Positions 1-64,000 of a stretch of DNA of 64,000 nucleotides are shown piece by piece (position 1 is the stretch's first letter; each line of letters opens with the position of its first letter). Under the pieces are notes generated by a model. It saw only the letters and a program-made list of their open reading frames with translations. It had not been told where the DNA came from and searched no databases. The stretch comes from Microbacterium sp. H83. GTDB taxonomy: Bacteria > Actinomycetota > Actinomycetes > Actinomycetales > Microbacteriaceae. The position numbers were made by a program, and so were the translations under genes. The stretch is from assembly GCF_001650405.1 (NCBI RefSeq), contig NZ_LWCU01000004.1, forward strand, positions 1-64,000, in the 5' to 3' direction.

Positions 1-164
1 GAGGGCGGCGGGATGTCGGCGGGAGGCGGGATGAGCCCCTCGGGGATCGGCGTCTCCGGCGGAGCCGGCGGGATCACGTCATCGGGCACGGGGGTCTCGG
101 GCGGAGGCGGCGGGACGACAGCATCCGCCGGGGAGTCGTGCGGGGTCGTGCTGTCGTCGGTCAT
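1..164 (-). CDS. Proline-rich N-terminus of an unidentified protein (partial)
   Basis: The reading frame starts at ATG behind a GGAGG ribosome site seven bases upstream and runs off the left edge of the window. The visible ~54 residues begin MTDDSTTPHDSPAD and continue with clustered PPPPPETP and PPAPPETP segments, acidic and without hydrophobic stretches. Such low-complexity heads are common in actinobacterial membrane proteins that carry their transmembrane part further on, but nothing visible here identifies the family. It lies two bases after the stop of dcd on the same strand, so the two are probably co-transcribed. Confidence 0.6.
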   Translation of the reverse strand, partial: MTDDSTTPHDSPADAVVPPPPPETPVPDDVIPPAPPETPIPEGLIPPPADIPPP

Positions 165-166
165 CG

Positions 167-772
167 TCAGCCTCCGAGTGATCCGACGTCGGTCGTGCCG
201 ACGTTCGTGCGATGGAAGTTCTGGAACGACCGGGATGCCGTGGGGCCGCGCTGTCCCTGGTAGCGGTTGCCGTAGGGGCCGGAGCCGTACGGGTTCTCGG
301 CCGGCGACGTGAGGCGGAAGAAGCAGAGCTGACCGATCTTCATGCCCGGCCACAGCTTGATCGGCAGCGTCGCGACGTTCGCGAGCTCGAGCGTGACGTG
401 CCCGGTGAACCCGGGGTCGATGAACCCCGCCGTCGAGTGGGTGATGAGTCCGAGGCGACCCAGGGACGACTTTCCCTCGAGCCTCGCGGCGATGTCGTCC
501 GACAGCGTCACCTGCTCGAACGTCGCCCCGAGCGCGAACTCCCCCGGATGCAGGATGAACGGCTCCTCGGGATCGACCTCGATGAGCCGCGTGAGCTCGG
601 GCTGGTCGACGGACGGATCGATGAACGGGTACTTGTGGTTGTCGAAGAGCCGGAAGTAGCGGTCCAGACGCACGTCGATGCTCGACGGCTGGATCATCTC
701 CGGCTCGTGCGGCGTGAGGCCGATCCGGCCCGATGCGAGTTCTGCCCTGATGTCGCGGTCGCTGAGAAGCAC
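167..772 (-). CDS. dcd: dCTP deaminase (probably bifunctional, dUMP-forming)
   Basis: Converts dCTP toward dUMP for thymidylate synthesis. The 201-residue protein has the trimeric dUTPase-fold core with [10 protein letters not shown] at residues 99-108 and [12 protein letters not shown] at 111-122. It closely follows, from memory, the mycobacterial enzyme that both deaminates and hydrolyses the triphosphate, including the C-terminal [16 protein letters not shown] loop. The bifunctional reading is inferred from that resemblance. The start is GTG; a TAGGCT hexamer at 779-784 followed by six bases and then GTG indicates a leaderless mRNA. The proline-rich partial gene follows directly. Confidence 0.93.
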
Positions 773-865
773 GGCACCAGCCTAGTCATCGCCCGCGAGT
801 GGCACTTTGGTCGTGACGGATCCGCCCGGTAGGCTTGCGAGCACCCGCTCTCCGGATGCGGGTTC

Positions 866-936
866 GGGGCTGTAGTTCAATGGTAGAACTTCTGCTTCCC
901 AAGCAGACAGCGCGGGTTCGATTCCCGTCAGCCCCT
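866..936 (+). tRNA. tRNA-Gly (anticodon CCC)
   Basis: A complete cloverleaf can be drawn. The 7-bp acceptor stem pairs GGGGCTG (866-872) with CAGCCCC (929-935), and T936 is the discriminator. The anticodon arm TCTGC-TTCCCAA-GCAGA gives anticodon CCC at 898-900. The T arm contains GGTTCGATTCC. CCA is encoded at 937-939. There is no integrase or duplicated tRNA 3' end nearby, so it is not an occupied integration site as far as the window shows. Confidence 0.95.
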
Positions 937-941
937 CCACA

Positions 942-1871
942 TCAGTTCGGCGCAGGCGCCACCAGGACTGTCGATCCCGGTGCCCGCCTCGCCCGACGCT
1001 CGATCGCCTGCCCCGCGTACGTCGACACGAGGATCACGAGCGACCCGAGGGCGCCGACGATGCCGATCCGCTCCCCGGCCAGAAGGAACCCCGCCGCGAG
1101 CGCCCACACCGGCTCGGTGCCCATGAGGATGCTGGCCCGGGATGCCGAGGTCCGGCGCACCGCCCACAGCTGCACCACGAAGGCGAAGACGGAGCAGAGC
1201 ACACCCAGGAAGAGCACGTCGACCCACCCGCCGACGCTGAGACGGCCGATGGATGCCGGCAGAGCCGCCCCGGCGACGAGGGACGACAACCCCGCGCACA
1301 CTCCCAACTGGACCAGCACCATGCCGAGCGACCCCTCCGTCCGGCCCCGGGTGAGGTGCCCGCTGGCCGTGACGTGGACGGCGCGGACGACGGCGGCGAG
1401 GATGACGAGAAGATCGCCGAGTGTCGGCGAACGGAGGCCGCCGTCGGAGACCAGCAGGCAGACGCCGACCACCGCGGCGACCGCCGCGACGAAGTATCCG
1501 CGCGGCAGCCACCGCCGAGACGCGAGCCCCTCGAGCACCGGCGTCATCACCAGCGAGAGGCTGATGAGGAACCCGGCGTTCGTCGCCGAGGTGAGCACGA
1601 CGCCGGCCGTCTCCAGTCCGATGATCGCGGCCTGGGTGCATCCGAGCAGGAGAGCGATCCCCAGCCCCCGTCCGCGAGGGAGCCGTTCGCGACGCAGGAG
1701 GCAGAGGAGCCCGAGCGCCAGCACGGCGACGAGGAAGCGGAGGGCGACGGCGGACGGGACGCCGACCTCCTCGGCGAGATCCTTGGCCGCGACGAAGCTC
1801 GCGCCCCACACCATCGCGACGCCGATGAGCAGGATGTCGACGAGACGGTCGGAGCGGAGGATCGCGGGCAC
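942..1871 (-). CDS. EamA/DMT-family membrane transporter
   Basis: A ten-helix drug/metabolite transporter made of two EamA repeats; the repeats can be seen in the VWGASFVAAK segment near the N-terminus and the GTEPVWALAAGFLLAGE segment near residue 260. The substrate cannot be told. I chose a GTG start (protein begins VPAILRSDRLVD) because CACACT lies seven bases upstream with TTGTTC 17 bases before it, a good promoter for a leaderless transcript. An ATG at 1907 would add 12 residues but would lie upstream of the expected transcript start. It is divergent from a LysR gene, a typical regulator-transporter pair. Confidence 0.85.
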   Translation of the reverse strand: MPAILRSDRLVDILLIGVAMVWGASFVAAKDLAEEVGVPSAVALRFLVAVLALGLLCLLRRERLPRGRGLGIALLLGCTQAAIIGLETAGVVLTSATNAGFLISLSLVMTPVLEGLASRRWLPRGYFVAAVAAVVGVCLLVSDGGLRSPTLGDLLVILAAVVRAVHVTASGHLTRGRTEGSLGMVLVQLGVCAGLSSLVAGAALPASIGRLSVGGWVDVLFLGVLCSVFAFVVQLWAVRRTSASRASILMGTEPVWALAAGFLLAGERIGIVGALGSLVILVSTYAGQAIERRARRAPGSTVLVAPAPN

Positions 1872-1880
1872 GGTTGCTAG

Positions 1881-1898
1881 TGTGTCGTCCGAGACACA
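1881..1898. promoter_or_regulatory. Divergent promoter with inverted repeat, probable LysR site
   Basis: TGTGTC and GACACA arms separated by six bases sit between the -35 (TTGTTC) and -10 (CACACT) hexamers read for the transporter. LysR regulators commonly bind such interrupted palindromes in the promoter they share with a divergent target. The binding assignment is inference. Confidence 0.45.
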
Positions 1899-1942
1899 TA
1901 AGAACAATGGCCTTCATCTTCACCGATGAGTAAGGAGATCTG

Positions 1943-2902
1943 ATGGATGCCGCGCGGCTCTCGCTCCTCCGCGAGCTCGGCGATCGAGGAAGCGTCGCGG
2001 CGGTGGCGGAGGCACTGCGCGTCAGCCCGTCGGCCGTGTCCCAGCAGCTCTCCGCGCTGCAGTCGAGCGTGCCTGTGCCGCTCACGACGAAGCGCGGACG
2101 CCGCCTGGTCCTCACCGAGGCCGGAGAGGCGCTCGCCGTCGCCGCCTCGCGGGTGGAGCAGGCGCTGGCGGAGGCACGGGCGACCGTCGACTCGTTCCAC
2201 GGTCGGACCGAGCGCCCGGTCGGCGTGGCGGCCTTCCACAGTGCCGGACTCGCGCTGTTCGGGCCCCTCGTCGCGGAGATCGGCGACCGCGCACGCCTCG
2301 CGCTCGTCGACGCCGACGTCCCTCGGGAGGAGTTCCCCGGACTCACCGCCGATCACGACCTCGTGATCGCGCACCGGCTCGCGCATGATCCGGAGTGGCC
2401 GAGGGAGCGGCACCGGGTCTTCCCCCTGCTGGTCGAGCCGCTCGACATCGCCCTGCACGAGGACCACCCCCTCGCCCGACGCGACCGCATCTCGCCGGAG
2501 GACCTGCGGGACCAGCGCTGGATCTCGACGCACGAGCGCTTCCCGCTGGCCGGGGTGCTGCGCCACCTCGGCGGTCTCATCGGCCAGACGCCGAGGATCG
2601 ACCATCGCATCAACGAGTTCTCGGTCGCGGCGCAGGTGGTCCGCTCAGGAGCCGCGATCGCCGTGATGCCGCGGTTCACCGCCGCGCCGCTCGCCACCGA
2701 CGGCATGGTGTTGCGCCCGCTGGCCGGACAGCCGGTCGTGCGCCACGTCGACGTCCTCGCCCGCCCGGAGTCCCTGGCGCACACGTCGGTCCGTGCGGTG
2801 CTCGAGGCGCTGCGCACGGTGGCGTCGCGGGCCTCGGCGGCGGATAGATTCGGACGAGAAGACACCGTCGACGGGAAGGGCCACATCCATGCACCTCTCT
2901 GA
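1943..2902 (+). CDS. LysR-family transcriptional regulator
   Basis: A 319-residue regulator. The N-terminal winged helix-turn-helix (LRELGDRGSVAAVAEALRVSPSAVSQQLSALQ, given here in part) is followed by a periplasmic-binding-like effector domain with DLVIAHRLAHD and WISTHERFPLAG segments. ATG is preceded by AAGGAG at 1932-1937. It is divergent from the EamA transporter and overlaps the first bases of the following HD-domain gene by 14 bp, which suggests translational coupling. The effector is unknown. Confidence 0.88.
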   Translation: MDAARLSLLRELGDRGSVAAVAEALRVSPSAVSQQLSALQSSVPVPLTTKRGRRLVLTEAGEALAVAASRVEQALAEARATVDSFHGRTERPVGVAAFHSAGLALFGPLVAEIGDRARLALVDADVPREEFPGLTADHDLVIAHRLAHDPEWPRERHRVFPLLVEPLDIALHEDHPLARRDRISPEDLRDQRWISTHERFPLAGVLRHLGGLIGQTPRIDHRINEFSVAAQVVRSGAAIAVMPRFTAAPLATDGMVLRPLAGQPVVRHVDVLARPESLAHTSVRAVLEALRTVASRASAADRFGREDTVDGKGHIHAPL

Positions 2903-3497
2903 CTTCCGGGCGCCGGACACTCCGGTCGCGCGGGCCGCTCTCGCGTTCGCGGCCCGCCACCAGTCGCCGTCGATGCAGAACCACGTCGTCCGCTCGTGGA
3001 TCTGGGCGGAGGCCTTCGCCCAGATCGAGGGGCGCACGGCGATCGACCACGAGCTCCTGTACGTGTCGGCCATGCTGCACGACATCGGCCTGGCGCCCGC
3101 CTTCGACAACGTCCTGCTCTCGTACGAGGAGGCGGGAGGGCATGTCGCGGCCGCGCTGACGACGGGCGGGGGCTGGGATGAGACACGGAGCGGGCGCGCG
3201 CTGGACGTGATCGTCCGACACAACTGGCCCTCCGTCGATCCGGAGCTCGACCAGGAGGGCTACCTGCTGGAGATCGCGACCGGCCTCGACATCTCCGGCG
3301 CCCGCCCCGAGGCCCTGCCGACCGAGTTTCTGCGCGAGGTGCTCGCGGCCCACCCGCGTCTCGATCTCGCCGTCGAGTTCGGGTCCGACGTCGTCGAGCA
3401 GGCGGGGCGCAAGCCGCACACCTCCGCGAAGCGGCTCGCCGACGGCGGCGTCGTCGACAAGCTGCGACGCAACCCGCTGGAGGCCTTGGGGGCCTGA
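2889..3497 (+). CDS. HD-domain protein, cyanamide hydratase-like
   Basis: A 202-residue protein with a metal-binding HD core: MQNHVVRSW near residue 33, VSAMLHDIGLAP near 60 and IVRHNWPS near 102. This order resembles the cyanamide hydratase-like branch of HD hydrolases; the substrate here is not known. ATG has GGGAAGGG about eight bases upstream. The gene overlaps the end of the LysR gene and is probably co-transcribed with it. Confidence 0.75.
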   Translation: MHLSDFRAPDTPVARAALAFAARHQSPSMQNHVVRSWIWAEAFAQIEGRTAIDHELLYVSAMLHDIGLAPAFDNVLLSYEEAGGHVAAALTTGGGWDETRSGRALDVIVRHNWPSVDPELDQEGYLLEIATGLDISGARPEALPTEFLREVLAAHPRLDLAVEFGSDVVEQAGRKPHTSAKRLADGGVVDKLRRNPLEALGA

Positions 3498-3507
3498 CGG
3501 ACGTCGC

Positions 3508-4836
3508 TCAGCCGGCGTGCGCCCACAGGCGGTCGATCGCGACGTCGCGACCGAGCACGCGCTCGGCGGCACGGTGGCCGGACAGCATCGCGGCGGGCAC
3601 CGTCGCGGGATCGTCCGTCCAGGTCGCCTCCCCCGCGATGTGCAGCACCCCTCCGACGGGAGCGGCGAGGTCGTCGTGATCGGCCGTGGTCGATCCGAGC
3701 GTCATGTACGCGTAGGAGCCGTGCGACCAGGGGTCGTCCTGCCAGGCCGTGCGGCGCACCGACAGCGGCTGCTCGACGCGGTCGCCGAAGAGCCGCCCGA
3801 GCTGCTCCATCACCGAGGCGGCGACCTGCTCGTCCGCCCAGTCGCGGATGCCGAGGGCCGCGGGACCCGCCGCGAACGTGAGCAGGGTGGGCTCCCCGTG
3901 CAGCGGCGTGAGGTCGTACCAGGAGTGCCACCACCGGGCGTGCGGCCCCTGCTGGCGGATGGCGTAGACGTCGGCATCCCAGAACCGCGAGGGGAACCGC
4001 AGGAAGACCTTCTCGAACGCGTTCATCCGCAGCCGACCGAGCGCCTGCGCGTTGACGGCGGGCAGCGCGGGGACGATCTCGAGGGCGCCGGAGCGCAGCA
4101 CCCCCACGGGCACCGTGACGATCGCGGCGTCGGCGCTCACCACGCCGTGCGCCGTGCGCACCGAGACGCCGTCCGACCACTCGACGCGCGTCACGGCGTG
4201 GTCGAGGCGGACGTCGAGGCCCTCCGCGAGCCGCGTCGGCAGGGCGTCGTACCCGTCGGGGAACACGACCTCGTCGCCGTCGATCGAGTCGTCGTCGAGG
4301 CCGTGCGCGGCGAGGTCCTCGATCCAGGCGCCGTACTGCTCCTCGGAGCGGTGCTCCAGGTACTCGCGCACGCGCTGGACGCGCTGCTCCGCCCAGCCCT
4401 GACGGGCGAGCGCGACCTCGGTGACGTCGCGGTACGACGCGTCCGCCGCGGACTCGGCGATCACCGCGGTCAGCGTCGCGTCCACCGCATGGACGTCCGC
4501 GGCGAACGCCCTGGCCGCCTCGTCGTCGAGCCGCGCGCCGTCGGGACCGTAGTACGCGATGGGCCTGCTGTCGGGCTGGTAGCCGCCGACCGTGAACTCC
4601 ACCGTGCGCATGCCGAACGCCGCGACCGCGGCGGCGACCGGGCTCCCGTCCACGCCGTGAATCCACGACGCCCCGAGGTCGGTGGGGGCTCCGTGGTCGC
4701 GGTCGGTGTGCACGCGACCGCCCACGCGATCCCTGGCCTCGAGCACGATCACCCGCTGCCCGGCGTCCTGCAGCAGCCGCGCGGCGCTGAGTCCCGCGAC
4801 GCCCGCTCCCACGATGACCGTGTCGACGTGCTCCAT
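3508..4836 (-). CDS. FAD-dependent amine oxidase family protein
   Basis: A 442-residue flavoprotein. The N-terminal FAD-binding Rossmann motif [16 protein letters not shown] and the following [12 protein letters not shown] signature are typical of the flavin amine oxidase / monoamine oxidase family. The C-terminal [12 protein letters not shown] segment is the second FAD contact of the same family. It probably oxidises an amine to an imine with release of peroxide; the substrate is unknown. The ATG at MEHVDT is chosen because the FAD motif starts about eight residues later and GAGAGGA lies upstream. The reading frame stays open further upstream but that part looks non-coding. Confidence 0.87.
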
Positions 4837-4932
4837 GATGCGTCCGTCCTCTCGCGCCCGCTCCGCTGCGGGCCTTCTCCGACGATAGCGACAGCGGCGG
4901 TGACGCACCCCCGTCTCCCCTAGATTGAGACC

Positions 4933-5835
4933 GTGACCCCCTCCCCCGCCCGACGCGACCTCGTCGGACGCACCGTGCTGATCACGGGCGCGAACGCCGG
5001 AATCGGCTACTGGTGCGCCGAGCTCCTCGCCGCCCGCGGAGCCAGGGTGCTGCTCGGATGCCGCTCGACGCACCGCGCGGAGGTCGCCGCGAAGACCCTG
5101 CGAGCGGGCGTCCTCGGAGCCGATGTCGGCACCCTTCCGGTCGACCTCGGATCGCTCGCCGTCATCCGCGACGCCGCAGCGCGGGTCGACGAGCGGCTCG
5201 ACGCCGTGATCTGCAATGCCGGGGTGAAGGCCGCCGATCCCGCTGATCGCACGGAGGACGGGCTCGACCTCATGGTGGGGACGAACGCGCTCGGTCACTT
5301 CGCCCTGCTCGCCCGGCTCGGCCACGCACTCGCCCCTGACGCGCGGGTCGTCGCCGTCGGCTCGCTGGCGCATCGGTTCGCGCGCATCGATCCGGCGACG
5401 CTGTCGCAGCCGTGGAGCGGGCCGTCGCTGCGCCGGTACGGCCGGTCGAAGGCGGCGCTGATGTCGCTGACGTTCGAGCTCGATCGGCGCTGGCGCGGCT
5501 CAGGGCGATCGGCGCTGTGCGCGCATCCCGGGTACGCCGTCGATCCGCTCACCCCGTACCGCGACGGCCTGGCCGCCGTCTCTGGTCCGGTCCGCGCGGC
5601 CGCGGCGCTCTCGCGCGGCCTCGTGCAGGGCAAGGACGCCGGCGCGGAGCCGATCGTGCACGCGGTCGTCGCCCGGGACGCCGCCGGCGGCGAGTACTGG
5701 GGCCCCGGAGGTCTGCTCGAGTTCCGCGGCGCGCCCGCGCGCGTCCAGGCGTCGGCAGAGGTGCGCTCCTCCGCGATCGCGACCGAGCTGTGGTCGATCG
5801 CGGAGGAGCTCACCGGCGTGCGCTTCGCGGTCTGA
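4933..5835 (+). CDS. Short-chain dehydrogenase/reductase
   Basis: A 300-residue SDR with the [10 protein letters not shown] cofactor motif near residue 20, CNAGVKAAD (the NAG motif) near 95, a serine in VGSLAHRF and the catalytic YGRSK pair near residue 170. It resembles retinol-dehydrogenase-like members that use NADP(H); the substrate is unknown. GTG is the start: TAGATT at 4921-4926 followed by six bases makes a leaderless transcript likely. It is divergent from the flavin amine oxidase. Confidence 0.88.
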
Positions 5836-5838
5836 ACG

Positions 5839-6192
5839 TCAGACGGGGATCTCCTCGAGCGAGCGGTACACGGGCAGGCCGCGCTCGAGTGCGATCTCGA
5901 CGTCCTTGTCGGCACCCGCGGATTCGCCGGGCAGACGCAGCACGGCATCGCAGTGCTGCAGCAGGCGCCGAGCGGTCTCGTACATGACGTCGCCCTCTGT
6001 GTCATCGGTCTCGTCCATGCCGCGGAGCACGGGAAGCGCGACCCATTCGCCGATCATCGGAACGTGTCCCCGACGGTGGATCGGTGCGGCGGCCTCTTCG
6101 AGCCGCTCGAGGTTCCGGGCGATGAGCTCGGGGTCGCCGTCCGTCCCGGAGCGGTAGGGACCGGCGATGAGGATGAGGAGTGGTGTTTTCAT
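5839..6192 (-). CDS. DUF4406 / nucleoside deoxyribosyltransferase-like protein
   Basis: A 117-residue single-domain protein. LILIAGPYRSG at the N-terminus and CDAVLRLPGESAGADKDVEIALERG (in part) near the C-terminus match the fold of nucleoside 2-deoxyribosyltransferases and the DUF4406 family, where the first segment binds the nucleotide. Activity is not established from sequence. It is convergent with the SDR gene (three bases apart) and divergent from a DeoR regulator. No ribosome site is evident before ATG. Confidence 0.65.
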   Translation of the reverse strand: MKTPLLILIAGPYRSGTDGDPELIARNLERLEEAAAPIHRRGHVPMIGEWVALPVLRGMDETDDTEGDVMYETARRLLQHCDAVLRLPGESAGADKDVEIALERGLPVYRSLEEIPV

Positions 6193-6203
6193 ATCGAGCA
6201 CTG

Positions 6204-6211
6204 TAACGTTA
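6204..6211. promoter_or_regulatory. TAACGTTA palindrome in the DeoR divergent promoter
   Basis: A perfect 8-bp palindrome in the 65-bp AT-richer spacer between the DUF4406 gene and the DeoR-family gene. A TGCAAGAACATGCA stretch follows at about 6216. DeoR regulators often control their own divergent promoter, so these may be operator elements. The assignment is inference. Confidence 0.35.
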
Positions 6212-6257
6212 ACCGTGCAAGAACATGCAACTTCAAGAAAGAACGTGAGGAGAACGA

Positions 6258-7007
6258 ATGCTCGGCGCGCAGCGCAAGGCTCACCTCCGCGACGTCCTGC
6301 GACGCGACGGACGCGTGGTGGCGAAGGACGTCGCGCGGGAGCTCGGCATCTCCGAGGACTCCGTCCGCCGCGACCTGCGCGAGCTCGCCGAGGCCGGGGA
6401 GCTCGTGCGCGTCTACGGCGGGGCGCTTCCGGTCGCACCCGCCGATCGCCCCGTCGATCAGCGCCGCGCCCTGGCGACCGACAGCAAGGAGCGGGTGGCG
6501 CGGCGCGCGGTGGAGCTGATCGCCCCGGCATCCGTCATCGTGCTCGACGCGGGCACGACGACCCTCGCCATGGCGCGGATGCTGCCGCACGGCGGCGACC
6601 TCACGGTCATCACCCCCAGCCCGGCGATCGCCGTCGCCGCCGCCGAGCAGTCCGACGCGCGGGTCGTGATGATCGGCGGCGAGCTCTCCCGGTTCTCGAT
6701 GGTCGCGGGCGGAGCCCTCGCCATGGAGGCCGTGCAGCACCTCGCGGCCGACCTCTTCTTCCTCGGTGCGACCGGCGTGGATCCGGCGCGGGGCCTCACC
6801 ACCGGCAGCCTGGAGGACGCCGCCACCAAGCGCGCCATCGCGGCCAGGTCCGCCGAGACCCTCGTGCTCGCCAGCGAGGAGAAGATCGGCGCCGTCTCCC
6901 GATTCCCCGTGCTCGCCCTCGACGCCGTCGCCGGGATCGTGGTCGATCCGCTCGACCGCGATCCGGTGCTCGAGCAGCTCGCGGCCGTCGTGCCGCTGCA
7001 CCGCTGA
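6258..7007 (+). CDS. DeoR-family transcriptional regulator
   Basis: A 249-residue regulator with the N-terminal DeoR helix-turn-helix (GRVVAKDVARELGISEDSVR, then RDLRELAEAGELVRVYGGA) and the C-terminal sugar-phosphate sensor domain with VLDAGTTTLAMARML and FLGATGVDPARGLTT. The family represses sugar or nucleoside catabolism and responds to a phosphorylated sugar. ATG has GTGAGGAG upstream. Its neighbour DUF4406 is nucleoside-related in fold, but a regulatory link is only suggested by the divergent arrangement. Confidence 0.87.
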   Translation: MLGAQRKAHLRDVLRRDGRVVAKDVARELGISEDSVRRDLRELAEAGELVRVYGGALPVAPADRPVDQRRALATDSKERVARRAVELIAPASVIVLDAGTTTLAMARMLPHGGDLTVITPSPAIAVAAAEQSDARVVMIGGELSRFSMVAGGALAMEAVQHLAADLFFLGATGVDPARGLTTGSLEDAATKRAIAARSAETLVLASEEKIGAVSRFPVLALDAVAGIVVDPLDRDPVLEQLAAVVPLHR

Positions 7008-7034
7008 CGGCCGCGCCGCCGACGGCGGCCGGGG

Positions 7035-7706
7035 TCAGCTGACCGTCGCCGCCACGATGACGGGGGTCATCGCCGCCATCAGCGCCGCGGAGATCGCGGT
7101 GGTGACGGCCGTCGCCACCGCGTTGCCGGCGGCCGAGCCCGCCGCGATCTCGTCGATGCGCCGCTTCAGCTCACGCGCCGAGGCACCGCCGCACTCCTCC
7201 CGCAGGATCGCGTGCGCCGCGTTCAGGTTCTGCAGGATCGAGAGCAGCGCGGCGTCGGCCTGCGACGGCGCCGCCCGCCCGGCCAGCACGTCGGCGAGCC
7301 GCGATCGCAGGAGCTGCTCGGGGGTCGGGTCGGACTCGGGCGTGCGGGCGGAACCCCAGCCGAAGAACCCGCGCTCGCCCCGCACGAGCACGCCCTGCAC
7401 GAGCAGCGACTCGACGACGACCTCGAGGGGGTCGAGCTTCGGGCGCATCACCAGGGACTGCAGTCGCTTGCCCCGCAGCGGCACCAGCCGCGCGAGCGTG
7501 CTGTCGAGGATGGGATTGCCGGTCGGCTCCGTCGACACGATCTCGACGACGGGGTTCTTCTCCTCCGTCAGACGGATGCGTCCGTGCAGTGCGAGGTCGA
7601 CGATCACGGCGGCGACCTCGCCGTAGAGGCGGTTCACGCTCACGGCGCTCTCGATGCGGCCGTCGGGCCGGAGCAGAAGCATGTGCAGTTCTTCCACGAT
7701 CAGCAT
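7035..7706 (-). CDS. GPP34-family phosphoprotein
   Basis: A 223-residue protein of the Golgi phosphoprotein 3 (GPP34) family. The N-terminal LIVEELHMLLLRPDGR and the following LYGEVAAVIVDLALHGRI helix are the family hallmark, and LVQGVLVRGERG corresponds to the beta-hairpin region. In eukaryotes the fold binds phosphatidylinositol 4-phosphate; the role in actinobacteria is not established. The last ~35 residues are rich in alanine and hydrophobic and could sit on the membrane. ATG follows GTGGAGGAC. It is convergent with the DeoR gene. Confidence 0.8.
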   Translation of the reverse strand: MLIVEELHMLLLRPDGRIESAVSVNRLYGEVAAVIVDLALHGRIRLTEEKNPVVEIVSTEPTGNPILDSTLARLVPLRGKRLQSLVMRPKLDPLEVVVESLLVQGVLVRGERGFFGWGSARTPESDPTPEQLLRSRLADVLAGRAAPSQADAALLSILQNLNAAHAILREECGGASARELKRRIDEIAAGSAAGNAVATAVTTAISAALMAAMTPVIVAATVS

Positions 7707-7841
7707 GTCCTCCACGGTAGGACGCCGCGTCGCGCCTCGGCATCCCCCGTTCGGATGACTTCTCGCGGATGCCGGTGCGCCACGGACCATCGGCCTGTCA
7801 ACCCCGTCGCCCCGCGACCGGCGGATCCCTATGTTCCGAGC

Positions 7842-9215
7842 ATGACCACGGACACCGCCGCTCCCGCGGGCGAGCAGCCCACGCGCCTGCGCCGCGCCAT
7901 CACCGGCCCCCTGCTCTTCGCCTTCATCCTCGGCGACGTGCTCGGCGCCGGGATCTACGCCCTCATGGGAGTGCTCTCCGAGAAGGTCGGCGGCATGCTC
8001 TGGGCGCCGCTGCTGCTCGCGCTCCTGCTCGCCCTGCTGACCGCCGGCTCGTACGCGGAGCTCGTGACGAAGTACCCGCGCGCCGGCGGCGCCTCGGTCT
8101 TCGCCGAGCGGGCCTTCCGCAGCCCCCTGGTGTCGTTCCTGGTCGGGTTCAGCATGCTCGCCGCGGGCGTCACCAGCGCGGCGGGCCTCGCGATCGCGTT
8201 CGCGGGCGACTACTTCGGCACGTTCTTCGACGTGCCGGCGACACCCGTCGCCATCGTCTTCCTCGCCGTCGTCGCGGCGCTGAACGCCCGCGGCATCCGC
8301 GAGTCGATGGGCGCGAACCTCGTGATGACCGCGATCGAGCTGAGCGGGCTCGTGATCGTCATCGCCGTGGTCGGCGTCTTCGTCGCCGGCGGGGGCGGCG
8401 ACGCCTCGCGACTCACCCAGACACCCGACGGCACGCCCGCCGCGATGGCGGTGCTCGCCGGAGCGGTGATCGCCTACTACTCGTTCGTCGGCTTCGAGAC
8501 CTCGGCGAACATGATCGAAGAGGTGAAGAACCCGCGCCGCACCTACCCGCGCGCGCTGTTCGGCGCCCTGTTCACGGCCGGCGCGGTCTACGTGCTCGTC
8601 GGCGTGGCGAGCTCGATCGCCCTGCCGGCATCCGACCTCCAGGAGTCCAGCGGCCCGCTGCTCGCGGTGGTCGAGGCCACGGGCGTCAGCATCCCGTCGT
8701 GGCTGTTCAGCCTGATCGCCCTCATCGCCGTCGCGAACGGCGCGCTGCTCACGATGATCATGGTGAGCCGACTCACCTACGGCATGGCCGAGCAGCAGCT
8801 GCTCCCCGGCGTGCTCGGGCGCGTCCTCCCGAACCGCAAGACCCCCTGGGTCGCGATCCTCACGACGACGCTGGTCGCGATGGGGCTCACGCTCGTCGGC
8901 GACCTCGCCACCCTCGCCGAGACCGTGGTGCTGCTGCTGCTCTTCGTGTTCCTCAGCGTCAACGTCTCGGTGCTCGTGCTCCGTCGCGATCGCGTCGAGC
9001 ACGACCACTTCCGCATCTGGACGTTCGTCCCCGTGCTCGGCATCGCCTCGTGCATCCTGCTGCTCACGCAGCAGCGAGGGGTCGTCTGGCTCTTCGGCGG
9101 CATCCTGCTCGCCGTGGGCGGCGTCCTGTACCTGCTCGCCCGCTGGGGCCGCCGCCGCGCGGCCTCGACCGACCCGTCCATCGACACCCCGAAGGAGTCC
9201 CATGAGCACGCCTGA
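7842..9215 (+). CDS. APC-family amino acid permease
   Basis: A 457-residue transporter with about twelve hydrophobic helices. The first helix GPLLFAFILGDVLGAGIYAL carries the glycine-rich unwinding motif of the amino acid-polyamine-organocation superfamily, and YYSFVGFETSANMIEEVKNP is the helix 6 signature. Cationic amino acid or polyamine uptake is likely; specificity is unknown. TATGTT six bases before ATG indicates a leaderless transcript. The end overlaps a small acidic gene by 14 bp. Confidence 0.88.
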   Translation: MTTDTAAPAGEQPTRLRRAITGPLLFAFILGDVLGAGIYALMGVLSEKVGGMLWAPLLLALLLALLTAGSYAELVTKYPRAGGASVFAERAFRSPLVSFLVGFSMLAAGVTSAAGLAIAFAGDYFGTFFDVPATPVAIVFLAVVAALNARGIRESMGANLVMTAIELSGLVIVIAVVGVFVAGGGGDASRLTQTPDGTPAAMAVLAGAVIAYYSFVGFETSANMIEEVKNPRRTYPRALFGALFTAGAVYVLVGVASSIALPASDLQESSGPLLAVVEATGVSIPSWLFSLIALIAVANGALLTMIMVSRLTYGMAEQQLLPGVLGRVLPNRKTPWVAILTTTLVAMGLTLVGDLATLAETVVLLLLFVFLSVNVSVLVLRRDRVEHDHFRIWTFVPVLGIASCILLLTQQRGVVWLFGGILLAVGGVLYLLARWGRRRAASTDPSIDTPKESHEHA

Positions 9216-9420
9216 CGACACCCGCAGCGTCGACGAGATGACCAGCGAGGAGAAGCGGCACGATCAGCTGACCGCGGCTCCGGATGCGACCGAGGCCGAC
9301 GCCGCTCCGCGCATCGAGGTCTCGGAGCACGACGGCAACACCCGCATCGACATCGCCGACGGAGCGCCCGTGCGCCCCGGCCCCGGCCCCGGCGTCGAGG
9401 TCGACGACGACGAGTCCTGA
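9202..9420 (+). CDS. Small acidic hypothetical protein
   Basis: A 72-residue, strongly acidic, probably disordered protein ending in GPGPGVEVDDDES. The family is not recognised. It is supported as a real gene by a GAAGGAG site before ATG and by its 14-bp overlap with the permease, which suggests translational coupling. It has no hydrophobic segment and no cysteines. Confidence 0.6.
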   Translation: MSTPDDTRSVDEMTSEEKRHDQLTAAPDATEADAAPRIEVSEHDGNTRIDIADGAPVRPGPGPGVEVDDDES

Positions 9421-9447
9421 TCTCCGGATCACGCGGCGCGTCGGAGG

Positions 9448-10464
9448 CTAGAGCCAGCCCTTGCGCTTGAACACGGCGTACAGGCCGATGCCCATCGCGA
9501 GCATCAGCCCGAGCGCCATCGGATACCCGAGCACCCAGTGCAGCTCGGGCATGTGGTCGAAGTTCATGCCGTAGACGGTGCCGACCAGCGTGGGGGCGAA
9601 GAGGATCGCCGCCCAGCCCGAGATCTTCTTCACCTCGTCGTTCTGACGGATGCTGAGCTCGGTCATCCGCCGCATCTCCTCGTTCTGCCGGCGCGCGACG
9701 ATCGTCGACTCCACGGTGAGAGCGTTGTCGAGCACCGTGCGGAAGGTCGTCGCGCGCTCCGAGACACGCAGCGTGTGGTCGAGCACGTCGCGGAGATACC
9801 GCTGCAGCTCCTCATCGACCCGGCACTTCTCCGACCCGCGCAGCAGGGCCTCGAGCATGCCGGTCAGGGGCTGCACCGCCCGCTGGAAGTCGATCACCTC
9901 GCGCCCGAGCTCGTAGATGCGCTGCGTCGCGTCGACCTCGTCCTCGAAGAGCTGGCTCTCGATCTCGTCGATGTCGTTCTCGAGGCCGGCGAGCACCGGC
10001 GCGTACTCGTCGACGACCTCGTCGAGGATCGCGTAGAGCACGGCCTCGGGGCCGAGCCTGAGCAGAGCGGGGTCGCCCTCCAGACGTCGACGCACCCGTC
10101 CGAGGTCGGGCGACTCCGCGTGCCGGATCGTGACGACGAAGTCGCGCCCCACGAGCACATGGATCTCGCCGAACTCCACCTCCTCGGCGGCGTCGAGGTA
10201 GCGCGCCGAGCGCAGCACCATGAACAGCACGTCGCCGTACCGCTCGAGCTTCGACCGCTGGTGGCCGGAGAGCGCGTCCTCCACCACGAGGGCGTGGATG
10301 CCGAACTCGTCGGCGACCTCGCGGATCTCGGCCTCGCTCGGCCGGTACAGGCCGATCCAGCTCATCCCGCCGCGCTCGCGCAGCACCTCGAACGTCTCGC
10401 TGAGGCTGTGCGGGTTCTCGGTGCGCACGCCGTCGACGTAGATCGCGTTGTCGATGATCGCCAT
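9448..10464 (-). CDS. corA: CorA-family magnesium/cobalt transporter
   Basis: A 338-residue pentameric channel-type Mg2+/Co2+ transporter. A large cytoplasmic alpha-beta domain is followed by a long stalk helix and two C-terminal transmembrane helices; the first ends in the selectivity motif YGMNFDHMPE, the CorA GMN signature. The tail KRKGWL is basic as expected. GAGGGAG precedes ATG. It is convergent with the small acidic gene. Confidence 0.93.
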   Translation of the reverse strand: MAIIDNAIYVDGVRTENPHSLSETFEVLRERGGMSWIGLYRPSEAEIREVADEFGIHALVVEDALSGHQRSKLERYGDVLFMVLRSARYLDAAEEVEFGEIHVLVGRDFVVTIRHAESPDLGRVRRRLEGDPALLRLGPEAVLYAILDEVVDEYAPVLAGLENDIDEIESQLFEDEVDATQRIYELGREVIDFQRAVQPLTGMLEALLRGSEKCRVDEELQRYLRDVLDHTLRVSERATTFRTVLDNALTVESTIVARRQNEEMRRMTELSIRQNDEVKKISGWAAILFAPTLVGTVYGMNFDHMPELHWVLGYPMALGLMLAMGIGLYAVFKRKGWL

Positions 10465-10515
10465 CGGCGCTCCCTCCGCGCTCTCGTCGGCCGCGGCCGC
10501 GGCGCGACGGTGTGA

Positions 10516-11796
10516 TCAGCCCGCGGGCGGGGCGACGCAGGCGACGGCCGTGTCGGCGATCGCCTGGTGGTACTGCTCCGCCGTGAACGGCAGGCCGAAC
10601 TCCGGCGCGGTCTCGCCCGAGGCGGCGGGCGCCTTCGAGGCGATGGCGGCGAGCTCCCACGACAGGTACGAGGCGATCGTGCCGCCGAGCGTCGAGTCGT
10701 TCAGCGACACCGCGACCGTGAACCCGGTGGCGGGGTCGCTGTATGCGGCGGTGGCGTAGCCGGGGGTCCAGCCGTACTGGCCGACGAGGCTTCCCACGAG
10801 GCTCGCGCCTCCCGTCGCCTGCTGCCATGACGGCGCGCCGTCGAACGCGGGGAGCGGAGCGGCGAACCGATCGGGCTCCTCCTCGGTGCGCAGCGCCTGG
10901 GCGGCTTCGGCCTGGGCGTAGCGGCCCAGATCCTCGATGGTCGACACCACTCCGGAGTCGGTGTAGCCGGTGCTCGAGGACATCGTGGTGATGTCCACGG
11001 GGGCGGCGCAGTTGTAGCCGCCTTCGACGGGGCTGAGGTAGTGGCCCTCCATGACGGCGTCGGACGACGGCGGAGCCGCCGCGGGCGACGGCAGCGACGT
11101 GTTCGCGAGGCCGAGCGGCTCGGTCACGTACTCGGCGATGAGCTCGGATGCCGTGCGGCCCGATGCCCGCTCCAGCGCGAGGCCCAGGAGGAGGTAGTTC
11201 ACGTCGGCGCCGTTGTACGTGCCGGGAGCCGAACGGGCCGCGCCCAGGCCCGAGGCCGCGAGCTCCAGCGGAGCCCACCGCCTCTCGGGGGTGCTCATCC
11301 AGGCCGGCTTGGCCGCCGCCTCGGACGAGCCGACGCCGGTCGTGGCGTTGCAGAGGTCGACGAGGGTGGCCTCCGTCAGATCCGGCACGCCCGACACGTA
11401 GTCGGGCACCGGGGCGTCGAGCTCGACGATGCCGTCGTCGGCGAGGCCGTACAGCACGTCGCAGGTCATCAGGCGGGTGACGTCTCCGATGCGGAACGCC
11501 ATGTCGGTGCTGATCTCCGCGCCCGCGCCGGGGTCCTGCGTGCCGACGCCGCTCACCCAGGTGCCGCTCCACGGCACCCAGACGCCGACGACGGCGCCGG
11601 TGGCGCCGGAGGCGACGAGCGCGTTGTTCACGGCATCCTGCATCGCGGCGACCGTGTCGTCGGGCAGGGCCGCGTCGACCTGGGCGGGCGGCGTGTAGCT
11701 GAAGTCGCGCTCCGCGGTGCACCCCGTGAGGAAGAGCCCGAGCACGGCGATGGAGGCCGCTGCGGCGCGGAATCGGCGCGACGAGAGAAGCTGCAT
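10516..11796 (-). CDS. Serine-hydrolase-like lipoprotein without catalytic residues
   Basis: A 426-residue lipoprotein (lipobox FLTGC, Cys26) with the class C beta-lactamase / D-Ala carboxypeptidase fold. Fold landmarks are intact, for example FRIGDVTRLMT near residue 101 and NYLLLGLALERASG. The catalytic SxxK is replaced by D105-V-T-R108, the YxN position reads GAD, and the third motif is YGWTPGY with no His-Thr-Gly. It should not act as a serine hydrolase and may be a binding or structural protein. The start follows CCGGGGG. Divergent from the DUF2470 gene. Confidence 0.8.
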   Translation of the reverse strand: MQLLSSRRFRAAAASIAVLGLFLTGCTAERDFSYTPPAQVDAALPDDTVAAMQDAVNNALVASGATGAVVGVWVPWSGTWVSGVGTQDPGAGAEISTDMAFRIGDVTRLMTCDVLYGLADDGIVELDAPVPDYVSGVPDLTEATLVDLCNATTGVGSSEAAAKPAWMSTPERRWAPLELAASGLGAARSAPGTYNGADVNYLLLGLALERASGRTASELIAEYVTEPLGLANTSLPSPAAAPPSSDAVMEGHYLSPVEGGYNCAAPVDITTMSSSTGYTDSGVVSTIEDLGRYAQAEAAQALRTEEEPDRFAAPLPAFDGAPSWQQATGGASLVGSLVGQYGWTPGYATAAYSDPATGFTVAVSLNDSTLGGTIASYLSWELAAIASKAPAASGETAPEFGLPFTAEQYHQAIADTAVACVAPPAG

Positions 11797-11884
11797 GAAG
11801 GGGACCCCCGGAAGATGTGTCTCCCGAGTCTAGAACGCGGATCCTGAAAGACCGCATCGCCCAGCCGCCCTTAGGGTGATGAGC

Positions 11885-12208
11885 ATGCCCCACACCTTCG
11901 AATCCGACGTCGTCGCCGCGATCCTCCGCCACATGAACGGCGACCACACCGACGACAACCTGCTCATCGCCCGCGCGTTCTCGCCCGCGGCGGAGGGCGG
12001 GGCCGACGGGATCACCGGTGCGGTGATGACCGGGTTCGACGGCGACGGCGGCACGTGGGAGGTCACGCGCGAGGATGCGGCGACCGAGCTGCGCGTGCCG
12101 TGGCCCGGCGGCCCGATCGCCGACCGTCCCGCCGTGCGGCGCGAGGTCGTGGCGCTGTACGACCTGGCCTGCGAGCGGCTCGGCGTCGAGCCCCGCCCGC
12201 ACGCCTGA
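11885..12208 (+). CDS. DUF2470 domain protein
   Basis: A 107-residue protein consisting of one DUF2470 domain. ILRHMNGDHTDDNLLIARAF is the characteristic His-rich start found at the end of HugZ-type heme-degrading proteins. Free-standing copies are common in actinobacteria, and this one precedes a heme oxygenase, so a link to heme is plausible but inferred. TAGGGT at 11872-11877, seven bases before ATG, suggests leaderless expression; an in-frame upstream start would precede the transcript. Confidence 0.75.
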   Translation: MPHTFESDVVAAILRHMNGDHTDDNLLIARAFSPAAEGGADGITGAVMTGFDGDGGTWEVTREDAATELRVPWPGGPIADRPAVRREVVALYDLACERLGVEPRPHA

Positions 12209-12211
12209 GGC

Positions 12212-12259
12212 CGAGAGTCACGCGGAGGGCTTCGTCGAGAGTCACGCGGAGGGTTTCGC
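12212..12259. repeat. Two tandem 24-bp repeats before heme oxygenase
   Basis: Two head-to-tail copies of 24 bp (12212-12235 and 12236-12259) with 22 of 24 bases identical; each starts CGAGAGTCACGCGGAGGG. They end one base before the iron box of the heme oxygenase promoter. They could be activator sites or a recent duplication; the copies do not encode a peptide of either neighbour. Confidence 0.7.
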
Positions 12260-12260
12260 C

Positions 12261-12283
12261 AAAGGTAAGGCTGCCCTTACACT
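12261..12283 (+). promoter_or_regulatory. DtxR/IdeR-like iron box and -10 of heme oxygenase
   Basis: AAAGGTAAGGCTGCCCTTA (12261-12279) matches 13 of 19 positions of the DtxR/IdeR consensus as remembered, including AGG, AGGCT and CCT. It overlaps the -10 TACACT (12278-12283), which lies six bases before the ATG. Iron-loaded repressor would therefore block the promoter, giving heme degradation under iron limitation. Corynebacterial hmuO is known to be DtxR-controlled. Confidence 0.7.
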
Positions 12284-12289
12284 GAGGAC

Positions 12290-12937
12290 ATGTCCGAGAT
12301 CCTCTCCTTCTCCGCCGCGCTCCGCGAGCGCTCGTCCAGCTCGCACTCCCGCAGCGAGGGCGCCGGATTCATGTCCGACCTCCTGAAGGGCGAGGGCTCC
12401 CGCGAGGACTACATCGCTCTCGTGGCACAGCACTACTTCATCTACGAGGCGCTCGAGGGCGCCGGCGACCGGATGCGCCAGGATCCCGTGGCATCCGTCT
12501 TCCTCAGCGACAAGCTGACCCGCCTGCCCGCGCTGGAGGCCGACCTCGAGTTCCTCCTCGGCGCCGACTGGCGCGAGCAGATCCTGCCGCTGCCCACCAC
12601 GCAGCGCTACGTCGAGCGCATCCGCCAGGTCGGCGCGACCTGGGCCGGCGGATTCGTGGCGCACCACTACACGCGCTACCTCGGCGACCTGTCGGGCGGC
12701 ATCTTCATCGGTCGCGTGATGGCCCGACGCTTCGGCTTCGAGACCAACGGCATCGGCTTCTACCTGTTCGACGACATCGCCGACCCGTCGGCCTTCAAGG
12801 ACGTCTACCGCGAGCAGCTCGACGCGGCGCCGTGGGACCAGGCCGAGCGCGAGCGCGTGATCGACGAGGTCCTGCTCGCGTACCGCTTCAACACCGAGCT
12901 CTTCGAGGACCTCGACCGCGCCCGACTCGTCGCCTGA
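12290..12937 (+). CDS. Biliverdin-producing heme oxygenase
   Basis: Oxidatively opens heme to biliverdin, carbon monoxide and ferrous iron in the cytoplasm, releasing iron from host or environmental heme. The 215-residue length and all-helical pattern fit HmuO-type enzymes. His19 in SSSSHSRSEGAGFM is the expected proximal heme ligand, and YTRYLGDLSGGIFIGR is the distal-helix glycine motif. Expression is probably leaderless and iron-repressed through the box immediately upstream. DUF2470 precedes it. It is convergent with a helicase gene. Confidence 0.92.
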   Translation: MSEILSFSAALRERSSSSHSRSEGAGFMSDLLKGEGSREDYIALVAQHYFIYEALEGAGDRMRQDPVASVFLSDKLTRLPALEADLEFLLGADWREQILPLPTTQRYVERIRQVGATWAGGFVAHHYTRYLGDLSGGIFIGRVMARRFGFETNGIGFYLFDDIADPSAFKDVYREQLDAAPWDQAERERVIDEVLLAYRFNTELFEDLDRARLVA

Positions 12938-12958
12938 CCGCGGTCGCCCGTCCCGCGC

Positions 12959-14353
12959 TCACGCGCGCGGCAGCTCCGGCGTGGACGCCGCCAGCCAGGC
13001 GTCGCGCATGAAGCGGCGCACGTCCTCGTCGACCCGGATGTCACTGGGGCGCAGCGCCCTCGACAGGTACAGCCCGTCGAGCGAGGTGAGCCGCGACAGC
13101 GCCACGTAGGTCTGCCCCGGAGCGAATGCGCCCGACCCCAGGTCGACGATCGCGCGCTCGTACGTCTTGCCCTGGGACTTGTGGATCGTCACCGCCCACG
13201 CCAGGCGCAGCGGGAACTGCGTGAACTCGGCGACCACGTCGCGGGTCAGCTTCTTCGTGCTCGGCTCGTAGGAGTAGCGGAACCGCTCCCAGACCGCGGG
13301 CTCGACGTCGACCTCCTCGCCGTCGATCTCGACGCGCACCGTCTCTCCGAGGATGCGGACGACCGTGCCGATCGTGCCGTTCACCCAGCGCGGCGGCTCG
13401 CCGGACATCGAGGTGTCGTTGCGCAGGAACATGACCTGCGCGCCGACCTTCAGCTTGAGCTCGGGCTCGGCCGGCAGCGACGCCTCGCCGCGTCCGAACT
13501 CGCCGCTCACCTCGGCCCTGGCGGTCTGCTCCTTGCCAGGGAGGGCGGCGAGGTGGCGGCTGTTGATGCTGTTGACGATGTCGTTGCGGGTCGCGAGCGT
13601 GATCATCGGCACCTCGCCCGGCTCGGGGTCGGGCGGCGTGCGCGCACCCCGGGTGTTGAGGATGCCCGCGATCTCGGCGGTGACGCGGCCGTAGCGCACG
13701 GCGTTGAGCATCGCCTTGAACCCGTCGTCGGACTGCCGGTGGATCTGCACCAGCTCGCGCACGTGCAGCTCTGCGCGGGTGTCGACCGCGAACAGCCCGC
13801 CGTCGCCGTCGTCGCCCTCGCCGCCGCCCGACCCCGCCCACACCTTGGCGTCGAAGAACCAGAACGAGCGGTAGTGGTCCTTCACGTAGCGCAGCTCCTC
13901 GCCGCGCGGCGGCACGGGCGCGAGCTGGTAGGGGTCGCCGAACATGACGATCTGCACGCCGCCGAAGGGAATGCCGCGCTTGCCGCGCGCCTGCCGGAGC
14001 GAGCGGTCGATGGCATCCATCAGGTCGGCGTTCACCATCGAGATCTCGTCGATCACGAGCGTCTCGATCGCGTTGAGGATGCGGCGCGTGTTGTCGTTCT
14101 GGTCGATGTCCGACCCGCCGATCAGGCCGATCGGCAGCCGGAACAGCGAGTGGATGGTCTGCCCCTCGACGTTCAGCGCCGCGACGCCCGTCGGCGCGCA
14201 GATCGCGATCTGCTTCTTCGTGTTCCACGAGAAGTACTGCAGGAGCGTCGACTTGCCCGTGCCGGCCCGACCGGTGATGAAGACGTGCTCGCTCGTGTCC
14301 TCGATGAGGCGGAACAGCTCGTGCTGCTCGTCGGACAGGGCGGGGATCGACAC
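12959..14353 (-). CDS. PIF1/RecD-like DNA helicase (AAA family)
   Basis: A 464-residue superfamily 1B helicase. Walker A is GRAGTGKST near residue 29, Walker B is LVIDEISMVNADLMD near 110, and the C-terminal UvrD_C_2 region reads VTIHKSQGKTYERAIVDL then YVALSRLTSLDGLYLSRAL. It should translocate on single-stranded DNA; PIF1-like enzymes help replication past obstacles. A GTG start at VSIPALSDEQ is preferred. An ATG 28 codons earlier would add an Arg/Pro/Ser head encoded by a simple GGGAC repeat, which looks non-coding. Confidence 0.85.
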   Translation of the reverse strand: MSIPALSDEQHELFRLIEDTSEHVFITGRAGTGKSTLLQYFSWNTKKQIAICAPTGVAALNVEGQTIHSLFRLPIGLIGGSDIDQNDNTRRILNAIETLVIDEISMVNADLMDAIDRSLRQARGKRGIPFGGVQIVMFGDPYQLAPVPPRGEELRYVKDHYRSFWFFDAKVWAGSGGGEGDDGDGGLFAVDTRAELHVRELVQIHRQSDDGFKAMLNAVRYGRVTAEIAGILNTRGARTPPDPEPGEVPMITLATRNDIVNSINSRHLAALPGKEQTARAEVSGEFGRGEASLPAEPELKLKVGAQVMFLRNDTSMSGEPPRWVNGTIGTVVRILGETVRVEIDGEEVDVEPAVWERFRYSYEPSTKKLTRDVVAEFTQFPLRLAWAVTIHKSQGKTYERAIVDLGSGAFAPGQTYVALSRLTSLDGLYLSRALRPSDIRVDEDVRRFMRDAWLAASTPELPRA

Positions 14354-14534
14354 GGTTCTCTCACGGGGACGGGACGGGACGGGGCGGGACGGGGAGGTCC
14401 GCAGCCGCGGGACGACGCGACGGACGCGCCTCTCCATGGTACGGCGAGCCGTCGCCCGCGCATCCGCCTTCGCTTGTGTCCTCCCGTGCCTGCGCGCTCG
14501 GCGTCGTCCCAGGCCGCGCTCCTAGACTGACGCC

Positions 14535-15605
14535 ATGCAGCAGGCTGAGTCGACGGCGCCCCGGCGCTCTCGTCTGGCTGCCGACATGGCGCTGCTCTCG
14601 GTGGTCGGTCTGGCGCTCGTCGCGGCCCTGGCCGCGGGCGGTGCCACGCTGTATCAGCAGTTCTACGGGCCGTCGGCGTTCGTCGTGCGCTATCTCGACC
14701 TGCTCTCGCAGGGACGCGCGGCGGACGCCCTGCAGGTGCCGGGTGTCGCGATCGACCGCGAGACGCTGGAGCTCGCGGGGATCGGCGCCTCGGCCTCCGA
14801 GGCCATGCTGCGGCAGTCCGCTCTCGCGCCGCTGACCGACGTCGAGGTGCTGTCGGAGAAGCCCGACGGCGACACCACCGCCGTCACCGTGTCGTACTCG
14901 GCCAGCGGCCACGAGGGGACCACCACCTTCTCGGTCGCTCAGGACGGCTGGGCCGGGGTCACGCCCAACTGGCGCTTCACCACGAGTCCCCTCGCGGTCG
15001 TCGAGCTGACCCTCCGCGGCGCCGACCGGTTCGCCGTCAACGGCTTCGAGGTCGACCGCCGGCAGGTCTCGATCGACGGCGCGAGCGCCGCACCCCTCGA
15101 CCCGCTGCCGCTGCTCGTCTTCACCCCCGGCCTCTACTCGGTCACGGTCGACACTCCCATCGCGCGCTCCGAGGGCGTCGGGGTCCTCGCCGACAGCCCC
15201 CTGGCCACGACGCCGGTCGACGTGCAGACCGAGCCCACGGAGGAGTTCGTCGCCGTCGTGCAGGAACGGGTGGAGGAGTTCCTCACCGAGTGCACGACGC
15301 AGGAGGTGCTGCAGCCCACCGCCTGCCCGTTCGGACTCGAGGTGTCCAATCGCATCGCCTCGCTGCCGAAATGGTCGATCGCGGTGCAGCCGACCGTGAC
15401 GGTCGTGCCCGAGGACGGTCACTGGCAGATCCCGACGACGGATGCCGTGGCGCACGTCGAGGTGGAGATCAAGTCGCTCTTCGACGGCAAGGTGCAGGCG
15501 ATCTCCGAGGACGTGCCGTTCCAGATCGACGGATCGATCACGATCATGCCCGACGGGAGCGCGTCGATCCGGGTCGGCTCTCCCGGCGAGCTGCCCGCCG
15601 ACTGA
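14535..15605 (+). CDS. Membrane-anchored hypothetical protein
   Basis: A 356-residue protein with a basic head, one transmembrane helix at about residues 18-38 and a long extracytoplasmic part rich in beta-type sequence. It has two cysteines in ECTTQEVLQPTAC that may form a disulfide. The family is not recognised; the outline resembles actinobacterial secreted proteins with DUF4878/DUF5667-like folds, but I cannot assign it. TAGACT six bases before ATG points to a leaderless mRNA. Divergent from the helicase and convergent with the CopD/CtaG gene. Confidence 0.75.
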   Translation: MQQAESTAPRRSRLAADMALLSVVGLALVAALAAGGATLYQQFYGPSAFVVRYLDLLSQGRAADALQVPGVAIDRETLELAGIGASASEAMLRQSALAPLTDVEVLSEKPDGDTTAVTVSYSASGHEGTTTFSVAQDGWAGVTPNWRFTTSPLAVVELTLRGADRFAVNGFEVDRRQVSIDGASAAPLDPLPLLVFTPGLYSVTVDTPIARSEGVGVLADSPLATTPVDVQTEPTEEFVAVVQERVEEFLTECTTQEVLQPTACPFGLEVSNRIASLPKWSIAVQPTVTVVPEDGHWQIPTTDAVAHVEVEIKSLFDGKVQAISEDVPFQIDGSITIMPDGSASIRVGSPGELPAD

Positions 15606-15630
15606 GCGCGCGCGGCGCGGCTCGCCACGC

Positions 15631-17652
15631 TCAGCGTGTCTGACGCTCGGCCTCGCGCTCGGCCTGCCGCCGATCCCGCTCCGCGAGGGCGGCGAGCTGG
15701 GCGTTGTACTCCTCGAGCTCGGCCTCGCCGGTGCGGTCGGCGTGCCGGTCGCGGCGCCTCTGCAGCTTGGTGTCGCTGCGGCTCCACTGGATCGCGACCG
15801 TGATCGCCAGGATCAGGGTCGGGATCTCCCCGATCGACCAGGCGATGCCGCCGCCGATGTACTGGTCGTCCATGGGCGTCGGCCCCCAGTCGCGGCCCAT
15901 CGACCCGAACCAGTCGGCGACGAGCAGTCCCTCCTGCATCATGATCGCCATGCCGAAGAAGGCGTGCATCGCCATGACCGCGATCAGCGTGATGAGCCGG
16001 CCGGGGTACGGCAGTCGATACGGCACGGGGTCGGCGCCGATCAGGCTCATGACGAAGAGGTACCCCGAGATGAGGAAGTGCGCGATCATCCACTCGTGCC
16101 CGAGGTGCTCGTACATCGACCAGCGGACGAGGTCGGTGAAGTAGAACGCCCAGAGCGACAGGATGAAGATGCCCGCGGCGACGAAGGGATGCGTGACGAC
16201 CTTCGCGAACGGCGAGTGCACCGCCCACATGATCCATTCGCGTCCGCCGCGCGTGCCGTCGTCGCGCTTGTGGATCGCTCGCAGCGCGAGGGTGATCGGC
16301 GCACCCGACACGAGCAGCAGCGGGATCGCCATCGACAGCATCATGTGCCCGAGCATGTGCACGCTGAACAGGTACTCCTGATACGCGTTGATCGGCCCGC
16401 AGGTCACCCAGACGAGCATCAGCATGCCGAGCACCCAGAACACGGTGCGGTGGATCGGCCAGCGGTCGCCGCGGCTGTGCAGGCGCCGCACGCCCGCGAG
16501 ATAGAAGAAGAGTCCGAAGCCGGCGGCGACGAGCCAGAGGATGTCGATGTCCCAGGCGGTGAACCAGCGGTCGAGCGTGAACTCGGGCGGCAGCGGTGAG
16601 CGGGTGAGGTTCTCGGCGGGCGTCTGCACGAACGCCGCCTGCTCTCCGGTCGGCGGAGGGGTGCGCGCGAGCGCCGCGGCCGCTCCCGACGCCAGGCCCA
16701 TCAGGGCGACCTCGCACAGCACCAGCATCCAGAACCAGCGCGCCGCGTTCGCGCCCGCGAGCCGGGGGATGAGCCGGATGCGGTACCACGCGCCGAGCAG
16801 GCCCATCCCGACCAGCAGCACGACCTTCGCGAGCAGGATGGCGCCGTAGGGAGTCCAGAGCTGCGCGACGTCGCCGAGAGCCACGACCGACCGCGCGAGA
16901 CCCGAGACCGCCACGACCGCGAAGGCCGCGATCGCGAGGCTCGAGTAGCGGGCGACCAGCGCAGGCGTGCCGATGCCGCTGCGCCCGCGCAGCACGACGA
17001 CGAGCAGCAGGCCGCCGAGCCAGACCGCGGCGCCGATCGTGTGCAGGAGGATCGAGTTGACCGCGACCGTGTGCCCGGAGAGCTCGCCCGAGTGCCCCTG
17101 GGTGGCGAGCGGGACGAAGGATGCCGCGGCGAGCAGGGTCGTGATGAGCGTCGGCGTCCAGGTGCGCCACGCGAAGACCAGCACCGTGATGACGGATCCC
17201 ATGATCGTGGTGATCAGCCAGGACTGTCCGAGCGCGGTCTCCAGAAGGAAGCGTCCGAGCTGCGTGCCGAACTCGCGCTCGGCGCTGAGCTGCGGGTTGA
17301 ACGCCGCCATGAAGGCGAGGAAGGCGCTGACCCCCGCGCTCAGGGTGAAGGTCGCGGCGCCGACGGATGCGGTGTTCAGCGCGACCTCGAACGCCTTCTC
17401 GTCTCTGCGGAGCGCGAACAGCGCCAGCACGAGCGAGCCCAGCATCGCGGCGGCGGCGACGTTCATCACGAGCTTGACCAGCGGGATCGCCCAGCGCACG
17501 AAGGGTCCCGGGTCCTGCAGGAGGGGCGGCGCGGCACCGCCGCCGATCAGCAGGGCGATGAGCGTGCCGATGATGCCGGCGCCGAGCAGCACGACGAGGC
17601 CGCCCGCACGATAGGCGGGGCTCGTCCAGGTCTGCGCGGCGCGGGAACTCAC
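15631..17652 (-). CDS. Fused CopD / CtaG-type membrane protein
   Basis: A 673-residue protein with about 14-15 transmembrane helices. The first half carries the CopD copper-resistance domain (ILLHTIGAAVWLGGLLLVVVLR in part, with conserved His). The second half is a caa3_CtaG cytochrome c oxidase assembly domain, with HMLGHMMLSMAIPLLLVSGAP (in part) and HEWMIAHFLISGYLF. The histidines probably bind copper or heme. Mycobacterium has the same fusion. The tail is charged and coiled. GTG is preceded by TAGGCT and six bases, so translation is probably leaderless. Confidence 0.85.
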   Translation of the reverse strand: MSSRAAQTWTSPAYRAGGLVVLLGAGIIGTLIALLIGGGAAPPLLQDPGPFVRWAIPLVKLVMNVAAAAMLGSLVLALFALRRDEKAFEVALNTASVGAATFTLSAGVSAFLAFMAAFNPQLSAEREFGTQLGRFLLETALGQSWLITTIMGSVITVLVFAWRTWTPTLITTLLAAASFVPLATQGHSGELSGHTVAVNSILLHTIGAAVWLGGLLLVVVLRGRSGIGTPALVARYSSLAIAAFAVVAVSGLARSVVALGDVAQLWTPYGAILLAKVVLLVGMGLLGAWYRIRLIPRLAGANAARWFWMLVLCEVALMGLASGAAAALARTPPPTGEQAAFVQTPAENLTRSPLPPEFTLDRWFTAWDIDILWLVAAGFGLFFYLAGVRRLHSRGDRWPIHRTVFWVLGMLMLVWVTCGPINAYQEYLFSVHMLGHMMLSMAIPLLLVSGAPITLALRAIHKRDDGTRGGREWIMWAVHSPFAKVVTHPFVAAGIFILSLWAFYFTDLVRWSMYEHLGHEWMIAHFLISGYLFVMSLIGADPVPYRLPYPGRLITLIAVMAMHAFFGMAIMMQEGLLVADWFGSMGRDWGPTPMDDQYIGGGIAWSIGEIPTLILAITVAIQWSRSDTKLQRRRDRHADRTGEAELEEYNAQLAALAERDRRQAEREAERQTR

Positions 17653-17730
17653 CGTACAAGCCTAAGCCGCGGCGGCTGTCCGATCGCCCGGGCGGGGAGC
17701 CGATGCCTCCGGCGCACGGGCGTGACGCAC

Positions 17731-17763
17731 GAAGGCCGCCCCCGATGATCGGGAGCGGCCTTC
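17731..17763 (-). terminator. Hairpin terminator after the HU gene
   Basis: GAAGGCCGC (17731-17739) pairs with GCGGCCTTC (17755-17763), with an inner CCCGA/TCGGG stem and a 3-base loop. It lies 14 bases past the HU stop. No long T tract follows, as is usual in actinobacteria. Confidence 0.75.
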
Positions 17764-17777
17764 GACGGGAAGCGGTC

Positions 17778-18065
17778 TTACTTGACGGCTGCCTTGAGCT
17801 TGGAGCCGGCGGTCACCTTGACGCGCTTGCCGGCCGGGATCTTGATCTCGGCGCCGGTCTGCGGGTTGCGGCCCGTGCGAGCAGCGGTCGCGACCTGCTC
17901 GAACGAGATCCAGCCCGGGATCGAGACCTTGCTGCCCTTGGCAACAGCGTCGGAGACCGAGGAGAACAGCGCGTCGAGGACACCCGAGACGGTGGCCTGG
18001 CTCTGACCGGTGGCGGAAGCGATGCTCGCGACGAGCTCGGTCTTGGTGATGGACTTGTCAGCCAT
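17778..18065 (-). CDS. hup: HU-family DNA-binding protein
   Basis: A 95-residue histone-like dimer protein that bends DNA and compacts the nucleoid. ADKSITKTELVASIAS is the HU N-terminus, FEQVATAARTGRNPQTGAEI is the DNA-binding arm with the RTGRNPQTG signature, and the C-terminus is lysine-rich. The long C-terminal Lys/Ala tail of mycobacterial HU is absent, so this is the short form. GGAGGATG precedes ATG. A strong hairpin terminator follows. Confidence 0.95.
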   Translation of the reverse strand: MADKSITKTELVASIASATGQSQATVSGVLDALFSSVSDAVAKGSKVSIPGWISFEQVATAARTGRNPQTGAEIKIPAGKRVKVTAGSKLKAAVK

Positions 18066-18300
18066 GTCATCCTCCAGCGACGAGGATCCCGTCGCATCGT
18101 TTGTGGTGCGGGCGACGACTGCCGCCCGTTGGTCGTGTGACCGCCTTGAATGTACCAACCAGCGCCCACATTTCCGCGTCATTTCGCGGGTTTTGGGCTT
18201 TTCTTTGGCGTGTCGTGGTGCAGAAGTGACCAATGTGACGTCTGTGACCCCCTCTTGACACCCCGCAGGACCGCGGGCAATGGCGCGGGGATCCCGGGTG
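18066..18300. promoter_or_regulatory. AT-richer upstream region of the HU gene
   Basis: This 235-bp stretch is the most AT-rich in the first 20 kb and holds no credible gene. On the minus strand a TACATT hexamer (about 18148-18153) may be the -10 of the HU promoter, leaving a leader of about 80 bases. Runs such as GGGTTTTGGGCTTTTCTTTGG lie further upstream. No operator could be assigned. The TetR gene ends at its right border. Confidence 0.4.
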
Positions 18301-18894
18301 TCAGCGGGGTCGGTGCGCCTCGACGACGGCGCGCGCGGTGCGCTCGAACGCCGGGCCCACGCGGTCCTCGCCGTCGAGATATCCGCCCACCAGCGCGGCA
18401 TCCCGGAGCAGGACGAGGGATGCCGCGACGTCGTCCGGGCGCTCGAGACCCGCGCCCTCGGCGACGGCGTGCAGCGTCGCCCTGAACCATTCCCGATGCT
18501 CGTCGATCAGCTGCCGCACGGCCCCGTCGGCATCCGGATACTCCGCGGCCGCATTGATGAAGGGGCATCCCCGCGTGTGCCGGAGTCGGATGTCGGCGGC
18601 GATGCCGTCGATCACCGCGCCCAGGAGAGCGGCGGGGTCGGACACCTCCGCCCCCGCGTCGGCGAACACGGCGCGCAGCATCTCGTCCTCGGTGCGGAGG
18701 TACGCGAGGACGAGGTTCTCCTTGCCGCCGAACTGCTTGTAGAGCGTGGCCCTGGTCACTCCGGCCTCGTCGATGATGCGGTCGACGCCGACCGCATGGA
18801 TCCCCTCCTCGTAGAACAGGCGGGTCGCGCTGTCGAGGAGTCGGGCGCGGGCGGCACTCGGTCGGCGCGGCGTGGTCGTGTCGATGGCATCCAT
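18301..18894 (-). CDS. TetR/AcrR-family transcriptional regulator
   Basis: A 197-residue regulator. The N-terminal helix-turn-helix is in LLDSATRLFYEEGIHAVGVD and GVTRATLYKQFGGKENLVLA; the C-terminal ligand domain contains CPFINAAAEYPD, typical of TetR_C_16/AcrR relatives. The ATG at MDAIDTT has AGAGGG seven bases upstream and is chosen over an ATG five codons earlier. Divergent from a truncated hydrolase across a spacer with a palindromic operator candidate. Confidence 0.87.
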   Translation of the reverse strand: MDAIDTTTPRRPSAARARLLDSATRLFYEEGIHAVGVDRIIDEAGVTRATLYKQFGGKENLVLAYLRTEDEMLRAVFADAGAEVSDPAALLGAVIDGIAADIRLRHTRGCPFINAAAEYPDADGAVRQLIDEHREWFRATLHAVAEGAGLERPDDVAASLVLLRDAALVGGYLDGEDRVGPAFERTARAVVEAHRPR

Positions 18895-18972
18895 GGTGAT
18901 CCCTCTCATCGTGTCACCCGAACGCCTCCATCCGATCCGCGATGCGACCGGTGTCGGGAATATCTTGCGGTA

Positions 18973-18995
18973 GATAGAACGTTCGGTCGACTATC
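18973..18995. promoter_or_regulatory. Probable TetR operator
   Basis: GATAG (18973-18977) and CTATC (18991-18995) form outer arms, and GAACGTTC (18977-18984) is a perfect inner palindrome adjoining CGGTCGA. The position, 78 bp before the TetR start and 50 bp before the divergent gene, fits autoregulation and control of the hydrolase. Inference from position and symmetry. Confidence 0.5.
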
Positions 18996-19044
18996 AGCGT
19001 AGCGCACCTGCAGCGGGCAGGGGCCGAGACAAGGAGAAGAGCAG

Positions 19045-19299
19045 ATGAGCACCACCGAGAAGACCCCGATCGTCCTGATCCACGGACTGTGGATGACGCC
19101 GAAGAGCTGGGACACGTGGGCAGACCGCTTCCGCGCGCAGGGCCACGAGGTGATCGTGCCCGGATGGCCGGGCATCGACGACCGGTCCGTCGACGACATC
19201 CGACGCGACCCGTCGGCCCTGAAGGGCATCGGCCTGAGGCAGATCGCCGACCACGCCCTCGCCTGGGCGGTCGGGCACGCCACGGCATCCGTCGCCTGA
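19045..19299 (+). pseudogene. Truncated alpha/beta hydrolase
   Basis: Only 84 codons remain of an alpha/beta hydrolase usually about 270 residues long. The start is normal: AAGGAGA before ATG, then VLIHGLWMTPKSWDTWADRF with the oxyanion HG motif. The nucleophile elbow GHSxGG, the acid and the catalytic histidine are all missing. The last residues (GLRQIADHALAWAVGHA) resemble the C-terminal end of this family, so an in-frame internal deletion is likely rather than a simple early stop. It faces the TetR gene, its likely former regulator. Confidence 0.7.
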
Positions 19300-19350
19300 T
19301 GCCCGGGCCTCGCGCCCGCTCCGGCGCCGGGCCTCGGCTGAACTCGTCGC

Positions 19351-20175
19351 TCACGCGCGGTGCTTCCCCTGGGCGATCGCCGACATGATCACACTCTGCA
19401 CCTCGGGCCATCGATCCATGATCTGCTCATAGCTGAACCGCAGCACGTGGTACCCGCGGAGCGTCAACTGGGCATCATGTTCGATGTCGCGCGTCCGTTG
19501 GGCGCCGGTGTGCGTCGCCCCGTCGATCTGGATCACGAGCCGCTCGCCGATCAGCAGATCGACTCGCCTGTCGAGAATCCAGGCCTGCGGAAGCATCGGA
19601 AGTCCCAGCCACCGCAGCCGGTGCACGAAGATCGTCTCCAGGCCGGAGTCCGAGAACGGACGTGCGGCCTCGAGCAGCTCGCGAGCGCGCGGAGGGAGAT
19701 GCAGACCACGAAGGAACTCGGCGTCGATGAGCCTTCTGTTGAGTGCGGACTCCCAGATGACGAGCGCCGTCTCGAATGGCTGACAGCGAGCGAGGATCAC
19801 GAGCGCGTTCACCAGGGAGTCGATGGCCTCGTCGGGGTCACGCGGCACGATCGGCACGGACCAGTGCACCACCACGTGAGAGGGAACCTGTATCCGCGCA
19901 GCATGCGCAGGGGCGCCGACATGCAACGGCATCTTCTCCGGCATCCACAGCCCGTGGTGCTGCGCGGCACTGACGCACGTGAGGACGACCCCTCGCTCGA
20001 TCGCGCCGAGGCGAGCCGCATCCGCGTCGGGCAGTGCCACCCACCCCTGACGCGGAGTCATGAGCCCCCCACTCGACTTCGCGCGACGGAGCGCATGCTC
20101 GCTCACGCCGGCAGCGCGAAGCACCGACACCCGGACGATCCCGCCTCGGCGGCGCACTTCCTCGATCGCATCCAT
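19351..20175 (-). CDS. DUF559 endonuclease-like protein with AbiEi-type HTH
   Basis: A 274-residue protein. The N-terminal part (IVRVSVLRAAGVSEHALRRA, MTPRQGWVALPD) resembles the winged-helix of AbiEi-type antitoxins. The C-terminal part has the Vsr/DUF559 nuclease pattern VDLLIGERLVIQIDGATH followed by RDIEHDAQLTLRGYHVLRF. The usual E-x-D of the active site reads Q-I-D, so cleavage activity is uncertain. Such proteins are frequent and often multicopy in Microbacteriaceae; no partner toxin is adjacent. A start 14 codons upstream is also possible; neither has a ribosome site. Confidence 0.75.
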   Translation of the reverse strand: MDAIEEVRRRGGIVRVSVLRAAGVSEHALRRAKSSGGLMTPRQGWVALPDADAARLGAIERGVVLTCVSAAQHHGLWMPEKMPLHVGAPAHAARIQVPSHVVVHWSVPIVPRDPDEAIDSLVNALVILARCQPFETALVIWESALNRRLIDAEFLRGLHLPPRARELLEAARPFSDSGLETIFVHRLRWLGLPMLPQAWILDRRVDLLIGERLVIQIDGATHTGAQRTRDIEHDAQLTLRGYHVLRFSYEQIMDRWPEVQSVIMSAIAQGKHRA

Positions 20176-20331
20176 CGCTCGATGGTGCACCCGACGCGAG
20201 CCGCCGTCTCCCGCCATCCCGGTCGATGCGGACTACTCAGCCGCGCACTCCGCTGTGCAGGGCAGGTCGCGCGCACCGCCCGTCGTCCGTCCGCCTCCAG
20301 CCCGCCTGTCTCCCGCCCGCCTGCTCGCCCG

Positions 20332-20406
20332 TTCATGCAGGAGTTCCCGCGAGATGAAGGAGCGGATGCCGGATTCACCCCTTCATGTCAGGAGATCTCC
20401 TTCATG
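20332..20406. repeat. Two related palindromic units (TTCATG..CAGGAG)
   Basis: The unit at 20332-20362 begins TTCATGCAGGAG and ends GATGAAGGAG. The unit at 20384-20406 is a 23-bp imperfect palindrome centred on AGGAGATCTCCT with CATG at both ends. They share TTCATG(T)CAGGAG. They lie between the DUF559 gene and the ribosomal genes and resemble a REP-like extragenic element. Confidence 0.55.
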
Positions 20407-20479
20407 CCGGGGGCCTGCCAGGCCCGACGCGGCGACGCCCGAACGCCCGACCCCCCCAGCCACCACCCGGACACGCGAA

Positions 20480-20509
20480 AGGGGCGAGGATCCGAAGATC
20501 CTCGCCCCT
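20480..20509 (-). terminator. Terminator of rpmB-rpmG-rpsN
   Basis: A 13-bp perfect stem with GGGGCGAGGATC (20481-20492) and GATCCTCGCCCC (20497-20508), plus the outer A-T pair. On the transcribed strand the loop is TTCG, a stable tetraloop, and TTTCG follows. It lies 15 bases after the rpsN stop. Confidence 0.88.
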
Positions 20510-20524
20510 CTCGGATGCTGAGAC

Positions 20525-20830
20525 TTACCAGCTGGACTTGGTCACGCCGGGCAGCTCGCCACGGTGTGCCATGTCACGGAAGCGGACACGCGAGATGCCG
20601 AACTTCGTGAGGACACCGCGGGGGCGGCCGTCGATGACGTCGCGCGAACGCACGCGAGCCGGCGACGCGTTGCGCGGCAGCTTCTGCAGGCCGACGCGGG
20701 CGGCCTCGCGGGCCTCGTCGGTGGCGTTCGGGTCGACCAGGGTCTTCTTCAGCTCGGCGCGACGCTCGGCGTAACGCTCGACGATGACCTTGCGCTGCTC
20801 GTTGCGAGCGATCTTGCTCTTCTTAGCCAT
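20525..20830 (-). CDS. rpsN: 30S ribosomal protein S14, zinc-free form
   Basis: The 101-residue S14 of the long, cysteine-free (C-) type, with [20 protein letters not shown] and [19 protein letters not shown] near the end. The short zinc-ribbon type has about 61 residues and four cysteines, which are absent here. Part of the small-subunit head. It follows rpmG by three bases. In actinobacteria such C- paralogues are usually made under zinc shortage, but whether a zinc-binding copy exists elsewhere cannot be seen. Confidence 0.95.
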
Positions 20831-20833
20831 TGA

Positions 20834-21004
20834 TCAACGCTCCTCTCGGAATTCGACGTGCTGACGGATGACCGGGTCGTACTTCTTGAGCACCAGACGG
20901 TCGGGGGTGTTGCGGCGGTTCTTCTTCGTCACGTACGTGTAACCCGTACCTGCCGTCGACCGCAGCTTGATGATCGGACGTACGTCCTGTGCCTTCTTGG
21001 CCAT
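20834..21004 (-). CDS. rpmG: 50S ribosomal protein L33, cysteine-free form
   Basis: A 56-residue protein beginning [19 protein letters not shown], then [23 protein letters not shown] in part. The two CxxC pairs of the zinc form are absent. The ATG overlaps the rpmB stop in a TAATG arrangement, so translation is coupled. The frame is shorter than many gene-finding cut-offs but is unambiguous. Confidence 0.95.
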
Positions 21005-21240
21005 TAGAGCTTCACACCCTTCGCCTGGAGGTCCTTGACCACGTTCTCGATGCCGCGGGCGTCGATCACCTTGATGCCCTTGGCCGACACGTTGAGCGTG
21101 ATCTTACGACCGAGCGACGGAACGAAATAGGTCTTCTTCTGCACGTTCGGGTCGAAGCGGCGCTTCGTCCGGCGGTGCGAGTGCGAGACGTTGTGACCGA
21201 AGCCGGGAACAGCTCCGGTCACCTGGCACACTGCTGCCAT
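21004..21240 (-). CDS. rpmB: 50S ribosomal protein L28
   Basis: A 78-residue L28 starting [20 protein letters not shown] with [14 protein letters not shown] and the C-terminal [14 protein letters not shown]. Only one cysteine remains of the CxxC pairs found in zinc-binding L28. AGAAGGAG precedes the ATG. First gene of the rpmB-rpmG-rpsN unit. Confidence 0.95.
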
Positions 21241-21387
21241 GATGTGACTCCTTCTATACCGTGAGGCCGGACGGCCCCACCCAAGATCCCTTGTCTGCGC
21301 GCCACCCCACACGGCCGATCACTCGGCTGGAGGAGGGGGAGCACACGAACTACGCACAGGAGTGTGCGCAGACAAAGAGTCAGTCTA
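21241..21387 (-). promoter_or_regulatory. Leader and probable promoter of rpmB-rpmG-rpsN
   Basis: On the minus strand TAGACT (21382-21387) is a plausible -10, with a poor -35. This would give a leader of roughly 135 bases holding a small TGCGCAC/GTGCGTA hairpin near 21350. No AATGA-N-CATT Zur-type palindrome was found here although the genes are of the zinc-free class. Confidence 0.4.
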
Positions 21388-21415
21388 GCACGGCGGGCGC
21401 CTCGCCCCGACACGG

Positions 21416-21450
21416 CGGAGGCCCGCCCGCGGTGCACGGGCGGGCCTCCG
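21416..21450 (-). terminator. Terminator of the GH42 sugar operon
   Basis: A 14-bp perfect stem, CGGAGGCCCGCCCG (21416-21429) with CGGGCGGGCCTCCG (21437-21450), and a 7-base loop. It starts nine bases past the stop of the binding-protein gene and ends the galactoside operon. No T tract follows. Confidence 0.88.
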
Positions 21451-21458
21451 AGAGGGTG

Positions 21459-22793
21459 CTACTCCGTGACGGGGATCGACGCGGCCTTGAGGGCGTCGAT
21501 CGTCGACGACTGGCCCTTCTCGATCGCGTCGAGCAGGGTGCCGCTGCCGCTGACGGCGGCCTTGAAGCCGTCGGAGACGTCGGCGTAGGTCTGCGTCATG
21601 GTCGGGCCCCACGCGAAGTCGGGCGACACCTGGGTCGCGGCGTCCGCGAACACGTCGTAGATCTTCTGCCCGCCGTAGAACTCCACGCCCTCGGCGTAGA
21701 CAGGGAGGGTCAGACCCTCGGTGGTCGCCGGGTAGAGGTTCGCCGCCTCGGCGAGCGCGGTCAGCGCCTCCTCCGAGGTGTTGAGCCACAGCGCGAACTT
21801 CGTCGCCTCGTACACGTGCTCGCTGCCCTTCAGGACGGCGGTCGAGGATCCTCCCCAGTTGCCCGCAGCCGACCCTCCGGCCTCCCACTGCGGCAGCGGG
21901 GCGACGGCCCAGCTGCCCGCCGTGTCCGGAGCGCCGCTCGAGATCGAGTTGGCACCCCAGACGGCGGAGTTCCAGGTCCAGACCTCACCCGAGTTGTAGG
22001 CGTTGTTCCACTCGTCGGTCCACGCCGGAACCGTCGCGACGAGGTCGTCGTCGAGCATGCTCTGCCAGTAGTCCGCGACGGTGGTGGTCGCGTCGTCGGC
22101 GAGGGTGACCGTCCACCCCGCGTCGTCGCTCGAGAACCACTGCGCGCCGTCCTGCCACGCGAAGCCGGCGAACTGGTTGATGTCCGACTGCGAGAAGTTC
22201 GTGATGTACCCGCCGAGCTCGCGGATCTTCACGGCGGCCTCGCGGTACTCGTCCCAGGTCGTGGGGATCGCGATGCCGTTCTGCTCGAACAGGTCGGCGC
22301 GGTAGAACAGGGCCATGGGGCCGGTGTCCTGCGGGATGCCGTAGACGCTGTCGGTGCCGAGCGTGACCTGACCCCAGGCCCAGTCGACGAACTGGTCCTC
22401 GGCGGCGACGACGTCCTCGCACGCGCTGAGGTCCTCGACGCCGTCCTGCACGAGGAAGTTCGGCAGCGCGTCGTACTCGATCTGGCCGAGGTCGGGGGCG
22501 TCGCCCGCCTTGATCTGGTTGAAGAAGTTCTGGTACGTGCCGCCGTTGCCGTTGGGGCCGGTCTGCACGTCGACCTGGATCTCGGGGTTCGCCTCGTTCC
22601 AGATCTCCACGACGTCCTCGATGCCGGGGATCCAGGACGTGAACTCGAGCGTCACGTCTCCGTCCGCCGGGGAGCAGGATGCGGCCGCGTCGCCGCCTCC
22701 GGTGCTGTCTCCGCCGCCGGCGGAGCAGCCGGCGAGCGCGAACGCCGAGATGGCGATGACGGCGGCCGCTGCCTTCTTCTTCGAATGCTGCAT
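21459..22793 (-). CDS. ABC sugar-binding lipoprotein (galactoside locus)
   Basis: A 444-residue extracellular solute-binding protein family 1 member anchored by Cys23 (FALAGC). A Gly/Asp/Ser-rich linker follows the lipid site. DVTLEFTSWIPGIEDVVEIWNEANPEIQV (in part) is the usual first lobe, and DTGPMALFYRADLFEQNGI is the hinge region of the family. It is downstream of the two permeases and the GH42 gene on the same strand, so it probably delivers a galactoside or galacto-oligosaccharide. ATG is preceded by GAAAGGGAT. Confidence 0.87.
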   Translation of the reverse strand: MQHSKKKAAAAVIAISAFALAGCSAGGGDSTGGGDAAASCSPADGDVTLEFTSWIPGIEDVVEIWNEANPEIQVDVQTGPNGNGGTYQNFFNQIKAGDAPDLGQIEYDALPNFLVQDGVEDLSACEDVVAAEDQFVDWAWGQVTLGTDSVYGIPQDTGPMALFYRADLFEQNGIAIPTTWDEYREAAVKIRELGGYITNFSQSDINQFAGFAWQDGAQWFSSDDAGWTVTLADDATTTVADYWQSMLDDDLVATVPAWTDEWNNAYNSGEVWTWNSAVWGANSISSGAPDTAGSWAVAPLPQWEAGGSAAGNWGGSSTAVLKGSEHVYEATKFALWLNTSEEALTALAEAANLYPATTEGLTLPVYAEGVEFYGGQKIYDVFADAATQVSPDFAWGPTMTQTYADVSDGFKAAVSGSGTLLDAIEKGQSSTIDALKAASIPVTE

Positions 22794-22883
22794 GTCGATC
22801 CCTTTCGTGGATGCGATGGATGGTGCGGGTGGGTGGTGCAGGTGGGTGGTGCGGTGCCGCGCGGTCGTCCGCGCGGCGCCTGC

Positions 22884-23789
22884 TCACTTCAGGGCGCCGG
22901 CGCCCAGTCCGTTGCGCCAGAAGCGCTGGAGCAGGAGGAAGGTCACGATCAGCGGGATGACCGACAGCAGAGCGCCGATCAGCACGAGACCGCGGAGTTC
23001 GGGGAGCTGGTTCAGCTGGTTGTTCCAGTTGTAGAGACCGAAGACGACGGGGAAGAGCTCTTCGCTGCGCAGCATGATCATCGGCAGGAAGAAGTTGTTC
23101 CAGATCGCGACGAACTGGAAGAGGAACATCGTCACGAGCGCCGGCGTCATCAGACGGATGCTGACCGTGAAGAACGTCCTGATCTCGCCCGCTCCGTCGA
23201 GCCGGCTGGCTTCGAGCAGCTCGTCCGGCACGGACGACGCCGCGAAGATGCGCGCGAGGTACACGCCGAACGGACTCACGATCGACGGCAGGAACACCGA
23301 CCAGAACGTGTTCGTCAGCTGCGCCTGGCTGAACAGCAGGAACAGCGGAAGCGCGAGGGCCGTCGCCGGTACGAGCACGCCGCCGAGCACGATGTCGAAC
23401 ATGAGGTCGCGACCGGGGAAGCGGTACTTCGCGAGCGCGTATCCGGCCATCGCGGCCAGCAGCGTCGCGATGGCTCCGCCGAGCGCGGCGTAGAGCACCG
23501 AGTTCAGCAGCCACCGCAGATACACGCCGTCGCGGTAGGTGAACAGGTCGGCGATGTTGTCGAACAGGTGGAAGTCGGCGAACCACAGCGGAGCGGTGGT
23601 GAGGATGTCACCGGTCTCCTTGCTCGAGGCGACGAGCAGCCACCACAACGGCAGCAGGAAGTAGACCGTGAAGCCGGCCATGATGAGCATGGCGGAGCCG
23701 CGCGAGAGACCCGACTCGCGGGCGGCGGAGCCCCGGGGCGCGGAGCCGCGGGCGGAGCGCCCGGGGGCGACGATCGACATGGTGCTCAT
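22884..23789 (-). CDS. Carbohydrate ABC permease (MalG type)
   Basis: A 301-residue inner-membrane permease with six predicted helices and the EASRLDGAGEIRTFFTVSIRLM coupling loop (EAA motif, in part) that contacts the ATPase. The N-terminal ~25 residues are low-complexity Ser/Arg/Gly. Its ATG overlaps the stop of the preceding permease by four bases (ATGA), so the two subunits are co-translated. No ATPase gene is present in the locus. Confidence 0.88.
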   Translation of the reverse strand: MSTMSIVAPGRSARGSAPRGSAARESGLSRGSAMLIMAGFTVYFLLPLWWLLVASSKETGDILTTAPLWFADFHLFDNIADLFTYRDGVYLRWLLNSVLYAALGGAIATLLAAMAGYALAKYRFPGRDLMFDIVLGGVLVPATALALPLFLLFSQAQLTNTFWSVFLPSIVSPFGVYLARIFAASSVPDELLEASRLDGAGEIRTFFTVSIRLMTPALVTMFLFQFVAIWNNFFLPMIMLRSEELFPVVFGLYNWNNQLNQLPELRGLVLIGALLSVIPLIVTFLLLQRFWRNGLGAGALK

Positions 23790-24715
23790 GCGTTCTGCTC
23801 CTTGCGCTGCATGTACTTCATGAATCCGAACGACAGCACGAACGTCGTGACCGCGAGAACGACCGAGAACGCGGCGGCCAGATTGGTGTTCGGGATGGAT
23901 GCGGTGGCGAACACGGTCATGTTCGGGGTGAACGTGCTGGTGACCGCCGAGCTGAACGAGCGGAACACCTGCGGCTCGGCGAGCAGCTGCAGTGTGCCGA
24001 TGATCGAGAAGATGGCCGTCATCACGATGGCGGGCCGGACGAGCGGGATCTTGATCGACCAGGCGATGCGCCACTGCCCGGCGCCGTCGAGGCGTGCGGC
24101 CTCGTAGAGCTCCTGCGGGATCGACAGCAGCGCCGAGTAGATGATCAGCATGTTGTAGCCGACGTAGACCCAGGTGACGACGTTCGCGATCGACCACAGC
24201 ACCAGGTCGGCCCCGAGGAAGTCGATGTTCTTCGTGATGGCGGTGAACGGCGAGAGGTTGGGCGAGAACAGCGAGCCCCACATGATGGCCGCGATCACGC
24301 CGGGCACCGCGTACGGCACGAAGAACGCGAGGCGGAAGAACCGCTTTCCGCGCACGAGCGGCGAGTCCAGCAGCAGCGCGAACAGGAGCGCCAGGCCGAG
24401 CATGACCGGCACCTGCACGACGCCGAACAGCAGCATCCGCCCCATCGAGCTCCAGAACGCCTCGTTCTGGAAGACGAGCGCGTACTGCGCGAACCCGCCG
24501 AACACCTCCTCGGCCTTGCCGAAGGTGCCGTCGCGCCGGACGACGAGCAGCGACTGCCAGAAGGCGTAGGCGATCGGGACGACGTAGAACAGCAGGAACA
24601 GGACGCCGAACGGCACGAGCAGGAACGCGATGGCGCCCTTGTGCGGGATGCGGCGGCGACGACCGGGCGCGCCCTGCGCCGAGCCGACCGCCGGAGCGGA
24701 GAGCGTGGTGGTCAT
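23786..24715 (-). CDS. Carbohydrate ABC permease (MalF type)
   Basis: A 309-residue permease with six helices and the EAARLDGAGQWRIAWSIKIP coupling loop. It pairs with the MalG-type permease just downstream, and its ATG overlaps the GH42 stop by four bases. This tight coupling places hydrolase and transporter in one transcript. Substrate inferred from the beta-galactosidase. Confidence 0.88.
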   Translation of the reverse strand: MTTTLSAPAVGSAQGAPGRRRRIPHKGAIAFLLVPFGVLFLLFYVVPIAYAFWQSLLVVRRDGTFGKAEEVFGGFAQYALVFQNEAFWSSMGRMLLFGVVQVPVMLGLALLFALLLDSPLVRGKRFFRLAFFVPYAVPGVIAAIMWGSLFSPNLSPFTAITKNIDFLGADLVLWSIANVVTWVYVGYNMLIIYSALLSIPQELYEAARLDGAGQWRIAWSIKIPLVRPAIVMTAIFSIIGTLQLLAEPQVFRSFSSAVTSTFTPNMTVFATASIPNTNLAAAFSVVLAVTTFVLSFGFMKYMQRKEQNA

Positions 24716-26727
24716 ACATCCTCCTTGATGATGCGGACGGCCCCGGCCGGGACGGACCCGGTGGCCGGTGCGTCGGTCACGAGGTCGTGCCCCGAGGCCG
24801 GGATCTCGACGGCGGAGTCGCCGTGATTGATGACGAACAGGTAGCTGCCGCTCTCGCCCGAGCGACGGACGATCTCGACGTCTCGGGTCGCGCCCGCGAT
24901 CGGCGAGAGGCCCGCATCCGCCGCGAGCCGGGCGACCAGGTCGCGGTACGCGATGCGGTCGGGCTGGGTGGCGACGAACCAGGCGGCCCCCTCCCCCGCC
25001 GAGCGGCGGGTGAGCGCCGGACCGCCGGCGGCGGGGCCGTCCGCGAAGGACGCGACGACCTCGGCATCCGTCGCCTTCAGCCGTTCGCTCCACACCGAGC
25101 CGGTGGTGCCGTCGGTGAGGAACACGCTCTCCCCCGGGAGCAGCGGTGCGAACTCCTCCGAGCGGATGCCGAGCAGATCGCGGAACGCGCCGGGGTACCC
25201 GCCCGTGCGCACGCGATCCTCCTCGTCGACGATGCCGCTGTGGAACGTGATGAGGGCCGTGGCTCCGCCCTCCTCGACGGCGCGCGCGATCGCCGCGGCG
25301 TCGTCGTCGCGGATGAGGTGCAGAGCGGGGATCACCAGGAGCCGGTAGCCGGAGAGATCGGATCCGGGGCGCACGACGTCGGCGGTGATCCCCGCGTCGG
25401 CGAGAGCGGCGTGCGCCGCGTGCACCTGGCCGAGATACGTGACGCCCTCGCTCGGACGCCCCTCGTTCTCGATCGCCCACCAGCTCTCCCACGAGAAGAG
25501 CAGCGCGGCGTCGGCCTCGACCCGCGTGCCCGCGACCTCGCCGAGGCGCTCGAGCAGTCCGCCGAGCTCGACGACCTCGCGCCACTGGTCGGAGTCCTCT
25601 CCCGCGTGGGGGACGAGAGCGGTGTGGTACTTCTCGGCGCCCTGCGTCGAGGCGCGCCACTGGAAGAAGCAGATGCCGTCGGCGCCGCGCGCGACGTGCG
25701 CGGCGATGTTCCGCTGCATCTCCCCCGGCCCCTTGGCGAGGTTGTACGGCTGCCAGTTCACGGCGCCGGTCGACGTCTCCATGAGCAGCCAGGGCTCGCC
25801 CTGTGCGAGGCCGCGGGTGAGGTCGGCCGCGAACGACAGCTCGCCGCGCGGGTCGTCCAGTCGGCGGTCGAGGTAGTGGTCGTTGGCGATGACGTCCATG
25901 TCGCCGGTCCACGACCAGTAGTCGAGGGTGCGGATGTGCGCCGTCACCATGAAGTTGGTCGTGACCGGGACGTCGCTGTGCGCGCGGAGGATCGCGGCCT
26001 CCGCGCGGTAGAGCGCGAGCTGCTCGTCGGACGAGAAGCGCTGGAAGTCGAGGATCTGACCCGGGTTGCGCAGCGAGAGCACCTGCGCGGGCGGGCGGAC
26101 GTCGGCGAACGAGCTGTACCGCTGACTCCAGAAGGTCGTGCCCCACGCCCGGTTGAGCGCGGCGATGTCGTCGTCGTACCGGGCACGCAGCCACCCCCGG
26201 AACGCCTCGGCGCTCGCGTCGCAGTAGCAGAGGGCGTTGTGGCAGCCGAGCTCGTTCGACACGTGCCACAGCGACACCGCCGGGTGGTCGCCGTAGCGCT
26301 CGACGACGCGGGTGACGACCTCGGCCGCGTAGGCGCGGAAGACGGGCGAGCTCGGGCAGTACGCCTGGCGGCCACCCGGGTGGAAGACGGTGCCGTCCTC
26401 GCCGACCGGCAGGATCTCGGGGTGGCGGGCCGTGACCCACGGCGCGGGCGAGGAGGTGCCCGTGCCGAGATTGATGCGGATGCCGCCGGCGTGCAGAAGC
26501 TCGATGATCTCGTCGAGCGCGGTGAAGTCCCAGACCCCTTCGGCGGGATTGATCGACGACCAGCCGAAGATGTTGATCGCGACGAGGCCGATGCCCGCCT
26601 CCTGCATGAGCCGGACGTCGTCGGGCCAGACGCTGCGGTCCCACTGCTCGGGGTTGTAGTCGCATCCGAAGACGAGGCCGTCGCCCTGGGACAGGGTGGC
26701 GATGCGGTCGGACACTGCGGCGGCCAT
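24712..26727 (-). CDS. GH42 beta-galactosidase
   Basis: A 671-residue family 42 glycoside hydrolase, probably cytoplasmic because no signal peptide is visible. The TIM barrel begins GCDYNPEQWDRSVW. Glu159 in HVSNELG is the acid/base and Glu317 in METSTGAVNW is the nucleophile. The zinc-binding cysteine cluster is complete: Cys124, Cys162, Cys167 and Cys169. Trimerisation and C-terminal domains follow. The ATG is selected for AAAGGAG nine bases upstream. First gene of the operon, facing LacI-type operators. Confidence 0.93.
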   Translation of the reverse strand: MAAAVSDRIATLSQGDGLVFGCDYNPEQWDRSVWPDDVRLMQEAGIGLVAINIFGWSSINPAEGVWDFTALDEIIELLHAGGIRINLGTGTSSPAPWVTARHPEILPVGEDGTVFHPGGRQAYCPSSPVFRAYAAEVVTRVVERYGDHPAVSLWHVSNELGCHNALCYCDASAEAFRGWLRARYDDDIAALNRAWGTTFWSQRYSSFADVRPPAQVLSLRNPGQILDFQRFSSDEQLALYRAEAAILRAHSDVPVTTNFMVTAHIRTLDYWSWTGDMDVIANDHYLDRRLDDPRGELSFAADLTRGLAQGEPWLLMETSTGAVNWQPYNLAKGPGEMQRNIAAHVARGADGICFFQWRASTQGAEKYHTALVPHAGEDSDQWREVVELGGLLERLGEVAGTRVEADAALLFSWESWWAIENEGRPSEGVTYLGQVHAAHAALADAGITADVVRPGSDLSGYRLLVIPALHLIRDDDAAAIARAVEEGGATALITFHSGIVDEEDRVRTGGYPGAFRDLLGIRSEEFAPLLPGESVFLTDGTTGSVWSERLKATDAEVVASFADGPAAGGPALTRRSAGEGAAWFVATQPDRIAYRDLVARLAADAGLSPIAGATRDVEIVRRSGESGSYLFVINHGDSAVEIPASGHDLVTDAPATGSVPAGAVRIIKEDV

Positions 26728-26752
26728 GCGAGGCGCTCCTTTGCGGATCGTG

Positions 26753-26812
26753 TGTGCACGTGCACAGCCCGAATCGCGGAAGGGGCGGGGCGGATTTCTG
26801 TGAACGTGCACA
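26753..26812. promoter_or_regulatory. Paired LacI-type operators
   Basis: TGTGCACGTGCACA (26753-26766) is a perfect 14-bp palindrome, and TGTGAACGTGCACA (26799-26812) is the same site with one symmetric mismatch. Their centres are 46 bp apart. They lie between the GH42 operon and the divergent LacI gene, upstream of both. Two sites at this spacing could allow looping or cooperative binding. The CG centre fits LacI/GalR operators. Confidence 0.8.
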
Positions 26813-26867
26813 CATCGTCGCATGTCGCGTCGCGAGCCGTCAAGTCGAGATCGCTAGGCTGTGGAGC

Positions 26868-27878
26868 ATGACCATCCCGGCACGCCGTCGCAGCACCGTG
26901 CACGACGTCGCCCGGGTGGCCGGGGTCTCACGCGGCACGGTGAGCCGTGTGATCAACGGCGGGTACGTGTCGGATGCCGCGCGCTCCGCGATCGAGGATG
27001 CGATCCGCGAGGTCGGCTACGTGCCGAACACCGCCGCGCAGAACCTCGTGCGACAGCGCACGCAGGCCGTGGCCTTCATCGTGCACGAGCCGCACGCGCT
27101 GTTCCTCGAGGATCCGAACATCGGCGCGATCATGCTCGGGACCAACGAGACCCTGTCCGAAGCCGACTACCAGATGGTCTGCCTCGTCGTGGATTCCGTG
27201 CGCGACACCGAGCGCGTCGCCCGGTACCTCAACGGCGGCTTCGTCGACGGCGCCGTCATCGTCTCGGCGCGCGCGCAGGACCCGATCACCAAGGCCGTGA
27301 TGCGGCTCGATCTGCCCGTCGCGTACGTCGGGCATCCGCCCGAGGTCGACGCGGCCTGGGTCGGCGTCGACAACCGCGGTGCTGCGCGCGCCGTGACGTC
27401 CCGGCTCGTCGAGACCGGTCGTCGTCGCGTGGGCATGATCGCCGCCGCCCTCGACCGCGACTCCGGCACCGACCGCCTCGCCGGATTCACCGAGGCTCTC
27501 GGCGACGCGTTCGACCCCGCTCTCGTCGAGGAGGTGCCGCTGTACTCCTACGCCGACGGGGCGGCGGGCATGACGCGACTGCTCGAGCGGGCACCCGACA
27601 TCGACGGTGTGTTCGCCGCGTCGGATGCCGTCGCGGCCGGCGCGCTGTGGGCGCTGCGCGAGGCGGGACGCCGAGTGCCCGAGGACGTCGGGGTGGTCGG
27701 CTTCGACAACAGCTCGTGGGCGACGCGCACGACGCCGCAGCTCTCGACCGTCGATCAGCCGGCTCAGGGACTCGGCGCGGCCGCGGCGGCATCCGTCCTC
27801 GCGCAGCTGCGCGACGATCAGCGCCCGCGCGAGGGCATCATCCTCGAGACGCCGGTCGTCTGGCGCGACTCCGCCTGA
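26868..27878 (+). CDS. LacI-family transcriptional regulator
   Basis: A 336-residue repressor with the LacI helix-turn-helix VHDVARVAGVSRGTVSRVIN at about residues 10-29, the hinge LVRQRTQAVAF and a periplasmic-binding-like core (GVVGFDNSSWATRTTPQLST in part). It should repress the divergent GH42 operon through the two palindromes and release on binding a galactoside. TAGGCT seven bases before ATG suggests leaderless expression. It ends ten bases from the convergent Aag gene. Confidence 0.92.
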   Translation: MTIPARRRSTVHDVARVAGVSRGTVSRVINGGYVSDAARSAIEDAIREVGYVPNTAAQNLVRQRTQAVAFIVHEPHALFLEDPNIGAIMLGTNETLSEADYQMVCLVVDSVRDTERVARYLNGGFVDGAVIVSARAQDPITKAVMRLDLPVAYVGHPPEVDAAWVGVDNRGAARAVTSRLVETGRRRVGMIAAALDRDSGTDRLAGFTEALGDAFDPALVEEVPLYSYADGAAGMTRLLERAPDIDGVFAASDAVAAGALWALREAGRRVPEDVGVVGFDNSSWATRTTPQLSTVDQPAQGLGAAAAASVLAQLRDDQRPREGIILETPVVWRDSA

Positions 27879-27887
27879 AGGTCGGCG

Positions 27888-28604
27888 TCAGGCCCGCGGG
27901 GCCGGGTCGCCCGTGCCGCGGTCGAGCGACGCCGCCCGGGCGCCCCTCCCCCAGCGGAACGGCGACACCGTCGGGTCGTCGGCGATCCAGAAGCGCCACG
28001 GGAAGGCATCCGTCCCGGCGATGCCGGCGACCCCCACCCGCGGACCCGTCGCCACGGCGAGCAGCGGCTCGTCGCGCAGCCATAGCTCGGCGCGGGCCCC
28101 CTCACGCTCCACGCCCGTGATCGCGTCGATGCCGTCGTGGATCGGGTGCCGCAGACCCGCCGCCTGACCGAACCGGCCGGGCCCCCTGGCGAGGTCGCGC
28201 CGCGCCGTCGCCGTGAGCGGCGGAACGGCTCGGCGTCGCACGGCAGCGGCATCCGCGCCGGAGACGATCTCGCCGGCCCGCAGCAGGATCCCGCCCGCCT
28301 GACCCTCGGGGCCGGACACGACGTTGACGCACGAGTGGATCCCGTGGCTCAGGTACACGTAGAGATGACCGGGCTCGCCCCACATGGTGGCGTTCCGGGC
28401 GGTGGGACCCATGCGCGCGTGCGACCCCGGGTCGGGCAGAGTTCCCGTGCCCTGACCGTGGTACGCTTCGACCTCGGTGAGGCGCAGGCGCACCTCGGAC
28501 CCCGCGACCACCGTGCGCAGCTCGCCGCCGAGCAGCCGCGGGGCGACCTCGACCGGCAGCGCGCTCAGCTCGGCGCGGGTCGCGCGATGGAGGGCGTCCG
28601 ACAC
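27888..28604 (-). CDS. 3-methyladenine DNA glycosylase (Aag/MPG family)
   Basis: A 238-residue base-excision enzyme that removes alkylated purines. VAPRLLGGELRTV, TEVEAYHGQGTG (with the conserved catalytic-site Glu) and MWGEPGHLYVYLSHGIHSCVNVV (in part) match the MPG/Aag family. The C-terminal GVEREGARAELWL and PRVGVAGIAG segments complete it. It lies at the end of the metal-homeostasis gene run, six bases after the preceding stop, and is probably co-transcribed. Confidence 0.92.
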   Translation of the reverse strand: MSDALHRATRAELSALPVEVAPRLLGGELRTVVAGSEVRLRLTEVEAYHGQGTGTLPDPGSHARMGPTARNATMWGEPGHLYVYLSHGIHSCVNVVSGPEGQAGGILLRAGEIVSGADAAAVRRRAVPPLTATARRDLARGPGRFGQAAGLRHPIHDGIDAITGVEREGARAELWLRDEPLLAVATGPRVGVAGIAGTDAFPWRFWIADDPTVSPFRWGRGARAASLDRGTGDPAPRA

Positions 28605-28610
28605 GGGGCC

Positions 28611-30203
28611 TCAGAACTGCGGCGCCGTCTGGCACCACGACGCGTCGAACCCGGTGAGCGCCACGAGCTCGTCGCCCGAGCGCAGGTCGATGAGGTGCGT
28701 CTCCATGGTCTCGGGCAGCGGGAGCAGCATCTGGTCGTAGGGGTTGTCGGCGAGGTCCGGCGCGATGACGACGGCGGCGTACTGTCCGCTCGGCGACGCG
28801 CACGCCTGCAGGATCGAGTCGGTCGGGCCGACCTCGACGAGCGGGGTGGCGGCGCCCTTGTCGTTCACCTTGACGATCGCCTGCCCGCTCGGGATCCCCG
28901 TCTCCCCACGCGCGACGACGTGCCGGAGAGTCCCGCCGGGGAACGGGGTGATCGTCGTCGCGGTGCCGTAGTCGGGCTCGGATGCCGCGAGAGGCTGCTC
29001 CGAGCCGTCTGCGAGGTTCAGCTCGACGACCGTGCCGTCGAGCCGTTCGACGATCGCAGTGTAGGTGCCGCGGCTGATGCCCTGGATCGTCGTCGCGAGC
29101 CCGAGCGACTGCACACCGGCATCCGACGACCGGTCGACGAGCGACAGCGCGCCGTCGAAGTCGATGAACAGCACGGCCGAGCTGTCGGGCACGAACTGCC
29201 AGACGAAGATGTTCGCCTCTTCGCCGCCGACCTCGGTCACGACCGGATCGTCGTCGCCGCTCAGCGACTGCGTGACCAGCACGCTCGCGCGGCCCTCGGT
29301 GTCGCTGAGCTCCTTGTCGGAGTACCTGTACCCGACCAGGCCGCCGCGGTCGGACACCTGGATGGCGCCGACGTATCCCTCGCCGGGCAGCTCGAGCTCG
29401 CGCTGCGCCGAGCCGTCGCGGCCCATGACGAGGAGCCTCGATCCGTCGCTCTCCTCGACAGACACCACGAGCTGCGAGCTCGTCGCGCGGAAGTCGTTGA
29501 TCTTCTCGGCCTCGAACACCGGTACCGCGCTCTCGCCGGTCAGGTCGGTGCGGAAGATCGTGTCCTTCCCGTCGACAGCGCGGCGCAGCAGGAAGATGCT
29601 CGACGCGGGGGTCGTGAAACTCGTCGTCAGCGTGGCCGACGGTCCACCGCCCGCGCCGACCGCGTCGGCGATGCTCACCGTGTACGTCGTGTCGTCGTCG
29701 AGCGGGACCGTGAACCGGATGCCGATGCCCCGACCGGCCGCGTCGAGCGTGAACGGCGCCGACGGCTCGACGGTCACCTGCGACTCGTCGACGGCCGCGA
29801 GCGACTGGTTCGCCGTCAGGATGACGCGGCTGCCCGAGGTCTCGATGGCCTGAGCGGGGTCGACCTGCACCTCGGTGATGCGCGGTCCCTGCGTCAGGCT
29901 CACGACCCCGAGGCCGGCGCCGACCAGGACCAGGATGCCGAGCACGGCGCCCAGCGCCACGAGGAAGCGACGATTGCGCGGCATCGGCCTGGGGGCCGGA
30001 GCCGGGATGAAGGCGGGCTTCGTGATCGGCGGGGTGGCGGCGGGCACCGGGTCCGGGATGCTCGCGGCCTCGCATGCCGCCGCCTCGCGTTCCGCCGCCT
30101 CGCGTGCCGCCGCCTCGCGCTCCGCCGCCTCGCGGGCGGCGCGCATCTCCGCACGCGTGCGCGGAACGGCGGGCGCCTCGGGGCGCTCGTCGTCAGTACT
30201 CAT
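28611..30203 (-). CDS. Membrane-anchored, probable beta-propeller protein
   Basis: A 530-residue protein. Residues ~15-50 are a charged Ala/Glu/Arg repeat (AAREAAERE units), then proline-rich, one transmembrane helix at about 80-102, an Ig-like segment (ITEVQVDPAQAIETSGSRVI) and a long region of repeated strand patterns with GYRYSDKE, FVWQFVPDSSAVLFIDF and GQYAAVVIAPD that looks like a propeller. C-terminal cysteines (ACASPSG, WCQTAP) may form a disulfide. The family is not recognised. It overlaps the TIGR03943 gene by 11 bp at the end of the zinc block. Confidence 0.72.
   Translation of the reverse strand: MSTDDERPEAPAVPRTRAEMRAAREAAEREAAAREAAEREAAACEAASIPDPVPAATPPITKPAFIPAPAPRPMPRNRRFLVALGAVLGILVLVGAGLGVVSLTQGPRITEVQVDPAQAIETSGSRVILTANQSLAAVDESQVTVEPSAPFTLDAAGRGIGIRFTVPLDDDTTYTVSIADAVGAGGGPSATLTTSFTTPASSIFLLRRAVDGKDTIFRTDLTGESAVPVFEAEKINDFRATSSQLVVSVEESDGSRLLVMGRDGSAQRELELPGEGYVGAIQVSDRGGLVGYRYSDKELSDTEGRASVLVTQSLSGDDDPVVTEVGGEEANIFVWQFVPDSSAVLFIDFDGALSLVDRSSDAGVQSLGLATTIQGISRGTYTAIVERLDGTVVELNLADGSEQPLAASEPDYGTATTITPFPGGTLRHVVARGETGIPSGQAIVKVNDKGAATPLVEVGPTDSILQACASPSGQYAAVVIAPDLADNPYDQMLLPLPETMETHLIDLRSGDELVALTGFDASWCQTAPQF
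30064..30138. repeat. 15-bp tandem repeats encoding Ala/Glu/Arg
   Basis: About five copies of GCCGCCTCGCG(T/C)NCC lie inside the propeller-like gene. They encode the repeated Arg-Glu-Ala-Ala-Glu/Ala peptide, likely a charged helix. Repeat copy number could vary between strains because the unit keeps the frame. Confidence 0.7.
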
Positions 30204-31011
30204 ACGGGTCCCCGGGCTCGTCGATCGCCGTCACGGTGGTCGGCTCGACGTGGAGCGCGCCGTCGGCGTCCGCCTTCACCGTGCCCTCGACCTCGATCCA
30301 CTGGCCGGTCTCGAACTCGCCGGCGTCGATCGTGACCGGAACCGTGGCGGGCTGCGCGTCGATCACGCAGTGCGTGATGACGAGGCGGGTGAGGCTCACC
30401 TCGTCGTCGCCCGTCGGGGTGACGAAGCCGGTGAGGGTCACGGTCTTTCCGTCGTAGGCGGCGGTGTTGGTCGCGGTGGCGAACACGCTCGCCCAGTCCC
30501 CCACGCCGAACGTGGCGGTGTCCGCGACGCCGAGCGTCACGTCGTCGGCGCCGGCGAACAGCGCGGTCTGCTCTCCCACGCGCGACATCGCCAGTTCGAC
30601 CGACAGCGATGCGGGCGGCAGCACCAGGGCCGCGACGACGACGCCGGAGGCGACCACGCCGCCGGCCACGGTCCCCGCCGTCGCCAGGGCGCGGCGGGGA
30701 GACGACGGTGCGGCCTCCGCGCCCGTGCCCGCCGTGTCGTCGGCGGCGGAGGCGTGTCCGTGGTCGTGCCCGTGATCGTGGTCGCCCTCCGCGCCGAGCG
30801 GCAGGGCGCACGACCAGATCGCGCCGGCGATGGTCACGACCGCTGCGGCGCAGGCGAACCAGATCGATTCGGGGCTGATGTAGAGCGTGAGGCGACCCGT
30901 GAGCCCGAGGCCGAGCGTGACGACGGCCACGACCGTGGCGAGCCCGATGCCGAGCCAGCGGCTACCCAGCGCGCGGCGCCGTGCACCGGCATCCGAGGTG
31001 TGATCAGACAA
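30193..31011 (-). CDS. TIGR03943-family permease partner with His-rich loop
   Basis: A 272-residue protein of the TIGR03943 (DUF1980) type, which accompanies the DUF318-type permeases. Two N-terminal helices are followed by GDHDHGHDHGHA at about residues 77-88, a probable zinc-binding loop, then a third helix and an extracytoplasmic domain with LTGFVTPTGDDEVSLTRLVITHCVID (in part) containing the conserved Cys. It overlaps the permease gene by eight bases. Zinc handling is inferred from the loop and the neighbours. Confidence 0.82.
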   Translation of the reverse strand: MSDHTSDAGARRRALGSRWLGIGLATVVAVVTLGLGLTGRLTLYISPESIWFACAAAVVTIAGAIWSCALPLGAEGDHDHGHDHGHASAADDTAGTGAEAAPSSPRRALATAGTVAGGVVASGVVVAALVLPPASLSVELAMSRVGEQTALFAGADDVTLGVADTATFGVGDWASVFATATNTAAYDGKTVTLTGFVTPTGDDEVSLTRLVITHCVIDAQPATVPVTIDAGEFETGQWIEVEGTVKADADGALHVEPTTVTAIDEPGDPYEY

Positions 31012-32038
31012 AGACGTTCACCCCGATCCCGATCGCGAACGCGGCGGACACGACGACGGCGACGATGCCGACGAGCGTGCGGGTCGTGAAGGTCGTGCGC
31101 ATCAGCGCGAGCATCTTCACGTCGACGAGCGGGCCGACGAGCAGGAACGCGACGATCGCTCCCGACGAGAACGTCGAGGCGAACGACAGCGCGAAGAACG
31201 CGTCGACGTTCGAGCAGATCGCGACCGTCATCGCGAGGGCCATCATCGCGACGATCGACAGCACGGGGTTCGAGCCGATCGCGAGCAGCACGTCGCGCGG
31301 GATCAGCACCTGCACGGCCCCGGCGAGCGCCGACCCGATCACGAGCGCGGGCATCACGGCGCGCAGCTCGACGAGGAACTGCGTCAGGCTGCGGCGCACG
31401 GGAGTGCCCGGCTCGTGCGTGACGCGCTCGCACGTGTCGACGAAGCGCTGGGTGAGCATCGCGTCGGGCGAGGGGTGACGACTGTAGATCCAGCCGATGA
31501 GGTTCGCGATGAGGTAGCCGCCGACGAGGCGCGCGACGAGGATGCCGTCGTCGAACCCGAAGGCCGCGTGCGTCGTCAGGATCACGATCGGGTTCACGAT
31601 CGGCGCCGCGATGAGGAAGGTCATGGCCTCGGCGGGCGCGAGACCGCGCATCATCAGACCACGGGCGAAGGGCACGTTGCCGCACTCGCACACCGGGATC
31701 AGCATCCCGAGCAGCGACAGCACGGCACGGCGAGCCCAGGCGCGCTGCGGCAGCCACCGGTGGATGACGTCGGAGGGCAGCCAGACCTGCACGACGATCG
31801 AGAGCAGCACACCGAGGATCACGAAGGGCAGCGCCTCGATGAGCACGCTCATCGCGAGGGTGAGTCCGTCCTGCGCCCGGTCGGGGAGGCTCGCGGTGAA
31901 CAGGTCGGGGAGGAACCGGTCGATCAGGAACAGGGCCGCGATGATGGCGGCGCCCAGGCCCACCCCGATCCACGGGGACCGCGGCGAGCTGGTCGGACGG
32001 TGCGTGTGCGCCGGCCGGGTACCGGTCGTCGTCCTCAC
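31004..32038 (-). CDS. Permease, DUF318 / UPF0718 family
   Basis: A 344-residue membrane protein with about eight helices. GMLIPVCECGNVPFARGL and AAPIVNPIVILTT are the two hallmark motifs; the CEC may bind metal. The family is often found with TIGR03943 proteins and metal regulators; transported substrate is not established. GTG is chosen because it overlaps the zur stop in a GTGA arrangement, giving translational coupling. Confidence 0.82.
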   Translation of the reverse strand: MRTTTGTRPAHTHRPTSSPRSPWIGVGLGAAIIAALFLIDRFLPDLFTASLPDRAQDGLTLAMSVLIEALPFVILGVLLSIVVQVWLPSDVIHRWLPQRAWARRAVLSLLGMLIPVCECGNVPFARGLMMRGLAPAEAMTFLIAAPIVNPIVILTTHAAFGFDDGILVARLVGGYLIANLIGWIYSRHPSPDAMLTQRFVDTCERVTHEPGTPVRRSLTQFLVELRAVMPALVIGSALAGAVQVLIPRDVLLAIGSNPVLSIVAMMALAMTVAICSNVDAFFALSFASTFSSGAIVAFLLVGPLVDVKMLALMRTTFTTRTLVGIVAVVVSAAFAIGIGVNVFV

Positions 32039-32451
32039 GCCGTCGCGGCCTCGTCGGCCGCGCGCTTGTTGGTGCAGGAGGCGCACAGGCCGAAGATGTC
32101 GACCACGTGCGCGGCATCCGTGAAGCCGTGCAGAGCCGCGGTGCGGTGCGCCCACTGCTCGACGTCCTTGGCCTCGATCTCGACCGTGAGACCGCAGTTG
32201 CGGCAGATCAGGTGGTGGTGGTGGCCCTGCGTCGTGCACGCTCGGTAGAGCGCCTCGCCCTCGGGGCTCTGCAGCGAGTCGGCGTCGCCGGATGCCGCGA
32301 GACCCGACAGCGCCCGGTACACGGTCGCGAGGCCGATGCCGGTGTTGTCGTCGCGCAGCGAGGCGTGCAGGCTCTGAGCGCTCACGAATCCGCGCGCGTC
32401 GGCGAGCGCTTCGCGCACGCGTTCGCGCTGCCAGGTGTTCCGCTGAGCCAT
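32035..32451 (-). CDS. zur: Fur-family regulator, probably Zur
   Basis: A 138-residue metalloregulator. The winged helix contains GIGLATVYRALSGLAASGDAD; the metal part has TTQGHHHHLICRNCG and CASCTNK, i.e. two CxxC pairs for the structural zinc. Fur, PerR and Zur cannot be fully separated by sequence alone. Zur is preferred because znuACB with a Zur-type box lies just upstream. TAGAAT (32459-32464) seven bases before ATG gives it its own leaderless promoter in addition to read-through. Confidence 0.85.
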   Translation of the reverse strand: MAQRNTWQRERVREALADARGFVSAQSLHASLRDDNTGIGLATVYRALSGLAASGDADSLQSPEGEALYRACTTQGHHHHLICRNCGLTVEIEAKDVEQWAHRTAALHGFTDAAHVVDIFGLCASCTNKRAADEAATA

Positions 32452-32493
32452 ACCGACGATTCTAGGCGCGCCGCGCTTGTGGCGGCCTGGGAG

Positions 32494-33372
32494 TCAGGCG
32501 CGCACCCGCCGCACGCCGCCGCGCACGCGCTGGACCACCCAGCACACGACGTAGATCGTGAACGACAGGGTCGTGATGTACGGGCTCACCGGCAGCGTGC
32601 CCGCGAGCGCCAGCAGGATGCCGCCGACGGCCGACACGAAGCCGAACAGCGCCGCGAGCAGGGGGACCGCCACGGGTCCCGCGGTGACGCGCATCGCGGC
32701 GGCCGCGGGCGTCACGAGCAGCGCCATGACGAGCAGCGCCCCGATGATGTGCACGCTCACCGCGACGATGAGTCCGAGCAGCACCATGAACATCAGACTC
32801 ACCGCGCGGGTGGGGACGCCGCGGGCCGCCGCCGACTCGGGGTCGAGCGAGTCGAAGCGCAGCGGGTTCCACATCAGCAGCAGGCCGATGAGCACGACGA
32901 TGCTGATGCCGAGCAGCCAGCCCAGGTCGGGGCTCGACACCGAGACGATCTGCCCCGTGAGCAGGCTGAAGCGATTGGCGCTGCGGCCGTCGTACAGCGA
33001 CAGGAACAGGATGCCGAGGCCGAGCCCGAACGGCATGAGCACGCCGACGATCGAGTTGCGGTCACGGGCCTTCGCGCCGAGGACGCCGATGAGGATCGCC
33101 GCGACGAGCGCTCCGCCGAGGGAGCCTGCGACCACGCTGCCGCCGAACAGCAGCGCCGCCGCCGCACCCGCGAAGGACAGCTCGCTGACGCCGTGCACGG
33201 CGAACGCCAGGTCGCGCTGCATGACGAACACGCCGATCAGACCGCCGACGATGCCGAGCACGGCGCCCGCGATGATCGAGTTCGCGAGAAGGGCGACGAG
33301 CTCGCCGTAGTCCTGGAACGAGAAGACGTCGCTCCAGTCGACGGCGGGCACGATGGCGGTCAGGGCACTCAT
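32494..33372 (-). CDS. znuB: Zinc/manganese ABC permease
   Basis: A 292-residue ABC-3 family permease with about eight helices. MQRDLAFAVHGVSELSFAGAA and RFDSLDPESAAARGVPTRAV are the conserved coupling region. Its ATG overlaps the ATPase stop by four bases. It forms the membrane channel of the ZnuABC-type importer. Zinc rather than manganese is inferred from the Zur-type box and His-rich binding protein. Confidence 0.9.
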   Translation of the reverse strand: MSALTAIVPAVDWSDVFSFQDYGELVALLANSIIAGAVLGIVGGLIGVFVMQRDLAFAVHGVSELSFAGAAAALLFGGSVVAGSLGGALVAAILIGVLGAKARDRNSIVGVLMPFGLGLGILFLSLYDGRSANRFSLLTGQIVSVSSPDLGWLLGISIVVLIGLLLMWNPLRFDSLDPESAAARGVPTRAVSLMFMVLLGLIVAVSVHIIGALLVMALLVTPAAAAMRVTAGPVAVPLLAALFGFVSAVGGILLALAGTLPVSPYITTLSFTIYVVCWVVQRVRGGVRRVRA

Positions 33373-34217
33373 GCGGCGCTTCCGTGGTCGTGCTCGTGGT
33401 GCGGCTCGGCGTCAGGCACGCCCACGACGACGAGTCGGTCGCCCGCGCGCAGCACGAACACGGGGGTGCCGTACAGCTCGGTGAGCACCCGGGACTGGAG
33501 CACCTCTTCGGGTGCGCCGAGCACGAACCGCCCGCCGGCGATGTAGAGGATGCGGTCGACGCGGCCGAGGATCGGGTTGATGTCGTGCGTCACGAACAGC
33601 ACCGCGGCCTCGCGCTCGCGGCGCTGACGGTCGATGATGTCGGTCACCGCGACCTGATTGGCGAGATCGAGGTTCGACAGGGGCTCGTCGCAGAGCAGCA
33701 GGGAGGGCTCGTCGGCGAGTGCCTGGCCGACGCGCAGACGCTGTTGCTCGCCGCCCGACAGCAGGCCGACCCGACGGTCGGCGTAGTGCGCGGCGCCGAC
33801 GGCCGCGAGCAGGCGGTCGACCTTCGCGCGGTCGCCCCGGTGCGGGACCGGCAGGCCGAAGCGGCTGCCCTGCACGCCGAGCGCGACGAGGTCGCGGGCG
33901 CGCATGCTCGTGTCGGGGGCGAGCGAACGCTGCTGCGGGATGTACCCGATGCGGCGGTTGCCCTTGCGCACGGGCTCGCCCGCGACGGAGATCTCTCCGG
34001 CCGAGAGCGGCTGCAGGCCCAGGATGCTGCGCAGCAGAGTGGTCTTGCCCGATCCGGACGGACCGAGGACGGCGATGAACTCCCCCGGCTGCACCGTGAG
34101 GTCGAGTCCCGACCACAGTTCCCGGTCTCCGCGCTGGAGGGCCGCCCCGTGCACGTCCAGGACGGGCGTGCCGGCTCCTCCCGGAGATCCCTGAGACGGC
34201 CGACGGGCTCCGGTCAC
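33369..34217 (-). CDS. znuC: Zinc/manganese ABC ATPase
   Basis: A 282-residue ATPase with Walker A GPSGSGKTT near residue 53, Q-loop GYIPQQRSL, signature LLSGGEQQRLRVGQAL and Walker B LLLCDEPLSNLD. The C-terminal tail ends HHEHDHGSAA, which may bind zinc and sense cytoplasmic metal. Overlaps its neighbours by four bases on both sides. Confidence 0.92.
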   Translation of the reverse strand: MTGARRPSQGSPGGAGTPVLDVHGAALQRGDRELWSGLDLTVQPGEFIAVLGPSGSGKTTLLRSILGLQPLSAGEISVAGEPVRKGNRRIGYIPQQRSLAPDTSMRARDLVALGVQGSRFGLPVPHRGDRAKVDRLLAAVGAAHYADRRVGLLSGGEQQRLRVGQALADEPSLLLCDEPLSNLDLANQVAVTDIIDRQRREREAAVLFVTHDINPILGRVDRILYIAGGRFVLGAPEEVLQSRVLTELYGTPVFVLRAGDRLVVVGVPDAEPHHEHDHGSAA

Positions 34218-35212
34218 GACTGGAGTGCGTCAGCGAGGTTCTGGATCGCGTCGCTCATCCACTCAGAGTACGACGATCCGTCGGGGAGCAGCTCCGTGAA
34301 GGCCACGACCGGGATCCCGGCCTCCGCCGCGGCATCCTCGACGCGCTGCGTCTCCGCGCCGCCGGTCTGGGCGTTGGTGAGCACCGCGCGCACATCGCCG
34401 CCGTCGACGACCTGCAGCGCGGCGAGCAGGGTGGCGGGGGCGACGTCGGTGCCCTCCTCCACCGCTTCGGCGAAGCCCTCGGGAGTGACGTCGGTGAGTC
34501 CGGCGGCGGCGGCGAGGTAGCCGGGGATCGGCTCGGTGATGATCACGTTCGCGCCGGCGGCATCCGTCTTCAGCGCCTCCAGCTCGCTCTCGAAGCCCTC
34601 GAGGTCGGAGACGATCGCATCCGCGTTGGCCGTGAAGTCCGCCTCGCCCTCGGGGTCGAGCTCGGTGAGCTCCTCGGCGACGGCCTCGACGACGTGGATC
34701 ATCGTGTGCACGTCGAACCAGACGTGCTCGTTGAAGCCCTCGATGTGGTCGTGGCCCTCGTGCCCGTCCTCGCCGTCGGCGTGCTCCTCCTCGGCGTGAT
34801 CGTGCTCTTCTTCGGCGGCGGCGCCCTCGTCCGCATGCCCCTCGTTGCCGGGGTGGTCGTGCGAGAACTCGACCGCCGTGATCACGTGCGGGTCCTGCGC
34901 ATCCTCGAGGAGCGTGTCGATGAAGGCGTCGTATCCGCCGCCGTTCTCGATCACGAGGTCGGCCTTCTGCAGCGTGAGCCGATCACGGGCGGAGGCCTCG
35001 TAGGAGTGCGGGTCCTGCGACGCGGAGGTGATGATCGACGTGACGTCGACGCGATCGCCGCCGATCTGCGCCGCCAGCGAGCCGTACACGTTCGTGCTCG
35101 CCACGACCTGGATCGTGCCGTCGCCGCCCTCTCCCGCGGCGGGAGACGAGCATCCGGCGAGCGCGAGCGCGGCGACGGATGCGAGGGCGAGGGAGGCGAC
35201 CGGCTTCTTCAT
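34214..35212 (-). CDS. znuA: Zinc ABC substrate-binding lipoprotein
   Basis: A 332-residue cluster A-I binding protein with lipobox ALAGC at Cys21. The first domain begins IQVVASTNVYGSLAAQIGGD. A long His/Asp/Glu-rich loop (EEEHDHAEEEHADGEDGHEG) lies before EHVWFDVHTM, whose His residues together with the loop bind zinc. TAGAGT (35219-35224) six bases before ATG makes a leaderless mRNA; a Zur-type box lies just upstream. First gene of the zinc block. Confidence 0.92.
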   Translation of the reverse strand: MKKPVASLALASVAALALAGCSSPAAGEGGDGTIQVVASTNVYGSLAAQIGGDRVDVTSIITSASQDPHSYEASARDRLTLQKADLVIENGGGYDAFIDTLLEDAQDPHVITAVEFSHDHPGNEGHADEGAAAEEEHDHAEEEHADGEDGHEGHDHIEGFNEHVWFDVHTMIHVVEAVAEELTELDPEGEADFTANADAIVSDLEGFESELEALKTDAAGANVIITEPIPGYLAAAAGLTDVTPEGFAEAVEEGTDVAPATLLAALQVVDGGDVRAVLTNAQTGGAETQRVEDAAAEAGIPVVAFTELLPDGSSYSEWMSDAIQNLADALQS

Positions 35213-35218
35213 GGTTCC

Positions 35219-35247
35219 ACTCTACGTGCTAATGAGAACCATTATCA
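35219..35247 (-). promoter_or_regulatory. Zur-type box and -10 of znuA
   Basis: A 21-bp palindrome (35227-35247) of form TGNTAATG-N5-CATTANCA sits directly upstream of the -10 TAGAGT (35219-35224) on the minus strand. Fifteen of 21 positions are symmetric. This is the shape of actinobacterial Zur boxes. Zinc-loaded Zur would cover the -10/-35 spacer and stop transcription of znuACB and possibly the whole block. Confidence 0.8.
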
Positions 35248-35291
35248 CGTCGTCGCCGCACCCTGTCGTCGCCGACCCCCTCCCCCAGGTC

Positions 35292-35368
35292 GGTGTGCAG
35301 GCCGGATGTCGGTGTGCAGGGCGAGAACCGCGTTCTCGCCCTGCACACGAGCATCCGACCTGCAGACC
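35292..35368. repeat. Long inverted repeat, terminator-like
   Basis: Arms 35292-35328 and 35332-35368 are 37 bp each with 32 matching positions and a 3-base CGC loop. The inner 17 bp (GTGTGCAGGGCGAGAAC) are perfect. It lies between the end of the GH13 gene and the znuA promoter and may terminate the GH13 operon. It also resembles the other long palindromes in the window. Confidence 0.75.
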
Positions 35369-35437
35369 GGGACACCGGATGTCGGATGCCGGCCGCCGGC
35401 CGCCGGCCGACCGCGTCAGCCGACCCGGCCGGCCGCG

Positions 35438-37120
35438 TCAGCCGACCAGGCCGGCCGGTGCGATCCAGACCGTCGAGTCCGCCGGCACCGCGCCGTCGAC
35501 CACTGCACCGAGCACGACCTCCGCGGCATCCGCGCCCAGGTCGAAGGGCTCGGACCCGAAGTTCGTGACGATCTGCCAGCCGTTCGGACGGGCGAAGCGC
35601 AGCACGTCGGCGCGGCCGGTCTCGATCCACTCGAGGCTCTCGTCGGTCTGCAGCAGGCGGCGCAGGCGCAGAGCCTCGCGGTACAGCGAGAGCGTCGACT
35701 GCGGGTCGGCCTCCTCGACCTCGACGGCGTGCTCGGCGAACCACGCCGGCTGCGGGAGGTGCGCCTCGATGCCGCCGAATCCGAACGAGGGACCGGATGC
35801 CGTCCACGGCAGCGGCACCCGGCATCCGTCGCGTCCGAGCCCGTCGAACACCGCGCCGCGGAAGAACGACGGGTCCTGACGCTGCTCCGGCGCGATCTCG
35901 GCGACCTCCTGCAGCCCGAGCTCCTCTCCCTGGTAGAGGTAGGTGCTGCCCGGGAGCCCCAGCAGCAGCAGAGTCGCGGCGTGCGCACGGCGCAGCCCCG
36001 TCTCGCGATCGAGCTGGTCGGCGGGACCGCCCGCCGCGACCCACTCGACGCCCTGCTTGACGCCCTCGCGTCCGTTCAGCGGCGCGAGTCCGTAGCGCGT
36101 CGCGTGCCGAGTGACGTCGTGGTTCGAGAGCACCCAGGTGGTGGACGACCCCGTGGCATCCGCCTGCGCCAGGTTGTCGGCGATGATCGTGCGGAACTGC
36201 GCGGCGTCGAAGTCCGCGACCAGCAGATCGAAGTTGAACGCCTGCCCGAGGCCCTCGGCCGAGGCATAGCGGGCGCGGCGCTCGGGCGTCGACACCCACG
36301 CCTCGGCGACGGCCGTGCGCGGCGGGTCGTACTCGTCGAACACGCGCCGCCACTCGGCGTAGATCTCGTGCACGTCGTCGCGATCGTGCAGCGGGTGAGT
36401 GCCGTCATGCGGCATCCCCTCGAGCTCCGCGCTGCTGGGCAGCGGCTCGCTGAGGTCCTTCGTGAGCATGTGCGCGACGTCGATGCGGAACCCGTCGACG
36501 CCGCGGTCCGACCAGAAGCGCAGTGTCGTGAGGAAGTCCTCGCGCACCTCCGGGTGGTCCCAGTTGAAGTCCGGCTGCTCGGGCGCGAAGCTGTGCAGGT
36601 ACCACTGGCCGTCCTCCACGCGCTCCCACGCCGAACCGCCGAAGGCGGCGGTCCAGTCGGTGGGCGGCTCGGAGCCGTCGGGGCCCGACCCCTCGCGGAA
36701 GATGTACCGCTCGCGGGCGGCCGACCCCCGCCCTGCGGCGAGCGCCTCCTGGAACCACTCGTGGAGATCCGACGAGTGGTTCGGCACGATGTCGACCACG
36801 ACGCGGATGCCGCGCTCGTGCAGGGCCGCGACCATGTCGTCGAAGTCGTCGAGCGTGCCCAGCCGCGGATCGACGTCCCGGTAGTCGGCCACGTCGTATC
36901 CGCCGTCGGCCAGGGCCGACGGGTAGAAGGGGCTCAGCCAGACGGCGTCGATCCCGAGCTCCTGCAGGTAGTCGGCGCGCGAGACGATGCCGGGGATGTC
37001 ACCCAGGCCGTCGCCGTTCGCGTCCGCGAAGCTGCGCGGATAGATCTGGTAGACGGCGGCCTGCCGCCACCATGCCGCCGTCGTGTCGTCGCGGGTCTCG
37101 GTGAGAAGCGCATCGGTCAT
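35438..37120 (-). CDS. GH13 alpha-glucosidase-like hydrolase
   Basis: A 560-residue family 13 hydrolase without signal peptide. WWRQAAVYQIYPRSFADANG opens the barrel, DIVPNHSSDLHEWF is region I, GVDGFRIDVAHM carries the nucleophile Asp, TAVAEAW the acid/base Glu and VLSNHDVTRH the third acid. This layout fits oligo-1,6- or alpha-1,4-glucosidases acting on imported malto- or isomalto-oligosaccharides. ATG has AAGGAG ten bases upstream. Last gene of the ROK-controlled operon. Confidence 0.9.
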   Translation of the reverse strand: MTDALLTETRDDTTAAWWRQAAVYQIYPRSFADANGDGLGDIPGIVSRADYLQELGIDAVWLSPFYPSALADGGYDVADYRDVDPRLGTLDDFDDMVAALHERGIRVVVDIVPNHSSDLHEWFQEALAAGRGSAARERYIFREGSGPDGSEPPTDWTAAFGGSAWERVEDGQWYLHSFAPEQPDFNWDHPEVREDFLTTLRFWSDRGVDGFRIDVAHMLTKDLSEPLPSSAELEGMPHDGTHPLHDRDDVHEIYAEWRRVFDEYDPPRTAVAEAWVSTPERRARYASAEGLGQAFNFDLLVADFDAAQFRTIIADNLAQADATGSSTTWVLSNHDVTRHATRYGLAPLNGREGVKQGVEWVAAGGPADQLDRETGLRRAHAATLLLLGLPGSTYLYQGEELGLQEVAEIAPEQRQDPSFFRGAVFDGLGRDGCRVPLPWTASGPSFGFGGIEAHLPQPAWFAEHAVEVEEADPQSTLSLYREALRLRRLLQTDESLEWIETGRADVLRFARPNGWQIVTNFGSEPFDLGADAAEVVLGAVVDGAVPADSTVWIAPAGLVG

Positions 37121-37146
37121 GAGGGGTGTTGCTCCTTCTTCGTTGC

Positions 37147-37194
37147 GGTCGTGCGGGTCGTGCGGTCGTGCGGGTCGTGCGGGTCGTCGCGGTC
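37147..37194. repeat. Short GGTCGTGC(G) tandem repeat
   Basis: About five units of eight to nine bases in the 80-bp spacer between the last permease and the GH13 gene. It is probably a simple slippage repeat. It would lie within the operon transcript. Confidence 0.6.
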
Positions 37195-37200
37195 CGGGGG

Positions 37201-38079
37201 TCAGCCCTTCACGGCTCCCTGCGTGACGCCCTCCATGACGAAGCGCTGCGTGAACAGGTACGCCAGGATCGCCGGGGCCATCGCCATCAGGTACGACGCG
37301 AACGACACGTTGTAGTTGTTGCTGAACTGCGTCTGGAAGAGGTTCTGCCGCACCGGCAGCGTCTGCATCGCGGGGTCCGAGATGATCAGCGACGGCATCA
37401 TGAAGTCGTTCCATGCGTAGAGGAACGCGAAGATGCCGACCGTGGCGCTCATCGGCGCGAGCAGCGGGAAGATCAGCTGCCAGAACGTCTGCCAGGTGGA
37501 TGCCCCGTCGATGCGGGCGCTCTCCTCGAGCTCGAGCGGGATGGACCGCAGGAACGCCGTGAACAGCAGCACGCTGAAGCTGAGCTGGAACATCGTCGCG
37601 AGGATGATGACGCCGAACGGGTTGTCCAGCTTGACGTATCCGGTGAGCTGGATCTGCGGCAGCGCCACCACGGGGAACGGGATGAACATCGCCGCCAGCA
37701 GGTAGAAGAACGACCAGCGGAACAGGCGGTGATCCCAGTTGCGGACGATCGCATACGACGCGAACGCGGCGAGCACTATCGTCGCGATCACCGTGCCGGC
37801 CGTGACGAACAGGGAGATCGCGGCGCCGACGGGGAACTTCGTGAGGTTCCAGGCCTCGACGAAGCCGTCGATGCTGAACGGGGCCGGCAGCGAGAACGCG
37901 TTGCCGTCGACGGCCTGCCCCGTGGTCTTGAACGCCATCGAGAGGGTGACGTACAGCGGCAGCAGCACGGTCACCGCGCAGAGGATGAGGATGATCGTGC
38001 CCGACCAGTTGACCCGCTCCATGCGGACGCGGGGCTTCCTGCCCGAGGCGGACATCGTGGTGAGTGTCTCCGTCGACAT
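37201..38079 (-). CDS. Carbohydrate ABC permease (MalG type), GH13 locus
   Basis: A 292-residue permease with six helices and the coupling loop EESARIDGASTWQTFWQLIF. It ends GVTQGAVKG, as MalG-type subunits usually do. ATG overlaps the preceding stop by one base (TGATG). Works with the permease and binding protein just upstream; no ATPase in the locus. Confidence 0.88.
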   Translation of the reverse strand: MSTETLTTMSASGRKPRVRMERVNWSGTIILILCAVTVLLPLYVTLSMAFKTTGQAVDGNAFSLPAPFSIDGFVEAWNLTKFPVGAAISLFVTAGTVIATIVLAAFASYAIVRNWDHRLFRWSFFYLLAAMFIPFPVVALPQIQLTGYVKLDNPFGVIILATMFQLSFSVLLFTAFLRSIPLELEESARIDGASTWQTFWQLIFPLLAPMSATVGIFAFLYAWNDFMMPSLIISDPAMQTLPVRQNLFQTQFSNNYNVSFASYLMAMAPAILAYLFTQRFVMEGVTQGAVKG

Positions 38080-39035
38080 CAGAGTGCGTTCCTTCCGCGG
38101 GTCAGCGAGAGCTGCAGCAGGGAGATGAGCACCGCGACGATGAAGAAGATCGTCGCGTTGGCCATCTGGTAGGCGTAGTCGCCGGCGTTGAAGCCCGCGA
38201 TGATCGTCATCGCGACGCTGCGGGTCGACGTGCCGGGTCCGCCGTTGGTGAGGCCGACGATGATGTCGTAGGCGTTCAGGAAGCCCTTGAACCCGAGGAT
38301 CACGTTGATCACCACGTAGCCGGCGACCAGCGGGATCGTGATGCGCGTCAGCTGCTGGGTCTTGCTCGCCCCGTCGATGCTCGCCGCCTCGTACACCTCG
38401 CCGGGCACCGACAGGAGGCCGGCGATGTAGATGAGCAGCGCACCGGGGACCGCCTGCCACGCGGTCACGATCACGATCGCGATCCAAGCGAGGTCCGGGT
38501 TCGCGAGCAGGCTGGTCTCGAGCCACGGGATGCCGGTCGCGGCGCCGGCCGCGGGGACCGAGTTCGAGAACAGGAAGTTGAAGACGTAGGCGATGATGAT
38601 GCCCGAGATGACCATCGGGATCACGAAGATCGTGCGCAGGCCGGTCTTGAAGCGGATGCGGGAGGTCAGCCCCACCGCCAGCAGGAAGGCGATCACGTTG
38701 ACCACGATCACCGTGGCGATCGAGAAGCCGAACGTGAAGAGGTAGCTCTGCAGGATCGCCGGGTCGCTGAACATCGCGATGTAGTTGGTGAGCCCGTTGA
38801 AGCTCCACTCGCCGATGCCGATCGAGTCGGTGAAGCTGAAGAAGATGCCCATCACGGCGGGCACGGTGATCGCCAGCGTGAAGATGATGAGCGTCGGCAC
38901 GAGGAAGAAGTAGTAGATCGGCTCGACCCGGTGGCCGCGCTTGCGGAGCCTGCGCCCCTGCCCCGTGACGATCGACGTCGTGTCGGTCGTGGGGCTGTTC
39001 GGTCTCGTGGTGTTCGAGGTCGCGGTGGTGCTCAC
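38079..39035 (-). CDS. Carbohydrate ABC permease (MalF type), GH13 locus
   Basis: A 318-residue permease with six helices, coupling loop YEAASIDGASKTQQLTRITI and the NGGPGTST loop typical of MalF-type subunits. GTG is the start, with AGGAG eight bases upstream, and overlaps the stop of the binding-protein gene (GTGA). The hydrophilic head of about 40 residues is Thr/Ser rich. Confidence 0.88.
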   Translation of the reverse strand: MSTTATSNTTRPNSPTTDTTSIVTGQGRRLRKRGHRVEPIYYFFLVPTLIIFTLAITVPAVMGIFFSFTDSIGIGEWSFNGLTNYIAMFSDPAILQSYLFTFGFSIATVIVVNVIAFLLAVGLTSRIRFKTGLRTIFVIPMVISGIIIAYVFNFLFSNSVPAAGAATGIPWLETSLLANPDLAWIAIVIVTAWQAVPGALLIYIAGLLSVPGEVYEAASIDGASKTQQLTRITIPLVAGYVVINVILGFKGFLNAYDIIVGLTNGGPGTSTRSVAMTIIAGFNAGDYAYQMANATIFFIVAVLISLLQLSLTRGRNAL

Positions 39036-40360
39036 GGTGCGGACTCCTCTGTCTCGCCGGATGCCGCATCGTCGGTCTTCGGGATGGGTGCGCGGAAGGC
39101 GATGCGAGCCCAGTCCGCGTCCATGGTGCGCAGCGTCGACGTCGTCGAGGCGCCGAGCGCCATCGCCTGCGCGTAGTTCATCACCGGGATGGTGCGGGGC
39201 ACGAGCACGGAGGGGCCCTGGTAGATCTGGCCGTTCTCGTAGTACTCGATCATCCCCTCGATGCGCGGGTCGTCGGGAGCCGCGGCATCCTTCGTCGGGG
39301 TGAACCCGAGCTGCGAGGCGTTGTACGCCTCGATGTTCTCGGGCAGGTACAGGTACTCGAGGAAGTCGCGGGCGGCCTCCTGGTGCTGCGACCCCTCCGG
39401 GATCATCGCGCCGAGGTCCATGTTCACGCGCACGCCCAGGTCGGCGGGGTCGTTCGTCATGGGCAGCGGGAAGGTGCCGAGCTCGAGGTCGGGGGCGGTC
39501 TTGGCGATCTCGCTGAAGGCCCAGGGACCCTGCAGGTACATCGCGGCCTCGCCCTTGGAGAACGCGAGGTTGCCGTCGCCGTATCCGCGGCTCGCGGCAT
39601 CCTCGTTCGTGTACTCGTTCGCGAGCTGCATCATCTGCTCCATGGGCTGCGCGAAATCCTTCTCGAACGAGACCTCGGAGTCGGGTCCGACCTCGGCGCC
39701 CTCCTCGGCCATCGCGTCGAAGAAGTCGATCGTGTCGACAGTGCCGCCGACGGAGTAGTCGTACCAGCCCTGACCGACGGTCCAGTCGTCCTTGAAGGTC
39801 GCGTAGAACGGGTCGATCCCCGCCTGCTTCAGCTGCTCGCACACCGCGAGCAGCTCGTCCCACGTCTGCGGCACCTCGAGCCCCTGGGCGTCGAAGATCT
39901 CCTTGTTGTAGATGACGGATGCCGCCATCACCGAGTAGGGCAGGGCACTCGTGCGGCCCTCGCACGAGCCGTACTGGTCCATGAGCGGCTGCAGGTCGTC
40001 GCGCACCGACGCCGCGGCATCCGTGTCGGACAGATCGCTCAGGGTGCAGCGCTGCACGAATCGCGCGATCTCGTAGTTGTAGTTGCCGAGGATGAGGTCG
40101 GGCGGGTTGCCCCGCACGAAGCTCGCGGAGATGACGTCGGGCCCCGAGGTGTCGATCTCGACGCGCACGTCGCTCTGCGAGGAGTTGTACGTCGCGACGA
40201 GATCGGTCATGAAGCCGATCGCCTCGCGCTTGTTGAACGTGAAGCGGATCGTCTCCGCGCCGCCGGACGGCGAGCATGCGGCGAGACCTGCTCCGACCAG
40301 GGCGAGCGCGGCTGCAGCCGCGGCGAGCCGCGCCGGTCGTGGGAGTTTCAGAGACACCAT
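39032..40360 (-). CDS. ABC sugar-binding lipoprotein (GH13 locus)
   Basis: A 442-residue family 1 binding protein with lipobox LAAC at Cys29. IRFTFNKREAIGFMTDLVATYNSSQ opens the first lobe (in part), and ALPYSVMAASVIYNKEIFDAQ is the hinge. Glucoside delivery is inferred from the GH13 hydrolase. GAAAGGACG precedes ATG. First gene of the operon, divergent from the ROK gene. Confidence 0.87.
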   Translation of the reverse strand: MVSLKLPRPARLAAAAAALALVGAGLAACSPSGGAETIRFTFNKREAIGFMTDLVATYNSSQSDVRVEIDTSGPDVISASFVRGNPPDLILGNYNYEIARFVQRCTLSDLSDTDAAASVRDDLQPLMDQYGSCEGRTSALPYSVMAASVIYNKEIFDAQGLEVPQTWDELLAVCEQLKQAGIDPFYATFKDDWTVGQGWYDYSVGGTVDTIDFFDAMAEEGAEVGPDSEVSFEKDFAQPMEQMMQLANEYTNEDAASRGYGDGNLAFSKGEAAMYLQGPWAFSEIAKTAPDLELGTFPLPMTNDPADLGVRVNMDLGAMIPEGSQHQEAARDFLEYLYLPENIEAYNASQLGFTPTKDAAAPDDPRIEGMIEYYENGQIYQGPSVLVPRTIPVMNYAQAMALGASTTSTLRTMDADWARIAFRAPIPKTDDAASGETEESAP

Positions 40361-40386
40361 CGTCCTTTCGTCCTGTAGATCTGCAG

Positions 40387-40398
40387 ACTAAATCTAGT
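40387..40398. promoter_or_regulatory. ACTA-N4-TAGT inverted repeat in the ROK/sugar promoter
   Basis: ACTAAATCTAGT lies in a 98-bp AT-rich spacer between the divergent ROK regulator and the sugar operon. The symmetric arms and location suggest the ROK operator. AGATCTGCAG just upstream is also palindrome-rich. Inference. Confidence 0.45.
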
Positions 40399-40458
40399 GA
40401 GCAAATCAACTTCGATGAACGGTACTATCCCATCTGAGCGAGAGGGAGGTCAAGACCC

Positions 40459-41679
40459 GTGACAGAGGCATCCGCAGGTCTCGGCACCGGGCGCGCGAGC
40501 GTGGGCGCCGTGCTCGACTTCGCCTGGACCGCCGGCGAGTTCACGGCATCCGAGGTCATGGCGAGCACCTCCCTCACCCGGTCCACCGCGATCGATGCGA
40601 TCGACACGCTCGTGAGCGCCCAGGTGCTGCGCGAGCTCGCCAACGCCCGCGCCGCCGGCAGCTACCGATCCGGACGCCCGGCTCGGCGCTTCGTGCTGTC
40701 CGCCGATCTCGGCGTCGTGATCGGCGTGGACGCCGGCGACATGCACGTCGCGGTGACGGTCGCCGACCCGATCGATCGCGTGCTCGTGCACCATCGCACC
40801 GACCTCGACCCCACGCAGTCCGCGAGCGCGCGCCGGGCCACCATCCTCGAGCGGATGACCGCCGCCCTCCGAGAGGCGGAGGTCGCCCCCGAGGACGTGC
40901 TCGCGGTATGCGCCGGGGTCGCCGCCCCCGTGAACCGGGACGGCATCTCGCCTCCGCATCCCGACGGGTTCTGGGAGCGCACGAACCCCGATCTCGCCGA
41001 GGCTCTGCACGGCTGGGCGCCGATCGTCGAGGTCAAGAACGACGCGCAGCTCGCCGCCGTCGCCGAAGGATCGCACGGCGCCGCGATCGGATGCCGCGAC
41101 TACGTCGCCCTGGTCTCCGGCGAGCGCTTCGGCGGTGGGGTCGTCGTGGACGGCCACGTGCTCCACGGCGCCCACGGCGGCGTCGGCGAGGGCATCGTCT
41201 TCGACCACATCATCGGCGTCGGATCGGCGTTCGGCCTCACCTACGCGCTGCCCGAGCAGGTGCGCTCGGCCGCGGATGCCGGGGAGATCGACCCGGAGAG
41301 CGCCATGGGGCGACTCGCCCGCTCGGCGCACATCGACCCGCGCACCGTCCTGACCGCCGCCGCCGCGGGCGACGCGGATGCTCTGCTCGTGAGCGCGCGC
41401 GTCGGAGAGACGCTCGCGCGGATCGTGGGCGTCCTCGGCAGCATGTACGACCCCGCGCGGGTCATCGTGTGCGGCGCCGTCGCCGAGAGCATCGAGCCGG
41501 TGCTCGCCGCAGCGCGGAAGGTCCTGCCCGAGCAGCTGCACCTCCCCGCTCCGCAGATCCTCGCCTCGACGCTGGGTGCCGAGGTCGTGTCGGTGGGAGC
41601 GGTGACGACCGCCCGGCGCGCGGCGCGCGAGCGCGCAGTGCCGATGCTCGCCGAGCGCCGGCTCAGCGCGGCCGGCTAG
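40459..41679 (+). CDS. ROK-family regulator lacking the zinc motif
   Basis: A 406-residue NagC/XylR-like protein. The N-terminal winged helix (FTASEVMASTSLTRSTAIDAI) is followed by a ROK core with GVVIGVDAGDMHVAVTV and VKNDAQLAAVAEG. The usual zinc site CxCGxxGCLE after GAHGGVGE is missing and replaced by GIVFDHIIGVGSAFGLTYAL, so it is a divergent member. The binding of a sugar or sugar phosphate is assumed. GTG start with GGGAGG upstream. Divergent from the GH13 sugar operon, its likely target. Confidence 0.83.
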   Translation: MTEASAGLGTGRASVGAVLDFAWTAGEFTASEVMASTSLTRSTAIDAIDTLVSAQVLRELANARAAGSYRSGRPARRFVLSADLGVVIGVDAGDMHVAVTVADPIDRVLVHHRTDLDPTQSASARRATILERMTAALREAEVAPEDVLAVCAGVAAPVNRDGISPPHPDGFWERTNPDLAEALHGWAPIVEVKNDAQLAAVAEGSHGAAIGCRDYVALVSGERFGGGVVVDGHVLHGAHGGVGEGIVFDHIIGVGSAFGLTYALPEQVRSAADAGEIDPESAMGRLARSAHIDPRTVLTAAAAGDADALLVSARVGETLARIVGVLGSMYDPARVIVCGAVAESIEPVLAAARKVLPEQLHLPAPQILASTLGAEVVSVGAVTTARRAARERAVPMLAERRLSAAG

Positions 41680-41689
41680 ATCATCGCCG

Positions 41690-41755
41690 GAACAGGCGAT
41701 CGCGCCAGAACAGGCAAACCCGATCGGAAAAGGCCTGTCCTCGCGTGAACGCCTG
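41690..41755. repeat. Palindromic repeat copy A
   Basis: Starts with GAACAGGCGATCGCGC (41690-41705), continues with ACAGGC, and has the reverse arm GCCTGTCCTCGCG, ending GCCTG. The same order of motifs occurs in copy B at 42326-42391. It lies between the ROK gene and the 2H gene and can fold as an imperfect hairpin. Confidence 0.7.
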
Positions 41756-41781
41756 GTCCGGTGCGGCGGGATAATCGATCC

Positions 41782-42318
41782 GTGCGAGACGCAGAGCCGC
41801 AGCGCTCCCCTTCAGCGATCGAGCTGCTCGTCGACCCGGTCGCCGATGCGGCGATCCGCGCCGAGTGGGATGCTCTCGCCGCCCGCGGCATGTCGAGCCT
41901 GGCCGGGCACACATCGGCGAGCAACCGCCCCCACATCACGCTGATGGCGCGCATCGGGCTGCCCCTGCTCGACGCGGACGCTCTCGCCGGAGCATCCTCG
42001 TTCCCGATCACCCTGGGCGCTCCGCTGCTGTTCGGCGCCGGCGAGCGCCGCGTGCTGGCGCGCAGCATCCTGCCCTCCGCAGAGCTGCTCGAGCTCCGCG
42101 CGTCCGTGCGCGCCGCTGCCGGCCCGGGCGAGGATGCGCCTCACACCGCGCCGGGCGAGTGGATGCCGCACGTCGCCCTCGCCCGTCGCCTGCGGGTCGC
42201 CGATATCGCAGCGGCGCTCGATCTCCTCGGCGGCGACATCCGCGGTCACGCGGCGAGCGTGCGGCACTGGGATGCCGATGCCGCCGTCACCACCACTCTC
42301 GCGGTCCTGCGGACGTAG
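41782..42318 (+). CDS. 2'-5' RNA ligase / 2H phosphoesterase family protein
   Basis: A 178-residue protein of the 2H superfamily. The two histidine motifs are NRPHITLMARIG near residue 49 and WMPHVALARRL near residue 129; the second reads HVA instead of the usual HxT/S, so activity may be altered. The substrate (cyclic phosphodiester or RNA end) is unknown. GTG is chosen: GATAAT lies six bases upstream, suggesting a leaderless transcript. The gene is flanked by two copies of a palindromic repeat. Confidence 0.75.
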   Translation: MRDAEPQRSPSAIELLVDPVADAAIRAEWDALAARGMSSLAGHTSASNRPHITLMARIGLPLLDADALAGASSFPITLGAPLLFGAGERRVLARSILPSAELLELRASVRAAAGPGEDAPHTAPGEWMPHVALARRLRVADIAAALDLLGGDIRGHAASVRHWDADAAVTTTLAVLRT

Positions 42319-42325
42319 TCACCGA

Positions 42326-42391
42326 GAACAGGCGATCGCGCGACGACAGGCATCCTGCCGCCCGGGATGCCTGTCCTCGCGCATCTGCCTG
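42326..42391. repeat. Palindromic repeat copy B / bidirectional terminator
   Basis: Begins with the same 16 bases as copy A (42326-42341). The arms 42338-42355 and 42365-42382 pair at 17 of 18 positions around a 9-base loop. It lies between the convergent ends of the 2H and E2 genes and probably terminates both. Confidence 0.78.
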
Positions 42392-42392
42392 C

Positions 42393-43757
42393 TCACTCGA
42401 CGAGCAGTGCGGGCTCCTCCAGCACCGAGGCGACGTCGGCGATGAAGCGGCTCATGCCGTCGCCGTCGATCACACGGTGGTCGAAGGATCCGGCGACGGT
42501 GGTGACCCAGCGCGGGCGCACCTCGCCGTCGACGACCCAGGGCTTCTGGCTGATCGTGCCCATGGCCACTATCCCGGCCTCGCCCGGATTGATGATCGGA
42601 GTGCCGGCATCCATCCCGAACACGCCGATGTTGGTGATCGTGATCGTGCCGCCCTGCTGATCGGCGGGGCTGGTCTTGCCCTCCCGCGCCGTCAGGGTCA
42701 GACGGTTCAGCGCGCGGGCCAGATCCTTCATGCTCAGGTCCTGCGCGTCCTTGATGTTCGGCACGAGGAGGCCGCGCGGGGTGGCTGCGGCGATGCCCAG
42801 GTTCACGTAGTGGCGCACGGCGATCTCGGCGCCGCTCTCGGTCTCGATCCAGGCCGCGTTGACCATCGGGGTGCGGCGAGCGGCCCAGATCACGGCCCGT
42901 GCCATGATCAGCAGCGGCGAGACGCGGATGTCGGCGTAGTCCGGCGACGCCTTGAGCCGCTTGACCAGCTCCATCGTGCGGCTCGCGTCGATCTCCTTCC
43001 ACACGGTCACGTGAGGAGCGGAGTACGCACTCTGCACCATGGCCGACGACGTCGCCTTGCGCACGCCCTTGACCGGGATGGACTCCGTGCGACCGGCGTC
43101 GTCGCCGGCGCGAGAGGCGGATGCCGGTGCGGGAGACAGGCCCCGGGCGAGGCCGACCTGCGCCGTCTGCGGGGCGGGCACGGTCTCCTCGCGCACCTGG
43201 CCCCACTCGGGCGTCTCGATGTTGCGGAAGACGCTGGCCTGCTGCGCGTGGGTCACCACGTCGTCGCGCGTGACCTCGCCGTCGGCGCCCGACGGGGTGA
43301 CGGCGGTCAGGTCGACGCCCAGGTCGCGCGCGAGCTTGCGGATGGGCGGCTTCGCGATGACTCCCACAGACGACCGCACCGGACGCTCCGCGGGACGCTT
43401 GCGCCGCGACGTCGCTCCGCCGCCCGAGCCGTAGCCGACGAGCACGGAGCCGCCGCCCTCCTCGGGAGCGGGCGCCTCGGCGGTCGCGATCACTCCGGGT
43501 CCGGCGTCGTCGCGGGCATCCGTCACGAACGTGATGATCGGCGAGCCGACCTCGACGGTCGTGCCCTCGGCCGCGAGCAGCTCGCCGACGACTCCGGCGT
43601 GCGGCGACGGCAGCTCGACGAGCGACTTGGCCGTCTCGATCTCGCAGATGACGTCGTTGATGGCGACCGTGTCACCGGGAGCGACCTTCCAGGCGACGAT
43701 CTCGGCCTCGGTCAGGCCCTCGCCCACGTCGGGGAGGTTGAAGTTCTGCGTGCTCAT
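42393..43757 (-). CDS. 2-oxoacid dehydrogenase E2 (dihydrolipoyl acyltransferase)
   Basis: A 454-residue E2 core. The lipoyl domain (residues 1-80) has its lysine in [11 protein letters not shown]; a Gly/Ala/Pro linker leads to the E1/E3-binding domain [18 protein letters not shown]; the catalytic domain carries [15 protein letters not shown] with active-site His and Asp. Together with E1alpha and E1beta upstream it forms a branched-chain-type complex that makes acyl-CoA from 2-oxoacids. E3 is not encoded here. GAAAGGA precedes ATG. Confidence 0.92.
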
Positions 43758-43800
43758 GTCGAGTCCTTTCGGCGGATGCCGTGGTGATAACTCCGGAGAT

Positions 43801-44781
43801 TCAGTAGGCCAGCGAGCGGTCGACGGCCTCGAGGATGCGGTCGGCATCCGGCAGGTACGCGCCCTCGAGCTTCGCGGGCGGGAACGGAGTGTCGTACCCC
43901 GAGACGCGCAGCACCGGCGCCTCGAGGGCGTAGAACGCGCGCTCCATGACGGTGGCCGCGACCTCGCTGCCGACGCTCGTGAAGCCCTGCGCCTCCTGCG
44001 CGTAGACCATGCGACCGGTCTTGCGCACCGACCCGAGGATCGGCTCGTAGTCGATGGGCGACAGCGACCGCACGTCGACGACCTCGCAACTCGTGCCCTC
44101 GGCCTCGGCGAGCGCCGCTGCCTGCAGCAGCGTCGTCACCATGGCGCCGTGGCCGACGAGGGTCACATCCGAACCCGTGCGCACGACCCGCGAGGAGTGC
44201 AGCGGCGCGGCCGAGGCGTCGAGCTCGACCTCGCCCTTGACCCAGTACCGGCTCTTGGGCTCCATGAAGATCACGGGATCGTTCGACGCGATGGCCTCCT
44301 GGATCATCCAGTACGCGTCGTTCGGCGTCGACGGCGAGACCACGCGCAGACCGGGGGTGTGCGCGAAGTACGCCTCCGGGCTCTCCTGGTGGTGCTCGAC
44401 GGCGCCGATGTGGCCGCCGTACGGGATGCGGATCACGATCGGAAGGCTGAGCGCTCCCTCGTGCCGGTTGGTGAGCTTCGCGAGCTGCGTGGTGATCTGG
44501 TCGAACGCGGGGAAGACGAACCCGTCGAACTGGATCTCGATGACCGGACGGAACCCGGTCATGGCGAGTCCGATCGCGGTGCCGACGATCCCGGACTCCG
44601 CGAGCGGGGTGTCGAGCACGCGTCGATCGCCGAAGTCGCGCTGCAGGTGCTCGGTCACGCGGAAGACGCCGCCGAGCTTGCCGATGTCCTCACCCATGAG
44701 GAGGACCTTGGCGTCGGCCTCCATGGCGGCACGGAGTCCGGCGTTGAGCGCCTTGCTGAGCGGCATCGTCTCCAGGGTCAC
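43801..44781 (-). CDS. 2-oxoacid dehydrogenase E1 beta subunit
   Basis: A 326-residue E1beta of the branched-chain type. [21 protein letters not shown] and [18 protein letters not shown] are conserved near the cofactor, and [20 protein letters not shown] near residue 130 is the substrate-channel segment. GTG is preferred because it overlaps the E1alpha stop (GTGA) and has GAAGGAG upstream; an ATG five codons later is possible. Pairs with E1alpha to bind thiamine diphosphate at the interface. Confidence 0.92.
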
Positions 44782-45905
44782 TGGCCTTCTCCTTCGAACG
44801 ACGCCTCGTACCGGTCGCGCCACGCCTTCTGCTCGGCGATCACGGGGTGGGGCTCGCTGTAGACGTGGTCGAACATCCGGTCGGCGGGCGGAGGCCCGAG
44901 CTCGACCGATCGCGAGCGCAGGTCCTCGGCGGCCTCCGCCGCCTCGGCATCCGTCTCGGTGAAGAACCGCTCGCCTGCTCCCCTGTTCTCGAGGAACGCG
45001 CGCATGCGAACGATCGGGTCGCGCTCGGCCCACGACAGCTCCTCGTCGGAGCCGCGGTACTTGGTGGGGTCGTCGCTCGTCGTGTGCGCTCCGAGCCGAT
45101 AGGTGACGGCCTCGATCGCCCGCGGCCCCCCGCCGGCGCGGGCTTCGTCGAGCGCCACCCGCGACACCGCGTAGCTGGCGAGGACGTCGTTGCCGTCGAC
45201 CCGGGTGCTGGGGATGCCGTAGCCCGCGCTGCGCTCGACGAGCGGGACGCGCGACTGCGTCGTCACCGGCACGGAGATCGCCCAGTGGTTGTTCTGCAGG
45301 AAGAACACGGTCGGCGCCTGGTAGCTCGCCGCGAACACCATCGCCTCGTGCACGTCGCCCTGGCTGGAAGCCCCGTCGCCGTAGTAGACGACGACGGCCT
45401 CGTCGCGGTCGGGATCGCCGGTGCCGGTGCGGCCGTCGAAGGTCAGCCCCATGGCGTAGCCCGCGGCATGCAGCGTCTGCGAGCCGAGCACGAGGGTGTA
45501 GAGCCGGGTGTTGCCGTTCTTCGGGTCGGTCGGGTCCCAGCCGCCGTGCGAGACGCCGCGCATGAGCTTGATGATGTCGAGCGGGTCGACGCCGCGGATG
45601 CGGGTGACGGCGTGCTCGCGGTAGGACGGGAAGATCGTGTCCTGCGGACGGGCCGCGCGCGCGGAGCCGACCTGCGCCGCCTCCTGCCCGCGGCTCGGCG
45701 GCCACAGCGCGAGCTGGCCCTGTCGCTGCAGGTTCGTCGCCTGGGTGTCGATCGCGCGGATGATCACCATGTCGCGGTAGAACTGCTCGAGCTCGGCATC
45801 GCTGATCGCCTCGATCAAAGGCAGATACTGCTCGGCAGCCGGACTCGGCGCGAAGCGGCCGTCCTTCTCCAGGACGCGGACGAGTTCAGTCTCTGACGAG
45901 GTCAC
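44778..45905 (-). CDS. 2-oxoacid dehydrogenase E1 alpha subunit
   Basis: A 375-residue E1alpha. The thiamine diphosphate motif is YGDGASSQGDVHEAMVFAAS, ending with QNNHWAIS, and TIFPSYREHAV carries active-site residues. YRLGAHTTSDDPTKYR is the phosphorylation-loop region of the family and supports the branched-chain class. First gene of the E1alpha-E1beta-E2 operon. GTG start with TAGCGT (45912-45917) six bases upstream: leaderless. Confidence 0.92.
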   Translation of the reverse strand: MTSSETELVRVLEKDGRFAPSPAAEQYLPLIEAISDAELEQFYRDMVIIRAIDTQATNLQRQGQLALWPPSRGQEAAQVGSARAARPQDTIFPSYREHAVTRIRGVDPLDIIKLMRGVSHGGWDPTDPKNGNTRLYTLVLGSQTLHAAGYAMGLTFDGRTGTGDPDRDEAVVVYYGDGASSQGDVHEAMVFAASYQAPTVFFLQNNHWAISVPVTTQSRVPLVERSAGYGIPSTRVDGNDVLASYAVSRVALDEARAGGGPRAIEAVTYRLGAHTTSDDPTKYRGSDEELSWAERDPIVRMRAFLENRGAGERFFTETDAEAAEAAEDLRSRSVELGPPPADRMFDHVYSEPHPVIAEQKAWRDRYEASFEGEGQ

Positions 45906-46011
45906 GGTGCCACGCTACCGCCGTGCGCATGCGCGGTCGCGTATACCTAGGACGTCCTCATAACTGCCGGGAAGGGCGACGACGGGCCGCACCGAGCGGC
46001 GCGGAAGCGCG

Positions 46012-47085
46012 TCAGAGCAGGGTCGCGGCGACGTCGAGGACGCGGCCGATCGACTCCTCCTCGCCCACCGAGATGCGGATGCCGTCGCCGGAGAACGGGC
46101 GGACCACGAGGTCCTCGCGCGCGAACACGGCCGCCGCCTCGTCGGTGCGCTCGCCGGTCGGCAGCCAGATGAAGTTCGCCTGGCTGTCCGGCACGTCCCA
46201 CCCCTGCGCACGGAGCCCCTCGAGCAGTCGGGTGCGCCGCTCGACGATCGAGGCGACGCGCTGCATGAGCTCGGCTTCGGCGTCGAGGCTCGCGATGGCG
46301 GCGTTCTCGGCGGCGGACGTCACGGAGAGCGGGATGCCGGTGGTGCGCGCGGCGTCGAGGACCTTCTCATTGCCGATCGCATAGCCGACGCGGAGGCCCG
46401 CGAGACCGTAGGCCTTCGAGAAGGTGCGCAGCACGACGACGTTCGGATGCCGCTCGTACACGCGCTCGTCGAGACCGTTCACGGCGGTCGGCGCGGTCAC
46501 GAACTCGGCGTAGGCCTCGTCGAGGATGACGAGCACGTCGGCAGGGACCCGCTCGATGAACGTCGCGAACTCGTCGCTCGTGATGATCGGGCCGGTCGGG
46601 TTGTTCGGCGTGCACAGGATGATCGCGCGGGTGCGGTCGGTCACGGCGGCGGCCATCGCGTCGAGGTCGTGGCGTGAATCGGCGGTCAGCGGCACCTGGA
46701 CACCGGTCGCGCCGGCGACGAGCGGGAGGCTGGGGTACGCCTCGAACGAGCGCCACGCGTAGACGACCTCGTCGCCCACGGATGCCACGGCGAGGACCAG
46801 CTGGTGGAGGATCGAGACGCTGCCCGCGGCGACGTGCACCTGGTCGGGCTCGACCCCGAACCGCTCTCCGAGACGGGCGCGCAGCCGGCCCGCGGTCGCG
46901 TCGGGATAGCGGTTGACCGGCGTGATGTCCTGCAGCGCGGCGACCACGGACGGCAGCGGCTCGAACGGGTTCTCGTTGCTGGAGAGCTTGAAGGCGTCGG
47001 GACCCGCCTGCTTCCCCTGGCGGTACGGCGCGAGAGCGGCGATGGCGGGACGGATGCGCGGGAGGATCGGGTCGGTCACAGACAT
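46012..47085 (-). CDS. hisC: Histidinol-phosphate/aromatic aminotransferase
   Basis: A 357-residue class II PLP aminotransferase. [13 protein letters not shown] is the substrate arm, [10 protein letters not shown] is conserved, ILDEAYAEF contains the cofactor Asp, and [15 protein letters not shown] holds the PLP lysine. As it stands outside a his operon, an aromatic (phenylalanine-type) aminotransferase is equally likely. ATG is given, but TAGACT (47087-47092) lies one base before it; a leaderless start at the GTG two codons later (47079) is more consistent with that promoter. Confidence 0.87.
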
Positions 47086-47192
47086 GAGTCTAGATACCGG
47101 GATCCGGTTCGACGAAGGCGGCCGACCATCGCCCGGCGCGACCGCAGGATCGCGCTGACATCCTCATCCGCTCATGGGAGACTGGCCTCACC

Positions 47193-47597
47193 ATGCGCTT
47201 CATCATCCGAGTCGTCGTCAACGCGTTCGCCCTGTGGGTCGTCACGCTGATCCCCGCTCTGCAGGTGCAGATCGTCGCGTTCGCTCCGGGCGAGACGCTC
47301 CAGCTCGTGCTGACCCTGCTCGCGGTGGCCGCCATCTTCGCCCTCGTGAACACGATCATCGGCACGGTCGTGAAGATCGTCGCCTTCCCCCTGTACATCC
47401 TGACCCTCGGTCTCATCGGCTTCGTGATCAACGGCTTCCTGCTGTGGCTGACCGCGTGGATCACGAGCGGCTTCGGCTGGGGGCTGACCGTCGGCGACTT
47501 CTGGTGGGGTGTGCTCGCGGCGCTCATCATCTCGCTGATCAACGGCGTCTTCGGCTTCATCCTGCGACCGCAGCGCAAGAGGTCGCGCCGCGACTGA
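47193..47597 (+). CDS. Phage-holin-4-like (YvlD-type) membrane protein
   Basis: A 134-residue protein with four hydrophobic helices and a basic tail (RPQRKRSRRD). IFALVNTIIGTVVKIVAFPLYILTLGL (in part) is the hallmark of the phage holin 4_2 / YvlD family. Most bacterial chromosomal members are not phage genes, and no phage genes are near. Divergent from hisC, convergent with the hydrolase of the WXG pair. Confidence 0.82.
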   Translation: MRFIIRVVVNAFALWVVTLIPALQVQIVAFAPGETLQLVLTLLAVAAIFALVNTIIGTVVKIVAFPLYILTLGLIGFVINGFLLWLTAWITSGFGWGLTVGDFWWGVLAALIISLINGVFGFILRPQRKRSRRD

Positions 47598-47603
47598 CCG
47601 CGG

Positions 47604-48887
47604 TCACCGCGGATCCTCGATCCGCTCCGCGCGGTACTCCGTCCGCTCGATCGTCTCGGCGCGGGCGAGGTCGTCCCAGAACGTCCCGACCGCCTCGACG
47701 CGGGGATCGCCGGACGCCTCGAGCATCTCGGCGGTCTCGATGTAGCTCTCGAGGGAGTGAGCACCGAGGGGCCAGAGGCCGCCGCCGGGACCCGCGTCGC
47801 CCTCGCGAGTGGCGCTGAAGCTCAGGGACGATCCGACGCCCCCGGCCGTGCCACCCCCGGACAGCCCGGCGACCGGGTCGTCGGTGTGCGCGAGACGGAT
47901 CACCGTCTGGTCCTCATCGGGCATGGCCTGGGTGGGACTCCCGGCGGTGATCTGCATCTGCACGTCGAACTCGCTCCCGGTGGACAGGTACGACGAGATC
48001 ATCCCGGCCTGGGAGTAGGCGACGACGTCGACCTCGTCGCCCGGTTCGGCGCCCGCCGCGGTGAGCGCGTCGACCGTGGCCTGGTAGGAGGCCGACATCG
48101 AGCCCGAGTACATCTCGACGTTGGACTTCATGTCCCACGGCTCGGAACCGCCGACCGCGATGCTGCGGGTGCCGGCGAGATACGCGACGAACTTCGTCCT
48201 CCCGTCGGCGAAGGAGTACTTCTCCACCGCGACCTGCGCGCCGGGCGCGGTCGGCATGCGGGTGAGCGACGTCGCGATGCTCGTCGGCGGGGCCGTCGGC
48301 GTCGACGTCGCGACGGGCGCGACGCGCACGGGATCGCTCGCGCCCGACAGCGCGGCGCCGGGGCGGACGGTGCCCAGGGCGGTCAGCCCCAGCCCGGCCG
48401 CTGCCCAGACGAGCGGTCCGAACACGAGGTCCGCGGGGTACGCGGGCTCGAGCCCGTCGAATCGGTGCGCCCTCCACGTCCGCAGGAGCTCCGCCGCCGT
48501 CTCCGCCACGCGGGGATCGGCGAGGACCATGCTCTCCATGCGCCGACGCAGCTCCTGCGCGGCGGCCTCGTCGGTGAGGGCCAGCGCCTCCGCCCGCGTC
48601 GCGAGCTCCACGTACTCGTACGCGTCGGCCATGAGCATCGTGCTCTCCGCCGTCTCACGGCATTCGTCGAGCAGTCGCGTCACGCCGTCCCCGGCGGTCC
48701 ACAGCGCGACGGTGTCGACGTACGCGCTGAAGCCGGGAGTGTCGACGACGACGCGATGGGCCTCCCTCACGGCCGCCGCCGCCTCGTCGAGGCGCGAGGC
48801 CACGGCATCCATCCGCCGGGCGGCCACACGCAGCGCGTCGGGGTCGACGGAGATCGCGCCGCCATGGTCGATGGACAGCCCGCTCAT
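47604..48887 (-). CDS. Alpha/beta-hydrolase-like protein with WXG100-like head
   Basis: A 427-residue protein. The first ~110 residues are helical, without signal peptide, like the heads of ESX-secreted proteins. Then follow a hydrophobic Ala/Gly stretch (FGPLVWAAAGLGLTALGTV), a Pro/Thr linker and a hydrolase part with DVVAYSQAGMISSYL as the nucleophile elbow (A-Y-S-Q-A instead of GxSxG). The context suggests export by a type VII-like system, but no such genes are in the window. It overlaps the small upstream gene by four bases. Confidence 0.7.
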   Translation of the reverse strand: MSGLSIDHGGAISVDPDALRVAARRMDAVASRLDEAAAAVREAHRVVVDTPGFSAYVDTVALWTAGDGVTRLLDECRETAESTMLMADAYEYVELATRAEALALTDEAAAQELRRRMESMVLADPRVAETAAELLRTWRAHRFDGLEPAYPADLVFGPLVWAAAGLGLTALGTVRPGAALSGASDPVRVAPVATSTPTAPPTSIATSLTRMPTAPGAQVAVEKYSFADGRTKFVAYLAGTRSIAVGGSEPWDMKSNVEMYSGSMSASYQATVDALTAAGAEPGDEVDVVAYSQAGMISSYLSTGSEFDVQMQITAGSPTQAMPDEDQTVIRLAHTDDPVAGLSGGGTAGGVGSSLSFSATREGDAGPGGGLWPLGAHSLESYIETAEMLEASGDPRVEAVGTFWDDLARAETIERTEYRAERIEDPR

Positions 48888-49147
48888 GGGATCGGCACCC
48901 CCTCGATCTCGCTCTGCCGGAAGCGCACGGAGCCGGCGACGGCCGCCGTGCGGCGCTGCAGATCCGACAGCTTCTCGTGCATCGCCCGCACTCCGTCGGA
49001 GTGCCATTCGGTGTCCTCGGCGAGGCCGATCAGCCTCACACGTGCGTCGTCGAGCGCGTCGATCGCCTCGCGCAGATGCCGGCGGGCGGCGGACTTCGCC
49101 CACGCGGTGACCACGGTCTCTGTTTCCCAGGGTGCTATGGAGTGCAT
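48884..49147 (-). CDS. Small WXG100-like protein
   Basis: An 87-residue all-helical protein with no signal peptide or cysteine. EDTEWHSDGVRAMHEKLSDL in its second helix resembles the WXG turn of the WXG100 family but has W-H-S in place of W-x-G. ATG has GGAGGG seven bases upstream, and the stop overlaps the following gene (ATGA). It may be the partner that is co-exported with the hydrolase, as in ESX substrate pairs. Inference. Confidence 0.6.
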   Translation of the reverse strand: MHSIAPWETETVVTAWAKSAARRHLREAIDALDDARVRLIGLAEDTEWHSDGVRAMHEKLSDLQRRTAAVAGSVRFRQSEIEGVPIP

Positions 49148-49311
49148 GCGCCCACCCTCCGCGATGCGGCCGTCCCCGCGCGCGCCGGGCATCGCTCCCG
49201 ACCGGTCGTGGTGAGCAGGTCGCCGGTGCGCGGCATCCGTGCAGGAGAGGTCGGGACCGACCGGCGATACCCGACGTCGCGCGATCCGCCCCCGACCGGC
49301 AGAATGGAGCG

Positions 49312-49833
49312 GTGACATCCCCGGATCCCTTCCGCGTGATCTTCGTGTGCACGGGGAACATCTGCCGCTCTCCGATGGCGGAGGTCGTCTTCCGCGATCT
49401 CGCGGACCGCCAGGGACTCGGCTCGCGCATCGTCTCGCGCAGCGCCGGCACCGGCGACTGGCACCTCGGCGAGCGCGCCGACCACCGCACGATCGACGCC
49501 CTCGCCCGCCGCGGATACGACGGATCCCAGCACCGCGCGAAGCAGTTCACCTTCGCGTCGTTCGCCGAGCACGACCTCGTCGTCGCGCTCGACCGCACCC
49601 ACGAGCGCATCCTGCGGGAGTGGGCCAGAGACGAGGACGAGGAGGGCAAGGTCACGCTGCTGCTCGCCTTCGACCCCGGCGCGACGTCGCAGGACGTGCC
49701 GGACCCCTACTACGCCGGCCCCGAGATGTTCGATTCGGTGCTCGGTATGATTGAGGCGGCGACGCGCGGGCTGTTCCGCCAGCTCGAGCCGGCTCTCCGC
49801 CAGCCCCACACGCCCCGCACCCTCGGGGCCTGA
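49312..49833 (+). CDS. Low-molecular-weight protein-tyrosine phosphatase
   Basis: A 173-residue LMW phosphatase. Active-site loop VCTGNICRSPMAE holds Cys13 and Arg19, and DVPDPYYAGPEMFDSVL supplies the general acid Asp. It dephosphorylates tyrosine on proteins. GTG start with CAGAAT six bases upstream is consistent with leaderless expression. purB follows 14 bases after its stop and is probably in the same transcript. Confidence 0.92.
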   Translation: MTSPDPFRVIFVCTGNICRSPMAEVVFRDLADRQGLGSRIVSRSAGTGDWHLGERADHRTIDALARRGYDGSQHRAKQFTFASFAEHDLVVALDRTHERILREWARDEDEEGKVTLLLAFDPGATSQDVPDPYYAGPEMFDSVLGMIEAATRGLFRQLEPALRQPHTPRTLGA

Positions 49834-49847
49834 TCAGGAGGACTCCC

Positions 49848-51230
49848 CTGACTTTCCAGCCCTCGCTCCCGCCGCAGCCCCTGAGCCCCCTCGACGGTCG
49901 GTACCGCGCCGCCGTCACCGGACTCGCCGACTTCCTCTCCGAGGCCGGCCTCAACCGCGCGCGGGTCGAGGTCGAGGTCGAGTGGCTGATCGCCCTCACC
50001 GACCGCTCGCTGTTCGAGACGTCGCCGCTGTCGGATGCCGACAAGGAGCGCCTCCGCGCCCTCTACCGCGACTTCGGGCAGGCCGAGATCGACTGGCTCG
50101 CCGAGAAGGAGGCCGTCACGCAGCACGACGTGAAGGCCATCGAGTACCTCGTGCGCGACCGCCTCAGCAGCCTGGGCCTCGACGCCATCGCCGAGCTGAC
50201 GCACTTCGCCTGCACCAGCGAGGACATCAACTCCGCCTCCTACGCGCTGACCGTCAAGCGCGCCGTCGAAGAGGTCTGGCTCCCCGCGCTCGACACCGTG
50301 ATCGCGAAGCTGCGCGAGCTGGCCGCCGAGCACGCCGACGCGCCGATGCTCTCGCGCACGCACGGGCAGCCGGCCACGCCGTCGACCATGGGCAAGGAGA
50401 TCGCCGTCTTCGCGTGGCGTCTCGAGCGCGTGCGAGGGCAGATCGCGGCATCCGACTACCTCGCCAAGTTCTCGGGCGCGACCGGCACCTGGTCGGCGCA
50501 TCTCGCGGCCGACCCCGACGCCGACTGGCCGACCATCGCCCGCGAGTACATCGAGCGCCTGGGCCTGGGCTTCAACCTGCTGACGACCCAGATCGAGTCG
50601 CACGACTGGCAGGTCGAGCTCTACGACCGCGTGCGTCACGCGGGCGGCATCCTGCACAACCTCGCGACCGACATCTGGACGTACATCTCGCTCGGGTACT
50701 TCGCGCAGATCCCCGTCGCCGGCGCGACCGGGTCGTCGACGATGCCGCACAAGATCAACCCGATCCGCTTCGAGAACGCCGAGGCGAACCTCGAGATCTC
50801 GGGCGCCCTGCTCGCCTCGCTCGGGCAGACGCTGGTCACGAGCCGCCTCCAGCGCGACCTCACCGACTCGACCACGCAGCGCAACATCGGCGTCGCGTTC
50901 GGGCACTCGCTGCTCGCGCTCGACAACCTGCGTCGCGGCCTGAACGCGATCTCGCTGTCGCGCGACGTGCTGCTCGCCGACCTCGACGTGAACTGGGAGG
51001 TGCTCGCCGAGGCGATCCAGACGGTCATCCGCGCCGAGGTCGTCGCCGGCCGCTCGTCGATCAGCGACCCGTACGCGCTGCTCAAGGAGCTGACCCGCGG
51101 TCACCGCGTCGGCGCCGAGGACCTCGCCGCGTTCGTCGAGGGCCTCGAGATCGGGGATGCCGCCAAGCAGCGCCTCCTCGCGCTCACGCCCGCGACCTAC
51201 ACCGGCATCGCGGAGCAGCTCGCGAAGTGA
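49848..51230 (+). CDS. purB: Adenylosuccinate lyase, apparent CTG start
   Basis: A 460-residue lyase for two purine biosynthesis steps (SAICAR and adenylosuccinate cleavage). The N-terminus reads (M)TFQPSLPPQPLSPLDGRY; the PLSPLDGRY segment is the conserved start of E. coli-type PurB. ATGSSTMPHKINPIRFENAE is the signature with the catalytic serine loop. No ATG, GTG or TTG precedes this segment in frame. CTG at 49848-49850 sits six bases after a perfect AGGAGG. GTG at 50130 would delete the first 94 residues. Confidence 0.9.
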   Translation: MTFQPSLPPQPLSPLDGRYRAAVTGLADFLSEAGLNRARVEVEVEWLIALTDRSLFETSPLSDADKERLRALYRDFGQAEIDWLAEKEAVTQHDVKAIEYLVRDRLSSLGLDAIAELTHFACTSEDINSASYALTVKRAVEEVWLPALDTVIAKLRELAAEHADAPMLSRTHGQPATPSTMGKEIAVFAWRLERVRGQIAASDYLAKFSGATGTWSAHLAADPDADWPTIAREYIERLGLGFNLLTTQIESHDWQVELYDRVRHAGGILHNLATDIWTYISLGYFAQIPVAGATGSSTMPHKINPIRFENAEANLEISGALLASLGQTLVTSRLQRDLTDSTTQRNIGVAFGHSLLALDNLRRGLNAISLSRDVLLADLDVNWEVLAEAIQTVIRAEVVAGRSSISDPYALLKELTRGHRVGAEDLAAFVEGLEIGDAAKQRLLALTPATYTGIAEQLAK

Positions 51231-51282
51231 TCCGGGCACCTGGCCTCTCCCCGTCCGCCGTGCGCCGTGCGGGGAGGACCGG

Positions 51283-52719
51283 CTAGGCCGCGCCGGGCTC
51301 GCCGGAGTGCGCACCCGCGGAGTCGCGGGGCATGAACGCGGCCGCGACGAGGGTCAGCACGGCCACGACCGCGGCGGCGATGAAGATCCACACGGATGCC
51401 GAGACGATGGTGTCCGGATCGTCGGGGCCCGCGCCCTGCGCGATCACCGCGTTCGAGATCGCCCCGAACACGGCGACGCCGAGCGCGCTGCCCGCCGACC
51501 GGGCGAAGGCGTTCATGCCGGTCACGGCGCCGCGCTCTCCCCAGCCGACGGATGCCTGGGCGGCGATCAGGGTCGGCGCGGCGCTCCACCCGAGACCGAA
51601 GCCCAGGACGAAGGCGACCGCCGCCACGGAGAACGGATTCGGCCAGGGTGACACGACGGCGAGCGCGATGGCCGCGACCGTGGTGATCGCCATGCCGGTG
51701 AGCGCCGTGCGACGGAAGCCGATGCGCAGGTACAGCCGACCCGCGTTGGCCGCCGCGAGCGGCCAGCCCAGGGTGAGCGCGGCGACGGCGAGACCCGACA
51801 GCAGCGGGGCGATGCCGATGGATCCTTCGAGATACGCGGGCGCGAAGCTCGTGACACCCGTCATCAGGGCGCCGATGCCGAGCGACACGATGGTCGTGGT
51901 GAGGATGAGCGGCCGTGCGGCCAGGCGCAGATCGACGATGGGCTCGGCCGCGCGCCGTTCGACGACGCCGAACACCACCAGCGCCGCGACGCCGAGACCG
52001 AAGCACACCGCGCTCGGAACCGAGATCCAGTCCCACGCGTTGCCGCCCTCGAGCATCCCGAGGATCAGGCCGGTGAGCCCCACCGTCAGCAGCACCGCGC
52101 CCGCGAAGTCGATGCGGTGCCGTTGGGTCTGCTTCTCCTCGACGTACTTCCTCAGCAGCATCCACCCGGCGATCAGGCACAGCGGGATGTTCACCCAGAA
52201 GATCCAGCGCCAGGCGTCGAGCTGGGCGAAGATGCCGCCGAGCGCGGGGCCGACCACCGACGACACGGCCCACACCGAGGCGATGTACCCCTGCACCTTG
52301 GCGCGCTCGGCGACGGTGTAGATGTCGCCGACGATCGTCATGGACATCGGGGCGACGGCACCGGCGCCGAGCCCCTGCACGATGCGGAACACGATGAGCG
52401 CGGTCATGCTCCAGGCGAAGCCCGAGAGCAGGGAGCCGAGCAGGAACAGGCCGATCCCGAGGAGGATGATCGGCTTGCGACCCACGGTGTCGGCGAACTT
52501 CGAGTAGATCGGCACGCTCACCGCCTGGGCCAGCAGGTAGACGGAGAAGAGCCACGGGAACTGCTGGTAGCTGCCCAGATCGCGCACGATGCTCGGGACG
52601 GCCGTGGCGAGGATGGTCGCGTCGATGGCGATGAGTCCGGTGGCGAGCATGAGCGCCCCGAGCACGGGTCCTCGTTCCGACCGGAGTCCGATGGAGGCGC
52701 GGTCGATGGAGGCAGTCAC
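51283..52719 (-). CDS. MFS exporter, DHA2 (14-helix) family
   Basis: A 478-residue drug/proton antiporter with about 14 helices. KFADTVGRKPIILLGIGLFLL is the loop 2-3 MFS motif (in part), and IVQGLGAGAVAPMSMTIVGD is the DHA family motif C-like region. The substrate is unknown; multidrug export is likely. GTG start; no clear ribosome site. Convergent with purB. Confidence 0.88.
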   Translation of the reverse strand: MTASIDRASIGLRSERGPVLGALMLATGLIAIDATILATAVPSIVRDLGSYQQFPWLFSVYLLAQAVSVPIYSKFADTVGRKPIILLGIGLFLLGSLLSGFAWSMTALIVFRIVQGLGAGAVAPMSMTIVGDIYTVAERAKVQGYIASVWAVSSVVGPALGGIFAQLDAWRWIFWVNIPLCLIAGWMLLRKYVEEKQTQRHRIDFAGAVLLTVGLTGLILGMLEGGNAWDWISVPSAVCFGLGVAALVVFGVVERRAAEPIVDLRLAARPLILTTTIVSLGIGALMTGVTSFAPAYLEGSIGIAPLLSGLAVAALTLGWPLAAANAGRLYLRIGFRRTALTGMAITTVAAIALAVVSPWPNPFSVAAVAFVLGFGLGWSAAPTLIAAQASVGWGERGAVTGMNAFARSAGSALGVAVFGAISNAVIAQGAGPDDPDTIVSASVWIFIAAAVVAVLTLVAAAFMPRDSAGAHSGEPGAA

Positions 52720-52779
52720 TCTGAGGACAAGCCGTCGCGCATCGCGACTATTCCGAGCGGATGCCGGATGCCGGCGTGG

Positions 52780-53136
52780 TCACGAGGAGGAGGCGGAGCG
52801 TCCCGGGGCGTCGGCGTCGGGCTCGTCGGCGGCCGCGTCGTCGTACAGGACGGGACGATCGACCGTCTTGGTGACGTCGGCGGGGTCGACGACGAGGATC
52901 AGCATCGCGAGGATGAGCAGCGTGACGATGAACGCCGCACCCCCGACGACCAGACCGAGTCCGATCGGGGTCAGTCCCTCGTAGCTGCCGTTGGCGATGG
53001 CCGTGTTGACGCGGGCGGTGAACGCTCCGGTCGAGACGAGCGTCACGACGGCGGCGAACACGCCGCACGCGAGCGCGATGCCGAGCAGATGCAGCGGGCG
53101 CAGGATGTCGCGCCGGGTGGGCTTCTCGTCGCTCAT
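52780..53136 (-). CDS. Two-helix membrane protein
   Basis: A 118-residue protein with helices at about residues 15-37 and 58-83 and a charged Asp/Ala/Ser tail. Family not recognised; similar short proteins are common next to DUF308-like genes in Microbacteriaceae. Its ATG overlaps the stop of the upstream gene by four bases, and a GAGGAG site precedes it, so the two are co-translated and probably interact. Confidence 0.65.
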   Translation of the reverse strand: MSDEKPTRRDILRPLHLLGIALACGVFAAVVTLVSTGAFTARVNTAIANGSYEGLTPIGLGLVVGGAAFIVTLLILAMLILVVDPADVTKTVDRPVLYDDAAADEPDADAPGRSASSS

Positions 53137-53774
53137 CGTTCTCCTCCGTGATCGATGGGAGCCGGCTCGTCGGCGGCGACCTCGACGGCATCCGCCCGCT
53201 TCGGGGTGAGGCCGGCGATCGCGAGGAAGACCGCGACGATCGCGGCGTAGCCGCCGAACATGCCCACGCCGAGGATGATGCCCGTCAGCACGAACTCGCC
53301 CGCACCCTCGATGGCGTAGGGCTGCACGAAGCCGGCCGGGATGGCGATCAGCACGACCGCGAGAAGCAGGCCGAAGGCGCCGACGGTGAGGGAGTCGCGG
53401 GCGGTGGCGTCACCGGAGCGGCGTCCGCGGAGACCGACGATCAGCTCGACGAGGCCCGTGGCCGCGGACCACCCGATCAGCACGATGAAGAACAGGTCGT
53501 CCGTGCGCCAGGCCGGCACTCCCGCGGTCATCCCCGCGACGAAGCCGAGCAGGGCGAGCACGATCGACGACCAGCGCTGACCCGCCGGGAAGACGAGCCA
53601 CGCGGCGAGGATCAGCACCAGGCCGGTCGTCAGCACGAAGCCGCTGAAGACCGAGAGGCCGACGGCCGCGGAGTGGTCGGGCGAGAACGTGATCATCACG
53701 GCGGCGGCGGCGGCGAAGAGCGCGCGCAGCAGGTGGACATGGCGCACGGTGAACGCGCGAGCAGGGGCAGACAT
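53133..53774 (-). CDS. Six-helix membrane protein, HdeD/DUF308-like
   Basis: A 213-residue protein with about six hydrophobic helices, short loops and a charged C-terminus (APIDHGGER). The arrangement (FSPDHSAAVGLSVFSGFVLTTG and WSAATGLVELIVGLRGRRSG) resembles DUF308/HdeD membrane proteins. Function unknown. First gene of a two-gene unit with the two-helix protein. Confidence 0.65.
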   Translation of the reverse strand: MSAPARAFTVRHVHLLRALFAAAAAVMITFSPDHSAAVGLSVFSGFVLTTGLVLILAAWLVFPAGQRWSSIVLALLGFVAGMTAGVPAWRTDDLFFIVLIGWSAATGLVELIVGLRGRRSGDATARDSLTVGAFGLLLAVVLIAIPAGFVQPYAIEGAGEFVLTGIILGVGMFGGYAAIVAVFLAIAGLTPKRADAVEVAADEPAPIDHGGER

Positions 53775-54078
53775 GACGATCCAGGGTCCTCCGGGGTGTT
53801 CCCCCCAGTCTACGCGGGGGCGCGGAGGGGTGCGGACGCCCCGGGCGAGGATGTTCGCGGGGTCCGACGGACCTCCCCAGATCGGACGTCAGACCCCGCG
53901 ACAACACGCAGCGACGGGGGCGACACTGCGTCAGGCTCCCCCTCGCAAGGTCGGGCACCCTGCTTGCGACGGAACAGCCTTGTGACCCCAGAAACAGCAC
54001 CTCGTCCCCTACGCGATGCCTGAGTGGTCGTAAGCTCACTCTAGGGCGCGGGTCTTCACATACCGGAGGGGTGCTGTG
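53775..54078. other. 304-bp divergent spacer with long hairpins
   Basis: No gene is visible. It contains a long imperfect hairpin (described separately) and a smaller TCGCAAG/CTTGCGA stem at 53943-53969. A TAGGGC hexamer near 54042 and the GGAGGGG site at 54065-54071 belong to the following HTH gene. Confidence 0.6.
53855..53901. repeat. Long imperfect hairpin in a divergent spacer
   Basis: Arms 53855-53869 and 53887-53901 pair at 14 of 15 positions (TCGCGGGGTC with GACCCCGCGA). GGTCCGACGGACC overlaps one arm as an alternative stem. Neither neighbouring gene ends here, so this is not a terminator; it may be a small RNA, a leader structure or a repeat-family element. Confidence 0.6.
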
Positions 54079-54987
54079 ATGAGTATGGAAAGCGGGATCC
54101 GGAAGGCGGCCGAGGGGTTCGCCGGTTCCTTCCGCGACGCGATCAACGAGCGCGGCCTCACTCTCGCCCGCCTGCATGAGCAGCTCAAGGTCCGCGGCAA
54201 TCGGGTGTCGATGGCGACCCTCAGCTACTGGCGGTCGGGCGCACGGCGCCCCGAGGGAGCGCAGTCGATGGCGGCGCTCGGCGACATCGAGGAGCTGCTC
54301 AACCTCGAGCCGGGCGCGCTCACCGCCCTGCTCGGCACGACCAACCGCACAGGGCCGCTCGGGCCCAACCAGTTCCCCCTCGACGAGCGGGAGCTCGAGG
54401 AGGCGGTGAAGGACGCGTTCGCGGCCCTCGGCGCCGAGTACCCCGACACCTCGCGCGAGCTCACCACCCACTCGGTCACCGACGTGGGTGCCGACGGCAA
54501 CATCGCCTTCTCGATGACCCGCAGCATCCTGCAGTCCACCGTGGGGACCGTCTCGTCGCTCCCCCTCCTGGAGCTCAACCCCGGCATGAGCACCCCGCCT
54601 CCGGTCTTCACGGCCGTGTCCGGCGGACGGATCGCCGCCCACTACTCGCATCCGAACGGGGAGGTGCACGGCGTGCTGTTCGAACTCGACGTGCCGCTCA
54701 CGGCCCCCGAGACCTCGATCGTGGAGTGGTCGGTCGAGTATCCGACCGGGTTCCCGCCGCAGCGGGAGACCGGCCATGCCCTCGCCCGGCAGTGCCGGGA
54801 GCTGCTCGTGTGGACGCGCTTCCACCCCGACGCCCTGCCGGACCGACTCGAGGAGCGCGTCGAGACGCCGAGGGGGCTGACGACGACCGAGCTGTTCCTC
54901 GAGGGGCGGACGTCGGTGCACCAGGTGCGACGGGCGTTCGGCCCCGGCGCTCTCGGTCTCAGCTGGAGCTTCGACGACGGACGCTGA
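54079..54987 (+). CDS. HTH-domain protein of unknown role
   Basis: A 302-residue protein. GLTLARLHEQLKVRGNRVSM and ATLSYWRSGARRPEGAQS resemble an XRE-type helix-turn-helix, followed by a helical segment and a long beta-rich domain (GGRIAAHYSHPNGEVHGVLFEL in part) that may bind a ligand. The family is not recognised, but the architecture suggests a transcription regulator. ATG is chosen because GGAGGGG lies seven bases upstream; a GTG one codon earlier is possible. Confidence 0.7.
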   Translation: MSMESGIRKAAEGFAGSFRDAINERGLTLARLHEQLKVRGNRVSMATLSYWRSGARRPEGAQSMAALGDIEELLNLEPGALTALLGTTNRTGPLGPNQFPLDERELEEAVKDAFAALGAEYPDTSRELTTHSVTDVGADGNIAFSMTRSILQSTVGTVSSLPLLELNPGMSTPPPVFTAVSGGRIAAHYSHPNGEVHGVLFELDVPLTAPETSIVEWSVEYPTGFPPQRETGHALARQCRELLVWTRFHPDALPDRLEERVETPRGLTTTELFLEGRTSVHQVRRAFGPGALGLSWSFDDGR

Positions 54988-55014
54988 CCCGGCGCCGCCC
55001 GCGACGGCCTCCGG

Positions 55015-55851
55015 TCAGCCGGGCTGCTCGCCGCGCGCGACGGGTCGGCCCGGCGTGTTCGACCACTGACTCCATGAGCCGGGGAAGACCTTCGCCGTGA
55101 TGCCCGCCTCGTCGAGCACCAGCGCCGTATGGGCCGCCGTGATCCCGGAACCGCAGTACGCGGCCACCGGTGTCCCCGCCGTCACGCCGACGGCGGCGAA
55201 GCCCGCCTGCAGGGTGTGCATGTCGAGGATCCTGCCCTCGGGGTCCAGGTGCGCGGCCATCGGCAGGTTCACGGCGCCGGGGATGTGCCCGGCGATCGGA
55301 TCGAGCGGTTCGTGATCGCCGCGGTACCTCTCGGGTGCACGCACGTCGAGCAGCACCCCCGCGTCGGGGAACGCCGCCGCCTCGTCGATCGTGATCGCGT
55401 CCGCGCCGATCTCCTCGAGCACGACGTCGCCCTCGTCCGGGCGCACGTCGTCGGTCGCCACCGGCAGGCCCGCGGCGGTCCAGGCGCGGATGCCGCCGTC
55501 GAGCACCCGGACGTCCACGCCGCCCTGCCGCAGCAGCCACCACGCCCGCGATGCGCCGAGGCCCTTCGCGTCGTCGTACGCGACCACGACGTCTCCGTCG
55601 TGCACGCCCCAGCGGCGCGCCGCCTCCTGCAGCGTCTGCGTGGACGGGAGCGGATGCCGACCGTCGGACGGCCGGCCGTGCGTCGCGAGCTCCGTGTCGA
55701 GCGGCACGTACACCGCCCCGGGGATGTGACCCTCGAGGTAGTCGGAGCGGCCGTCCGGCCGGTCGAGTCGCCAGCGCACGTCGATCACCCGGACCGGCGT
55801 CGGCGACGCCAGGAGGTCGTTCAGTTCGGACGCGCTGACGAAGTTGCTCAT
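55015..55851 (-). CDS. sseA: Sulfurtransferase with two rhodanese domains
   Basis: A 278-residue thiosulfate/3-mercaptopyruvate sulfurtransferase. The first rhodanese domain is inactive in form (VVAYDDAKGLGASRAWW); the second has the active cysteine in AAYCGSGITAAH. YCGSGI is more like the thiosulfate than the mercaptopyruvate class, but the assignment is tentative. TAGCCT (55858-55863) six bases before ATG suggests leaderless expression. Convergent with the HTH gene. Confidence 0.9.
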   Translation of the reverse strand: MSNFVSASELNDLLASPTPVRVIDVRWRLDRPDGRSDYLEGHIPGAVYVPLDTELATHGRPSDGRHPLPSTQTLQEAARRWGVHDGDVVVAYDDAKGLGASRAWWLLRQGGVDVRVLDGGIRAWTAAGLPVATDDVRPDEGDVVLEEIGADAITIDEAAAFPDAGVLLDVRAPERYRGDHEPLDPIAGHIPGAVNLPMAAHLDPEGRILDMHTLQAGFAAVGVTAGTPVAAYCGSGITAAHTALVLDEAGITAKVFPGSWSQWSNTPGRPVARGEQPG

Positions 55852-55934
55852 CCTGCGAGGCTACCCAGCCTCGCCGACGACGTCGCCGCACGCGTCGCGT
55901 TAGGCTCGACGAGGCCGCGTCGAGGGAGGACCGC

Positions 55935-56861
55935 ATGCCCGCTCGTCTGCGCTGGATGCGCCTGCGCCCGCAGGAGGCCGCCCTGCTGGTCATCACCGCG
56001 ATCTGGGGAAGCACGTTCCTCCTCGTGCACTGGGCGATGGAGCACGCGGGGCCGTGGTTCTTCGTCGGCATCCGGTTCCTCGTCGCGGGAGCGATCAGCG
56101 TCGTCCTGTTCCGGCGCGCGCTGCGCGGCATCCGCTGGCGGGACGTGGGCGCTGGCGTCGCGATCGGCGTGATGATCTACCTGGGCTACGGCCTGCAGAC
56201 GGTGGGACTGCAGACGATCGACTCCAGCACGTCCGCCTTCATCACCGCCATGTACGTGCCGCTGGTGCCCCTCGCGCAGTGGGCCGTGTTCCGCAGACGA
56301 CCGCCGGCGATGGCGTTCGTCGGGGCGGCGCTCGCCTTCGTCGGCCTCGTTCTCATCGCCGGCCCCGACGCGCTCTCGCTGACCCTCGGGACCGGCGAGA
56401 TCATGACCATGATCAGCACGCTGCCGATCGCGGCGGAGATCATCCTGATCAGCCTGTTCGCGGGAAGGATCGACCTGGGGCGCATCACCGTGGTCCAGCT
56501 GCTGACCGCCGGCGTCCTGGGTCTTCTCACCATGCCGGTGGCGGGCGAGCGGATCCCGGAGTTCTCGTGGATCTGGGTCGGCTGCGCGGTCGGTCTCGGC
56601 GCGGCGAGCTGCATCATCCAGCTCACGATGAACTGGGCGCAGAGATCTGTCTCCCCGACTCGCGCGACGATCATCTACGCCGCCGAGCCCGTGTGGGCCG
56701 CCGTCATCGGACGGATCGCCGGCGAGCGGCTGCCGGCGACCGCGCTGATCGGCGGCGCGCTCGTGGTCGTCGGCATCCTGGCGAGCGAGCTGAAGCTCAT
56801 CCGCCGGCGCCGCCCGCCGGAGCGACCCGTGTCCCCGGCGGGATCCGCGCTCAGACCGTGA
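55935..56861 (+). CDS. EamA/DMT-family membrane transporter
   Basis: A 308-residue transporter with ten helices in two EamA repeats: ITAIWGSTFLLVHWAMEHAG near the start and IIYAAEPVWAAVIGRIAGERL in the second repeat. Substrate unknown. ATG has GAGGGAGGA upstream. The last 11 bases overlap the end of the convergent alcohol dehydrogenase gene. It is not closely similar to the EamA gene at the left of the window. Confidence 0.88.
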   Translation: MPARLRWMRLRPQEAALLVITAIWGSTFLLVHWAMEHAGPWFFVGIRFLVAGAISVVLFRRALRGIRWRDVGAGVAIGVMIYLGYGLQTVGLQTIDSSTSAFITAMYVPLVPLAQWAVFRRRPPAMAFVGAALAFVGLVLIAGPDALSLTLGTGEIMTMISTLPIAAEIILISLFAGRIDLGRITVVQLLTAGVLGLLTMPVAGERIPEFSWIWVGCAVGLGAASCIIQLTMNWAQRSVSPTRATIIYAAEPVWAAVIGRIAGERLPATALIGGALVVVGILASELKLIRRRRPPERPVSPAGSALRP

Positions 56862-57870
56862 GCAGCACCTTCGTCGCCCGACGCTCATCCATCGCGCGAT
56901 AGCCCTCGGCGGCCTCCTCGAGGGGGAGCGTGAGATCGAACACCCGGCCGGGGTCGATGCGGCGGTCCCAGATGCGCTGGATGAGGTCGGGCAGGAAGCG
57001 CCGCACGGGAGCCGGTCCGCCATGCAGGTGCACGCCCGAGAAGAAGAGCTCCTCCCCGGGCAGGGCGACGTCGTGCGAGACCCCGACGTACCCCACGTGC
57101 CCGCCGGGACGGGTCGCGCGGATCGCCTGCATCATCGACTCCTGCGTGCCGACCGCCTCGATCACCGAGTGCGCGCCGAGCCCGTTCGTCAGCTCCTTGA
57201 TGCGAGCCACGCCCTCGTCTCCGCGTTCCTCGACGATGTCGGTCGCTCCGAACTCGCGGGCCAGGGCCTGGCGATCGGCATGCCGGCTCATGGCGATGAT
57301 CCGCTCGGCGCCGAGCTCGCGCGCGGCCAGGATTCCGAGCAGCCCCACCGCGCCGTCTCCGACGACCGCGACCGTCTTGCCCGGGCCCGCCTCCGCGGCG
57401 ACCGCGGCGAACCAGCCGGTGCCCAGCACGTCGGATGCCGCGAGCAGCGACGGGATGAGATCGGCGTCCGGCTGCCCGGGCGTCGCGACGAGCGTGCCGT
57501 CGGCGTGCGGCACGAGCGTGTACTCGGCCTGGGTGCCGAAGCGCCCCATCGGGACCACGTGGACGCAGCGGGACTGGTATCCGGCCCGGCAGATCTCGCA
57601 GGTGTTGTCCGAGGCCATGAACGAGCCGACGACGAAGTCCCCGACCTTCACGGTCGTCACGTCGGCGCCGATCTCCTCGACCACGCCGACGTACTCGTGC
57701 CCCATCGGGTCGTGGTCGACGTCGTTCGCCCCTCGGTACGGCCACAGATCGGACCCGCAGATGCACGTCGCGGCGAGCCGGATCACCGCATCGGTCGGGC
57801 GGGTGACGGTCGGCTTCTCGCGCTCTTCGACGCGGACGTCGCCCGGCGCGTACATGACTACTCCACGCAT
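56851..57870 (-). CDS. Zinc-dependent alcohol dehydrogenase family protein
   Basis: A 339-residue MDR-family oxidoreductase. Catalytic-zinc ligands are in CICGSDLWPYRG and MGHEYVGVVEE; VAVVGDGAVGLLGILAA is the Rossmann motif. The structural-zinc loop reads DNTCEICRAGYQSRC, so one of four cysteines is lost (D or N in its place). The substrate is unknown. GAAGGAG precedes ATG. Divergent from ribA. Confidence 0.87.
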   Translation of the reverse strand: MRGVVMYAPGDVRVEEREKPTVTRPTDAVIRLAATCICGSDLWPYRGANDVDHDPMGHEYVGVVEEIGADVTTVKVGDFVVGSFMASDNTCEICRAGYQSRCVHVVPMGRFGTQAEYTLVPHADGTLVATPGQPDADLIPSLLAASDVLGTGWFAAVAAEAGPGKTVAVVGDGAVGLLGILAARELGAERIIAMSRHADRQALAREFGATDIVEERGDEGVARIKELTNGLGAHSVIEAVGTQESMMQAIRATRPGGHVGYVGVSHDVALPGEELFFSGVHLHGGPAPVRRFLPDLIQRIWDRRIDPGRVFDLTLPLEEAAEGYRAMDERRATKVLLTV

Positions 57871-57988
57871 GAGTGGTGCTCCTTCGTTCTGGTCCTTCCA
57901 GTAGACGCCTCCTCCGGTTCCGCGCGGGAGGCCCTGGCGAAACTCCCCTGGGAGGGAATAGAAGCGTCGCGCCCGCGTTGGACCCCAC

Positions 57989-58648
57989 ATGATTGAAACT
58001 TCAACCGTCGTCCCGGTCGCCAGCGAACGGACCCGGGTGCGCGTGCCGATGCGCTTCTCCGACGGCTACTCGACGACCGCCGACGTCGTGACCTTCGACG
58101 GGCTGGTCGACGGTCGGGAGCACCTCCTGCTCGGACTCGGCGACTGGCGCGCGGCGCTCGATCGCGCCCGCGACGGCGGCGAGGCGCCTCTCGTGCGTCC
58201 GCACAGCGAGTGCCTCACGGGCGACGTGTTCGGCTCCGAGCGGTGCGACTGCGGTCCCCAGCTGCGCGAGGCCGTGGAGCGCATCGCGGACGAGGGCGGC
58301 TTCCTGCTCTACCTGCGTCAGGAGGGACGCGGCATCGGACTGTACGCGAAGCTCGACGCCTATGCGCTGCAGGACGCCGGCCTCGACACCTACGAGGCGA
58401 ACGTCGCGCTCGGCCGCGGCGAGGACGAGCGCGACTACACCGTGGCCGCGCAGATGCTGCACGCGGTCGGCGCCGACGGCATCCGCCTGCTGAGCAACAA
58501 CCCCGACAAGGGCGAGCATCTGGCGGCGCTCGGCATCCGCGTCACCGAGCAGGTCCGCACGGCCGTGCACCTCTCCGACGCGAACCACCGCTACCTCGAG
58601 GCGAAGCGCGACCACACGTCGCACACCATCGACCTCTCGGCGGCGTGA
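57989..58648 (+). CDS. ribA: GTP cyclohydrolase II (single domain)
   Basis: A 219-residue enzyme for the first step of riboflavin synthesis from GTP. HSECLTGDVFGSERCDCGPQ holds the zinc cysteines, and LRQEGRGIGLYAKLDAYALQ is the conserved catalytic and GTP-binding region. It stands alone without the DHBP synthase domain found in RibBA. No FMN riboswitch was recognised upstream. Its stop overlaps the GTG start of the MarR gene by four bases. Confidence 0.92.
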   Translation: MIETSTVVPVASERTRVRVPMRFSDGYSTTADVVTFDGLVDGREHLLLGLGDWRAALDRARDGGEAPLVRPHSECLTGDVFGSERCDCGPQLREAVERIADEGGFLLYLRQEGRGIGLYAKLDAYALQDAGLDTYEANVALGRGEDERDYTVAAQMLHAVGADGIRLLSNNPDKGEHLAALGIRVTEQVRTAVHLSDANHRYLEAKRDHTSHTIDLSAA

Positions 58649-59118
58649 CGGACGCGGTGATGAGCGACCGGCAGCTGACAGACGCCGAGATGGCGACCTG
58701 GCTGCCGACGATCCGCTTCGTGCAGCTGCTCCCCCAGGTGCTCGACCGCACCCTGAAGGCCGAGACCGGTCTGAAGCACGCGCACTACGCGATCCTGGTG
58801 ACACTCGCCGGCCAGTCCGGCCGCGCCGTGCCGATGACCGAGCTCGCGCAGATCGCCGGCCTCAGCCGATCGCGGCTCAGCCACGCGATCGACTCGCTCG
58901 AGGAACGCGGGTGGGTGACGCGCACGTCGTGCAGCACCGACAAGCGCACGCTGACGGCGGCGCTGACGGATGCCGGGCGCGACCTGCTGCGCGGTGCGGC
59001 GCCCGTGCACGTGGCGCAGATCCGCGAGCTGATCCTCGCTCCGCTCTCCGCGGAGGAGCGGGAGCAGCTCGGCGCGATCATGACCAGGCTGCTGCCCGGC
59101 GTCACCGCGGCCCTCTGA
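58645..59118 (+). CDS. MarR-family transcriptional regulator
   Basis: A 157-residue regulator with the MarR winged helix: MTELAQIAGLSRSRLSHAID and SLEERGWVTRTSCSTDKRTL (the wing with the conserved D-x-R). GTG overlapping the ribA stop is selected for coupling; an ATG five codons later is also possible, and neither has a strong ribosome site. The ligand and targets are unknown. Confidence 0.86.
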   Translation: MTDAVMSDRQLTDAEMATWLPTIRFVQLLPQVLDRTLKAETGLKHAHYAILVTLAGQSGRAVPMTELAQIAGLSRSRLSHAIDSLEERGWVTRTSCSTDKRTLTAALTDAGRDLLRGAAPVHVAQIRELILAPLSAEEREQLGAIMTRLLPGVTAAL

Positions 59119-59133
59119 CCGGCGTCGCGCGCC

Positions 59134-59152
59134 GTTCTGCTCTGAGCAGAAC
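59134..59152. promoter_or_regulatory. Palindrome upstream of the clgR-like gene
   Basis: GTTCTGCTCTGAGCAGAAC is symmetric with 8-bp arms and a 3-base centre. It lies 15 bases past the MarR stop and 38 bases before the next start. It is similar in shape to ClgR boxes (GC-centred inverted repeats) and could serve autoregulation, or be a terminator of the MarR gene. Inference. Confidence 0.5.
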
Positions 59153-59190
59153 CGCTCGGAGCGTCGGGCACCCGCGGCATATCGTGAGGC

Positions 59191-59574
59191 ATGGCCGACC
59201 TCGTCCCGTTCCCCCGCGCACCCCGCCGCACCTCCGACCCCGAGCCGCTCTGGCGCCACCTCCTCGGCGACCAGCTGCGCCGTCGACGACACGACCGCGA
59301 TGAGACGCTGACCGAGACCGCCGAGAGGGCGGGCGTCTCGCCCCAGTATCTGTCGGAGGTCGAGCGCGGACTCAAGGAGCCGTCGAGCGAGATGATCGCC
59401 GCGATCGCCGGAGCGCTGGAGTCGTCGCTGATCGAGCTGACCAGCGCGGTCGCCGACGATCTGCGCGGAACGGCCGCTCCGGCATCCGCTCGGGCATCCG
59501 CCGCCCTGTCGTCCGTCGCGGCGCCGGCCGTCGCTGTGCCGTCGGGATCCGCGTCCTTCGCCCTCGCCGCCTGA
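59191..59574 (+). CDS. clgR: ClgR-like XRE-family regulator with SsrA-like tail
   Basis: A 127-residue regulator. LLGDQLRRRRHDRDETLTET and VSPQYLSEVERGLKEPSSEM match the ClgR family, whose YLSE-x-ERG-x-KEPSSE motif is characteristic. ClgR activates clp and other protease genes in Streptomyces, Corynebacterium and Mycobacterium and is itself degraded by ClpP. The protein ends FALAA, like the ALAA end of an SsrA tag, so it is a likely Clp substrate. TATCGT five bases before ATG suggests leaderless expression. Convergent with two clpP-like genes. Confidence 0.85.
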   Translation: MADLVPFPRAPRRTSDPEPLWRHLLGDQLRRRRHDRDETLTETAERAGVSPQYLSEVERGLKEPSSEMIAAIAGALESSLIELTSAVADDLRGTAAPASARASAALSSVAAPAVAVPSGSASFALAA

Positions 59575-59601
59575 CCGCATCCGCGACGGGGAGCCGGCGG
59601 G

Positions 59602-60195
59602 CTACCCCGCCCTCTCCCCGAGCACCGTGTCGATCAGGCCGTAGTCGAGCGCGGCGGATGCCGTGAAGACGCGATCCCGGTCGGTGTCGGCTCGCAGCGC
59701 GGCGACCGGGCGACCGGTGTGCCGGGCGAGGATCGCCTCGAGGTCCGCGCGCACCCGCACGACCTCATCGGCCGCGAGGATGAGATCGGGGATCGCCCCG
59801 CGCGACTGCCCCGCCGGCTGGTGGAGCACGATGCGCGCGTGCGCCAGAGCCGACCGCTGCCCGGGTGCTCCCGCCGCGACGAGCAGCGCCGCCGGACCGA
59901 TCGCCTGACCGACGCAGGTGGTGGCGATCGCGGGCCGCACGTGCTGCATGGTGTCGTAGATCGCGAGGGCCGCACCCGGGTCGCCGCCCTCGCTGTTGAC
60001 GTACAGCTGCACGGGCGACTCCGGACTGTCGGCGTCGAGGTGCAGCAGCTGCGCGATGAGCGCGTTCGCGACACCCGCGTCGATGCCTGTGCCGAGGTAG
60101 ATCACCCGCTCGGCGAGCAGGTGCGAATAGACGTCCATGATCCGTTCGCCGCGCGGATGCTGCGCGATGACGTTCGGGATCGTGTAGCCGCTCAT
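59602..60195 (-). CDS. ClpP-like protein without catalytic serine
   Basis: A 197-residue ClpP paralogue. The fold is intact, with QLYVNSEGGDPGAALAIYDT and the histidine loop RIVLHQPAGQ (His125) and Asp170 in RADTDRDRV. The nucleophile loop reads CVGQAIGPAALL where CVGQAASMGAFLL is expected, so Ser is replaced by Gly100. By analogy with ClpR of plants and cyanobacteria it should be an inactive subunit in a mixed ring. ATG overlaps the stop of the upstream clpP by four bases. Confidence 0.87.
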   Translation of the reverse strand: MSGYTIPNVIAQHPRGERIMDVYSHLLAERVIYLGTGIDAGVANALIAQLLHLDADSPESPVQLYVNSEGGDPGAALAIYDTMQHVRPAIATTCVGQAIGPAALLVAAGAPGQRSALAHARIVLHQPAGQSRGAIPDLILAADEVVRVRADLEAILARHTGRPVAALRADTDRDRVFTASAALDYGLIDTVLGERAG

Positions 60196-60806
60196 GCGTC
60201 CGCCCCCAGCCCGACCCGCGCCCGTCGTCGCGGCATGATCTGCGAGACCGCGTCGACGATGCCGTCGATGAAGCCGTACTCCCGCGCCTGATCCGCGGTG
60301 TACCAGCGGTCGTGCAGGGAGTCCTCGAAGATGCGCTCGATGGGCTGGCCCGTGTCGTCGGCGATGAGCCCGAGCACCGTGTCCCTCATGTGGCGGAGGT
60401 CGTCGGCCTGCGTCTCGATCTCGACCGCCGAGCCGGCGATCCCCGCCGAGCCCTGGTGCATGAGGATGCGCGCGTGCGGCAGCGCGCGCCGTTTTCCGGG
60501 TGCGCCGCCCGAGAGCAGGAACTGGCCCGCGCTGCACGCGAGTCCGAGCGCGAGGGTCGACACGTCGTTCGGGACCATCTTCATGAGGTCGCGGATCGCG
60601 AGCATCGCGGGGACGGACCCTCCGGGCGAGTGGATCCAGAGGGCGATGTCGGTGGTCGGGTCCTCGGCCGACAGCGTGAGCAGCTGCGTCATGAGCAGGG
60701 TGCCGTTGTCGTCGTCGAGGGCGCCGTCGAGCACGAGCACGCGCTCGTGGAACAGCGCGCGTCGGGCCTCGGGCCCGAACTGCGGGAGGGGGGTGTCTTC
60801 GCTCAT
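60192..60806 (-). CDS. clpP: ATP-dependent Clp protease proteolytic subunit
   Basis: A 204-residue ClpP. The triad is complete: Ser92 in LACSAGQFLLSGG, His117 in RILMHQGS and Asp162 in FEDSLHDR. The nucleophile loop has C-S-A-G in place of the standard A-S-M-G, and HQG replaces HQP, so it is a divergent paralogue rather than the housekeeping ClpP1 or ClpP2. With the co-translated serine-less subunit it may form one mixed tetradecamer. No ClpX/ClpC gene in the window. Confidence 0.9.
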   Translation of the reverse strand: MSEDTPLPQFGPEARRALFHERVLVLDGALDDDNGTLLMTQLLTLSAEDPTTDIALWIHSPGGSVPAMLAIRDLMKMVPNDVSTLALGLACSAGQFLLSGGAPGKRRALPHARILMHQGSAGIAGSAVEIETQADDLRHMRDTVLGLIADDTGQPIERIFEDSLHDRWYTADQAREYGFIDGIVDAVSQIMPRRRARVGLGADA

Positions 60807-60827
60807 GGCACCAGCATCCGCCGCCGG

Positions 60828-61022
60828 ATGCCGGCCGGCACCGAGATCCGCCTCGGGCGGATCCGCCCTCGGCAGCGGCGCATCCTCACGATCGAGAAGA
60901 TCGTGTTCGTCAGCCTGGACGACGACGGCGTGCCGACTCCGCACGGATACAGCGAGATCACGTACAACCGCGATCGGATGCCGACGGAGCGCATCGCCAC
61001 GGGGACGATCCGCCTGCCGTAG
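60828..61022 (+). pseudogene. Possible C-terminal remnant of a hotdog thioesterase
   Basis: A 64-codon frame. Its IEKIVFVSLDDDGVPTPHGY resembles the last strands of hotdog-fold acyl-CoA thioesterases (VFVAVDEDGRPTPH type), and the start of such a protein is missing. It lies just upstream of an acyl-CoA synthetase, a sensible neighbour. No ribosome site precedes the ATG, so expression is doubtful. The rest of the 286-bp spacer holds nothing recognisable. Confidence 0.4.
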
Positions 61023-61092
61023 GGAGGATGCGGCGCCGGCGCGCCCGCCGATGCGAGGATGGACACGCGTCCGCCGAGCAAGGGAGCCCCGA

Positions 61093-62802
61093 ATGAGCCG
61101 CAGCGCCACCGCAGCCACCGCCGCGATCCGCGAGATGCGCGACTTCCTCTTCACCCACGCCACCGACTACGACGCCGCCCGCGACGGCTTCACCTGGCCT
61201 GCGCCCGCCGAGTTCAACTTCGCCCTCGAGTGGTTCGACGTCGTGGCCGGCGAGAACCCCGACCGCCCTGCGGTGCAGATCGTGTCGGCCGACCTGAGCG
61301 TGCGCACCTGGACGTACGGGGAGCTCTCCGCGCGCTCCGACCAGGTCGCGGCATGGCTCACCTCGCTCGGCATCCGCCGCGGCGACCACCTGATCGTGAT
61401 GCTCGGCAACACCATCGAGCTGTGGGAGGTGATGCTCGCGATCACGAAGATCGGCGCCGTGTCCATCCCGACGTCGACCCTGCTGTCCGCGTCCGACCTC
61501 GGCTACCGCGTCGAGCACGGCAGGGCGCGCGCGATCGTCACGCGGGGAGGCCTCGCCGAGCGCATCGCCGACATCGACCCGTCCGTCCTGCGCATCGGGA
61601 TCGGTGACGGCGTCCCCGCGGACTGGACCCGCTTCGACGAGTCGACGCGCGCGCCGTCGACGTTCACGCCCGAGGCGCCCACCCCCGCCGACGACACGGC
61701 GCTGCTCTACTTCACGAGCGGCACCACCAGCCGTCCGAAGCTCGTGCAGCACACGCACGTCTCGTATCCCGTGGGGCATCTGTCGACCATGTGGTGGCTG
61801 GGCGTGCGTCCCGACGACGTGCACCTCAACATCTCGTCGCCGGGCTGGGCCAAGCACGCGTGGTCGAGCTTCTACTCGCCGTTCCTGGCCGAGGCGACGG
61901 TGTTCGTCTACGACTACGACCGCTTCGACGCCGACACCCTGATGCAGGTGATGGACACGCACCACGTGTCGACCTTCTGCGCGCCGCCCACCGTCTGGCG
62001 GATGCTGATCCAGGCCGACCTCGCACGGCTGACCCATCCGCCGCGCGAGCTCGTCGGCGCCGGCGAGCCGCTCAATCCCGAGGTGATCGACCGGGTGCGG
62101 GACGCCTGGGGCGGGACGATCCGCGACGGCTTCGGGCAGACGGAGATGACGGCGTGCATCGGCAACTCGCCCGGGCAGCCCGTGAAGGTCGGGTCGATGG
62201 GTCGCCCGCTGCCGGGCTATCCGGTCGTGCTGCTCGACCCCGCGACGGGCGCGGTCACGGAGACCGAGGGCGAGATCGCCCTCGACCTGGCGTCGCGTCC
62301 GATCGGGCTGATGGCCGGCTACTACGGCGACCCGGAGAAGACCGCCGAGTCCCGTGAGGGCGGCTACCACCACACGGGTGACATCGCCGTGCGCGACGAC
62401 GACGGATACCTCACCTACATCGGCCGCGCGGACGACGTGTTCAAGGCGTCGGACTACAAGATCTCGCCGTTCGAGCTCGAGTCGGTGCTGCTCGAGCACG
62501 ATCTCGTGATCGAGGCCGCAGTGATCCCGAGCCCCGACCCGACCCGTCTGGCGGTGCCGAAGGCGTACGTCTGCCTGCGCGCGGATGCGGTCGACGCCGA
62601 GCAGGATGCGGCCCGGTCGATCTTCGCGTACGCCCACGACCGGCTGTCGTCGCACCTGTGGGTGCGGATCATCGAGTTCGTCCCCGAGCTGCCGAAGACG
62701 ATCTCGGGCAAGATCCGTCGGGTCGAGCTGCGCGCGCGAGAGGCCGAGCGGGTCGGAGCGGGAGACGAGGCCCGACAGCATCGCGACCGCGATTACCGCT
62801 GA
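61093..62802 (+). CDS. AMP-dependent acyl-CoA synthetase
   Basis: A 569-residue ANL-family ligase that activates a carboxylic acid as acyl-AMP and passes it to CoA. LLYFTSGTTSRPKLVQHTH is the AMP-binding P-loop, GFGQTEMTACIG is motif A5, YHHTGDIAVRDDDGYLTYIG is the hinge, and PKTISGKIRRVEL carries the catalytic lysine. It resembles medium-chain (ACSM-like) enzymes, but the acid is unknown. AAGGGAG precedes ATG. Confidence 0.9.
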   Translation: MSRSATAATAAIREMRDFLFTHATDYDAARDGFTWPAPAEFNFALEWFDVVAGENPDRPAVQIVSADLSVRTWTYGELSARSDQVAAWLTSLGIRRGDHLIVMLGNTIELWEVMLAITKIGAVSIPTSTLLSASDLGYRVEHGRARAIVTRGGLAERIADIDPSVLRIGIGDGVPADWTRFDESTRAPSTFTPEAPTPADDTALLYFTSGTTSRPKLVQHTHVSYPVGHLSTMWWLGVRPDDVHLNISSPGWAKHAWSSFYSPFLAEATVFVYDYDRFDADTLMQVMDTHHVSTFCAPPTVWRMLIQADLARLTHPPRELVGAGEPLNPEVIDRVRDAWGGTIRDGFGQTEMTACIGNSPGQPVKVGSMGRPLPGYPVVLLDPATGAVTETEGEIALDLASRPIGLMAGYYGDPEKTAESREGGYHHTGDIAVRDDDGYLTYIGRADDVFKASDYKISPFELESVLLEHDLVIEAAVIPSPDPTRLAVPKAYVCLRADAVDAEQDAARSIFAYAHDRLSSHLWVRIIEFVPELPKTISGKIRRVELRAREAERVGAGDEARQHRDRDYR

Positions 62803-62828
62803 GGCGGAGTCGCGCCCCCCCCCGGCCG

Positions 62829-63248
62829 TCAGCCGGCGAGAGCAGGCAGGCTGCCCGTGGTCGCGGTCGTGACCGAGGCCGTCGTGACCCGCGGAGCCGG
62901 GACGACGCCGGACGGGGAGACGGTCTCCTCGACGCGCGCGGCCCGTGCGGCCTCTCTGGTCGGTTCGCCGGCGGCGACGATCGCGCGCACCACCGCTCCG
63001 ATGATCAGCAGTCCGACGAGCGCGGCTCCCGACACGATCAGCGGGATCCACTGACTCGCGAACGTCGCGGCGAGGCTCAGCACCGCAGCCGGTATCCAGA
63101 CGCCCACGGCGCCGCCGGCGAGTCCCCCCGCTCCTCGTGCGATCGCGACGGCGGCCAGCACCGCGCACAGCACGGCCAGCACGGACCCGACGATCCCGAT
63201 CGGCACCAGTATCGATGCCAGTTCGTGTGCCACCCTCGATGACGTCAT
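62829..63248 (-). CDS. Small multi-helix membrane protein
   Basis: A 139-residue protein with three to four hydrophobic helices in its first 90 residues (VPIGIVGSVLAVLCAVLAAVA and IVSGAALVGLLIIGAVV) and a Val/Thr/Ser-rich hydrophilic tail. The family is not recognised. The frame is convergent with the acyl-CoA synthetase. Confidence 0.6.
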   Translation of the reverse strand: MTSSRVAHELASILVPIGIVGSVLAVLCAVLAAVAIARGAGGLAGGAVGVWIPAAVLSLAATFASQWIPLIVSGAALVGLLIIGAVVRAIVAAGEPTREAARAARVEETVSPSGVVPAPRVTTASVTTATTGSLPALAG

Positions 63249-63352
63249 GACGACCCCCCGGTCAGCGGAATCTCCGCACGACCAACATTACGAAGTGCCG
63301 GTCGACACGGCATCCATCTCGAGGATGATGTTCCGCAACCGTGACGCGTCGT

Positions 63353-64000
63353 TCAGCGGCGCGTCAACCACGCGAACCGCGATCCGCGCACCACCCGCAC
63401 GGGCTGGGTGAGCACGGCGTCGACCACCATCGATCCGTCGGTGGGGCCGACGATCGCGATCGCGGACGTCTCGGTCGCCTCGACGGGGTCGACCCGCATG
63501 TGCGCCAGCTCGCGGTGCGCGCGGAGGTACGCGGGCACCAGGAGGACGATCGCGCCCAGCCACGCCAGGGGGTTGCTGAGCGCGACGCCGTCGAAGCCGA
63601 TCAGCGCGCCGAGCACGACGGCGGCGCCGACGCGCATGACCAGCTCGATCACGCCGGTCACCGTAGGGACGAGGGTGTGTCCGAGACCCTGCAGCGCGCC
63701 GCGGAGCACGAACAGGATGCCGAGCGCCCAGTATCCGCATCCGTTGATGATGAGCATGCGGTGCGCCATCTCGACGACGTCGTCCGAGCCCTCGCCGACG
63801 AAGAGGCGCACCATCGGCGTGCCGAACGCGATGATGACGAGGCCGAGGAGTCCGCCCGTGATGACGGCCATCCAGGTGCCCTCCACGACGCCGCGGCGGA
63901 TGCGGTCGGGACGACGTCCTCCGTAGTTCTGCGCGGCGTACATCGAGGCCGCGAGACCGAGCGACGAGAGGAAGGCGACGGCGAGCCCGTCGACGCGGGA
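63353..64000 (-). CDS. MATE-family efflux transporter (C-terminal part)
   Basis: The last ~215 residues of a multidrug and toxic compound extrusion transporter; the start is beyond the right edge. MYAAQNYGGRRPDRIRRGV is the conserved loop before helix 8, and LFVLRGALQGLGHTLVPTV is in the second six-helix bundle. The C-terminal ~50 residues are a hydrophilic tail. No terminator hairpin was seen after its stop. Confidence 0.85.
   Translation of the reverse strand, partial: SRVDGLAVAFLSSLGLAASMYAAQNYGGRRPDRIRRGVVEGTWMAVITGGLLGLVIIAFGTPMVRLFVGEGSDDVVEMAHRMLIINGCGYWALGILFVLRGALQGLGHTLVPTVTGVIELVMRVGAAVVLGALIGFDGVALSNPLAWLGAIVLLVPAYLRAHRELAHMRVDPVEATETSAIAIVGPTDGSMVVDAVLTQPVRVVRGSRFAWLTRR

Follow-up and report, generated by a model that had tools for sequence, protein, structure and literature searches.

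A predicted lipoprotein with the R61-type DD-peptidase fold, retained across Microbacterium without its catalytic residues

The gene at positions 10516 to 11796 of the window (the whole stretch of DNA analysed, 64,000 nucleotides from Microbacterium sp. H83) is predicted, from comparisons of its sequence across the genus and the family, to encode a conserved pseudoenzyme of a known fold, kept by selection without catalytic motifs. The motifs of Peptidase S12 and serine penicillin-recognising enzymes, SxxK, Y-x-N (S-x-N) and H-x-G (K-T-G), were looked for in the protein and none of the three is present. In our judgement it is likely that the lost catalysis had become dispensable and that a second, non-catalytic function at the cell surface kept the gene, the fold, the cysteines and the C-terminal tail. 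The open reading frame with its lipobox lies where the original prediction had placed it, on the minus strand, and its features and neighbours are the following.

10516..11796, minus strand: predicted lipoprotein of 426 amino acids with the PF00144 / R61 DD-peptidase fold and without the catalytic residues (open reading frame, Pfam, AlphaFold2, fold search)
11719..11796, minus strand: signal peptide and lipobox L-T-G-C (residues 23-26), with Cys26 as the predicted lipidation site (sequence; Cys26 in all 195 genus rows aligned there)
10690..11613, minus strand: beta-lactamase / DD-peptidase domain, residues 62-369 (Pfam PF00144, E 4.9e-31; R61 fold match)
11557..11586, minus strand: GVWVPWSGTW hairpin, residues 71-80, with the family-specific W76 (comparison with canonical relatives)
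11473..11484, minus strand: former SxxK motif, D105-V-T-R108 (pairwise and genus alignment)
11203..11211, minus strand: former YxN motif, G196-A-D198 (pairwise and genus alignment)
10771..10779, minus strand: former HxG motif, Q340-Y-G342, H lost and G kept (pairwise and genus alignment)
11461..11463, minus strand: Cys112, invariant (196 of 196 aligned), with a proposed disulfide to Cys149, the pairing being putative
11350..11352, minus strand: Cys149, invariant (196 of 196 aligned)
11008..11010, minus strand: Cys263, invariant (197 of 197), with a proposed disulfide to Cys420, the pairing again putative
10537..10650, minus strand: C-terminal tail, residues 383-420, ending in Cys420 (194 of 194 aligned), outside the Pfam domain and kept in intact and degenerate members
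12959..14437, minus strand: upstream PIF1-like helicase gene on the same strand, a syntenic marker
11876..12208, plus strand: DUF2470 gene, divergent neighbour
12290..12937, plus strand: heme oxygenase gene, divergent neighbour
9448..10464, minus strand: downstream CorA-like transporter gene, adjoining in part of the genus records only

The lipobox, with its cysteine present throughout the genus rows aligned there, marks the product as a predicted bacterial lipoprotein. Its PF00144 score is 108.5 bits against a curated cut-off of 27. As regards class C beta-lactamases, none of the six NCBIfam models listed scored up to its cut-off, and the catalytic residues are absent. An AlphaFold2 model, computed from an alignment of 83 family members (mean pLDDT 93.7, pTM 0.91), gives the protein the R61-type DD-peptidase / class C fold. 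Foldseek placed the R61 DD-peptidase first (E 2.7e-23) and alkaline D-peptidase next to it (E 7.2e-23), and in VIA-align the D-stereospecific hydrolase dHy1 (9s7k), alkaline D-peptidase (4y7p) and R61 scored equally, at Z 39.7-40.0 across roughly 330 residues, the R61 structure 3pte aligning over 328 residues with Z 39.7 and rmsd 2.3. With the Streptomyces R61 DD-peptidase (S12), the Bacillus alkaline D-peptidase and dHy1 the fold is shared over residues 46 to 390, approximately, and the first two are also sequence homologues; unlike all three, the window protein has no catalytic Ser, Lys, Tyr or His, and it differs further in its lipid anchor, in four additional cysteines and in its C-terminal tail. 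FmtA-like protein, DltE, EstG and LACTB are also among its fold matches; these proteins put the R61-type fold to jobs besides peptidoglycan DD-cleavage and keep the catalytic serine. A separate observation is that two chains of the mycobacteriophage Bxb1 tail tip (PDB 9d93, Sa and Sb) are among the closest fold matches, chain Sb with Z 39.7, so that a phage tail carries an R61-type fold too.

The former motifs were located by pairwise alignment of the window protein with alkaline D-peptidase and R61. FRIGDVTRLM aligns on FRIGSVTKTF, with D105 in place of the serine and R108 in place of the lysine, and NGADVNY aligns on SYSNTGY, with G196 for the tyrosine and D198 for the asparagine; the original prediction had read D-V-T-R for S-x-x-K and G-A-D for Y-x-N, and both readings agree with the two alignments. 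It had also taken W-T-P (residues 343-345) for the HTG region, which lies three residues too far downstream. In the alkaline D-peptidase alignment, the only one to extend that far since the R61 alignment stops earlier, VGQYGWTPGY lies on WGHGGSIPGF and the motif is Q340-Y341-G342, with the histidine lost and the glycine retained; W-T-P was excluded as the third motif.

A strong match to the protein was found in 192 of the 198 Microbacterium genomes sampled; those without one are G030, G039, G041, G105, G159 and G163, and G041 and G105 are more than 90% complete. Together with five genomes from the order search, 197 genus genomes were read, 196 of them aligned at the motif positions; two rows (L065 and L070) absent from the first set, owing to an automatic extension of their ends past the stop, were restored later. 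Among the 196, a catalytic lysine at 108 or tyrosine at 196 never occurs, the histidine at 340 occurs once and the serine at 105 four times. The motif loss is not an accident of one strain, because the gene is that widespread and none of the aligned genomes has the lysine or the tyrosine. Position 105 takes 14 residue types, with aspartate in 94 genomes, and position 108 is arginine in 182 and glycine in 14, so that of the D-V-T-R whose conservation the original prediction had put forward for comparison the arginine is largely conserved among the genus orthologues but the aspartate is not. Since position 105 takes so many residue types, a replacement nucleophile there is unlikely, and aspartate as the substitute was ruled out by this free variation.

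Changes within the genus were counted on a quickly built tree with 251 rows, 195 of them Microbacterium, from which the motif columns were excluded and rows with fewer than 330 filled columns were dropped. Position 105 has 49 inferred changes and position 196 has 28, the median domain column having 27.5, while 108, 198 and 340 have 2, 6 and 8 and Cys112, Cys149 and Cys263 have none. Besides R108, the pocket positions S197 (185 of 196), D198 (181) and Q340 (187) are near fixed. It appears from these alignments that the nucleophile site is free to vary and that several of its neighbours are nearly frozen at non-catalytic residues. R108 occurs with D198 in 178 of the 182 genomes that have it, and G108 with D198 in 3 of 14; coupling of the two positions was considered on these striking raw counts, yet they amount to five independent pairs on supported branches, too few to test.

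Beyond Microbacterium, two profiles were used: A1, made of the genus proteins, and the broader A2, with 83 members. With A1, 78 of 299 sampled Microbacteriaceae genomes scored at least 200 bits, six of the genus and 72 from others; 17 of these 72 were left unread, and the 59 other-genus genomes that were read include one from the order search and three below 200 bits. Cys112 and Cys149 are present in the 56 read at 200 bits or more. All of S105, K108, Y196 and H340 are kept in eight of the 59, namely L199 and seven intact orthologues, which belong to four genera (g54, g58, g61 and g70) and stand at the conserved locus. Orthologues that keep SxxK, which had been named as evidence against a selected non-catalytic role, thus exist in other genera, but Ser105 and Lys108 occur together in none of the 196 Microbacterium genomes. 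At 198, L138 has D instead of N, and the three g54 members have S instead of G at 342; partial losses are also seen, L176 keeping the serine and YSN without the lysine or the histidine, and L175 and L174 keeping the histidine alone. L199 (G430, genus g76) was rejected as an intact orthologue, as it has the four catalytic residues but two of the four cysteines and no locus neighbours; it is perhaps an outlying branch. The commonest letters at 198 and 340 in the other genera are again D (28 of 59) and Q (21 of 59), so the old cleft may be less free there than positions 105, 108 and 196 imply. In genus g80 (L158-L163), the six genomes read all have arginine at 198 and glycine, serine or threonine at 108, a reversal of the R108-D198 pair of Microbacterium.

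The locus is shared by intact and degenerate members. The counts are of records whose upstream stretch is 900 bases or longer; in every class, a good many of them reach no farther than about 1.5 kb. A PIF1, DUF2470 or heme oxygenase gene adjoins in 154 of 157 Microbacterium records, in 41 of 51 degenerate records from other genera and in all seven intact ones, and beside none of 16 records of canonical relatives. The ten degenerate records without any of the three neighbours each have less than 1.5 kb upstream. As observations on the neighbourhood itself, the divergent DUF2470 and heme oxygenase genes (window 11876-12937) adjoin the lipoprotein gene in 126 and 131 of the 157 Microbacterium records and in several other genera, and they are possibly a heme-degradation unit; beside the PIF1-like helicase gene, an open reading frame of 356 amino acids (window 14535-15605) has no Pfam match at 1e-5.

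Farther out, the order search (297 genomes, A1) found nothing outside the family above 135 bits, and the class search (296 genomes, A2) found outsiders at up to 294 bits. Of the outsiders to both the family and the order, the 18 with the highest scores were read at their best place; in all 18 the Ser, Lys, Tyr and His of the active site are present and the four cysteines absent. Within this sampling, the lipoprotein family with four extra cysteines and the C-terminal tail appears to be confined to Microbacteriaceae.

Several features are kept irrespective of catalysis. Intact and degenerate members share W76, the four cysteines (C112, C149, C263 and C420) and, in the tail, P398, L402 and P403. 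W76 is found in none of the 17 canonical relatives aligned there, in a fraction of 0.90 of the degenerate members from other genera and in 1.00 of the intact ones; C263 is in none of 20 canonical relatives, C112 and C149 are each in one of 28 (identified by its motifs as L199), and over the tail region no canonical relative aligned. The proposed pairing of C112 with C149 and of C263 with C420 is suggested by L199, in which only the first pair of cysteines is present. Among 53 degenerate rows, 52 from other genera and one from a Microbacteriaceae record of unstated genus, a ranking of the domain positions by conservation gives percentiles of 9, 12 and 0 for positions 105, 108 and 196, of 53 and 37 for 198 and 340, and of 95 for the cysteines. 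This comparison points to a function that would lie largely outside the old active site and would be older than the loss, though positions 198 and 340 are constrained.

The genome probably has other proteins for the ancestral chemistry. It encodes only one further PF00144 protein, which has SVTK and YSN but no lipobox, and two S11 relatives, and no match to family S13 was found in it; therefore DD-peptidase chemistry is probably covered elsewhere. By eye, the S11 relative L322 has all three motifs (SVTK, SAN and KTG). The other, L321 (1075-2484), has SITK, SAS and KTG by eye; with S-A-S for S-x-N, it is perhaps a second altered wall-peptidase relative. In the mechanism that we propose, the ancestor would have been an active serine acyl-enzyme, a DD-peptidase or similar, which also had a second, non-catalytic function on the outside of the membrane; with other peptidases present its catalysis would have become dispensable, and the second function would have preserved the gene. 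The present protein, which has no Ser105 to acylate, would be anchored through a lipidated Cys26 and stapled by two disulfides, and it would most likely bind a partner in the cell wall or serve as its scaffold. Contact with the partner would be made away from the old active site, through surfaces common to the intact and the degenerate members, namely the W76 hairpin and the C-terminal tail. In Microbacterium the pocket would then have been frozen anew (R108, S197, D198, Q340), plausibly with an R-D salt bridge replacing the Lys-Asn pair.

The alternatives differ in what they make of the altered pocket. That the protein is a decaying DD-peptidase relict under relaxed selection is, to us, scarcely credible. 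Such a relict would have a freely varying nucleophile position, as seen here, and two Microbacterium copies, L044 (G184) and L050 (G083), look frameshifted, one of them within the C-terminal tail, through loss or assembly error. The median dN/dS of 0.42 over 5450 more divergent pairs (dS 0.1-1.2) could be taken in the same sense, although we infer that it is due to saturated synonymous sites at high GC; in 137 close pairs (dN below 0.12; 106 distinct genus coding sequences) the median is 0.155 and the maximum 0.21. These low values, the presence of the gene across nearly the whole genus, the invariant cysteines and the conserved locus stand against decay and bear out the original prediction in preferring a selected non-catalytic role; decay in this one strain was ruled out by the genus-wide conservation, the dN/dS and the conservation of the locus. 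The protein might instead be an enzyme still, through another catalytic residue or a migrated nucleophile, and there is precedent for pseudoenzymes with alternative activities in SelO and SidJ, as given in the available text of one paper (PMC10211241). We rate this as very improbable, given the 14 residue types and 49 inferred changes at position 105 and the nature of the near-fixed R108 and Q340, which are not usual nucleophiles.

The main rival is a sensor that would use the cleft, in which the remodelled pocket (R108, S197, D198, Q340) binds a peptidoglycan stem peptide or a beta-lactam non-covalently and signals to a partner. It would account for the near fixation of these four residues in the genus, for the company that R108 and D198 keep in the raw counts and for D198 and Q340 as the commonest letters in other genera also. 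We nevertheless consider it unlikely, since no signalling domain was recognised, the helices before the domain being the signal peptide and helix 46-63 only, since positions 105, 108 and 196 rank near the bottom for conservation in the degenerate rows (198 and 340 are in the middle range), and since the R-D coupling comes down to so few independent pairs. Penicillin or peptidoglycan sensing, which the original prediction had offered as the role, likewise finds no support in a protein with one recognised domain and a lipid anchor. In the penicillin sensors BlaR1 and MecR1 a serine is acylated and the signalling domains span the membrane; what the sensing idea has in common with them is a membrane-located domain of the penicillin-recognising kind, but the window protein has neither an acylable serine nor a signalling membrane domain. 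A non-catalytic partner-binding role outside the cleft is still the reading that we prefer.

How often catalysis was lost was estimated on two trees. Identity thinning left 108 rows, and those at 140 bits or more gave a tree of 103 rows; thinning the Microbacterium rows further gave one of 64. The fewest changes needed are four on the former (five when SxxK is scored alone) and three on the latter, and the AU test leaves a single loss unrejected on both (p 0.109 and 0.142, respectively). We put forward only tentatively, and lean somewhat against, the fuller history in which an ancient second function outlived the chemistry, catalysis disappeared in several independent events at one conserved locus, and the dead site of Microbacterium was rebuilt into a fixed R108-D198-Q340 arrangement with a new structural or binding role.

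Among the openly licensed papers searched, we recognised none, by title and the start of the abstract, that describes a pseudoenzyme of the R61-type fold, and the available text of a Clavibacter paper (PMC9603630) has no bearing on the lipoprotein gene. The closest published evolutionary pattern that we found, in the text available to us, is that of the fungal Ssd1/Dis3L2 pseudonucleases, whose fold and biology are unrelated to the window protein: orthologues with and without an active site exist, the site is reported lost in at least four lineages, and the proposal made there is of a second function that stayed conserved through repeated losses of RNase activity (PMC8097288). For annotation, a PF00144 match at 0.001 is obtained in all 83 members of A2, and on the strength of PF00144 alone they would all be named beta-lactamase-like, a label that might misdirect resistance screening and the mining for enzymes. 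It is usually as enzymes that low-molecular-weight penicillin-recognising proteins are named and investigated, yet many of their knockouts show little. In this family, naturally occurring orthologues that have the active site and others that lack it stand at one locus, and the inactive form is nearly genus-wide in the Microbacterium genomes sampled, so that the non-catalytic function of such a protein would be isolable directly.
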